NCBI RefSeq assembly: GCF_016756745.1
Contig: NZ_JAESIH010000019.1
Location: forward strand, 1-33,567
Reading direction: 5' to 3'
Source: Aminivibrio sp.
GTDB taxonomy: Bacteria; Synergistota; Synergistia; Synergistales; Aminobacteriaceae
DNA length: 33,567 nucleotides
The notes beneath the pieces were generated by a model. That model was not told where the DNA came from, ran no database searches, and worked only from the letters and a program-made list of their open reading frames with translations. Positions 1-33,567 of this stretch are shown in pieces; position 1 is the first letter of the stretch, and each line of letters begins with the position of its first letter. The position numbers and the translations under genes are program-made.

Positions 1-131
1 CTCCTCATGCATTACTCACCCGTCCGCTACTAACAGATACTTCAGCAAGCTTCCATATCTGCCCGTTCAACTTGCATGTGTTAAGCACGCCGCCAGCGTT
101 CGTCCTGAGCCAGGATCAAACTCTCAAATAA
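1..131 (-). rRNA. rrs: 16S ribosomal RNA, 5' end (partial)
   Basis: Read on the minus strand, positions 124-105 match the universal 27F region (AGAGTTTGATCCTGGCTCAG). It is followed by the conserved GACGAACGCTGGCGGCGTGC and ACACATGCAAGT blocks and by GCGGACGGGTGAGTAATGC. Aligning the 27F site to E. coli position 8 puts the mature 5' end near 131. Only about 130 nt are present; the gene leaves the window at position 1. The variable region is too short to name a genus, but the conserved bases are clearly bacterial. A promoter with near-consensus boxes lies about 80-110 nt upstream, so this is probably the start of an rrn operon rather than a stray fragment. Confidence 0.97.
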
Positions 132-214
132 CTAGTAACAGGACCTCGCTTGCATCTTTATGCACTGTATTCTTTTTTCAAGTTCCGGCGTCACCTTGTG
201 AGGCAACGGCGAAG

Positions 215-243
215 AATATACCACGCCCAAAAGGGTTTGACAA
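215..243 (-). promoter_or_regulatory. rrn operon promoter
   Basis: On the minus strand a -35 box TTGTCA (243-238) is separated by exactly 17 nt from a -10 box TATATT (220-215). Transcription would begin near 208, giving a leader of about 77 nt before the 16S gene. The leader contains a small perfect hairpin (TGCAT, loop AAAG, ATGCA at 164-151). No clear boxA antitermination sequence was recognised. Confidence 0.75.
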
Positions 244-286
244 GCCCCTTTTTTCAATTTCGGCGCAAAAAATTTTTCCGGACGAA

Positions 287-295
287 TGGTATAAT
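287..295 (+). promoter_or_regulatory. Extended -10 promoter of the penicillin-binding protein gene
   Basis: TGGTATAAT at 287-295 is a perfect TATAAT -10 box preceded by the TGn extended -10 element. No recognisable -35 box lies 16-18 nt upstream (the place is A/T-rich), which fits an extended -10 promoter. Transcription would begin near 302, leaving a leader of about 65 nt before the ATG at 368. It is back to back with the rrn promoter, about 45 nt away. Confidence 0.65.
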
Positions 296-367
296 GAGTC
301 AGAATATGATGCGAGCTGATTCCGATGCGTCCCCGAGGGGATGTTTTCTTTTGCAAGGAGGAACGTC

Positions 368-2665
368 ATGGCCCGAGTATCAAGCTCACCTTCCGAGAGA
401 GACCCGTCGCCTCCGCCACGACGGAATGGGAAACCGCCGAAGAGAAGGTCCCTTCTGAAGTCGCTTTTCCTTGTATTCTTTTTCCTGTTTCTGCTGGCCG
501 GAGCGACTGTTTCTGTTTTTGTGGCCCTGTACCTGAGGGACATTGCGGAAGACCTGCCCACGGCCACGGAGATGCTGGCTTACAAGGCGAACGTGGCAAG
601 CGTGATCTACGACCGGAATGGAGAACCGGTCGCACGGCTGTTCACCGAGAACCGTCAGCCTGTGGCGCTGCGAAACATCTCCCCGTGGGTCATCAAGGCA
701 ACACTGGCGGCGGAAGACTCCTCATTCTACCAGCACGGAGGCATCCGTCTTCTTTCCATTGGCCGTGCGTTTATTGAAAACCTCTTGAACCGGGGGGTCA
801 AGCAGGGCGGAAGCACCATCACCCAGCAGCTTGCCCGGAACCTGTTTCTTACCCAGGAGCGGACTCTCGAACGGAAGGCCAAGGAGGTTATCCTTTCCAT
901 CCGGATGGAGCAGCTTTTTACCAAGGACCGGATCATGGAGATGTACCTGAACACCATCTACTTCGGACACGGCGCCTGGGGGGTGGATACGGCGGCCAGA
1001 ACGTACTTCGGGAAACCGTCATCCGAAATCACCCTTCCGGAGGCCGCCATTCTGGCGGGATTGATTGCCGCTCCGGGGAGGTACAGCCCCCTGTCGAACT
1101 TCGAGAACTCGAAAGGACGGCAGAGGTACGTGCTGGACAGGCTGCTTGCCCTGGGATGGATAAACGAAAGGGAACGGGACGAGGCCTACGCCGCAGAGCT
1201 TGAGTTCAAGCACATACCCAACAAGGTGCAGGAGTTCAACAAGGCCCCCTATTTCGTGGCCCACCTGCTGTTCAACGAGCTGCTGCCGAAGTACGGTCCC
1301 GACCTGGTGTACTCGGGGGGAATGGAGATCCACACTACCCTCGATCTGAAGATGCAGGAGGCCGCGGAGAAGGCAATGAAGGGGCTGAAGAGCCAGGGAG
1401 CCATCGTGGGGATGGACCCCGAGACGGGGGAAGTGCTGGCCATGGTAGGCGGACACGATTTCGCCAAGAGCAAGTTCAACCGGGCGACCCAGGCCTTCCG
1501 GCAGCCAGGTTCCGGCTTCAAGCCCGTCGTGTTTGCCTCGGCCTTCGAGTCCGGGCTGCTGCCCACGGACCACTTCCTTGACATGAAGATCGAGTACGAG
1601 AAAAAGGGGCCGAACATGACGGTGTGGGCGCCGGAGAATTACAGCGGCAATTTCAGAGGCGAGGTGACCCTGGAGTACGCCCTGATTCATTCGATAAACA
1701 CGGTGGCCGTTCGGCTGATCGACTATGTGGGAGCCCGGAATATTCTGACCACGGCGCGGAACCTCGGGATCACCTCGCCCCACGTCCCCGCCGACCTTTC
1801 CCTGGCCCTGGGAACGGCGAGCGTCACCCCCCTGGAAATGGCGGTGGTCTTCTCCGCCTTCGCCAACAACGGAAAGACGGTGACGCCCCTGATGATACGG
1901 GAAATCCGGTCGGGCAACGGCGATGTTCTTGAGACCCGGAGCCCTTTTTCAACCCGGGGGATCTCTCCCGAAACAGCGGTGACGGTCCGGTCCATGCTGA
2001 TCGATGCCGTCCGTTCCGGGACGGGCACCAGGGCCCTGCTGAAGGACAGGGAGACCTTCGGCAAGACAGGGACCACGAACGATTACAGCGATGCCTGGTT
2101 CCTGGGCGGCGTGCCGGGACTGACGGCTGTCGTGTACGCAGGGAATGACGATCACAAACCCCTGGCCAAGAAAGGCGCCACGGGAGGAGTGATCGCCGCG
2201 CCGGTGTGGAAGGCTTTCGTGGAGGAAGCGGTGAAAGGGCGGGATCTGCCACAGCAGTTCTCCATTCCTGAAGATGCTGACGTGGAAAGCGTCAAGATCT
2301 GCCGGACCTCCGGATTCCGGGCGATCAATGGGTGCTCGGCGGTGACCATTTTTATGCGGAAGAACGCCGCCCCGCAGACGGACTGTCCCATCCACGGCGG
2401 CGACATGTACGCCAGTTCTCTGGACCCGAACGCTCCAAGGCTGATCCTTGTGCACAACGACAGCGACATCTATGCGTCGTCGGGGTTGTACACCGACGCG
2501 GGAGCGGCCCCCCCTCTTGAAACGGGACCTGTGAAGGTGAGCAAGCCGACGGGGCCATCCGAGGCGGTGGCGCCTTCGGACATGGCCTACAAGGACCCGA
2601 ATCCTGCGGATTCCGTGGAGGAGAAGTACCAAAAACTGCTGAAGCAGTACGGGATTACGAACTGA
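368..2665 (+). CDS. mrcA: Class A penicillin-binding protein 1A (transglycosylase/transpeptidase)
   Basis: Bifunctional peptidoglycan synthase that polymerises lipid II and cross-links stem peptides on the outer face of the inner membrane. The 765-aa protein has a basic, Pro-rich cytoplasmic tail, one membrane anchor (about residues 31-55), and a GT51 glycosyltransferase domain with EDSSF (catalytic Glu116) and GGSTITQQLARNLFL (148-162). The transpeptidase domain has the nucleophile in QPGSGFKP (Ser382), the SIN motif at 442-444 and KTGTT at 566-570. All catalytic motifs are intact. A tail of roughly 130 residues follows the transpeptidase core and has no recognised function. The ATG at 368 is chosen because AGGAGG lies 7 nt upstream; an upstream in-frame ATG at 341 has no such site. 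The gene stands alone between its own promoter and a terminator. Assignment to the 1A family is strong; the exact symbol is by homology only. Confidence 0.93.
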   Translation: MARVSSSPSERDPSPPPRRNGKPPKRRSLLKSLFLVFFFLFLLAGATVSVFVALYLRDIAEDLPTATEMLAYKANVASVIYDRNGEPVARLFTENRQPVALRNISPWVIKATLAAEDSSFYQHGGIRLLSIGRAFIENLLNRGVKQGGSTITQQLARNLFLTQERTLERKAKEVILSIRMEQLFTKDRIMEMYLNTIYFGHGAWGVDTAARTYFGKPSSEITLPEAAILAGLIAAPGRYSPLSNFENSKGRQRYVLDRLLALGWINERERDEAYAAELEFKHIPNKVQEFNKAPYFVAHLLFNELLPKYGPDLVYSGGMEIHTTLDLKMQEAAEKAMKGLKSQGAIVGMDPETGEVLAMVGGHDFAKSKFNRATQAFRQPGSGFKPVVFASAFESGLLPTDHFLDMKIEYEKKGPNMTVWAPENYSGNFRGEVTLEYALIHSINTVAVRLIDYVGARNILTTARNLGITSPHVPADLSLALGTASVTPLEMAVVFSAFANNGKTVTPLMIREIRSGNGDVLETRSPFSTRGISPETAVTVRSMLIDAVRSGTGTRALLKDRETFGKTGTTNDYSDAWFLGGVPGLTAVVYAGNDDHKPLAKKGATGGVIAAPVWKAFVEEAVKGRDLPQQFSIPEDADVESVKICRTSGFRAINGCSAVTIFMRKNAAPQTDCPIHGGDMYASSLDPNAPRLILVHNDSDIYASSGLYTDAGAAPPLETGPVKVSKPTGPSEAVAPSDMAYKDPNPADSVEEKYQKLLKQYGITN

Positions 2666-2686
2666 CGTACGTTTCGGAAGAGAGAA

Positions 2687-2718
2687 CAAGGGCCCCGAAA
2701 GGGGCCCTTGTTTGTTTG
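2687..2718 (+). terminator. Rho-independent terminator after the PBP gene
   Basis: A perfect 10-bp stem (CAAGGGCCCC / GGGGCCCTTG) closed by a GAAA tetraloop is followed by TTTGTTTG. It lies 21 nt after the PBP stop codon. Confidence 0.92.
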
Positions 2719-2873
2719 GAGGAAAGGACAGAAAACCACGGGCCAGATCCTTCCGGCCCGAATGACGGCATCAGGACGACATCGAAACGGATCCTCATCT
2801 GTCTGAAAAACGAGGATCATGGCAGCCGCAAGGAACGGGACGATTTCTGACGCTTAGTTTATTTGTGTGCATG

Positions 2874-2921
2874 TTGATTATTCATTTTATTTTCTTTATA
2901 TTGCGATTTATGTGGTAAAAT
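2874..2921 (+). promoter_or_regulatory. Probable overlapping sigma-70 promoters in an AT-rich island
   Basis: A -35 box TTGATT (2874-2879) lies exactly 17 nt before a -10 box TATATT (2897-2902). A second, extended -10 element TGGTAAAAT lies at 2913-2921. Both point rightward. No intact coding region follows directly; the next confident gene begins at 3543, so the transcript would have a leader of more than 600 nt or serve a remnant gene. Confidence 0.55.
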
Positions 2922-3005
2922 GAATGCATGTATATAGTAGGAGCGGACTGGACGAACAAACTCGGAAAGACGCATCAGAGCGACCGACCGGCTGCGGAAA
3001 TCCTC

Positions 3006-3109
3006 CCCGCGATGAAAGCGGGATATCGAGAACCCGCAACGTTCTCAATCTCAAGGATTGGGATCCCTTTCTTGTGTATCTCCTCGAAGAATCTCTGAAA
3101 TCCTTGAGA
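3006..3109 (+). other. Cluster of three inverted repeats (possible RNA structure or element end)
   Basis: Three dyads occur in about 100 nt. CCCGC/GCGGG (3006-3010 and 3018-3022) has the loop GATGAAA. GAGAAC/GTTCTC (3028-3033 and 3041-3046) has a 7-nt loop. TCTCAAGGATT/AATCCTTGAGA (3049-3059 and 3099-3109) is an 11-bp perfect pair enclosing 39 nt that contain the palindrome GGGATCCC. The first hairpin and its CC-rich flank resemble the subterminal hairpin of IS200/IS605-type elements, but no transposase is intact nearby. The function is unknown. Confidence 0.35.
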
Positions 3110-3380
3110 AGAAAAAAGAGCGAAAAGAGAAACGACAAGAAGAGGAAAAGCACGCCGTGCGGCGGGTCGTAGTGCGTCTGCAGGAGCAGGGCTCGCGGCT
3201 TTCGACGGAGACGGAGGGGCCTACGGTGAAGATCGTCGTCGACGGGAAGGTGCTTGAAGGTGCTTGCGGGCGGAGGAGCTTCTCGACGTATGCCGCGCGC
3301 TGAAGACGGACCTTCCGGGCAAAACCGGGGACAAGAAGACCGTGAACGCCCGCTGCATGAGCCCGCGGAAAGAGGCCTAA
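3058..3380 (+). pseudogene. Coding-like remnant, frameshifted, product not recognised
   Basis: One frame runs from 3058 to 3303 with a very basic, Glu/Lys-rich start followed by a VKIVVDGKVLEG segment. A second frame from 3267 to 3380 encodes a helical-looking RAEELLDVCRALK segment and ends at TAA. The first frame continues past the duplication to its own stop at 3303. The switch falls on a tandem 10-bp duplication (AAGGTGCTTG at 3247-3256 and 3257-3266), whose junction also creates a TGA in the second frame. Removing one copy alone does not fully restore a single frame, so a further small indel would be needed. GC-rich third positions suggest former coding use. I do not recognise the family, and the region may not have been a gene at all. 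Confidence 0.3.
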
Positions 3381-3542
3381 TCCGTTCGGGGCAAGGCCGC
3401 AGGTATTTCCGACAGACCTGTACATAAAGTTGAAGATCCGTTTCAATTGCGCAGAGGAGAGGACCAAGGGTTTCCCATGCCGAGCTCCCTCCAGGGAAGT
3501 TCGGCCATTATTGCAGCTTGTATTTGAAGGAGGTTGGACACC

Positions 3543-4853
3543 GTGGAGTTATCGGCTAAAAAAATCATCGCGGGGCTCACGATTGCTGCGGCTGCCGCCG
3601 CCGGCCTGTATTTATTCATCCTGTCAGGAGAGGAAAAGGGAAATACAGTTCCCCCGCCTGCTGCGGCACGGCGGGTGAAGTACATGACCATTGCGCAAAA
3701 AGAATCAGGAGGTGAACGGATCTTTCCGGGAAGGATCGTGGCATCGCAGAAAGTGAATCTCTCCTTCCGCGTCTCCGGCCAGATAATAGACCTTCCGTCC
3801 GTCAAAGGCGTGTTCGTTGAAAAGGGGACACTCCTCGCAAAGCTCGACCCGAGGGATTTCGTGGTCCAGCTTGCAAATGCGAAAAGCGACCTGGGGAATG
3901 CCGACGCACAGATCTCGGCGATGAAAGCCGGCGCAAGAAAAGAGGAGATCGCCATGTTCTCCGCAAAGGTTGAGTCCGCCCGGGCCCAAATGAACGATGC
4001 CATGACCACCATGGAAAGGGTGGAAAAACTGTACAAGGCGGGGGGGTTCTCAAGGGCGGAATACGATAAGGCCATAACGTCCTACCGGGTTGCACGGTCA
4101 GCATACCAGAGCGCTGCCCAAGAGCAGACAAAAGCTCGTGCCGGAGCAAGGCCCGAGGATATCTCCGCCATGGAATTCACGATCAGCGGAATCGAGGGAA
4201 GTGTGAAGACAGCCCAAAACGCCCTCAAAGACACTGAACTCCGGGCACCCTTCAGCGGAGTGATCATCGACAGATACGTGGACAACAATCAGAGCGTGCA
4301 GAAAGACCAGGCCATTGTGAGTCTGCAGGACATCCAGTCCCTCGAGGTATCGATCTCAGTCTCGGAACGGATCGTGGCCCTCGCAAACAGGGAGAACCTC
4401 AGCTCCATCTCGGCCAGGTTCAGAGCACTTCCAGAAAAGCGCTTTCCGCTGATTTACAAGGAGGCATCGGCATCGGCGGATCCCCAGACACAGACATACC
4501 CGATAACGTTCTCGCTGGAAAAACCGGAAGAGATCAACGTTCTGCCCGGAATGACAGTGGACGTGATCGCGACGGGGCTGGACGTCTCGATTGCTTCAGC
4601 TCTTGAAATACCTTCGGAAGCGGTTTTTGCGGAAGAGAGCGAAAATCACTTCGTGTGGAAGATCATCGGAGCGGACGAACTCAGGGTAACCGCCGTTCCG
4701 GTGAAGATCCTGGGCTTCAGGGGAAGCATGGCTGAACTTGACGGCGCACTGGCGCCCGGTGACCGGATCGTCACGGCCGGAGCCTCCTTCCTTCTCGAAG
4801 ATGACCCTGTAACCCTCTATGAAGGCCCCGGCGACAGCGGGGAAAAACGATGA
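3543..4853 (+). CDS. RND efflux periplasmic adaptor (HlyD/MFP family)
   Basis: Membrane-fusion subunit that bridges an RND inner-membrane pump to an outer-membrane channel. The 436-aa protein starts with a short cytoplasmic segment and a hydrophobic anchor (about residues 8-27). It then has a barrel-sandwich lipoyl-like half (PGRIVASQKVNLSFRVSGQI), a long helical hairpin rich in Ala, Lys and Glu, and the second lipoyl half (LRAPFSGVIIDRYVDNNQSV), followed by beta-barrel and membrane-proximal domains. No lipobox was seen, so anchoring is by the N-terminal helix or signal peptide. The GTG at 3543 is preferred: AAGGAGG ends 9 nt upstream, whereas the in-frame TTG at 3534 abuts that site. It overlaps the permease gene by 4 nt (ATGA). 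No outer-membrane factor or regulator gene is adjacent. The substrate cannot be told from sequence. Confidence 0.9.
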   Translation: MELSAKKIIAGLTIAAAAAAGLYLFILSGEEKGNTVPPPAAARRVKYMTIAQKESGGERIFPGRIVASQKVNLSFRVSGQIIDLPSVKGVFVEKGTLLAKLDPRDFVVQLANAKSDLGNADAQISAMKAGARKEEIAMFSAKVESARAQMNDAMTTMERVEKLYKAGGFSRAEYDKAITSYRVARSAYQSAAQEQTKARAGARPEDISAMEFTISGIEGSVKTAQNALKDTELRAPFSGVIIDRYVDNNQSVQKDQAIVSLQDIQSLEVSISVSERIVALANRENLSSISARFRALPEKRFPLIYKEASASADPQTQTYPITFSLEKPEEINVLPGMTVDVIATGLDVSIASALEIPSEAVFAEESENHFVWKIIGADELRVTAVPVKILGFRGSMAELDGALAPGDRIVTAGASFLLEDDPVTLYEGPGDSGEKR

Positions 4854-7800
4854 ATCTTGCCGATTTTTCCATTAAGAAAAGCACCATCACGTGGTTTCTC
4901 TCTTTTCTTGTCGTCATAGGTGGATTCTGGGCCTACGGCAGGCTTGGAAAGCTGGAAGATCCGGCATTCACCATAAAGACCGCGGCGATCAGCACTCCCT
5001 ACCCCGGGGCATCGCCCCGGGAAGTGGAAGAGGAAGTAACCTCCCTCATCGAGTCTGCTGCCCAGAAGCTGGGACAGACCGACAAGGTGCGGTCTCTTTC
5101 AAAGGAAGGTCTGTCCATAGTCTACGTGGATATAAAGGATACTTATACGGCAAGGGATCTCCCCCAGATATGGGACGAACTCAGGCGCAAAATTACCGAC
5201 GTGCAGTCCCGTCTCCCCCCGGGGGCAGGGCCATCGATGGTGAACGACGACTACGGAGACGTTTTCGGGGTCTACTTCGCTCTGACCGGAGACGGGTACA
5301 CGTTCCGAGAACTAGAGGACCACGCAGACTTTCTCCGCAGGGAGCTTCTGCTCGTTCCCGGCGTGTCCAACGTACAGACAGCAGGAATTCAGCAGGAGAA
5401 CATTTATCTCGAAGTGGACCGAACCAGGATGGATTCCTTCGGCATATCCATGGACGAGATATTCAGGCTCCTGTCCGCCCAGAACATCGTGGCCGGTGCA
5501 GGCTCGGCCCGGGTCGGCGGCGAATATCTGCGCATAGCTCCTACAGGATACTTCGCGTCCCTGAACGTGCTGCGGAATCTCCTTCTGCGCGGAGGGTCGG
5601 GACAGACCCTTCGCCTCGGGGACATAGCAGCCATTTACAGGGGGTACAGTGATCCCCCAAGGAACGCGATGCGCTTCAACGGGAAACCTGCCCTCGGAAT
5701 CGGCGTATCGAATGTGGAAGGCGGCAACGTCATAACCATAGGCGAGGCCGTGAAAAATCGCCTGCGGGAACTTCTGCCCCAAACCCCCGTGGGAATGGAG
5801 ATGCACCTCATCTACTACCAGGCTGACACCGTGAGAGCTTCAATTAACAATTTCGTCGTCAACCTTCTCGAAGCCCTGGCCATCGTGTTTGCCATTCTCC
5901 TTATCTTCATGGGACTGAGGAGCGGCCTTCTCATCGGCGTCATGCTCCTTCTCACCATCCTTGCCACATTCATCGCCATGAAACTCACCGACATCGACCT
6001 TCACAGCATCTCCCTGGGAGCGCTCATCATAGCCCTCGGCATGCTGGTCGACAATGCAATCGTCGTCGCTGACGGCATGATTGTTGGGATGCAGCAGGGG
6101 AAAGACGCTTCCGCCGCAGCCAGGGAAGTGGTGGGACAGACGCAGATACCCCTTCTCGGAGCCACCGTCATCGCCGTCATCGCATTCGCACCCATAGGGT
6201 TATCCCCTGATAACACGGGAGAGTTCTGCAGGAGCCTTTTCCAGGTAGTGGGCATATCTCTGATGCTCAGCTGGATCCTGGCGGTCACCGTAACCCCCGT
6301 TGCAGGAATCGCCATGCTGAAAGTGCCGAAACAGCAGAAAAACAGCGATCCTTACGATACCCCAATATACCGGGCATACAGGAGTTTTCTCCGGCTCTGT
6401 CTCACACGGAGGAAGATCGTCCTTCTCTCGGTGCTTGCCCTGCTTCTCGCGTCCATTGCGGCATTCAGCCTGGTTGACAAGTCGTTTTTTCCCAATTCCA
6501 CAAGCCCCATGTTCACCGTCGACTTCTGGAGAACAAGAGGATCAGGAGTAGAAGCCACCCTTGAAGATGCCGAACGCATGCAGACCTTCCTCGCAGAGCA
6601 GCCGGAAACAAAAATCGTCACCTCATACGCGGGCGAAGGGGCGCTTCGCTTTATCCTCACCTACACGCCGGGAGATTCCGCTTCCAACTACGGTCATCTC
6701 ATCGTGGAGGCTAAGGACTCGGAGGGAGCCGAAGCACTGAAGAAAAAACTCGGGGAGTTCGTCCTTGCTGAAATGCCCCATCTCGACCCTAGAATCCGCT
6801 CCTTCAGCAAAGGAACCGGAGGCGGCGCAAAGGTACAGGTACGTTTCCTCGGGAAAGACCCTCTGATTCTCCGGAAACTCCGGGACAAAACCGTCGCAAT
6901 CATGAAATCGGACCCCGACAGCATCAACATCCGAGACAACTGGGGAGAGAGGGTGAAGGTCATTCGTCCCGTTCTTGACGACAACGTCCAGGAACTCGGG
7001 CTGACCAGGAGAGACGTGGCCTATGCGCTGAAAACATCGTATTCGGGGCTTCAGGCAGGCCTTTTCCGTGAGGGCGAAAAACTCGTCCCCATAGTCGCCC
7101 GCCTTCCCCTCGAGGAATGGGGAAACATCGAGTCCATAGAAGAAACCCAGATATGGAGTTCCCTTTTTCGGAGATACATTACCCTTTCCCAGGTAGTATC
7201 GTCAGTACAGGTCGGAACTGAAGATCCGGTAATTTACCGCATAAACCGCATGCCGGCAATAACCGTCGAGGCGGACAGCGGTTCCGGGTCGGCGGTAGCC
7301 CTACTCGATCGACTGAGGGATGAAATCGAGGCCCTTCCCCTGCCCCGGGGGACAACCATGGAGTGGGGCGGAGAATATGAAAATTCCCAAAAAGCCCAGG
7401 GAGGCCTCATGGGGATGATCCCCGTGGCCTTCATGGTCATCGTGGTCATCCTGGTAGCCCTGTTCAACGGCCTTCGCCAGCCGCTGATCATACTTCTCTG
7501 CCTCCCCCTTTCCATTATAGGGCTCTCCGTGGGGCTTCTCCTCATGAGAAAATCCTTCGATTTCCTCGCACTCCTGGGCCTCCTGAGCCTCGCCGGAATG
7601 CTCATAAAAAACGCCATTGTACTCATCGACCAGATAGACCTGGAAATACGGCGGGGGAAAACTCCTTTCGACGCTATCCTGGATTCCGGCATAAGCAGGT
7701 GCAGACCCGTAATGATGGCTGCCTTCACCACCGTCCTCGGGATGATCCCCCTCTACTTCGACGTCCTCTTCTCCGCCATGGCGGTGACCATAATGTTCGG

Positions 7801-7870
7801 CCTCACTTTTGGGACTGTACTCACCCTGGTCGTGGTGCCTGTGCTGTACGCGGAAGCACTGAAAGCTTAA
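4850..7870 (+). CDS. RND efflux transporter permease (AcrB/HAE-like)
   Basis: Proton-driven inner-membrane exporter of 1006 aa, close to the usual 1000-1050. The layout is typical: TM1 at about residues 12-30, a large periplasmic porter loop, a bundle of TM helices (about 335-500), a second porter loop, and the final TM bundle (about 860-1000). The proton-relay residues of AcrB (D407, D408, K940) correspond to D401, N402 and K920, in LVDNAIVVAD and MLIKNAIVLID; the second Asp is thus Asn. The start ATG lies inside the stop of the adaptor gene, so translation is probably coupled. It resembles the smaller, less characterised AcrB-like exporters more than classic multidrug pumps. Metal or drug specificity is unknown. 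A terminator follows 15 nt after the stop. Confidence 0.93.
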   Translation: MNLADFSIKKSTITWFLSFLVVIGGFWAYGRLGKLEDPAFTIKTAAISTPYPGASPREVEEEVTSLIESAAQKLGQTDKVRSLSKEGLSIVYVDIKDTYTARDLPQIWDELRRKITDVQSRLPPGAGPSMVNDDYGDVFGVYFALTGDGYTFRELEDHADFLRRELLLVPGVSNVQTAGIQQENIYLEVDRTRMDSFGISMDEIFRLLSAQNIVAGAGSARVGGEYLRIAPTGYFASLNVLRNLLLRGGSGQTLRLGDIAAIYRGYSDPPRNAMRFNGKPALGIGVSNVEGGNVITIGEAVKNRLRELLPQTPVGMEMHLIYYQADTVRASINNFVVNLLEALAIVFAILLIFMGLRSGLLIGVMLLLTILATFIAMKLTDIDLHSISLGALIIALGMLVDNAIVVADGMIVGMQQGKDASAAAREVVGQTQIPLLGATVIAVIAFAPIGLSPDNTGEFCRSLFQVVGISLMLSWILAVTVTPVAGIAMLKVPKQQKNSDPYDTPIYRAYRSFLRLCLTRRKIVLLSVLALLLASIAAFSLVDKSFFPNSTSPMFTVDFWRTRGSGVEATLEDAERMQTFLAEQPETKIVTSYAGEGALRFILTYTPGDSASNYGHLIVEAKDSEGAEALKKKLGEFVLAEMPHLDPRIRSFSKGTGGGAKVQVRFLGKDPLILRKLRDKTVAIMKSDPDSINIRDNWGERVKVIRPVLDDNVQELGLTRRDVAYALKTSYSGLQAGLFREGEKLVPIVARLPLEEWGNIESIEETQIWSSLFRRYITLSQVVSSVQVGTEDPVIYRINRMPAITVEADSGSGSAVALLDRLRDEIEALPLPRGTTMEWGGEYENSQKAQGGLMGMIPVAFMVIVVILVALFNGLRQPLIILLCLPLSIIGLSVGLLLMRKSFDFLALLGLLSLAGMLIKNAIVLIDQIDLEIRRGKTPFDAILDSGISRCRPVMMAAFTTVLGMIPLYFDVLFSAMAVTIMFGLTFGTVLTLVVVPVLYAEALKA

Positions 7871-7885
7871 ACTTTCAGTGCCCCG

Positions 7886-7915
7886 ATACGGTCCCCTGAC
7901 AGGGGGCCGTATTTT
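7886..7915 (+). terminator. Rho-independent terminator of the efflux operon
   Basis: An 11-bp stem (ATACGGTCCCC / GGGGGCCGTAT, with one T-G wobble) with loop TGACA is followed by TTT and then C. It lies 15 nt after the permease stop codon. The run of T is short but the stem is strong. Confidence 0.8.
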
Positions 7916-7981
7916 CATTAAAGGAAACACTCCTTCTTCCCCACTATTCCATCCTGTACAATCATTTCTGCCCAAAATAAA

Positions 7982-8023
7982 GGGGGTGCGGGCTTTTTTA
8001 AGGCAAAGCAAACCCGCCCCCCC
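7982..8023. repeat. G/C-tract inverted repeat between convergent operons
   Basis: GGGGGTGCGGG (7982-7992) and CCCGCCCCCCC (8013-8023) can pair over 11 positions with one mismatch, around a 20-nt loop that contains TTTTTTAA. It lies between the ends of the rightward efflux operon and the leftward PPDK operon. It may help end transcription from both sides; no other role is visible. Confidence 0.4.
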
Positions 8024-8036
8024 GAGCCCCCGTCGC

Positions 8037-8055
8037 AAAAAACGCTCCTCTGGAG
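8037..8055 (-). terminator. Possible weak terminator of the long minus-strand operon
   Basis: On the minus strand a short CTCC-AGA-GGAG hairpin (8055-8045) is followed by CG and six T. The stem is only 4 bp, so this is weak. It is the only T-run hairpin found between the last minus-strand gene and the convergent operon. Confidence 0.3.
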
Positions 8056-8099
8056 ACACTATAAAGGCAAGAGCCGCTCGCAGGGGGACGGCAGACCCC

Positions 8100-9500
8100 T
8101 TACACCCCGCCCCGGATGCCGTCGAGGATGATCTTCTGCTCCGCCGAGGCGACAATGCGCCTGGTGTAATCCAGGGCATCGGGGTTGACGCTGATGCTGT
8201 CCATGCCCATGGCGACTAGTTTTTCCGCGAAATCGGGAAAGACGGACGGTCCTTCGCCGCAGATGGAGCACGGTATGCCCGCTTTCCTGGCCGCCCGGAC
8301 GGTCATGGATATGGCCTCCAGAACGGAGGGGTGCCGCTCATCGAAGTACCCCATAGCGCCGAGCTTGCCGGAATCCCGATCCACGCCGAGGATGAGCTGG
8401 GTGAGGTCGTTGCTCCCGATGGTGAATCCGTCGCAGATGCCGGCGAACTGGTCGGCCTGCAGTACGACCGAAGGTACTTCCACCATGAGCCAGACCTTGA
8501 AGGACGGGCCGGAGACGAGCCCCTCAGACTCGAGGATAGCCCTGACCTGCTCCATTTCCCGAAGGGTCCGCACGAAGGGAATGATGACGGAGAGATTGGT
8601 GAGGCCGAAATGGTCCCGAACTTTCTTCACGGCATGACATTCGAGGCGGAAGCCCTGTTCATAATCCGGGGAGACATACCGGGACGCTCCCCTCCAGCCG
8701 AGCATGGGGTTGGATTCAAGGGGCTCGATGTCCTGTCCGCCCCGGAGTTTGCGGAAGTCGTTGGTCCGGAAGTCGCTGAAGCGCATAAGCACCGGCCTGG
8801 GGGAGAACCCTGATGCGACGGCGGCAATACCTTCGGCGAGTTTGTCCACGAAGAGGGTCTCCTGTTTCGTCCGGACGAGGTAGATGGGGTGGATGCCGAT
8901 GTCGCCGGAAAAGATGAACTCTGTCCTGAGGAGGCCTACACCGTCGGCGGGCAGGGCGGAGCACCGCTCCACCGATGCGGGGCCTTCAAGATTGATGAGT
9001 ATTTTGGTGGCCGTGACACTTTGGGGCGCCGGGGAGGCTGTCGGCTGCGACAGTACGTCCGGTCGGGGGGCAGCAGCCGGAAGGGCTTCAACGGCAGCGG
9101 CCGGAGACGGGGTTGCGCGCTCCTCACCCTGGAAGACCACTCCCCGGGTAGCGTCCACTACTACGTTCTGCCCTTCGGCGAGGATTTCGGTGGCGTTCCG
9201 GGCGCCTACGATGCAGGGTATTCCGAGCTCCCGGGAGAGTATGGCGGCGTGGCACGTGCGGCCGCCTTCGTCGGTGACGACGGCGCCGGCTTTTCGGAGC
9301 GCGGGGATCATGTCCGGCGTGGTCATGGCGGTTACGAGGATGTCGCCTTCGGTGATCTTCACCGCGTCGGCTGATCCGGGGACAAGGACGACCTTTCCGG
9401 CAGCGAGGCCGGGAGAGGCGGCGAGACCCCTGCAGAGAAGCTTCCGTTCGGGAGTTTTCGGAGCAGGGGACGAGTTCTCGTGCTTCCCGTTCTTTGTCAT
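8100..9500 (-). CDS. PEP-synthase-like protein lacking the ATP-grasp domain
   Basis: A 466-aa protein matching only the second half of pyruvate,water dikinase (PpsA, about 790 aa). Residues about 24-125 form the swivelling phosphohistidine domain with GGRTCHAAILSRELGIPCIVG, giving catalytic His84 and the candidate regulatory Thr82. Residues about 126-163 are an Ala/Pro-rich linker. The rest is the PEP/pyruvate TIM barrel with LLRTEF, ESNPMLGWRG, GSNDLTQL and CSICGEGPS (acid/base Cys414). The N-terminal ATP-binding domain is absent, and the gene has its own start: ATG at 9500 with AAAGGA 9 nt upstream. This is preferred over the ATG at 9518. It lies 66 nt after ppdK, across a strong hairpin. 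It might be one subunit of a split PEP synthase, take phosphate from another ATP-grasp protein, or have a new role. The motifs match PEP synthase better than PTS enzyme I. Confidence 0.85.
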   Translation of the reverse strand: MTKNGKHENSSPAPKTPERKLLCRGLAASPGLAAGKVVLVPGSADAVKITEGDILVTAMTTPDMIPALRKAGAVVTDEGGRTCHAAILSRELGIPCIVGARNATEILAEGQNVVVDATRGVVFQGEERATPSPAAAVEALPAAAPRPDVLSQPTASPAPQSVTATKILINLEGPASVERCSALPADGVGLLRTEFIFSGDIGIHPIYLVRTKQETLFVDKLAEGIAAVASGFSPRPVLMRFSDFRTNDFRKLRGGQDIEPLESNPMLGWRGASRYVSPDYEQGFRLECHAVKKVRDHFGLTNLSVIIPFVRTLREMEQVRAILESEGLVSGPSFKVWLMVEVPSVVLQADQFAGICDGFTIGSNDLTQLILGVDRDSGKLGAMGYFDERHPSVLEAISMTVRAARKAGIPCSICGEGPSVFPDFAEKLVAMGMDSISVNPDALDYTRRIVASAEQKIILDGIRGGV

Positions 9501-9518
9501 GATCTCAGGTCCTTTCAT

Positions 9519-9559
9519 AAAGATCCGCGCCGGGGGGAAGCCCGGCGCGGCGGATCTTT
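9519..9559 (-). other. Strong intercistronic hairpin after ppdK
   Basis: On the minus strand AAAGATCCGC and GCCGG pair with CCGGC and GCGGATCTTT, giving 10 bp plus 5 bp separated by a 3-nt bulge. It fills the gap between ppdK and the PEP-synthase-like gene. In the direction of these genes only three T follow before ATG, so it looks more like an mRNA-stabilising or attenuating structure than a full terminator. Confidence 0.6.
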
Positions 9560-9566
9560 TTCAGTT

Positions 9567-12215
9567 CTAGCTGATTTTGCCCATAGCCGCGTGGGCGGCT
9601 GAGATCCGGGCCACAGGGACCCTGAAGGGCGAGCAGCTCACGTAGTTGAGGCCGACGGCATGGCAGAAGGCGATGCTGGAGGGGTTCCCGCCGTGCTCCC
9701 CGCAGATGCCGACGGAAAGTTTGGGATTGACCTTCCGGCCCTTTTCCACGGCGATCTTCATGAGGGCGCCCACGCCGTCACGGTCGAGCTCGTGGAAGGG
9801 GTTGACGGGCAGAATGCCCTTGTCCTCGTAGTGGCCGAGGAACTTGCCTTCGGCGTCGTCTCGGGAGTAGCCGAAGGTGGTCTGGGTGAGGTCGTTGGTG
9901 CCGAAGCTGAAGAATTCGGCGCACTCGGCGATCTGGTCGGCCACGAAGGCGGCGCGGGGAACCTCTATCATGGTGCCGACGAGGTAGCTGAACTTCTTGC
10001 CGGACTTTTCCATGTAGTCCTTCGCGATTTCGTCGATCTGCTTCCTGAAGAACTCCATTTCCGTTTTCAAGCCCACGAGGGGAATCATGATCTCGGGATG
10101 GATTTCGATACCCTCGTCCACGAGCCGCAGAACGGCCTCGAAGATGGCGCTGACCTGCATGGCGGAAATTTCGGGATACACGATGCCGAGACGGCAGCCC
10201 CGGAAGCCCAGCATGGGGTTGGATTCCTTGAGGGATTCCACCTTGGCCATGACATTACGGACCCTGTCGGCCTCGGGAGAGTGCTCTTTTCCGGCGGCGA
10301 CGAGTTCGGCCAGTTCTTCCTCGAGATCCCTCTCCTTTGGCATGAACTCGTGGAGGGGCGGGTCGAGGAGGCGGATGATGACGGGAAGGCCCTGCATCTC
10401 CTTCAGGATGCCGTAAAAGTCTTCCTTCTGCATGACCTTGAGTTCGTCGAGGGCTGCGACACGCTCCTCATAGCTGTCGGCCACCACGAGGCGCTGCATG
10501 ACGGGAAGGCGGTCGGCGGCCATGAACATGTGCTCGGTACGGCAAAGACCGATACCCTTGGCGCCGAAGGACCGGGCGCGCCGGGCATCCTCGGGGGTGT
10601 CGCCGTTGGCCCATACCTGGAGGCGGGCAAATTCATCGGACCAGGAGAGTATGGTCTTGAAGTCGTCGCTGAACGAGGCCTCCATGAGGGGCGCACCGCC
10701 GAGAAGAACCCGGCCGGTGCTGCCGTCCACGGTGATGGTGTCTCCCTTGCGGACAACCTTGTCTCCCTTGGAGATGGTCTCTTTGTTCAGGTCGATGAGG
10801 ATGTCCTCGCATCCGCTGACGCATGGCTTGCCGAGTCCGCGGGCGACCACGGCGGCGTGGCTGGTCATGCCTCCGCGGCTGGTGACGATTGCTTCGGCGG
10901 CGAAAAGGCCGTGAATGTCGTCGGGGCAAGTCTCGGGCCTGGCGAGGACGACTTTCTTGCCCGACTTGGCCAGCTCGACGGCGTCGTCGGCGTCGAAGCA
11001 GACGATGCCCACACCGGCGCCGGGAGAAGCGGGAAGTCCTTTGGCGAGCACTTCGTTCTCCGCCTTGGGGTCGACCTGCCTGTGCAGGAGCATTTCAACC
11101 TGCTCGGGGGAGACTCTGCCGACGGCGGTCTTCTTGTCTATGAGCCCTTCGTTCACCATGTCCACGGCGATCTTCACGGCCGCTCCGGCAGAGCGCTTGC
11201 CGGTCCGGGTCTGGAGGATGTAGAGCTTGCTGCGCTCGATGGTGAACTCGATGTCCTGCATGTCCTTGTAGGCCTTCTCAAGGTTGGTGGTAATCTCGAA
11301 AAGCTCGTTGTAGACAGCGGGCATGACATCCTTGAGCCGGGCGATGGGAAGGGGCGTCCTGATTCCGGCCACCACGTCCTCGCCCTGGGCGTTCACGAGG
11401 AACTCGCCGTACAGCTCCTTCGTTCCGTCGGAGGGGTTCCGGGTGAAGCACACGCCTGTGCCGCAGTCGTCGCCGAGATTGCCGAAGACCATGGAAACGA
11501 TGTTGACCGCCGTGCCGAGAGAATCGGGAATTTTGTGGAGCTTCCGGTAGGTGATGGCTCTGGGGTTGTTCCAGCTTCTGAAGACCGCCACGATGGCGTT
11601 GCGGAGCTGCTGCCAGGGGTCGGAGGGGAAATCGAACCCGGCGGACTTTTTGAAGATCTCCTTGAACTTCGCGACTATCTCCACGAGGCTCTTTTCGGGG
11701 ATCTCGTTGTCGAAGGTCACGCCGAGGGTTTTCTTTTCGTGCTCCAGCACTTCTTCGAAGGCATCCCCGGTGACTCCGTGGACCACGTTGCCGTACATCT
11801 GGATGAAGCGGCGGTAGCTGTCAAAGGCAAAGCGCCTGTCACCGGAGACCCTTGCGAGGGATTCCACGGACTCGTCGTTGAGACCCAGGTTGAGCACCGT
11901 GTCCATCATGCCGGGCATGGAGATGGGGGCGCCGGAACGGACCGAAACAAGCAGGGGGTTTTCCCCCGTGCCGAAGGTCTTGCCCGTTTCTTTCTCGAGG
12001 GCGTTCATGGCGGTGGTGACATCACCCCAGATGCGGTCAAGGAACTTCTCGTCCTTGCCGTATTCCAGACAGGCCTGGGTGGTCAGAATGAACCCCTGGG
12101 GAACGGGCAGGCCGTACTGAACCATCTGGGCCAGGTTTGCTCCCTTGCCTCCCAGGAGATTTTTCATCTCCGCGTTGCCTTCTTTGAAACTGTACACGTA
12201 CTTCTCTGCGTTCAT
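9567..12215 (-). CDS. ppdK: Pyruvate, phosphate dikinase (PPDK)
   Basis: Interconverts ATP + pyruvate + Pi and AMP + PEP + PPi in the cytoplasm. In fermenters it serves glycolysis or gluconeogenesis at the PEP-pyruvate node. At 882 aa it is the normal length. It has the N-terminal ATP-grasp region (LLGGKGANLAQM, VSVRSGAPISMPGMMDTV), the swivelling domain with GGMTSHAAVVARGLGKPCVSG (phosphohistidine His453, regulatory Thr451) and the C-terminal barrel (RTEHMF, ESNPMLGFRG, GTNDLTQTTFG, GICGEHGG with Cys838). All expected catalytic residues are present. The ATG at 12215 is 2 nt after the stop of the upstream regulator gene; its GGAGGT site lies inside that gene. The two DUF299 regulators just upstream are expected to act on Thr451. 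The call is very secure. Confidence 0.98.
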   Translation of the reverse strand: MNAEKYVYSFKEGNAEMKNLLGGKGANLAQMVQYGLPVPQGFILTTQACLEYGKDEKFLDRIWGDVTTAMNALEKETGKTFGTGENPLLVSVRSGAPISMPGMMDTVLNLGLNDESVESLARVSGDRRFAFDSYRRFIQMYGNVVHGVTGDAFEEVLEHEKKTLGVTFDNEIPEKSLVEIVAKFKEIFKKSAGFDFPSDPWQQLRNAIVAVFRSWNNPRAITYRKLHKIPDSLGTAVNIVSMVFGNLGDDCGTGVCFTRNPSDGTKELYGEFLVNAQGEDVVAGIRTPLPIARLKDVMPAVYNELFEITTNLEKAYKDMQDIEFTIERSKLYILQTRTGKRSAGAAVKIAVDMVNEGLIDKKTAVGRVSPEQVEMLLHRQVDPKAENEVLAKGLPASPGAGVGIVCFDADDAVELAKSGKKVVLARPETCPDDIHGLFAAEAIVTSRGGMTSHAAVVARGLGKPCVSGCEDILIDLNKETISKGDKVVRKGDTITVDGSTGRVLLGGAPLMEASFSDDFKTILSWSDEFARLQVWANGDTPEDARRARSFGAKGIGLCRTEHMFMAADRLPVMQRLVVADSYEERVAALDELKVMQKEDFYGILKEMQGLPVIIRLLDPPLHEFMPKERDLEEELAELVAAGKEHSPEADRVRNVMAKVESLKESNPMLGFRGCRLGIVYPEISAMQVSAIFEAVLRLVDEGIEIHPEIMIPLVGLKTEMEFFRKQIDEIAKDYMEKSGKKFSYLVGTMIEVPRAAFVADQIAECAEFFSFGTNDLTQTTFGYSRDDAEGKFLGHYEDKGILPVNPFHELDRDGVGALMKIAVEKGRKVNPKLSVGICGEHGGNPSSIAFCHAVGLNYVSCSPFRVPVARISAAHAAMGKIS

Positions 12216-12217
12216 CT

Positions 12218-13102
12218 CTATTTCGCACCTCCATGGAATGAATGTCTCTCCGTCGCCCCGGCGAGCAGGGCAAGTATTTCATGGGCCGTTTCCTCAATGG
12301 CCCGTTTCGTGACATCGAAAACCACAATGCCCAGATATTTCATTATACCCGAAGCATAATCGATTTCCCTCATAATTTCTTCAGATCGTACATACAAACT
12401 CTCTTCCGGGGGCAGTCCCATCATGGACATGCGTCTGGTGCGGATTCCCTCCAGGGATACGGGCGACCTGGTCAGGCCCACGATCCGCGTCCGAGGAATG
12501 CGGAAGAGCTGCGGAGGAGGCTCGATGCCCGGAACGAGGGGCACGTTGGCAGCCATGATCCCCCTGTGGGCAAGGTACATGCAGAGGGGGGATTTCCCGG
12601 TCCTCGATATGCCCACGATGACCACGTCCGCCTCCTTGAGGATGGAGGGGTTCCCTCCGTCGTCGGCGGCGATGGTGTATTCCACGGCCCGTACCCTCCG
12701 GAAATATTCCCTGTCCATGGGGTGAAGGAGGGTTCGGTCTTCCTTCGCATCCCGGCCTGACGCCCGCTCAAGCCCCGTAAGCATGGGGGAGAATGCATCG
12801 TACTCGTCGATGCCCCGCGCGAGGCAGGTTTCCCTCACGAGCCGCCGGTATCCGCCGGAAAGAAAGCAGTGAAGCACCACAGCGCCTGCCCGGTAAGCTT
12901 CGTCCAGAGCCTCGCGGATTTTGTCCTCTCCCGCCAGGGAGCCGAACCGGGTTATTTCGATGCCCGTCTTGCCGAAACGGCGGGTAATCCACGACGCACA
13001 GGCCTCGGCAACCTCGGAGAGGCAGTCCGAGAGAACGAAAAGATCCACGTTTTTCCCGTCGGGGAAAGAATATCCGTTCCGTCGTTCACAGAAGGCGACC
13101 AC
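12218..13102 (-). CDS. Second PPDK/PEP-synthase regulatory protein (DUF299), diverged
   Basis: A 294-aa member of the bifunctional kinase/Pi-dependent phosphorylase family that inactivates and reactivates PPDK or PEP synthase by Thr phosphorylation next to the catalytic His. The P-loop-like GISRTGKS (164-171), the following PLCMYLAHRG and ANVPLVPGIEPP, and the C-terminal DVTKRAIEETA are conserved. The N-terminal family motif, SDSTGETAE in the neighbour, reads SDCLSEVAE here (25-33), losing the usual Thr/Gly residues. It starts at GTG (13102), 13 nt after the stop of the first regulator, with AAGGGA 6 nt upstream. It lies 2 nt before ppdK, so translation with PPDK is likely coupled. It may target only one of the two enzymes, or have only one of the two activities. 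Family membership is secure; the target is inferred. Confidence 0.88.
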   Translation of the reverse strand: MVAFCERRNGYSFPDGKNVDLFVLSDCLSEVAEACASWITRRFGKTGIEITRFGSLAGEDKIREALDEAYRAGAVVLHCFLSGGYRRLVRETCLARGIDEYDAFSPMLTGLERASGRDAKEDRTLLHPMDREYFRRVRAVEYTIAADDGGNPSILKEADVVIVGISRTGKSPLCMYLAHRGIMAANVPLVPGIEPPPQLFRIPRTRIVGLTRSPVSLEGIRTRRMSMMGLPPEESLYVRSEEIMREIDYASGIMKYLGIVVFDVTKRAIEETAHEILALLAGATERHSFHGGAK

Positions 13103-13115
13103 CAGCCTTCCCTTC

Positions 13116-13973
13116 TCAGCGGGCCCTAAGGAAGTCCAGGATCTCCTGGGCGGTCTCTTCCACCGCCCTATCGGTCACATCGTAAATGCGGGCGCCCAGC
13201 GACTTGAGATAATCGGTAGCGGCCAGCAGCTCCCGCTCCACCCGCTCTCTGGTGGCATAGGCGGAAGCCGACGGTTCAAGGCCGAGGAGCCGGAGCCTCT
13301 CCTGCCGTATCTGGACGAGCCTTTCAGCGGAGATGATGAGGCCGACGATCTTTGACGAGGGTATCTTTTTGATGATCTCCGGAGGATCCACCTCGGGGAT
13401 AAGGGGAATGTTGGCGGCCTTGAAGCCCTTGTTGGCGATGTACATGGAGAGGGGAGTCTTTCCCGTCCTTGAGACGCCGAGGATGACCAGGTCCGCCTCG
13501 GGCAGGGACTCGGTGCCCCGCCCGTCGTCGCACTGGATGGCGAATTCCACGGCCTTTATCTTCTGGAAGTAGTCTTCGTCCAGCTTCCTGAGCAGCCCAG
13601 GCGCCTGGAGGGGTTCTCTTCCGAGCCGCATCTCCAGGGCGTCCACCATGGGGCCGAGGAGATCGACAAAGGGGATTCCCGCTGCGGCTGTTTTTTCGGC
13701 GAAGACGGAGCGGGTCTGCCGGTCCACCAGGGTACAGACCACGATGGAAGGGACGGCGGCGGCCCGGGCCACGACTTCGTCTATCTTTCCGGGTCCCTCC
13801 ACGTACCGGTACCGGACGATCTTCGAAAAATCGGTGTCGAACTGGCTGATGGCTGCGAGGGCCACATGTTCCGCCGTCTCGCCGGTGGAATCGGAAACGA
13901 TAAAGAGGGTCAGGGTTTCCAGGGCGTCCACTCTCCTTTGGTTCGGCAATGGTTCACTTTGCTGAAAGGGCAT
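13116..13973 (-). CDS. PPDK/PEP-synthase regulatory protein (DUF299), canonical
   Basis: Bifunctional serine/threonine kinase and Pi-dependent phosphorylase controlling PPDK or PEP synthase. The 285-aa protein has the canonical N-terminal VSDSTGETAE (26-35), the P-loop-like GVSRTGKT (166-173) followed by PLSMYIANKGFKAANIPLIP, and a C-terminal DVTDRAVEETAQEIL. Conservation is higher than in the neighbouring copy. The ATG at 13973 lies within the 3' arm of a strong hairpin and has only a weak GGCGGG ahead of it. An alternative GTG fifteen codons in follows AAAGGAG too closely to be ideal, so the start is uncertain. The gene sits 42 nt after glyS. The arrangement glyQ-glyS-regulator-ppdK recurs in other anaerobes, as far as I recall, which supports the role. 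Confidence 0.93.
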   Translation of the reverse strand: MPFQQSEPLPNQRRVDALETLTLFIVSDSTGETAEHVALAAISQFDTDFSKIVRYRYVEGPGKIDEVVARAAAVPSIVVCTLVDRQTRSVFAEKTAAAGIPFVDLLGPMVDALEMRLGREPLQAPGLLRKLDEDYFQKIKAVEFAIQCDDGRGTESLPEADLVILGVSRTGKTPLSMYIANKGFKAANIPLIPEVDPPEIIKKIPSSKIVGLIISAERLVQIRQERLRLLGLEPSASAYATRERVERELLAATDYLKSLGARIYDVTDRAVEETAQEILDFLRAR

Positions 13974-14004
13974 CCCGCCGGGAAGAGGTCTCCGGCGGAA
14001 TGCC
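13969..14004 (-). promoter_or_regulatory. Hairpin overlapping the start of the first DUF299 gene
   Basis: A 13-bp stem with one wobble: on the minus strand GGCATTCCGCCGG (14004-13992) pairs with CCGGCGGGATGCC (13981-13969) around a 10-nt loop. The predicted ATG at 13973 is inside the 3' arm. No T-run follows, so a classic terminator is unlikely; it could limit translation or protect the glyS 3' end. Confidence 0.55.
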
Positions 14005-14015
14005 CGGGCATTCCG

Positions 14016-16082
14016 TCAGGCTCCCTTGAGCACGCTCACGTCCCCCACCTTGCGGAAGAGGGCGCTGCACATGGAAAGAAGGGCTATCCGGTTTGATTTT
14101 ATTCTTTCATCGGGATCCATGACAAGGACATCGTCGAAGAAAGCGGTGACGAAGGGGGAAAGTTCCGCCAGATACCCCGCGAGGCCGTTCCAGTCCTGTT
14201 TTTCCATGGCTCCATCCACGAGGGGAAGAATTCTCTGAATCTCGCCGTGGAGGGCGCTTTCCGCATCCTTCACGAAAAGGGCCGGGTCCACTGTTCCCGC
14301 CTCTTCCCCGCTCTTGGAGATGATGTTCCGCACCCGCACCGCCGAGTTGATCAGGTTAGAGAACCATTCCACCCCCTGGAGTTTCGAGAAGACATCCAGG
14401 AACCGGAGAACCTGGAGAGGTCTGTGTCCTGTGACGGATATGGCGAGGGCGGCAAGTTCGTGGCCGAAGCCCTTTTCCTTGACCTGCATGAGCAGGCGCT
14501 GGGAAAGGAAGGCGAGGACCTTCTCACCTGTCTCAGGGGAGGCGGACAGGAGCTTCATGGACTGGCCCGCCAGTCTGGAGACGTCCACGTCGAGCCCGAG
14601 GCCCCAGATGATCTCGTTGATGCACCGGGCGGCCCGGCGGAGGCCGTAGGGGTCCTGGGAGCCGCTGGGCTCGAGGCCCACCTTGTGGCAGCTCACGATG
14701 ACGTGGGTCCGCTCGGCGAGGCCGAGGACGGCTCCCGGCACGTCGCCGGGAAGCTCGTTGCCCGCCGCTTTGGGAAGGTACTGGTCGTAGAGGGCCCGGG
14801 CCACTCGTTCGGGCTCGCCGTTGCGGAGAGCGTACTCCCTCCCCATGACTCCCTGGAGTTCGGGGAATTCGTAGACCATGTTGGTGACAAGGTCGGCCTT
14901 GGCGAGGAATGCCGCCCGATCCACCACAGGGACGAGGTCGCTCATGCCCATTTCCCCGCAGAGCCAGAGGGCCAGCTCCCTGGTGGTCATGACCTTGTCG
15001 TGGAGGGAGCCGAGCTTCTCCTGGTAGACAATGTTCTTCAGTCGTTCCACGTTGGCGGCGAGAGGGTTCTTCAGGTCTTCGCCCCAGAAGAAGGCCGCGT
15101 CCTCGAGGCGGGCCTTGAGGACCCGCTCGTTGCCCTCCCGGACCACCTCCATGTTGGAAGCCAGGTTGTTGCTTACGCCCACGAAGTAGGGAAGAAGTTT
15201 GCCGTTCTTTCCCCGCACAGAAAAGTACTTCTGGTTCTTTTTCATGGAGGTGGTGAGCACTTCCTCGGGCATCTCCAGGTACTTTCTGCTGAAGGAGCCG
15301 AAGAAGGGCACGGGATACTCCACCAGATAGAGGTTCTCGTTGATGACCTCGGGGTCGAGCTCCACGGAGCCGTCCAGGTCTTTTTCAAGGGAGGCGATGC
15401 CGGCGAGCATCTTCTGGCGGCGCTTGTCCTGGTCGAGGATGACATAGTTGTCGTAGAGCTTGTCCATGAAGTCCGCCGCGTCGGTGATGACGATTTTCCG
15501 GGCGCCCATGAAGCGGTGCCCCACCGTCGAATTTCCGCTCCTGATTCCGCCGTACTCGAAGGGGATGGCCTTCCTGTCCGCCATGGCGAGGATCCACCTG
15601 ATGGGCCTGGCGAAGCGGACCGTGGGGTCGTCCCAGTACATGTTCTTGGGGAAGACGAGTTTCCTGATGAGACCCGGAAGAAGCTCGGGAAGAATGTCAA
15701 GGGTCAGGCCCCCGGGCTCGGAGACTTCGGCGCAGGTGTAGCGCACGCCGTCCACTTCCACGGGGGTGAGCTGCTCGATGGAGACGCCCCTGCTCTTGGC
15801 GAAGCCATGGGCCGCCCTGGTGGGGTTGCCGTTGACGTCGAAGGCGGCGTTCCATGCCGGCCCCTTGAAAGTGCTGACCATGTCGCGCTGCCGTTCGTCG
15901 GCGTCCCGCACGAGGAGGGCGATCCGGCGGGGCGTGGCGAAGGCGGAAAGGCTCTTGAAGCCTATCCTTGCGGCTGAAAGGTCGTCCCTGGCGGTCTTCT
16001 CGAGGAATGCGAGCGTGTCCGGCAGGAAACGGGATGGAATTTCTTCGGTTCCGATTTCGAGAAGGATGTTTTTCAGCACCAT
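14016..16082 (-). CDS. glyS: Glycyl-tRNA synthetase beta subunit
   Basis: The tRNA-recognising large subunit of the heterotetrameric (alpha2-beta2) bacterial glycyl-tRNA synthetase. The protein is 688 aa, the normal length. It starts with the typical LLEIGTEEIPSRFLP, carries the family blocks FPKNMYWDD, RFARPIRWI and HRFMG, and ends in an anticodon-binding-like helical region with FFDDVLVMDPDERIKSNRIALL. The ATG at 16082 has AGGAGG 8 nt upstream; the longer in-frame start at 16172 lies inside glyQ and is rejected. The gap to glyQ is 5 nt, so the two subunits are co-translated. Confidence 0.97.
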   Translation of the reverse strand: MVLKNILLEIGTEEIPSRFLPDTLAFLEKTARDDLSAARIGFKSLSAFATPRRIALLVRDADERQRDMVSTFKGPAWNAAFDVNGNPTRAAHGFAKSRGVSIEQLTPVEVDGVRYTCAEVSEPGGLTLDILPELLPGLIRKLVFPKNMYWDDPTVRFARPIRWILAMADRKAIPFEYGGIRSGNSTVGHRFMGARKIVITDAADFMDKLYDNYVILDQDKRRQKMLAGIASLEKDLDGSVELDPEVINENLYLVEYPVPFFGSFSRKYLEMPEEVLTTSMKKNQKYFSVRGKNGKLLPYFVGVSNNLASNMEVVREGNERVLKARLEDAAFFWGEDLKNPLAANVERLKNIVYQEKLGSLHDKVMTTRELALWLCGEMGMSDLVPVVDRAAFLAKADLVTNMVYEFPELQGVMGREYALRNGEPERVARALYDQYLPKAAGNELPGDVPGAVLGLAERTHVIVSCHKVGLEPSGSQDPYGLRRAARCINEIIWGLGLDVDVSRLAGQSMKLLSASPETGEKVLAFLSQRLLMQVKEKGFGHELAALAISVTGHRPLQVLRFLDVFSKLQGVEWFSNLINSAVRVRNIISKSGEEAGTVDPALFVKDAESALHGEIQRILPLVDGAMEKQDWNGLAGYLAELSPFVTAFFDDVLVMDPDERIKSNRIALLSMCSALFRKVGDVSVLKGA

Positions 16083-16087
16083 GACGA

Positions 16088-16981
16088 TTACCTCCTGGCC
16101 GATTCGGGGCCGAATTTCCCGCGGAAGGGATGGTTCATTGCCCGCCTCTGGGCGGCGTAGGCGGCGCAGCACTTGCCCGCAAGCATCCTGATCCTGCCGA
16201 TATACCCCGTTCGCTCGGTGACGCTGATGGCGTTCCTGGCGTCAAGAAGGTTAAAGGTGTGGGAGCATTTCAGGACGTAGTCGTAGGCGGGAAGGACGAA
16301 GCCCTTGTCCAGGACGCGCATGGCCTCGGCCTCGTACATGCCGAAAAGCTGGAAGAGCATCTTCGTGTCGGCGATCTCGAAGTTGTAGTGGGAATACTCC
16401 ACTTCCCCCTTGTGGTGGATGTCGCCGTACTTCACGTCGTCCACCCACTGGAGGTCGTAGACGTTCTCCACCTTCTGGACGAACATGGCGATGCGCTCGA
16501 TGCCGTAGGTGATCTCCGCGGGCACGAGGTCCATGTCGATGCCGCCCACCTGCTGGAAGTAAGTGAACTGGGTGACCTCCATGCCGTCGAGCCAGACCTC
16601 CCAGCCAAGCCCCCAGGCCCCCACGGTGGGGGATTCCCAGTCGTCCTCCACGAACCGGATGTCGTGGGCGGCGGGCTCGATGCCCAGGGCGGCGAGGCTC
16701 TGGAGATAGAGATCGATGATGTTGGCGGGAGCCGGCTTGATGATCACCTGGTACTGGTAGTAGTGCTGAAGGCGGTTGGGGTTCTCGCCGTACCTTCCGT
16801 CGGTGGGTCTGCGGGACGGCTCCACGTAGCCCACCCTCCACGGCTCGGGGCCGAGGACCCTGAGGCAAGTGGCCGGGTTCATGGTCCCCGCTCCGACCTC
16901 TATGTCGTAGGGCTGCTGGATGACACATCCCTGCTCCGCCCAGAACCGTTCGAGGCGAAAGATGATTTCCTGGAAATTCAC
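16088..16981 (-). CDS. glyQ: Glycyl-tRNA synthetase alpha subunit
   Basis: The catalytic class II subunit that activates glycine and works with GlyS. The protein is 297 aa, as usual. It begins [19 protein letters not shown] and has the strongly conserved [36 protein letters not shown] and [18 protein letters not shown] blocks that hold the class II motifs. The start is GTG at 16981, with AGGAGG about 9 nt upstream. A 56-nt gap with a weak hairpin separates it from recO, so it may belong to the same transcript as recO and era. Confidence 0.98.
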
Positions 16982-17010
16982 GCGTAATCCCTCCTAGATG
17001 GAAATGCCTT

Positions 17011-17036
17011 GTAAAAGAACGGGAAGGGGGTCCCCG
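17011..17036 (-). terminator. Weak terminator-like hairpin between recO and glyQ
   Basis: On the minus strand CGGGGA (17036-17031) and TTCCCG (17025-17020) pair around CCCCC, followed by TTCTTTT. The stem is 6 bp with one wobble. It may give partial termination between recO and glyQ. Confidence 0.4.
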
Positions 17037-17037
17037 G

Positions 17038-17754
17038 TCATTTCTGATATTCAAACATGTTCTTCATCCTTTTGCAGCTGTCATTCCAGAATTCCCTGTC
17101 GTTTTCGGAAGGCGGGAAGAGTCGCTTCACCTCGTCGAAGGGACATTCCGCCGCCGCGATCAGCCGTTTTCGTCGGCTGTCAGGCAAGCAGGCCCCTCCG
17201 TTTTGACGGGCGCATTCCGGGCAGTCGAGCCCTTCCGCCTTCCAGAAGGCATCGCCGAGGGGCTTCCCGCAGGACAGGCAGAATACCAGCGATGGCGCCA
17301 GCCCCCAGGCTTCCAGCCATTTGCGGAGAAAGCGCCACTCTACTGCCAGGGGGTCCGCTCCTTCCCTGACCAGGATGGAGGACCAGTAAAAAAGGGCGAC
17401 CAGTTCATCGCAGGGAAGTCCGGGAACGAGATGAAGACAGAGCAGCCGATCCCATTCCAGAAGCGCCCGAAGTTTTACGGGCGCAGCCCGGAGAGACCAA
17501 AAATCCTCCTTCACGTCCACCGACTTAAGATAAAACCTTCTCGTTCCTTTGTAAAGATTGAAGTTGCCCCACGACAGAGGTTCCGCTCCTCCGCCGAACC
17601 GGACTCTCCCCCTTCCCGCACCCGGGGCGGAAACCCAGACCGGGCCGATGCCCTTGAGAAGGAGGTAGAGCGAGATGTTCCCCTCGGGGTTCGCATCCCG
17701 GCGCAGAACGACCCCCGACTGGCGGACGAGCCCCTGGGGAACGGTATCGCTCAC
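17038..17754 (-). CDS. recO: DNA repair protein RecO
   Basis: Recombination mediator that, with RecF/RecR, helps load RecA at gaps and anneals SSB-coated DNA. The 238-aa protein has an N-terminal OB-fold-like part (SGVVLRRDANPEGN, then SLYLLLKGIGPVWVSAPGAG), a helical middle, and a Zn-finger with CLSCGKPL and CPECAR (C-x2-C twice). The family is weakly conserved, so the call rests on length, the Zn-finger and the position after era, a common bacterial order. The GTG at 17754 overlaps the era stop by 4 nt (GTGA). Longer in-frame extension upstream runs through era in another frame and is not real. Confidence 0.82.
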   Translation of the reverse strand: MSDTVPQGLVRQSGVVLRRDANPEGNISLYLLLKGIGPVWVSAPGAGRGRVRFGGGAEPLSWGNFNLYKGTRRFYLKSVDVKEDFWSLRAAPVKLRALLEWDRLLCLHLVPGLPCDELVALFYWSSILVREGADPLAVEWRFLRKWLEAWGLAPSLVFCLSCGKPLGDAFWKAEGLDCPECARQNGGACLPDSRRKRLIAAAECPFDEVKRLFPPSENDREFWNDSCKRMKNMFEYQK

Positions 17755-18680
17755 GGCGACTGTTCTTTGATCCCCAGCTTCCGGAGATCCGACTCGGATC
17801 TGCGCCAGTCCGAACGGACCTTCACCCAGAGGTCGAGGTAAACCCTGTGGCCGGTAAGGGCCTGGATCTCCAGCCGGGCGAGGCGGCCGATCTCCCGGAG
17901 ACGGGTCCCCTTGTCGCCGATGATAATCCGCTTCTGCCCCTCCCGTTCCACGTAGATGGTCGCCCTGATGAAGAGAACCTCCCGGTCGGGGTATTCGTCG
18001 GGGCTCTTGTACTCCTCGATTTCCACCGCCGCGCTGTGGGGAACCTCCTCGTGGGTAAGCCGGAGGACCTTCTCCCGGATGATCTCCGAGGCTATGAACT
18101 TCTCCGGCCGGTCGACGAAGATGTCCTCGTCGTAAAAGGGAGGCCCTTCGGGAAGGTGCTTCACGATCATGGAAACAAGCTCGGGGATGCCCCTGCCCGT
18201 TTTCGCGGATACCGCCGCGGCGCCGGCCAGGGAAACCCTGGCCCCGTAGAGGGCCGCAACTCTGTCCGGGAGGTCTTTGTCCTTCCGGCTGTCGCACTTG
18301 TTGACCACCAGCAGGATGGGGGTATCCGCCTTTTCAAGGCAGGCAAGGATCTCTTCGTCCTCCGGTCCGACGGACCGGTCCGAGGCCTCCACCACATAGC
18401 AGACGAGGTTGGCGTCGTTCATGGATGCCACGGCGGCATCGACGATGGCCCTGCCGAGAGCGTGCTTCGGCAGGTGGATCCCCGGCGTGTCGGTGAAGAC
18501 GATCTGGAAGCCGTCGCCGTTGTAGACGCAGCGGATCACGTTCCTGGTTGTCTGGGGCTTGTCGGAGACGATGGAGGCTTTGTAGGCGATCAGGCGGTTG
18601 ATGAGGGACGACTTGCCCACGTTGGGCCGCCCGACGAGAGCCGTGATGCCCGACCGGAAGGGAGTGCCGCCGTTCGTCAT
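17751..18680 (-). CDS. era: GTPase Era
   Basis: Ribosome-assembly GTPase that binds the 3' end of 16S rRNA and couples 30S maturation to growth. The 309-aa protein has the GTPase motifs GRPNVGKS (G1), a TTR switch I, DTPG (G3), NKCD (G4) and SAK (G5). A KH domain follows, with RIIIGDKGTRLREIGRLARL near the C-terminus. The ATG at 18680 overlaps the cdd stop (ATGA) with GGGAG about 10 nt upstream. The open frame extends far upstream to 19535 only because of high GC; that part lies over cdd and the CBS protein. The order ybeY-(CBS protein)-cdd-era-recO is common in Gram-positive and related bacteria. Confidence 0.97.
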   Translation of the reverse strand: MTNGGTPFRSGITALVGRPNVGKSSLINRLIAYKASIVSDKPQTTRNVIRCVYNGDGFQIVFTDTPGIHLPKHALGRAIVDAAVASMNDANLVCYVVEASDRSVGPEDEEILACLEKADTPILLVVNKCDSRKDKDLPDRVAALYGARVSLAGAAAVSAKTGRGIPELVSMIVKHLPEGPPFYDEDIFVDRPEKFIASEIIREKVLRLTHEEVPHSAAVEIEEYKSPDEYPDREVLFIRATIYVEREGQKRIIIGDKGTRLREIGRLARLEIQALTGHRVYLDLWVKVRSDWRRSESDLRKLGIKEQSP

Positions 18681-19126
18681 GACCGGGGCTCCCTTTCGAG
18701 AAGGAAGGGCACGGGAAACAGAGCTGCCAGGCTGAGGACCGCCGTCCCGGCACCTTCCCTGAGGACAACCAGCATGGAGGGGTTGAACTCCGCGAGGAAC
18801 TGTCTGCAGGCCCCGCAGGGAAGGCACGGCTCCCCTGCCGCCCCCGCTATGGCCACGGCAAGAGGTTTGCCTCCGCCCGAAGCAGCGAGGGTCCCGGCGG
18901 CGTTCCGCTCGGCGCAGAGGGAGAGGCCGTAAGAGGCGTTTTCCACGTTGCACCCTGTGACAAAGTCTGACCGGCCCTCCACGAGAAGGGCGGCCCCCAC
19001 GGAAAACCGGGAATACGGGGCGTAGGCCAGGGCACGGGCCTCCTCCGCCGCCAGGAGAAGGCCTTCCGCGGGCGGATAGTCTTCCGGCCAGAGGGTACGG
19101 AAGGGATCCAGGTTCAGGGAGGTCAT
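18677..19126 (-). CDS. cdd: Cytidine deaminase
   Basis: Zinc hydrolase that deaminates cytidine and deoxycytidine to uridine forms in pyrimidine salvage. The 149-aa protein has the active-site signature CAERNA (Zn-ligand Cys and proton-shuttle Glu) and PCGACRQ with the two other Cys ligands, plus the substrate-binding YSRFSVGAAL and NVENASYG segments. An N-terminal part of about 20 residues precedes the core, slightly longer than in B. subtilis Cdd. The start ATG overlaps the stop of the CBS-protein gene (ATGA), and its stop overlaps the era start, so all three are translationally coupled. Confidence 0.96.
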   Translation of the reverse strand: MTSLNLDPFRTLWPEDYPPAEGLLLAAEEARALAYAPYSRFSVGAALLVEGRSDFVTGCNVENASYGLSLCAERNAAGTLAASGGGKPLAVAIAGAAGEPCLPCGACRQFLAEFNPSMLVVLREGAGTAVLSLAALFPVPFLLEREPRS

Positions 19127-20424
19127 TCCCCGCCCTCCGGGAAGAAGAAGCCCTTTCCCTTCGGCCTGAGCCGGAGCAGCTTGATCCTGTGGTCCTCCAC
19201 CTCGAGGACCTCGATCTCCCAGACTTTGGCGTCCGAATGGGACGTGTAATGGACCTTCTCCCCGGGGGAGGGGAAATCCCCGGAGATGGAGAGGACCAGC
19301 CCGCCGAGGCTCTCGGCATCCTCGGACTCGAAGGACGAGCCGAGAAAGTCGCTGAGGTCTTCGAGACCGAGGTGCCCCTGGACGAGATAGGATCCGTCCT
19401 CCTCGGGGAGAAGGGTGGGTTTTTCCTTGTCGTACTCGTCCTGGATCTCGCCCACGATCTCCTCGAGCAGGTCCTCGAGGGTGGCGATGCCCGCCACGCC
19501 GCCGTATTCGTCCACCACGATGGCCATGTGGACATGGCGCCCCTTCATGGTGTTGAAGAGTTCCACCACCCTCATGCTTTCGGGGACAAAGAGGGCCTGG
19601 CGCATGATGGACGATACGGGCACGGAAAGGTCTCCCTCAAGGAGGCTGGGGATGGTGTCCTTGACGTAAAGAATGCCCACGATGTCGTCGGGGCTTTCGT
19701 CGAAGACAGGAACCCGGCTGTGGCCGTGCTCCTGGAAGATACGCATGGCTTCGCACACGGTGGCATCGGAGGAAACGGCGTCCATGTCCGTTCGGGGGAC
19801 CATGATTTCGTAGACCCGGGTCTCCTCGAAGGAGATGATGCCGTGGATCATCTTCCGCTCCACTTCCTCCAGGGCGCCCGACTCCTCGCCCATGTTGACC
19901 ATCTGCTCGAATTCTTCCCTGGTGACGAAGGGGTGCCGCGCCTTGAGGTCCACCTTGAAGATCACCCCGAGACCGTTGACCACATGGAGCATGACCCACA
20001 GGAAGGGGGCGAGAATGATATCGAGCAGCCTGAGCAGCGGCAGGGAGTACGCGAGGACGACATCAGACCGGACGATGGCCACACTCTTGGGGAAAATCTC
20101 GCCGAAGACCACAATGAGCACCGTCATGACACCGACGGACACGATGAGTCCGCTCTGGCCCAGGAGCATGATGGCCAGGGACGTGGCCACGGCGCTGGCG
20201 GCGATGTTCACCAGATTATTCGATATGAGGACGATAGTGAGGGCTCTCTGGATATCCAGGAGCAGCCAGTCGAAGAATCGCTTCTGGTAGGGGTAGCGCT
20301 CGATAAGGGCCAGAATTTTCCCCCGGCCGGAGGACGTGATGGCCGTCTCCGAGGCACTGAAAAACGCGGAGAGGGCGAGCAGCAGAATCAGCAGGAGGAT
20401 CGACTCCGTGAGCGGCACGTTCAC
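19123..20424 (-). CDS. CorC/HlyC-type CBS-domain membrane protein (CNNM family)
   Basis: A predicted inner-membrane transporter or regulator of Mg2+ and related cations; older annotation calls such proteins hemolysins, without evidence for that role here. The 433-aa protein has an N-terminal DUF21/CNNM membrane domain (about residues 1-150, four hydrophobic segments, [11 protein letters not shown] near the start and [10 protein letters not shown] in the middle). Two CBS domains follow ([11 protein letters not shown]... and [25 protein letters not shown]), and then a C-terminal CorC_HlyC domain ending in a run of basic residues and FFFPEGG. The start is GTG at 20424, overlapping the ybeY stop by 4 nt. 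The ligand of the CBS pair is unknown. Confidence 0.92.
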
Positions 20425-20942
20425 TTCTCCACGCTCCCTTCGCCGGCCTTCACGGCATCGAGGAGGGCCCGGCGGATTTTTTCCTGGGCTGCTTCCATGG
20501 CCGTTCTCCCTTCGTCGGTGTCGTGGTCCCAGGCCAACAGGTGAAGGAAGCCGTGGGCGACCATCAGGGCCATTTCTTCGAGAAAGGCCTGTTCCGAGGG
20601 GGCGTTCATCCGCACGTACTCCGGGCAGATGACGATGTCCCCAAGGGGAAGAACGGGCATTCCCTTTTCAGGGCGGAACTCCCCGTCTTCCTCCCACAGG
20701 GGAAAAGAAAGGACGTCCGTCGGTTCGGAAAGTCCCCTGTGAAGCCTGTTCTGCTCTTCCATTTCCTCGAGGGAGAGAAGGGTGATCGAAATTTCCGCAC
20801 TCGGCGGAAGGATTCCGGGCAGGGCGAGTTCCTGCAGGGCGGCCGAAAGTACGCCGTCCGCAGCTGTCAGCATGTCCCCTAAGGGGGGACTACTTGCGGG
20901 ATCGGCGTCTTCGCTGTTATCGAGACGCAAGTGAACCTTCAA
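20421..20942 (-). CDS. ybeY: Endoribonuclease YbeY (rRNA maturation)
   Basis: Zn-dependent single-strand endoribonuclease required for 16S rRNA 3' processing and 70S quality control. The 173-aa protein carries the diagnostic HGFLHLLAWDHD (three Zn-binding His). It also has the family segments NRLHRGLSEPTDVLSFPL and LGDIVICPE. The start is TTG at 20942, supported by AGGAGG 9 nt upstream; it lies 26 nt inside the end of pgpH in another frame. It is next to phoH/pgpH and era, the usual neighbours of ybeY. Confidence 0.96.
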   Translation of the reverse strand: MKVHLRLDNSEDADPASSPPLGDMLTAADGVLSAALQELALPGILPPSAEISITLLSLEEMEEQNRLHRGLSEPTDVLSFPLWEEDGEFRPEKGMPVLPLGDIVICPEYVRMNAPSEQAFLEEMALMVAHGFLHLLAWDHDTDEGRTAMEAAQEKIRRALLDAVKAGEGSVEK

Positions 20943-23031
20943 TTGATTCTTCCTCCTGTTTGTTCAGTTTCTGTTCGAGCTGGTCCTTGTCCTGAATCTC
21001 CTTGACCTTCCGAGTATGATACATTGACTGGAACGCATAAAGCAACGTCTGCCGGATCACGGCCAGGTCGCGGATGGTGAAGTCGATGTCGTCGAGCTGG
21101 CCTTCGGACAACTTCGCCTCCACCACACCCTCGATGGTCTTCTCAAGGTCGGGGACGGAAGTGGAGGCCCTCATCTCGGCCCTCACCGCCGCCTCTATGG
21201 AATCCACGAGCATGAGCAGGCCCGTTTCCCTCGTCCGGGGACGGGGACCGGGATAGCAGAACTGGTCCCGAGGGACGGAAAGGCCCATTCTCCGGGCTTT
21301 CCTGTAGAAGTAGGAGAGACAGGTGGTGCCGTGATGCTCCGCAATGAAGGCGCGGATCATCTCCGGCAGGTGGTACTCCTCCGCCAGTTCAAGGCCTTCC
21401 CGGATGTGGGCGATGATCACCAGCGCCGAGAGGGACGGCTTGAGTTCGTCGTGGATGTTCACATTGCCCATCTGGTTCTCCACGAAGAACTGGGGGCGCC
21501 GGAGCTTGCCGATGTCGTGGAAATAGGCTCCCGCCTTGAGCAGGTTGGAGTTCATGCCGAGTTTGTCCGCTACAACCTCCGCCAGGGTTCCGAGCATCAG
21601 GGAATGGTGGTAGGTTCCCGGCGCCTCGATCTGGAGCTTTTTGAGCAGGGGGTTGGACGGGTGGCTGAGCTCCATGAGGCGGAGGGGCGAGAGAACGTCG
21701 AAGGTGTTCTCCAGCAGGGGAAGAACGGCGATGACCAGGGTGCTCCACCCGGCGTTGCCCAAAAGAAGGTAGAGGAGCAGCTCGGGATAGATGCCGAGGT
21801 CGAAGGCCCACCGGATGAAGAGCCCCACTCCCGCCTGGATCAGGCCCAGAAGAAAAAGCTGCCGCCAGAGGTGCCCCCTGGAATGGACTTCCCGCAGCAG
21901 GTGGTAGCCCGCCAGGGAGCTGATGATCCCCATGAGGGAGACGAGCACCACGTGCAGCGCCGAGAGCCCTGTGACCACGATGCCCCCGAGGATGCTTCCC
22001 CCCATGACCACGGGAAGGGCGAGCCCGGGAGGCAGGGTGAGGTAGGCGCATCCGGCGAGGAAAAGGCTGCCCATTCCCTGGACGTTGAACATGGACGAAA
22101 AGTACTCCACCACCCAGCTCAGCCCCACGACGAACGACAGGTAGAGCCAGGGGATGTTCTGCCTGGCCGACGGCCTGAAGGTGGTCTGCAGAAGCACCCA
22201 GAGGGGCCAGAAGGGAAGGGCGAGGAGGGCAAAGAGAATCTGCTTCCAGGGAAAAGTCATCTGGGAATATCCCTGCATTTTGAGTATTCGGGCCACCTGG
22301 GGGGTCACAGTCTGCCCCTTTTCGATGAGCACGTCTCCGGGAGCCACGGTCCGCTCCACGGGCTGGAGGGATTCGGCGAGCTCGCCCCGGAGGGTCTCGG
22401 TAAGGTCGTTGTCAATTCGGGTGAGAGGATGGAGGATCTCGTCGAGAATCTGGAAGATGACGTTGTTCTCCTCCATGGGGAGGGAAAGTTTCTCTATTTC
22501 CTTCCAGATAAGCTCCGGAGCGGGAGTCAGGGGCACGGTGTCGCCGCCGGCGCTCTTGAGAAAGTCGCTGCTGATCCTGGCGGCCTCGGTGAGGATCTTC
22601 TTCCGGCCGTCCTCGGGCAGGCTCTCCAGCAGCTCGGTGAGGCCGGGCGACAGGGAAAGGGAGGCGACGTCTCCCTTAGCCATGGCCTCGATCTTGACGA
22701 TGAGGCGGTCCATGGCCGCGCCGTCCCTCACGAGCACTCCCGCCACGGTCTCCCCCACCCGGGAGCGGAGCACCCGGGTACCATCGTCGTCGCGGTAGCT
22801 CATGGGGTAGAGGGCGAAGTACGACCGGGGGGAGGGTTCCCCGAGGACAAATCCGTTGACCCTGTCGGTGAGGACCCAGCGCAGAAGGACGATGGACAGG
22901 GCGAAGACGATGAGGATGAGCACGCCGGATGTGCGGAAAAGGGGATACTGCTCCGTCACGAAGGCGGTAAAACCCTTCTTTTTTACCTGGCTGAAGAGGT
23001 TCCTAGTCTGACTGTTCCCGCTGCTGCTCAT
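20917..23031 (-). CDS. pgpH: PgpH-type membrane HD-domain cyclic-di-AMP phosphodiesterase
   Basis: Degrades c-di-AMP to pApA at the cytoplasmic face of the inner membrane and so tunes K+ and osmotic signalling. The 704-aa protein has one N-terminal TM helix (about 35-53), a 200-residue extracytoplasmic 7TMR-HDED-like region, a bundle of about seven TM helices (about 270-440) and a C-terminal HD domain with YHHSLM (around 473), HDIGK (around 504) and AEHHGTTCLSYFY. The metal-binding His/Asp residues are present. The ATG at 23031 lies 29 nt inside the end of phoH, with only a weak ribosome site, so translation is probably coupled to phoH. The PhoH-PgpH-YbeY order is widespread in Firmicutes and relatives. 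The enzyme activity is inferred from the family. Confidence 0.92.
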   Translation of the reverse strand: MSSSGNSQTRNLFSQVKKKGFTAFVTEQYPLFRTSGVLILIVFALSIVLLRWVLTDRVNGFVLGEPSPRSYFALYPMSYRDDDGTRVLRSRVGETVAGVLVRDGAAMDRLIVKIEAMAKGDVASLSLSPGLTELLESLPEDGRKKILTEAARISSDFLKSAGGDTVPLTPAPELIWKEIEKLSLPMEENNVIFQILDEILHPLTRIDNDLTETLRGELAESLQPVERTVAPGDVLIEKGQTVTPQVARILKMQGYSQMTFPWKQILFALLALPFWPLWVLLQTTFRPSARQNIPWLYLSFVVGLSWVVEYFSSMFNVQGMGSLFLAGCAYLTLPPGLALPVVMGGSILGGIVVTGLSALHVVLVSLMGIISSLAGYHLLREVHSRGHLWRQLFLLGLIQAGVGLFIRWAFDLGIYPELLLYLLLGNAGWSTLVIAVLPLLENTFDVLSPLRLMELSHPSNPLLKKLQIEAPGTYHHSLMLGTLAEVVADKLGMNSNLLKAGAYFHDIGKLRRPQFFVENQMGNVNIHDELKPSLSALVIIAHIREGLELAEEYHLPEMIRAFIAEHHGTTCLSYFYRKARRMGLSVPRDQFCYPGPRPRTRETGLLMLVDSIEAAVRAEMRASTSVPDLEKTIEGVVEAKLSEGQLDDIDFTIRDLAVIRQTLLYAFQSMYHTRKVKEIQDKDQLEQKLNKQEEESIEGSLASR

Positions 23032-24013
23032 AACGCTCGTAAGCCTTCACCACCTGCTGGACGATTTCGTGGCGCACCACGTCGGAATGGGTGAGGTAGA
23101 AAAACTCGATGCCATCGATGCCGTAGAGAATGTCCCTCACCTGCCTGAGGCCAGACTGCTTGCCTGCGGGCAGGTCCACCTGGGTGATGTCGCCGGTGAT
23201 GACCGCCTTGGACCCGAAGCCGAGGCGGGTAAGGAACATCTTCATCTGCTCGGGGGTGGTGTTCTGGGCCTCGTCGAGAATGATGAAACTGTCGTTGAGG
23301 GTTCGCCCCCTCATGTAGGCGAGGGGGGCGATTTCGATGACGCCCTTGTCCACGTAGCGCAAGAACCGCTCCGGGGACAGGAGGTCGTAAAAGGCGTCGT
23401 AGAGGGGGCGGACATAGGGCTCCACCTTTTCCCGGAGGTCGCCGGGAAGGTAGCCGAGACTTTCGCCTGCCTCCACCGCCGGGCGAACGAGGACGATGCG
23501 GCTGATAGCCGCCGCCTTGAGGAGGGCCACTGCATGGCAGACCGCCAGGTACGTTTTGCCCGTGCCTGCCGGTCCGATGGCGAAAACGATGTGGTTGTTC
23601 CGCACCGCCTCGAGATATTTTCTCTGCCCCTCGGTCTTCGCCCTGATGGGCTTTCCCCGGGCGGTAGTGCATATGACCTCGGAGAAGAGGGGAGCGAGAT
23701 CCACCGACCCCCTCTCCGCTATCATGTCCATGGCGTAGCGCACGTCGGCCAGATGGAGAAGGTGCCCCTTCCCGGCGATCGTGTGGAGTTGCTCCAGAAG
23801 CGAATGGACCATGTCCACCACTCCTCCGTCCGGGCCGCGCACCGCGACCCGGTTGCCCCTCACGACAAGCCGGACGGGATATCGCTCTTCGATGGCGGCG
23901 ATGTTTTCGTCATCCTTCCCGGCAAACCGGGACATGGAGTCTAAGTCCGAAAACTCTACCTCCTTGATGGAAAACCCCGTCTCAACCGTGTCATTTACGT
24001 TAATATTCGTCAT
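23003..24013 (-). CDS. phoH: PhoH family ATPase
   Basis: Cytoplasmic P-loop ATPase of the PhoH/YbeZ type, linked in other bacteria to RNA metabolism together with YbeY. The 336-aa protein has an N-terminal KH-like segment (FAGKDDENIAAIEERYPVRL), then the PhoH core with Walker A GPAGTGKT (around residue 149), VRPAVEAGESLGYLPGDL and Walker B SFIILDEAQNTT. The length is typical. The ATG at 24013 has only a distant AAAGG (about 18 nt), so the start is less certain, but the KH-like N-terminus needs it. The gap to the carboxyltransferase gene is 30 nt. Confidence 0.95.
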   Translation of the reverse strand: MTNINVNDTVETGFSIKEVEFSDLDSMSRFAGKDDENIAAIEERYPVRLVVRGNRVAVRGPDGGVVDMVHSLLEQLHTIAGKGHLLHLADVRYAMDMIAERGSVDLAPLFSEVICTTARGKPIRAKTEGQRKYLEAVRNNHIVFAIGPAGTGKTYLAVCHAVALLKAAAISRIVLVRPAVEAGESLGYLPGDLREKVEPYVRPLYDAFYDLLSPERFLRYVDKGVIEIAPLAYMRGRTLNDSFIILDEAQNTTPEQMKMFLTRLGFGSKAVITGDITQVDLPAGKQSGLRQVRDILYGIDGIEFFYLTHSDVVRHEIVQQVVKAYERYEQQREQSD

Positions 24014-24043
24014 AGAACCGGTTCGTCGCCGCCTTTCACTCTG

Positions 24044-25549
24044 CTATACGGGATACCCCGCACCGTCCACCAGTTCGGACACGCCAACGTCCACCTTCAT
24101 CTCCCGGGCGAACTTCCGCATGAGGAAATCCTTCGCCACGGCGGGGAACAGAACATAACTGAGCACGTCCTCCGGCTGGAGGATCCAGGGCTCCACGGCC
24201 TTCGCGGCCGCCTCAAGTTCGGGGGCGATGTTCTCGGCGGGCCTGCAGGTAATGGGAATCTCGTCGCCGATGACTTTCTTCTGGATCTCCGGGTCCAGCT
24301 CTGCGGGCGGCTTGCCGTACTGGCCGAGGAAGTAGCTGCGCACTTCCTTTGGAACGATCTTCCAGCGCTCGCCCACGAGGACGTTGAGGGTAGCCTGGGT
24401 GCCCACGATCTGGCTGGTGGGGGTGACGAGGGGAGGATAGCCCATTTCCTTCCGGACCCTGGGAACCTCATCCAGCACTTCGGGCAGCCGGTGAAGGGCA
24501 TTCTGGTCCTTAAGCTGGCTGATCAGGTTGGAGTACATGCCCCCGGGGATCTGGTACATGAGGACGTTGATGTCCACGCCGCCGAGGTCGACGAAGATCT
24601 TGGAGTACTTCTCCCGGACTTTCTTAAAGTGGTTAGCGATGGGGACGAGCTTTTTAAGGTCGATGTCCGTGTCGAACTCCCCGCCCTTCATGCCCGCCAC
24701 CAGGGATTCGATGGGGGGCTGACTGGTGCCCTGGGCAAAGGGGGAGATGGCGCAGTCCACCACGTCGGCGCCCGCCTCGAGACCGGCGAAATAGGCCATG
24801 GAGGCCATGCCGCTGGTGTAGTGGGAGTGAATCTGCACGGGGAGACCGGTCTCCTTCTTGATGGTCCTGACGAGGGCGGCGGTCTCCACGGGGCTGATGA
24901 TGCCGGCCATGTCCTTGATGCAGATGGAGTCGGCGCCCATGGACTTCATCTCCCGGGAGAGCTTGGCGAAGGCGTCGAGGGAGTGCACCGGGGACAGGGT
25001 GAAGGAGAAGGCAAGCTGCAGGTGGGCCCCTTCCTTCTTGATCTGGTCCGCTGCCACTTCCATGTTCCGGAGGTCGTTGAGGGCGTCGAACACCCGGATG
25101 ATGTCAAGGCCGTTGCCAACGGCCCGCTTTACGAACTCCCGGACGGTGTCGTCGGCGTAGTGGCGGTATCCCACCACGTTCTGGCCCCGGAGGAGCATCT
25201 GGAGCTTCGTCTTCTTGAAGAGCTTACGGAGGGTGCGGAGCCTCTCCCAGGGGTCCTCGTCGAGAAAGCGCATGCAGGTGTCGAAGGTGGCTCCGCCCCA
25301 GACTTCCATGGAGTGGAAGCCCACCTCGTCCATCATCTCCACGACGGGGGTCATGTCCGAGATGCTCATGCGGGTGGCCATAAGGGACTGGTGCCCGTCC
25401 CGGAGAGTCGTGTCGGTGATGCCTACCTTGCGGGGCACCCTGTGGGATGCGGAGGAATCGGCGGTTACCGCTTCGGGCGCCTCCTGTACTTTCGCCGCTT
25501 CGGCCGGAGGGGCCGGAGTCGCTGCCTTGTTCTTTTTTTCGTTCGTCAT
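24044..25549 (-). CDS. Pyruvate/oxaloacetate carboxyltransferase subunit without biotin domain
   Basis: Carboxyltransferase of the oxaloacetate decarboxylase alpha / pyruvate carboxylase B type; moves CO2 between biotin and pyruvate/oxaloacetate. The 501-aa protein starts with a 40-residue Ala/Pro/Glu-rich tail, then the TIM barrel with DTTLRDGHQS (46-55), the carboxylated-Lys site CIKDMAG (Lys212) and the metal-binding HSHYTSGM (His241, His243). The conserved PYC/OADA domain follows (GQYGKPP near 395). The protein ends at GYPV with no AMKM biotinyl domain, so a separate biotin carrier is needed; none is in the window. The ATG at 25549 has GGAGGAG about 8-10 nt upstream. Direction (decarboxylation with a Na+ pump, or carboxylation) cannot be told. 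It shares its substrate node with PPDK further along. Confidence 0.9.
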   Translation of the reverse strand: MTNEKKNKAATPAPPAEAAKVQEAPEAVTADSSASHRVPRKVGITDTTLRDGHQSLMATRMSISDMTPVVEMMDEVGFHSMEVWGGATFDTCMRFLDEDPWERLRTLRKLFKKTKLQMLLRGQNVVGYRHYADDTVREFVKRAVGNGLDIIRVFDALNDLRNMEVAADQIKKEGAHLQLAFSFTLSPVHSLDAFAKLSREMKSMGADSICIKDMAGIISPVETAALVRTIKKETGLPVQIHSHYTSGMASMAYFAGLEAGADVVDCAISPFAQGTSQPPIESLVAGMKGGEFDTDIDLKKLVPIANHFKKVREKYSKIFVDLGGVDINVLMYQIPGGMYSNLISQLKDQNALHRLPEVLDEVPRVRKEMGYPPLVTPTSQIVGTQATLNVLVGERWKIVPKEVRSYFLGQYGKPPAELDPEIQKKVIGDEIPITCRPAENIAPELEAAAKAVEPWILQPEDVLSYVLFPAVAKDFLMRKFAREMKVDVGVSELVDGAGYPV

Positions 25550-25597
25550 CTACTTTTCTCCTCCATACTGATTTTGTTATTTCCCGTGCTTTTGTTC

Positions 25598-26410
25598 TCA
25601 ATCCGCCGCGAGAGGCGAAGACTTCGCCTCTTCCCAGAGCCGGTCAAGCTCTTCCGGAGTATATTCGCTCCAGGGCCGGGCATCCTCCGCCACGTACTGC
25701 TCCACCCGCCGGAACCGCCCGGTGAATTTCCTGTTGGCCCTTCCCAGGGCGGAGTCGGGGTTCACGCCGAGGTGACGGGCAAGGTTGACGGCGGCGAAGA
25801 GAAGGTCGCCCATCTCGTCCTCTATTTTTTCAGGAGCTCCGTCCTCTGCCGCTTCCCGGAGCTCGGTCATTTCTTCCTCCACTTTACCATACAGGGGGGA
25901 TAGATCGCCCTTCGGCCAGTCGAAACCCACGTGGGCCGCCTTGCCCTGGATCCGGTAGGCCTTGGCCAGGGGGGGCATGCCCTCCGGCACACCCGCAAGG
26001 AGGGAGGTGTCCTTCTTTTTTTTGTTTTCCTTTTCGCCGGTCTTGATCTGCTCCCAGTTCCGCAGCACGTCGCCGCTCGAGTCGGCCCGGGCATGGCCGA
26101 ACACATGGGGGTGCCTGCGGACCAGCTTCTCCACCAGCCCCCGGATCACGTCTTCAACTGAGAAAAGGCCCATCTCCGAGGCTATCTGGGACACGAAAAC
26201 CACCTGAAGCAGCACGTCGCCGCACTCCTCCCGGATGTCGTCGCTGTCGCTCCTCGTCACCGCATCCACGAGCTCGTAGGCTTCCTCCACGATATAGGCG
26301 CGCAGGCTTTCGAGGGTCTGCTCCCTGTCCCAGGGGCACCCGCCCGGAGCCCGGAGGCGGCTCATCACCGACACGAGCTCCCCGAAGGCGCTGCCGCAGT
26401 TTTCGTTCAT
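25598..26410 (-). CDS. mazG: Nucleoside triphosphate pyrophosphohydrolase MazG
   Basis: Hydrolyses (d)NTPs to monophosphates and pyrophosphate, cleaning the nucleotide pool. The 270-aa protein, the usual length, has two tandem MazG folds. The first has GGCPWDREQT, EEAYELVDAV and EECGDVLLQVVF; the second has VEEEMTELREA and IEDEMGDLLFAAVNLARHLG. Each gives the EExxE plus ExxD metal-binding set. Its ATG directly follows the mfd stop codon (TGAATG), implying coupled translation. Confidence 0.96.
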   Translation of the reverse strand: MNENCGSAFGELVSVMSRLRAPGGCPWDREQTLESLRAYIVEEAYELVDAVTRSDSDDIREECGDVLLQVVFVSQIASEMGLFSVEDVIRGLVEKLVRRHPHVFGHARADSSGDVLRNWEQIKTGEKENKKKKDTSLLAGVPEGMPPLAKAYRIQGKAAHVGFDWPKGDLSPLYGKVEEEMTELREAAEDGAPEKIEDEMGDLLFAAVNLARHLGVNPDSALGRANRKFTGRFRRVEQYVAEDARPWSEYTPEELDRLWEEAKSSPLAAD

Positions 26411-29400
26411 TCACCGCACCTGCTTTCCGTGACGGAGGGCATGAAGCACATCGGCCAGGCCCGCGGATCCGCCCGGGCCCGTAATCTTTCCCTCCGATGC
26501 ATACCAGTTCTTTCTTTTTTTCAGATCGTCGAACACAGGGCCCCTGCCCCGAAGGACAGTATCTCTTTTCCCGCATTCCACAGACAAGATACCATACTTT
26601 CCGCCCCGTGACCGCAGCAAAGATACTGAAAAGAGATTCTTCAGGGGGGGCGGCAGGGGACCGAACCTGTCCAGCACTTCCTTTTCGAGCTCCCGAAGAT
26701 CCTCGGGACCGTCGACCCGGAGCAGCCTGCGGTAGAGGGCGATCCTGATGGTCTCCTGGGGGATGTAGGAGGCCGGGATGAGGCACGGAATATCGACCGC
26801 CACCTCCGCCGAGGACGGGAGGGTCCCCCGGAGCTTCGCTATTTCCTCCTCCAGCATGGCGTAGTACAGGTACGAGTCCGCCCTGCCCCTTTCGCTGCCG
26901 TGCTGGGACGTGCCCAGCAGGTCGCCGCTTCCCCGGATCCGGAGATCCTCCAGGGCGAGATCGTATCCTGCCCCCCCCTCGTTGAGGGTCGTGATGGCGT
27001 CCAGTCGCTCGAGGGTCTCCTTCCCCAGGGGGTGCCCCTCGGGGTAGAGGAAGTAGGCGAAGGAAGATTCCTCCCTCCGGCCGACACGGCCCCTGAGCTG
27101 GTACATCTGGGCGAGTCCGAGCTCCTGGCAGTCCTCCACGATGAGCGTGTTGGCTCCGGGAACGTCCAGGCCGCTCTCGATGATCGTGGTACAGAGAAGG
27201 ATATCAATCTCTCCATTATAAAATTTCAGCATGGTCTCTTCAAGCTCGTTTTCCTTCATCCTGCCGTGGGCGATCCCGAGGGAAGCGGAGGGAAAGAGCT
27301 TCCGCAGGAAGGATGCCCGCTCGTCAAGCCGGTAGATCCGGTTGGACACGTAGAAAACCTGCCCGCCCCGCTCCAGCTCCCTGGCGACGGCCGATTTCAC
27401 TATTCCTGTGTTCCATGGGCCCGCCGCCGTGATGACCGGCATCCGGTTGCGGGGCGGTTCATTGAGCAGGGAGATGCTCCTCATGCCCTTCAGGGAGAGG
27501 GCCAGGGTCCGGGGAATGGGAGTGGCGGAGAGCATGAGCACGTCCACGTTCTCCCGGGCCTCCTTGAGCTTTTCCTTGGACAGGACGCCGAAGCGGTGCT
27601 CCTCGTCCACGACGATGAGGCCGAGATCTTTGAAGACCACGTCCTTCTGGAGCATCCGCGCCGTCCCGATGAGGATATCCACCCTTCCGGACGCGGTTGC
27701 CTCCAGCACCATGCGCTGCTCTTTTTTTGACGAGAACCTGGAGAGCAGGGCCACGTTCACCGGGAAACCCGTCATGCGGGCCGAGAAGGACATGTAGTGC
27801 TGCTGGGCGAGGATGGTGGTGGGAACGAGCACAGCCGCCTGTTTTCCTCCCTGGACGGCCTTGAAGGCCGCCCGGGCGGCCACCTCTGTCTTGCCGTAGC
27901 CCACGTCGCCCACGAGAAGCCGGTCCATGGGGTAGGGACGCTCCATGTCGGCGGCCACCTCGGCGCAGGCGGTGAGCTGGTCTTTGGTCTCCACGTGCGG
28001 GAAGGCCTCCTCGAACTCGCGGTACAGACCGTCGGGAGGCGGAAAGGCGAAGCCCTCCGCCAGCTCCCGTTTTGCATAAAGCTCCAGCAGCCCCCTGACC
28101 TCCTGCTGCACCCGCTCCCTCGTTTTGGCCACGCTCTTTTTCCACTTCACGCCCCGGAGGGAGTCGAGGCGCACGTCGCCGCTCATATGGTCCGGCAGAG
28201 GGGTGATCTTGTGGAGCTGGAGGACGGGAAGGAACAGCCGCCGGTTTCCGTCGAACTCGAGGATGAGGCTGTCCATCACCTCCCCGGCCACGGTAACCTC
28301 CTCGGAACCCCGGAAGACGCAGAGGCCATAGTCCTCGTGGACCAGGAGCTGCCCTTCCGAGAGCCGGTCGCTCCACTCCCGCGGAGGAGCGGAGAGCATG
28401 CCCGGGCCGGTGATCTTTTCCGATATTCCCGCCAGCTCGAGGTCGGAAATGTAGGCGATCCGGGATTCGGGATCGAGAAACCCTTTCGAGAGGGTGCCGT
28501 CCACGGGATGAACGGAAGCCTCCTCGCCGAAGGAGAGAATGCGCCGGTTCTTCGTGGCGAGGAAGAGGGAATAGCCGTCCTTCTTCCAGGAGTCGCACAT
28601 CCACCGGAACTTGTCCATGTTGCCCCGAAAAGGGGGAATCTCTTCCAGGTTCACACCGGCCTCGGAGAAGGATGCCGACGCGGTGACCCTGAGCCTGGGC
28701 CGGGACGCGAGGCGCAGGAAAATCTCGTTCCAGCCGGGAAGAGCGGCGCCCCTGCCTTCGGCCTCCACGATGTCCTTCCAGAGCAGAGCGTAGGAGCCGG
28801 CCGACACTTCGATCTTCGCCGGCTCGAAGAAAACGGAGACGGCGTTTTCGGGGAAAAAGGAGAACAGGGAAGCTTCCTTCGACGTGCTGAGGGAGTGGAT
28901 GTCGGCCTCGTCCAGCAAGCCCACGCTGGTCTGGGTGCGCGGAGAGAAGCTGCGCACGCTTTCGACGGTTTCGTCGAAAAACTCGAACCGGAGGGGATGG
29001 GCATAGGCGGGGTCGAACACGTCCAGAATGTACCCCCGGAAGATGAACTGTCCCGGCGCCCAGACGATGTCGGACCGCTCGTACCCGGCATGGACGAGCC
29101 AGTCGAGAAGGTTCTCCCGGCGGTACTCCTTCCCGGTGGTGATGCGGATGTCCCTGCTGCCCTTGTACACCGGGCCGAGAAGGGCGCCCCCGCTCGCCGC
29201 GAGGATGCCCCCTTCTTCCCTCCACCGGGCGAGAGTTTCCCCCCGCTGGACGGGGAGGGCCCTGTCCGTCACACCGTGAGGTGTCAGGGGAATTTCGTGC
29301 AGCAGCCGGACCCGCTCTCCGGGAAAGAGGGTCTCCCAGTCGGAGCAGAACATGGCAGCCTGTTTCGTGTCGGGAAAGACAAGAAGGGCGGGGGAAGCGG

Positions 29401-29524
29401 GGTTTCTGCAGACCCAGCACCGGGCCGCGCCGTCGAGGGGAAGGTGAAGAGCGGTGCCTCCCGTCCAGAGACGTTCGTCGAGATCCCAGATTCTGTTACC
29501 CGCGGGGGCGGAGGCGTTTCTCAT
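26411..29524 (-). CDS. mfd: Transcription-repair coupling factor Mfd
   Basis: ATP-dependent DNA translocase that removes stalled RNA polymerase at lesions and recruits UvrA. The 1037-aa protein is about 110 residues shorter than E. coli Mfd, mostly in the N-terminal UvrB-like part and the C-terminus. Order: UvrB-like damage-recruiting region with GYILDVFDPAYAHPLRFEFF, RNA-polymerase-interacting (CarD-like) domain (LLVHEDYGLCVFRG), then the RecG-like translocase with Walker A GDVGYGKTEVA (around 543), DEEHRFG (around 640), SATPIPRT and QLRGRVGR (around 810). The TRCF C-terminal domain with RIALYRRLLR and DRFGPLPPP follows. The start ATG at 29524 has GGAG 5 nt upstream. A terminator-like hairpin sits just before it. 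Confidence 0.97.
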   Translation of the reverse strand: MRNASAPAGNRIWDLDERLWTGGTALHLPLDGAARCWVCRNPASPALLVFPDTKQAAMFCSDWETLFPGERVRLLHEIPLTPHGVTDRALPVQRGETLARWREEGGILAASGGALLGPVYKGSRDIRITTGKEYRRENLLDWLVHAGYERSDIVWAPGQFIFRGYILDVFDPAYAHPLRFEFFDETVESVRSFSPRTQTSVGLLDEADIHSLSTSKEASLFSFFPENAVSVFFEPAKIEVSAGSYALLWKDIVEAEGRGAALPGWNEIFLRLASRPRLRVTASASFSEAGVNLEEIPPFRGNMDKFRWMCDSWKKDGYSLFLATKNRRILSFGEEASVHPVDGTLSKGFLDPESRIAYISDLELAGISEKITGPGMLSAPPREWSDRLSEGQLLVHEDYGLCVFRGSEEVTVAGEVMDSLILEFDGNRRLFLPVLQLHKITPLPDHMSGDVRLDSLRGVKWKKSVAKTRERVQQEVRGLLELYAKRELAEGFAFPPPDGLYREFEEAFPHVETKDQLTACAEVAADMERPYPMDRLLVGDVGYGKTEVAARAAFKAVQGGKQAAVLVPTTILAQQHYMSFSARMTGFPVNVALLSRFSSKKEQRMVLEATASGRVDILIGTARMLQKDVVFKDLGLIVVDEEHRFGVLSKEKLKEARENVDVLMLSATPIPRTLALSLKGMRSISLLNEPPRNRMPVITAAGPWNTGIVKSAVARELERGGQVFYVSNRIYRLDERASFLRKLFPSASLGIAHGRMKENELEETMLKFYNGEIDILLCTTIIESGLDVPGANTLIVEDCQELGLAQMYQLRGRVGRREESSFAYFLYPEGHPLGKETLERLDAITTLNEGGAGYDLALEDLRIRGSGDLLGTSQHGSERGRADSYLYYAMLEEEIAKLRGTLPSSAEVAVDIPCLIPASYIPQETIRIALYRRLLRVDGPEDLRELEKEVLDRFGPLPPPLKNLFSVSLLRSRGGKYGILSVECGKRDTVLRGRGPVFDDLKKRKNWYASEGKITGPGGSAGLADVLHALRHGKQVR

Positions 29525-29540
29525 GACATCTCCATCCTGC

Positions 29541-29566
29541 GAAAAGGCGACGGGTATCCCGCCGCC
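29541..29566 (-). terminator. Terminator-like hairpin between pth and mfd
   Basis: On the minus strand GGCGGCGGG (29566-29558) and CCCGTCGCC (29554-29546) form a 9-bp stem with one wobble and an ATA loop, followed directly by TTTT. It lies 3 nt after the pth stop and 17 nt before the mfd start, so it may attenuate read-through into mfd. Confidence 0.6.
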
Positions 29567-29569
29567 TCG

Positions 29570-30136
29570 TCAGACCGTTGCGTTGATCGCATTCATCGCC
29601 TTGTCGGCGCCTTCGGTACACCAGAGCTCCACAGCGTCGGCGGCCCTGTCGAGAAGGTCGGGCAAACCCGACCGCTCACCGGCCGAAAAGGACCCGAGGA
29701 CCCAGGACACCATGTTCTCTCCGGGGGCTGCCCCCACGCCGACCCGCAGCCTGCAGACATACAGGGTACCCGCCATCCCGAGGACGGACTGCATCCCCTT
29801 ATGGCCTCCCGCGGAGCCTTTCTTCCGCAGCCGGAGCTTCCCGTAGGGAAGGGCCGCGTCGTCGTATACCACGAGGACGTCGTTTTCCCAGGAGAGGGAG
29901 AAATAGTCCACCGCCTCACGGACGGCCCTGCCGCTGAGGTTCATGTAGGTCAGCGGCTTGAGGAGAAGAAGTTTTTCCCCGTTTCGGAAATGGGTCCAGG
30001 CCATGGAGGAAAACTGCATCCTCGGGGTTCCGCAGGAAAACCGGCCCACAAGGTGATCCACCACGAGCCATCCCGCGTTGTGCCTTGAAAAGACGTACTC
30101 CGGCCCGGGATTGCCCAATCCGGCGATGATCTTCAA
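29570..30136 (-). CDS. pth: Peptidyl-tRNA hydrolase
   Basis: Releases tRNA from peptidyl-tRNA that drops off the ribosome. The 188-aa protein has GLGNPG (Asn9), RHNAGW with the catalytic His19, PLTYMNLSG (Asn66) and YDDAALPYGKLRLR (Asp92), all as in the family. The usual GGHNG motif reads GGHKG here, placing Lys113 where E. coli has the active-site Asn114. The start is TTG at 30136 with AGGAG 9 nt upstream; the gap to rplY is 6 nt. The rplY-pth pair is a standard arrangement. Apart from the Lys substitution the enzyme looks active. Confidence 0.96.
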   Translation of the reverse strand: MKIIAGLGNPGPEYVFSRHNAGWLVVDHLVGRFSCGTPRMQFSSMAWTHFRNGEKLLLLKPLTYMNLSGRAVREAVDYFSLSWENDVLVVYDDAALPYGKLRLRKKGSAGGHKGMQSVLGMAGTLYVCRLRVGVGAAPGENMVSWVLGSFSAGERSGLPDLLDRAADAVELWCTEGADKAMNAINATV

Positions 30137-30142
30137 CCGGGA

Positions 30143-30796
30143 TTACTCCTCCTCGTCCTTGCCCTTGCCCTTGCCGACGACTTCCACTTCCTTCTGCTCC
30201 TCGCCCGTTTCCTCGGCCTCGGAGATGCCCCTGGGGATCATCACGGTGACCACGACTTCGTCGGGGTCGGAGAGGACGGAAGCTCCCTGGGGAACGGCGA
30301 TATCCTTCACGTGGACCTGGGCGCCGAGCTTCATGGAGGAGACGTCCACCGCCACGGAATCGGGGATCTGACCGGGAAGCACTTCCATGGAAATTTCATG
30401 GAGGAGGTGGTCGATAACGCCGCCGAGCTTCACTCCGGCGCAAACATCGCGGCCGATCAGCTCCACGGGCACGTTCACGGTGATCTTGTGTCCCTGCACG
30501 AGCTGCATGAAGTCCACGTGAAGAATCTTTCCGTTGAGGATGTCCTTCTGGACTTCCCTCATGATGCCCATCTCTTCCTTGCCGCCGGGCAGGGTGAGAA
30601 GCATGGTCTGGGTTTCCCAGTGGCCGGAAGCGACGACTTTCGAGATATCGGAGAGCTTCACCTTCGCAGCGACGGACTCGGGATAATCGGGACCATACAC
30701 GACGCAGGGCACATACCCCGCAGGGCGCAGTTTGCTGCAGGCTTCCTTGCCTTTTCCTTCCCGTGCTTCAAGAACTACCTTCACAATTTCCGACAT
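30143..30796 (-). CDS. rplY: Ribosomal protein bL25 (Ctc type)
   Basis: 5S-rRNA-binding large-subunit protein of the long Ctc/TL5 form. The 217-aa protein has the N-terminal L25 domain (VVLEAREGKGKEACSKLR, GYVPCVVYG) that contacts 5S rRNA. The C-terminal beta domain has VPVELIGRD, GGVIDHLLHEISMEVLP and VSSMKLGAQVHVKDI, followed by a highly charged tail of alternating acidic and Lys/Gly residues. The ATG at 30796 is preferred (AAGGAGG ends 11 nt upstream); an in-frame GTG at 30805 is only 2 nt from that site. It lies 60 nt after prs. Confidence 0.95.
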   Translation of the reverse strand: MSEIVKVVLEAREGKGKEACSKLRPAGYVPCVVYGPDYPESVAAKVKLSDISKVVASGHWETQTMLLTLPGGKEEMGIMREVQKDILNGKILHVDFMQLVQGHKITVNVPVELIGRDVCAGVKLGGVIDHLLHEISMEVLPGQIPDSVAVDVSSMKLGAQVHVKDIAVPQGASVLSDPDEVVVTVMIPRGISEAEETGEEQKEVEVVGKGKGKDEEE

Positions 30797-30856
30797 AACC
30801 GACACATCCTCCTTAAAATACGATCCCCGCTGCGGAAGCAGGAAATTTACGACAGC

Positions 30857-31828
30857 CTAGTCGAAGAGGCTGCTCACCGAACGGTCGCTGTGGACCCTCA
30901 AAATGGCTTCCGCGAAAAGGGGGGCTATTGACAATTGAATGATTTTATCCGATTTCTTGCTCTCAAGCAATGGGATTGTGTCGGTCAAAACGACCTTGTC
31001 GATCCCCGAATTCTCGAGGCGCTCCAGCGCAGGCCCCGAAAGCACGCCGTGGGTGGCGCAGGCGAAAACTTTCACCGCTCCCCGATCCTTTATGAGGGCG
31101 GCGGCGTTGCAGATGGTGCCGGCGGTGTCGATGATGTCGTCCACCAGGACGGCGGTCTTCCCGCTGACGTCGCCGATGATGTCCATAACCTCGCAGAGGT
31201 TGGCCACTTCGTGGGACCTGCGTTTGTCCACGATGGCGAGGTCGGCCTTCAGGCTGCCGGCGAACTTCCTGGCCCGGACCACCCCCCCCACGTCGGGGGC
31301 CACCACCACCAGGGAGCCGCTGGCCTGGCTCTCGGCGATGTTCTCCTTGAAATAGCTCCCCAGGAGGGGCATACCCGTGAGATGGTCCAGGGGGATGTCA
31401 AAAAAGCCCTGGATCTGCCCGGCGTGAAGATCGGCGGAAATAACCCTGTCCGCCCCGGCGCCGGTGAGCAGGTTGGCCATAAGTTTGGCGGAGATGGGGT
31501 CTCTGGGCTTGGTCTTCCTGTCCTGCCGGGCATAGCCGAAGTAGGGGCAGACCACGTTGATCCGGAAGGCCGACGCCCGCTTCAGGGCATCGATCATGAT
31601 CAGCAACTCCACCAGGTTCTCGTTCACCGGGTTGCAGGTGGGCTGCACGACGAAAACATCCGCTCCCCGGACGCTCTCCTCTATGGAAAGACCGATCTCT
31701 CCGTCGGAAAAGCGGAAGTGCTTCGCCCGGGAAAGCTCGATCCCCAGTTCACTGCAGATTCTGCGCGCAAAGGACGGATGAGCCGTTCCGGAAAAGATCA
31801 TCAGATCCCGCGTGTTGGTCCCCATCAT
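30857..31828 (-). CDS. prs: Ribose-phosphate pyrophosphokinase
   Basis: Makes PRPP from ribose 5-phosphate and ATP for nucleotide, His and Trp synthesis. The 323-aa class I enzyme has FSDGEIGLSIEESVRG, the ATP-binding flexible-loop region YFGYARQDRK, the metal-binding SADLHAGQIQGFFDIP, and the PRPP-binding loop VLVDDIIDTAGTI. The ATG at 31828 overlaps the glmU stop (ATGA), with GGAGG 9 nt upstream. The glmU-prs-rplY-pth order is a conserved bacterial cluster. Confidence 0.97.
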   Translation of the reverse strand: MMGTNTRDLMIFSGTAHPSFARRICSELGIELSRAKHFRFSDGEIGLSIEESVRGADVFVVQPTCNPVNENLVELLIMIDALKRASAFRINVVCPYFGYARQDRKTKPRDPISAKLMANLLTGAGADRVISADLHAGQIQGFFDIPLDHLTGMPLLGSYFKENIAESQASGSLVVVAPDVGGVVRARKFAGSLKADLAIVDKRRSHEVANLCEVMDIIGDVSGKTAVLVDDIIDTAGTICNAAALIKDRGAVKVFACATHGVLSGPALERLENSGIDKVVLTDTIPLLESKKSDKIIQLSIAPLFAEAILRVHSDRSVSSLFD

Positions 31829-33243
31829 TTCTGGTGTCCTCCATTCGCCGTTCTCCTTTTTCTCTCAGCCCATCCTTCGATGTTCCGCTGCCGCGCCCGG
31901 CCGACCGCGAGAGCCCCCTCAGGCACATCCTGGGTGACCACCGATCCCGCCGCCGTTGTAGCGCCGTCTCCCAGGGTCACCGGCGCCACAAGCATGGTGT
32001 CGCTGCCCACGAAGCACCGGTCGCCGATCACCGTGGGGTTCTTTTTCACCCCGTCGTAGTTGCAGGTGATGGTCCCCGCGCCGATGTTGGTCTCCTCGCC
32101 CACCGCGGCATCCCCCATGTAGGCGAGATGGGGCACCTTGCTCCCCCTGCCGATGCGGGATTTCTTGATTTCAACGAACTTGCCCCCCTGGGCTTTTTCG
32201 GCGAACACCGACCCGTCCCGGATAACGATGAAGGGCCCGACCTTCACACCGTCCCCAAGGGTGCTGTCGCTGAGGACGGCGTGGCTCACCACCTCGGCCC
32301 CGCACCCCAGGGTCATGTTCCTGAGGACGGAAAAACCGCCGATGCGGCTGCCCCTGCCGATGGACGTACGGCCCCAGATCTGCACGAAGGGGTCCACGGA
32401 AACGTCCTCCGCGATGGTCACCCTGGGGCCGATCCACACCGACGACGGGTCCAGCATCCTGACGCCCGCCGCGAGATGGGCTTCCACTACGGCCTCCCGG
32501 ATCAGGGAAACCGCCTCGGCAAGCTGCCGGGGGGTGTTGATGCCCCGGAACTCGTCCTCGCTTCCCGAATTCACGGGGCGGACGATCATGCCGTCCCGAA
32601 CCATCATGGCGATGATGTCGGGAAGATAGTATTCTCCCTGGGCGTTTTCGTTGTCAAGACGGTAAATATGGGGAAGAAGGGAGGAGACCCTGAAAATGTA
32701 GACGCCGCTGTTGACTTCCGAGAGGAGCTTCTGCTCCTCCGAGGCGTCCTTCTCTTCCACTATGGACACCCCGTTCTCCGACCGGACGACCCTTCCGTAA
32801 CCGTAGGGGTTGAGGGCGCGGAAGCTGATGAACGAACAGTCCGCCCCTTCCTTTTTGTGGTCCTCCACCAGGCGGGCGAGGGCGGCTTCGGTGAGCAGGG
32901 GAACATCCCCCGGAAGGACGAGCAGATGGTCGAAACCGGCCCACCACTCCTTGGCGATCTGGACGGCATGGCCCGTGCCGAGCTGCTGGTGCTGCCAGAT
33001 GGGGACCGTTCCGGGCCACTCATCGGAAAGATAGTCCCTGACCATCTCCCCCTTGTGCCCCACCACGACCGCCGAGGCGTTCACCGATCCGGCGGCCCCG
33101 AGCCGTTCGAGAACACGGAGGACGTAAAAAAGAACCGGCTGGTCAAGGGCAGGAAGCAAAACCTTCGGGAGGTCGCTCTTCATCCTGGTTCCTTTCCCCG
33201 CCGCGAGAACCAGAGCCCCTGTGACTCCTTCAGAGCCTGACAA
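31825..33243 (-). CDS. glmU: Bifunctional UDP-GlcNAc pyrophosphorylase / GlcN-1-P acetyltransferase
   Basis: Performs the last two steps of UDP-GlcNAc synthesis, feeding peptidoglycan and outer-membrane glycolipids. The roughly 472-aa protein has the N-terminal uridylyltransferase with LVLAAGKGTRMKSDLPKVL, QQLGTGHAV and LPGDVPLL. The C-terminal left-handed beta-helix has GRGSRIGGF, HLAYMGDAAVGEETNIGAG and TITCNYDGVKK, holding the acetyltransferase site. The TTG at 33243 is chosen because AAAGGTG lies 9 nt upstream; an in-frame GTG at 33255 touches that site and would add 4 residues. It is 80 nt downstream of the tRNA-Gln gene and may be read from its promoter if the intervening terminator leaks. 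Confidence 0.96.
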   Translation of the reverse strand: MSGSEGVTGALVLAAGKGTRMKSDLPKVLLPALDQPVLFYVLRVLERLGAAGSVNASAVVVGHKGEMVRDYLSDEWPGTVPIWQHQQLGTGHAVQIAKEWWAGFDHLLVLPGDVPLLTEAALARLVEDHKKEGADCSFISFRALNPYGYGRVVRSENGVSIVEEKDASEEQKLLSEVNSGVYIFRVSSLLPHIYRLDNENAQGEYYLPDIIAMMVRDGMIVRPVNSGSEDEFRGINTPRQLAEAVSLIREAVVEAHLAAGVRMLDPSSVWIGPRVTIAEDVSVDPFVQIWGRTSIGRGSRIGGFSVLRNMTLGCGAEVVSHAVLSDSTLGDGVKVGPFIVIRDGSVFAEKAQGGKFVEIKKSRIGRGSKVPHLAYMGDAAVGEETNIGAGTITCNYDGVKKNPTVIGDRCFVGSDTMLVAPVTLGDGATTAAGSVVTQDVPEGALAVGRARQRNIEGWAERKRRTANGGHQK

Positions 33244-33282
33244 GAGAATCAACACCTTTGTGTGTAAATTTTAGGCAACGAC

Positions 33283-33313
33283 AAAAAAAGGGAGCCGCTC
33301 CTGGTCCCCTTCC
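33283..33313 (-). terminator. Probable terminator after tRNA-Gln
   Basis: On the minus strand AAGGGG pairs with TCCCTT (with one wobble) around an inner CC/GG pair and a hexaloop, followed by a run of T (seven T in total at 33289-33283). The stem is imperfect but the T-run is clear. Confidence 0.5.
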
Positions 33314-33324
33314 TCAATGCTGTC

Positions 33325-33398
33325 TGGCTGGGGTGGCTGGATTCGAACCAGCGATGGCGGATCCAAAGTCCGCTGCCTTGCCGCTTGGCTACACCCCA
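33325..33398 (-). tRNA. tRNA-Gln (anticodon TTG)
   Basis: A 74-nt cloverleaf including an encoded 3' CCA. The acceptor stem TGGGGTG/CACCCCA, D-arm GCCAAGCGGCAAGGC, anticodon arm GCGGA-CTTTGGA-TCCGC with anticodon TTG, and T-arm GCTGG-TTCGAAT-CCAGC all pair well. The U in the wobble position would read CAA and CAG. Confidence 0.97.
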
Positions 33399-33411
33399 TC
33401 GCAACCACAAT

Positions 33412-33439
33412 ATAGTAACAGAGGTTCTTGGGGTGTCAA
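33412..33439 (-). promoter_or_regulatory. Promoter of tRNA-Gln
   Basis: On the minus strand a perfect -35 box TTGACA (33439-33434) is 16 nt from TACTAT (33417-33412). Transcription would start near 33405, only about 7 nt before the mature tRNA 5' end. Confidence 0.75.
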
Positions 33440-33521
33440 GAAATACGACTTCTCTTAACATTTTCCCGGAACCTATTGTACAGCGAAAGAGCCTGAGCAT
33501 AAACAAGGGATCGAGACGGCT

Positions 33522-33560
33522 TGTCAACCTGAGCGGAACCTCAAGGTCTGTCATCCTGAG
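33522..33560 (+). repeat. Two imperfect direct repeats at the window edge
   Basis: TGTCAACCTGAG (33522-33533) and TGTCATCCTGAG (33549-33560) differ at one base and are 27 nt apart. TGTCATCCTGAG resembles short interspersed intergenic repeats seen in many genomes. The element may continue beyond the window. Confidence 0.35.
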
Positions 33561-33567
33561 TGTCTGT

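Follow-up and report, generated by a model that had tools for sequence, protein, structure and literature searches.

Bacterial regulators of the PDRP/DUF299 family (PF03618, NF003742), such as that of Listeria monocytogenes, have two domains, carry a P-loop of the form GxSRTGK in the C-domain and lie in the neighbourhood of glyQS. The reported target is pyruvate phosphate dikinase (PPDK) for the Listeria protein (PMC8100219) and PpsA for E. coli PpsR, also called PSRP (PMC2817694). According to a review (PMC9138534) that summarises the crystal structure of the maize regulator, the two domains are similar in fold and have phosphate-binding loops, a single active site in the C-domain is used for both the kinase and the phosphorylase reaction, and an allosteric role is proposed for the N-domain; what this domain does in bifunctional regulators has so far only been proposed. 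Second regulator isoforms with altered behaviour are described in plants (maize PDRP2 and Arabidopsis RP2), and PMC6019023 describes maize PDRP2 as lacking phosphorylase activity with no catalytic residue changed. In the N-domain, the Listeria, E. coli and maize records read SDSTGETAE, SDGTAITAE and SDGTGWTAE, respectively, all with threonine at the seventh position; the E. coli record agrees with the form given in an earlier note on the present locus.

The window, meaning the entire 33,567-nucleotide stretch of Aminivibrio sp. DNA analysed here, carries two such genes in tandem. Behind glyS and glyQ (14016-16981), which synteny with annotated relatives identifies as the usual upstream neighbours of DUF299 genes in this phylum, lie regulator copy 1 (13116-13973, 285 aa), regulator copy 2 (12218-13102, 294 aa with a GTG start), a complete PPDK gene (9567-12215, 882 aa), a terminator-like hairpin (9525-9550) and a truncated PpsA gene (8100-9518), all on the reverse strand. 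The direct neighbour of copy 2 is therefore the full PPDK gene, with the PpsA-like gene one further on. Genes for an RND efflux adaptor and permease (3534-7870) occupy the strand opposite to this cluster. Copy 2 passed the PF03618 Kinase-PPPase profile (248.7 bits against a cut-off of 23.5, profile positions 1-256) and the DUF299 profile NF003742 (239.4 bits, cut-off 225), and copy 1 passed PF03618 (303.4 bits, cut-off 23.5), while neither reached the curated 350-bit cut-off of the PpsR equivalog NF049928 (copy 1, 148.3 bits). Copy 2 thus resembles E. coli PpsR in being a PpsA-linked DUF299 protein but differs from it in scoring only 99.5 bits with NF049928 and in having a putative target that lacks the ATP-grasp domain. 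The PPDK matched TIGR01828 (1336.8 bits, cut-off 843.45) and carries the Thr-x-His target GGMTSHAA (10851-10874, reverse strand). Since the N-terminal half of the regulator is altered and the nearby PpsA lacks its ATP-grasp half, both genes seem to have changed in concert, and our main reading, to which we assign a probability of about 0.5, is that copy 2 and the truncated PpsA would form a functional regulator/target pair that was rewired together.

The earlier note had contrasted SDSTGETAE in copy 1 with SDCLSEVAE in copy 2, and both motifs were found exactly so in their frames (copy 1 residues 27-35, 13869-13895; copy 2 residues 25-33, 13004-13030; both reverse strand). We compared the eight copy-2 proteins, from G000-G003 (g1), G034, G071 and G072 (g8) and G020 (g17), with 92 other family members that were reduced to 75 reference rows by deduplication at 95% identity; these came mostly from Synergistota, together with about 20 named records drawn from the E. 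coli chromosome and PLSDB plasmids. Before counting, we removed ten short rows, including the N-domain-less copy of G004, the shortened copy of G011, the broken copy of G016 and the edge-cut copy of G026. Serine and aspartate at motif positions 1 and 2 were invariant across the 75 reference rows, and position 7 was threonine in 74 and serine in one; position 4 was threonine in 69, leucine in two, and valine, serine, alanine or isoleucine in one each. All eight copy-2 proteins had leucine at position 4, with valine (3) or glutamic acid (5) at position 7. The family-wide SD-x-T/A-x-x-TAE pattern given in the note consequently stood for S1, D2 and T7 but not for the variable position 4; by the same counts, the motif varies freely at positions 3-6, 8 and 9, but not at S1, D2 and T7. 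The loop pattern S-D-x4-T, a conserved trait rather than a formal requirement of the family, was absent from copy 2, in which serine and aspartate are kept and the threonine is replaced in 8/8 proteins. These counts point to the loss of the seventh-position threonine as the telling change, rather than T4 to L, which is found also in single-copy homologues; because the same kind of change recurs in all eight orthologues from three genera, it appears to lie beyond chance.

Extending the comparison to all columns with at least 93% identity gave 32 conserved positions, of which the N-domain holds seven and the remainder of the protein 25. Four of the seven N-domain columns were lost in all eight copy-2 proteins, namely (in copy-1 numbering) T33 to V/E, A40 to W, Q44 to R and T81 to C/G/A, whereas only one of the 25 others was changed, a conservative replacement of T173 of the copy-1 P-loop by serine (S171 of copy 2) in all eight rows (Fisher p = 0.0044, with columns treated as independent, though they are not). 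The conservation that the note had ascribed to the C-terminal block and to the P-loop GISRTGKS (residues 164-171, 12590-12613, reverse strand) was thereby borne out at 24 of 25 columns. The new tryptophan and arginine, W38 and R42 in copy-2 numbering, lie in the segment ASWITRRF (residues 36-43, 12974-12997, reverse strand) and are fixed in 8/8 copy-2 proteins, while 11 canonical PpsA-linked rows have alanine and glutamine at these places, so the N-domain is not simply decaying. Compared with other bacterial PDRP/DUF299 proteins, copy 2 is thus distinguished by valine or glutamic acid in place of the N-loop threonine, by a new tryptophan and arginine in the following helix, and by being accompanied by a tandem paralogue. 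Judged by these residues, the N-domain of copy 2, the part for which an allosteric role has been proposed, has been remade.

In the AlphaFold model of copy 2, the motif forms the loop between the first strand (residues 18-25) and the first helix (residues 30-42), and the P-loop is placed comparably in the C-domain (strand 160-164, helix 170-178); the copy 1 model was alike, and in both models the region of the N-loop was predicted with modest confidence (block pLDDT about 55-74). Maize PDRP1 (5d0n, 5d1f) is the only solved relative, and 5d0n alone stood out in a fold search with the copy 2 model (237 residues aligned, Z 19.2, rmsd 9.6). The Foldseek TM scores to 5d0n were low (0.44/0.47), perhaps as a result of domain orientation. 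The maize protein keeps the loop threonine that copy 2 does not. When the N- and C-domain profiles were aligned with hhalign, the probability was 0.4 to 0.9% and the alignment fell off the P-loop, so we make no sequence-based claim that the N-motif is a second P-loop arising from an internal repeat; a phosphate-binding role for the N-loop would follow from the account in PMC9138534. The suggestion that copy 2 had changed its nucleotide or phosphate site can accordingly be kept in part: a loop of the phosphate-binding type is most likely altered, and specifically in this clade, but that loop belongs to the N-domain.

The note had also suggested that copy 2 lost one of the two opposing activities, and this found no support in the sequence. 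Retention of kinase with loss of phosphorylase, or the reverse, would place copy 2 beside maize PDRP2 and Arabidopsis RP2, the monofunctional isoforms that PMC6019023 describes as arising without changes to catalytic residues, and the P-loop serine fixed in 8/8 proteins could be taken in its favour. The remaining invariant C-domain columns are nevertheless all kept, and both reactions are said to share one site (PMC9138534); since the C-domain columns including the P-loop are retained, copy 2 is not obviously missing one activity. PDRP2 and RP2 further differ from copy 2 in that their target is an intact PPDK and, according to PMC6019023, no change in a catalytic residue explains their behaviour; because PDRP2 lacks an activity in this manner, the residues by themselves point to neither outcome. 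We therefore regard a monofunctional copy 2 as doubtful, though it is the best placed of the alternatives to a rewired regulator/target pair.

The tree of 82 rows placed the copy-2 proteins in one clade (100/100, stem 1.31) inside a PpsA-linked clade (100/100). Besides copy 2, this larger clade includes the second g4 and g6 copies, those regulators of family f3 that lie next to ppsA, and the regulators that occur singly in f8. Together with the neighbouring genes, this tree confirmed that SDCLSEVAE-type sequences form a clade tied to the PpsA-like gene, a check that the note had proposed. Copy 1 fell in a separate clade, alongside the glyS-linked f3 regulators and the first of the two copies in g4 and g6, and since the two copies belong to different clades, the tandem pair is old and copy 2 is no recent duplicate. 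When the halves were treed separately, the stem of copy 2 was 3.54 long in the N-half tree and 0.68 in the C-half tree; for copy 1 of the same genera, the two lengths were 0.72 and 0.28. The N half joined G009 only (86/67), and the C half joined the second copies of g4/g6 (94/94). As both halves of copy 2 group with such second copies, gene conversion between the two regulators was not supported. No single branch of the C-half tree set off the entire PpsA-linked group (2 changes, 48% of bootstrap trees), which makes the C half alone weaker evidence for the PpsA-linked placement. Genomes of g4 have the order glyQS - DUF299 - DUF299 - PPDK - full PpsA, an arrangement that appears to be ancestral.

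A PpsA match at 1e-60 was found in 32 of 185 genomes of the phylum. The truncated form was present behind PPDK in all eight copy-2 genomes; in G003, the contig ends 279 aa into the frame, which starts directly behind PPDK as it does in the other genomes. Among the remaining 24 genomes, 22 had PpsA frames of 791-839 aa and two had PpsA at contig edges, with both halves on two contig ends in G009 and a start near a contig edge in G066. The seven complete truncated copies formed one clade (100/100, stem 1.39). Since the two coincident changes each fall on one branch, the 8/8 agreement amounts to little more than one event and not to eight tests. In G004 (g1), G011 and G026 (g8), we found no PpsA match at 1e-60, copy 1 and PPDK have no copy 2 between them, and the PPDK of all three keeps GGMTSHAA. 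General reduction could explain this joint loss, since the genomes that lost both genes are small (2.2-2.4 Mb); G003, at 2.3 Mb, keeps both. G016 (g13) is likewise without copy 2 and PpsA, and its copy 1 (L105:4959-5900) contains one in-frame TAG near frame residue 233, reflecting a pseudogene or an assembly error.

This distribution bears on another possibility, in which copy 2 would have little or no catalytic activity and would pair with copy 1 in mixed dimers that adjust the control of PPDK. The two genes are adjacent, the maize protein is described as a dimer (PMC6019023, PMC9138534) and the newly fixed N-domain residues could fit such a role. We consider it unlikely, given that copy 2 belongs to the PpsA-linked clade, disappears along with PpsA in G004, G011 and G026 while PPDK stays, and has conserved catalytic-domain columns.

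A Pfam search of the truncated PpsA returned only the swivelling His domain (PF00391) and the PEP-binding domain (PF02896), and the ATP-grasp domain PF01326 was not found in it. The protein thus shares its His and PEP-binding domains with PEP synthase but fell below the PEP synthase cut-offs (TIGR01418, 521.5 against 739.75 bits; NF005057, 546.2 against 598 bits) as well as that of PTS enzyme I (TIGR01417, 149.9 against 341.7 bits). All seven complete copies keep 110 of the 139 invariant PpsA columns and retain the Thr-x-His motif GGRTCHAA (9243-9266) and the PEP site, with CGQ changed to CGE (8250-8261; both reverse strand) in 7/7. By its domain content, the truncated PpsA alone could carry out only the PEP/phospho-His half reaction. 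An Ala/Pro-rich linker between its two domains (window 9018-9128) is longer than that of E. coli PpsA; long linkers also occur in the full-length PpsA of Synergistota. Among the titles and abstract openings of the literature searched, none described a PpsA lacking its ATP-grasp domain or bacterial DUF299 genes arranged in tandem.

A separate ATP-grasp protein might phosphorylate the truncated PpsA, making a split PEP synthase regulated by copy 2. Two PPDK_N-only proteins with an unassigned C-terminal part are encoded in G000 (L111:5049-6794 and L112:5374-7212), and such proteins occur in 8/8 genomes with a truncated PpsA and are absent from G004, G011 and G026. However, relatives are found in 24 of 81 family genomes, and 16 of these belong to the 73 genomes other than the eight with a truncated PpsA; G009 and G033, whose PpsA is full-length, are among the 16. 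The PPDK_N-only proteins also gave no match to E. coli PpsA at 1e-15. They were therefore rejected as a specific partner, and we judge a split enzyme slightly less probable still than mixed dimers.

A stem-loop of ten pairs (G-U allowed) lies between the PPDK stop and the shortened PpsA in 8/8 genomes, with pair 2 changed on both sides in three genomes and pair 10 in one genome. The window hairpin folded at -29.8 kcal/mol (z -3.35), compared with unremarkable z-scores of 0.90 and 0.33 for two g4 junctions folded likewise, and no such stem was present at the four full-length PpsA junctions examined (three g4, one f8). A terminator scan called the hairpin terminator-like on both strands, in a scanned stretch with 11 such calls against 8.1 expected. 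It is not a dispersed repeat, as its exact core occurs at two places only in G000. The hairpin sits precisely at the point from which the ATP-grasp part of PpsA is missing. It is followed by a conserved GGA..GAGA..ATG, which G020 fits loosely and which marks the likely start of the shortened gene, so the first ATG at 9518 is probably unused and the truncated PpsA would probably start at the ATG at 9500, behind AAAGGACCTGAG, for a protein of 466 aa.

Over six genome pairs, dN/dS was 0.024-0.066 for copy 1 and 0.041-0.086 for PPDK, compared with 0.070-0.145 for copy 2 and 0.087-0.113 for the truncated PpsA; within copy 2, the values were 0.101-0.198 in the N half (five pairs; the sixth could not be computed) and 0.061-0.106 in the C half. 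These low values indicate that both altered genes are constrained by purifying selection. That copy 2 and the truncated PpsA are decaying remnants is thus very improbable: the fast N-domain evolution of copy 2 and the losses in some relatives would fit decay, but dN/dS is 0.07-0.15, the copy-2 frames are intact in 8/8 genomes, and the start region and hairpin are conserved.

Returning to a regulator/target pair rewired together, we propose that an ancestral cluster glyQS - DUF299 - DUF299 - PPDK - PpsA would have contained, as the forerunner of copy 2, a PpsA-type DUF299 regulator acting as an ADP-dependent Ser/Thr kinase and Pi-dependent phosphorylase. On one ancestral branch leading to three Synergistaceae genera, PpsA would have lost its ATP-grasp domain, the hairpin would have arisen before the shortened gene, and the regulator N-domain would have been remade through loss of the loop threonine and fixation of the new tryptophan and arginine, with the catalytic C-domain staying. 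Copy 2 would remain catalytically competent and still act on the threonine beside the catalytic histidine, its target presumably being the truncated PpsA. It may no longer sense the ligand of the canonical N-domain loop, in which case its switching would be set mainly by the C-domain site. More tentatively, the truncated PpsA could be a phospho-His protein charged by PEP that, lacking the ATP half reaction, serves as a PEP sensor or as a donor resembling enzyme I, with copy 2 as its dedicated, re-tuned kinase/phosphorylase; the two could make up a small hairpin-controlled PEP-sensing phospho-switch carved from a PEP synthase and its regulator.

The truncated PpsA raises the question of what purpose a PEP synthase without its ATP half would serve. 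The lineage also provides natural N-domain variants with an intact C-domain, in which the motif is replaced (copy 2) or the N-domain is missing (G004) or shortened (G011), and comparing them would bear on nucleotide sensing, target choice and the balance of the two reactions. The copy 1 of G004 (L095:1747-2235), located between glyS and PPDK, encodes 163 aa with the C-domain only (Pfam 110-256), and its ATG lies behind a purine-rich stretch. That of G011 (L106:2933-3643) has a shortened, hardly recognisable N part (Pfam 75-255) and an intact C-domain with GASRTGKTP. A C-domain without a canonical N-domain can thus persist beside PPDK.
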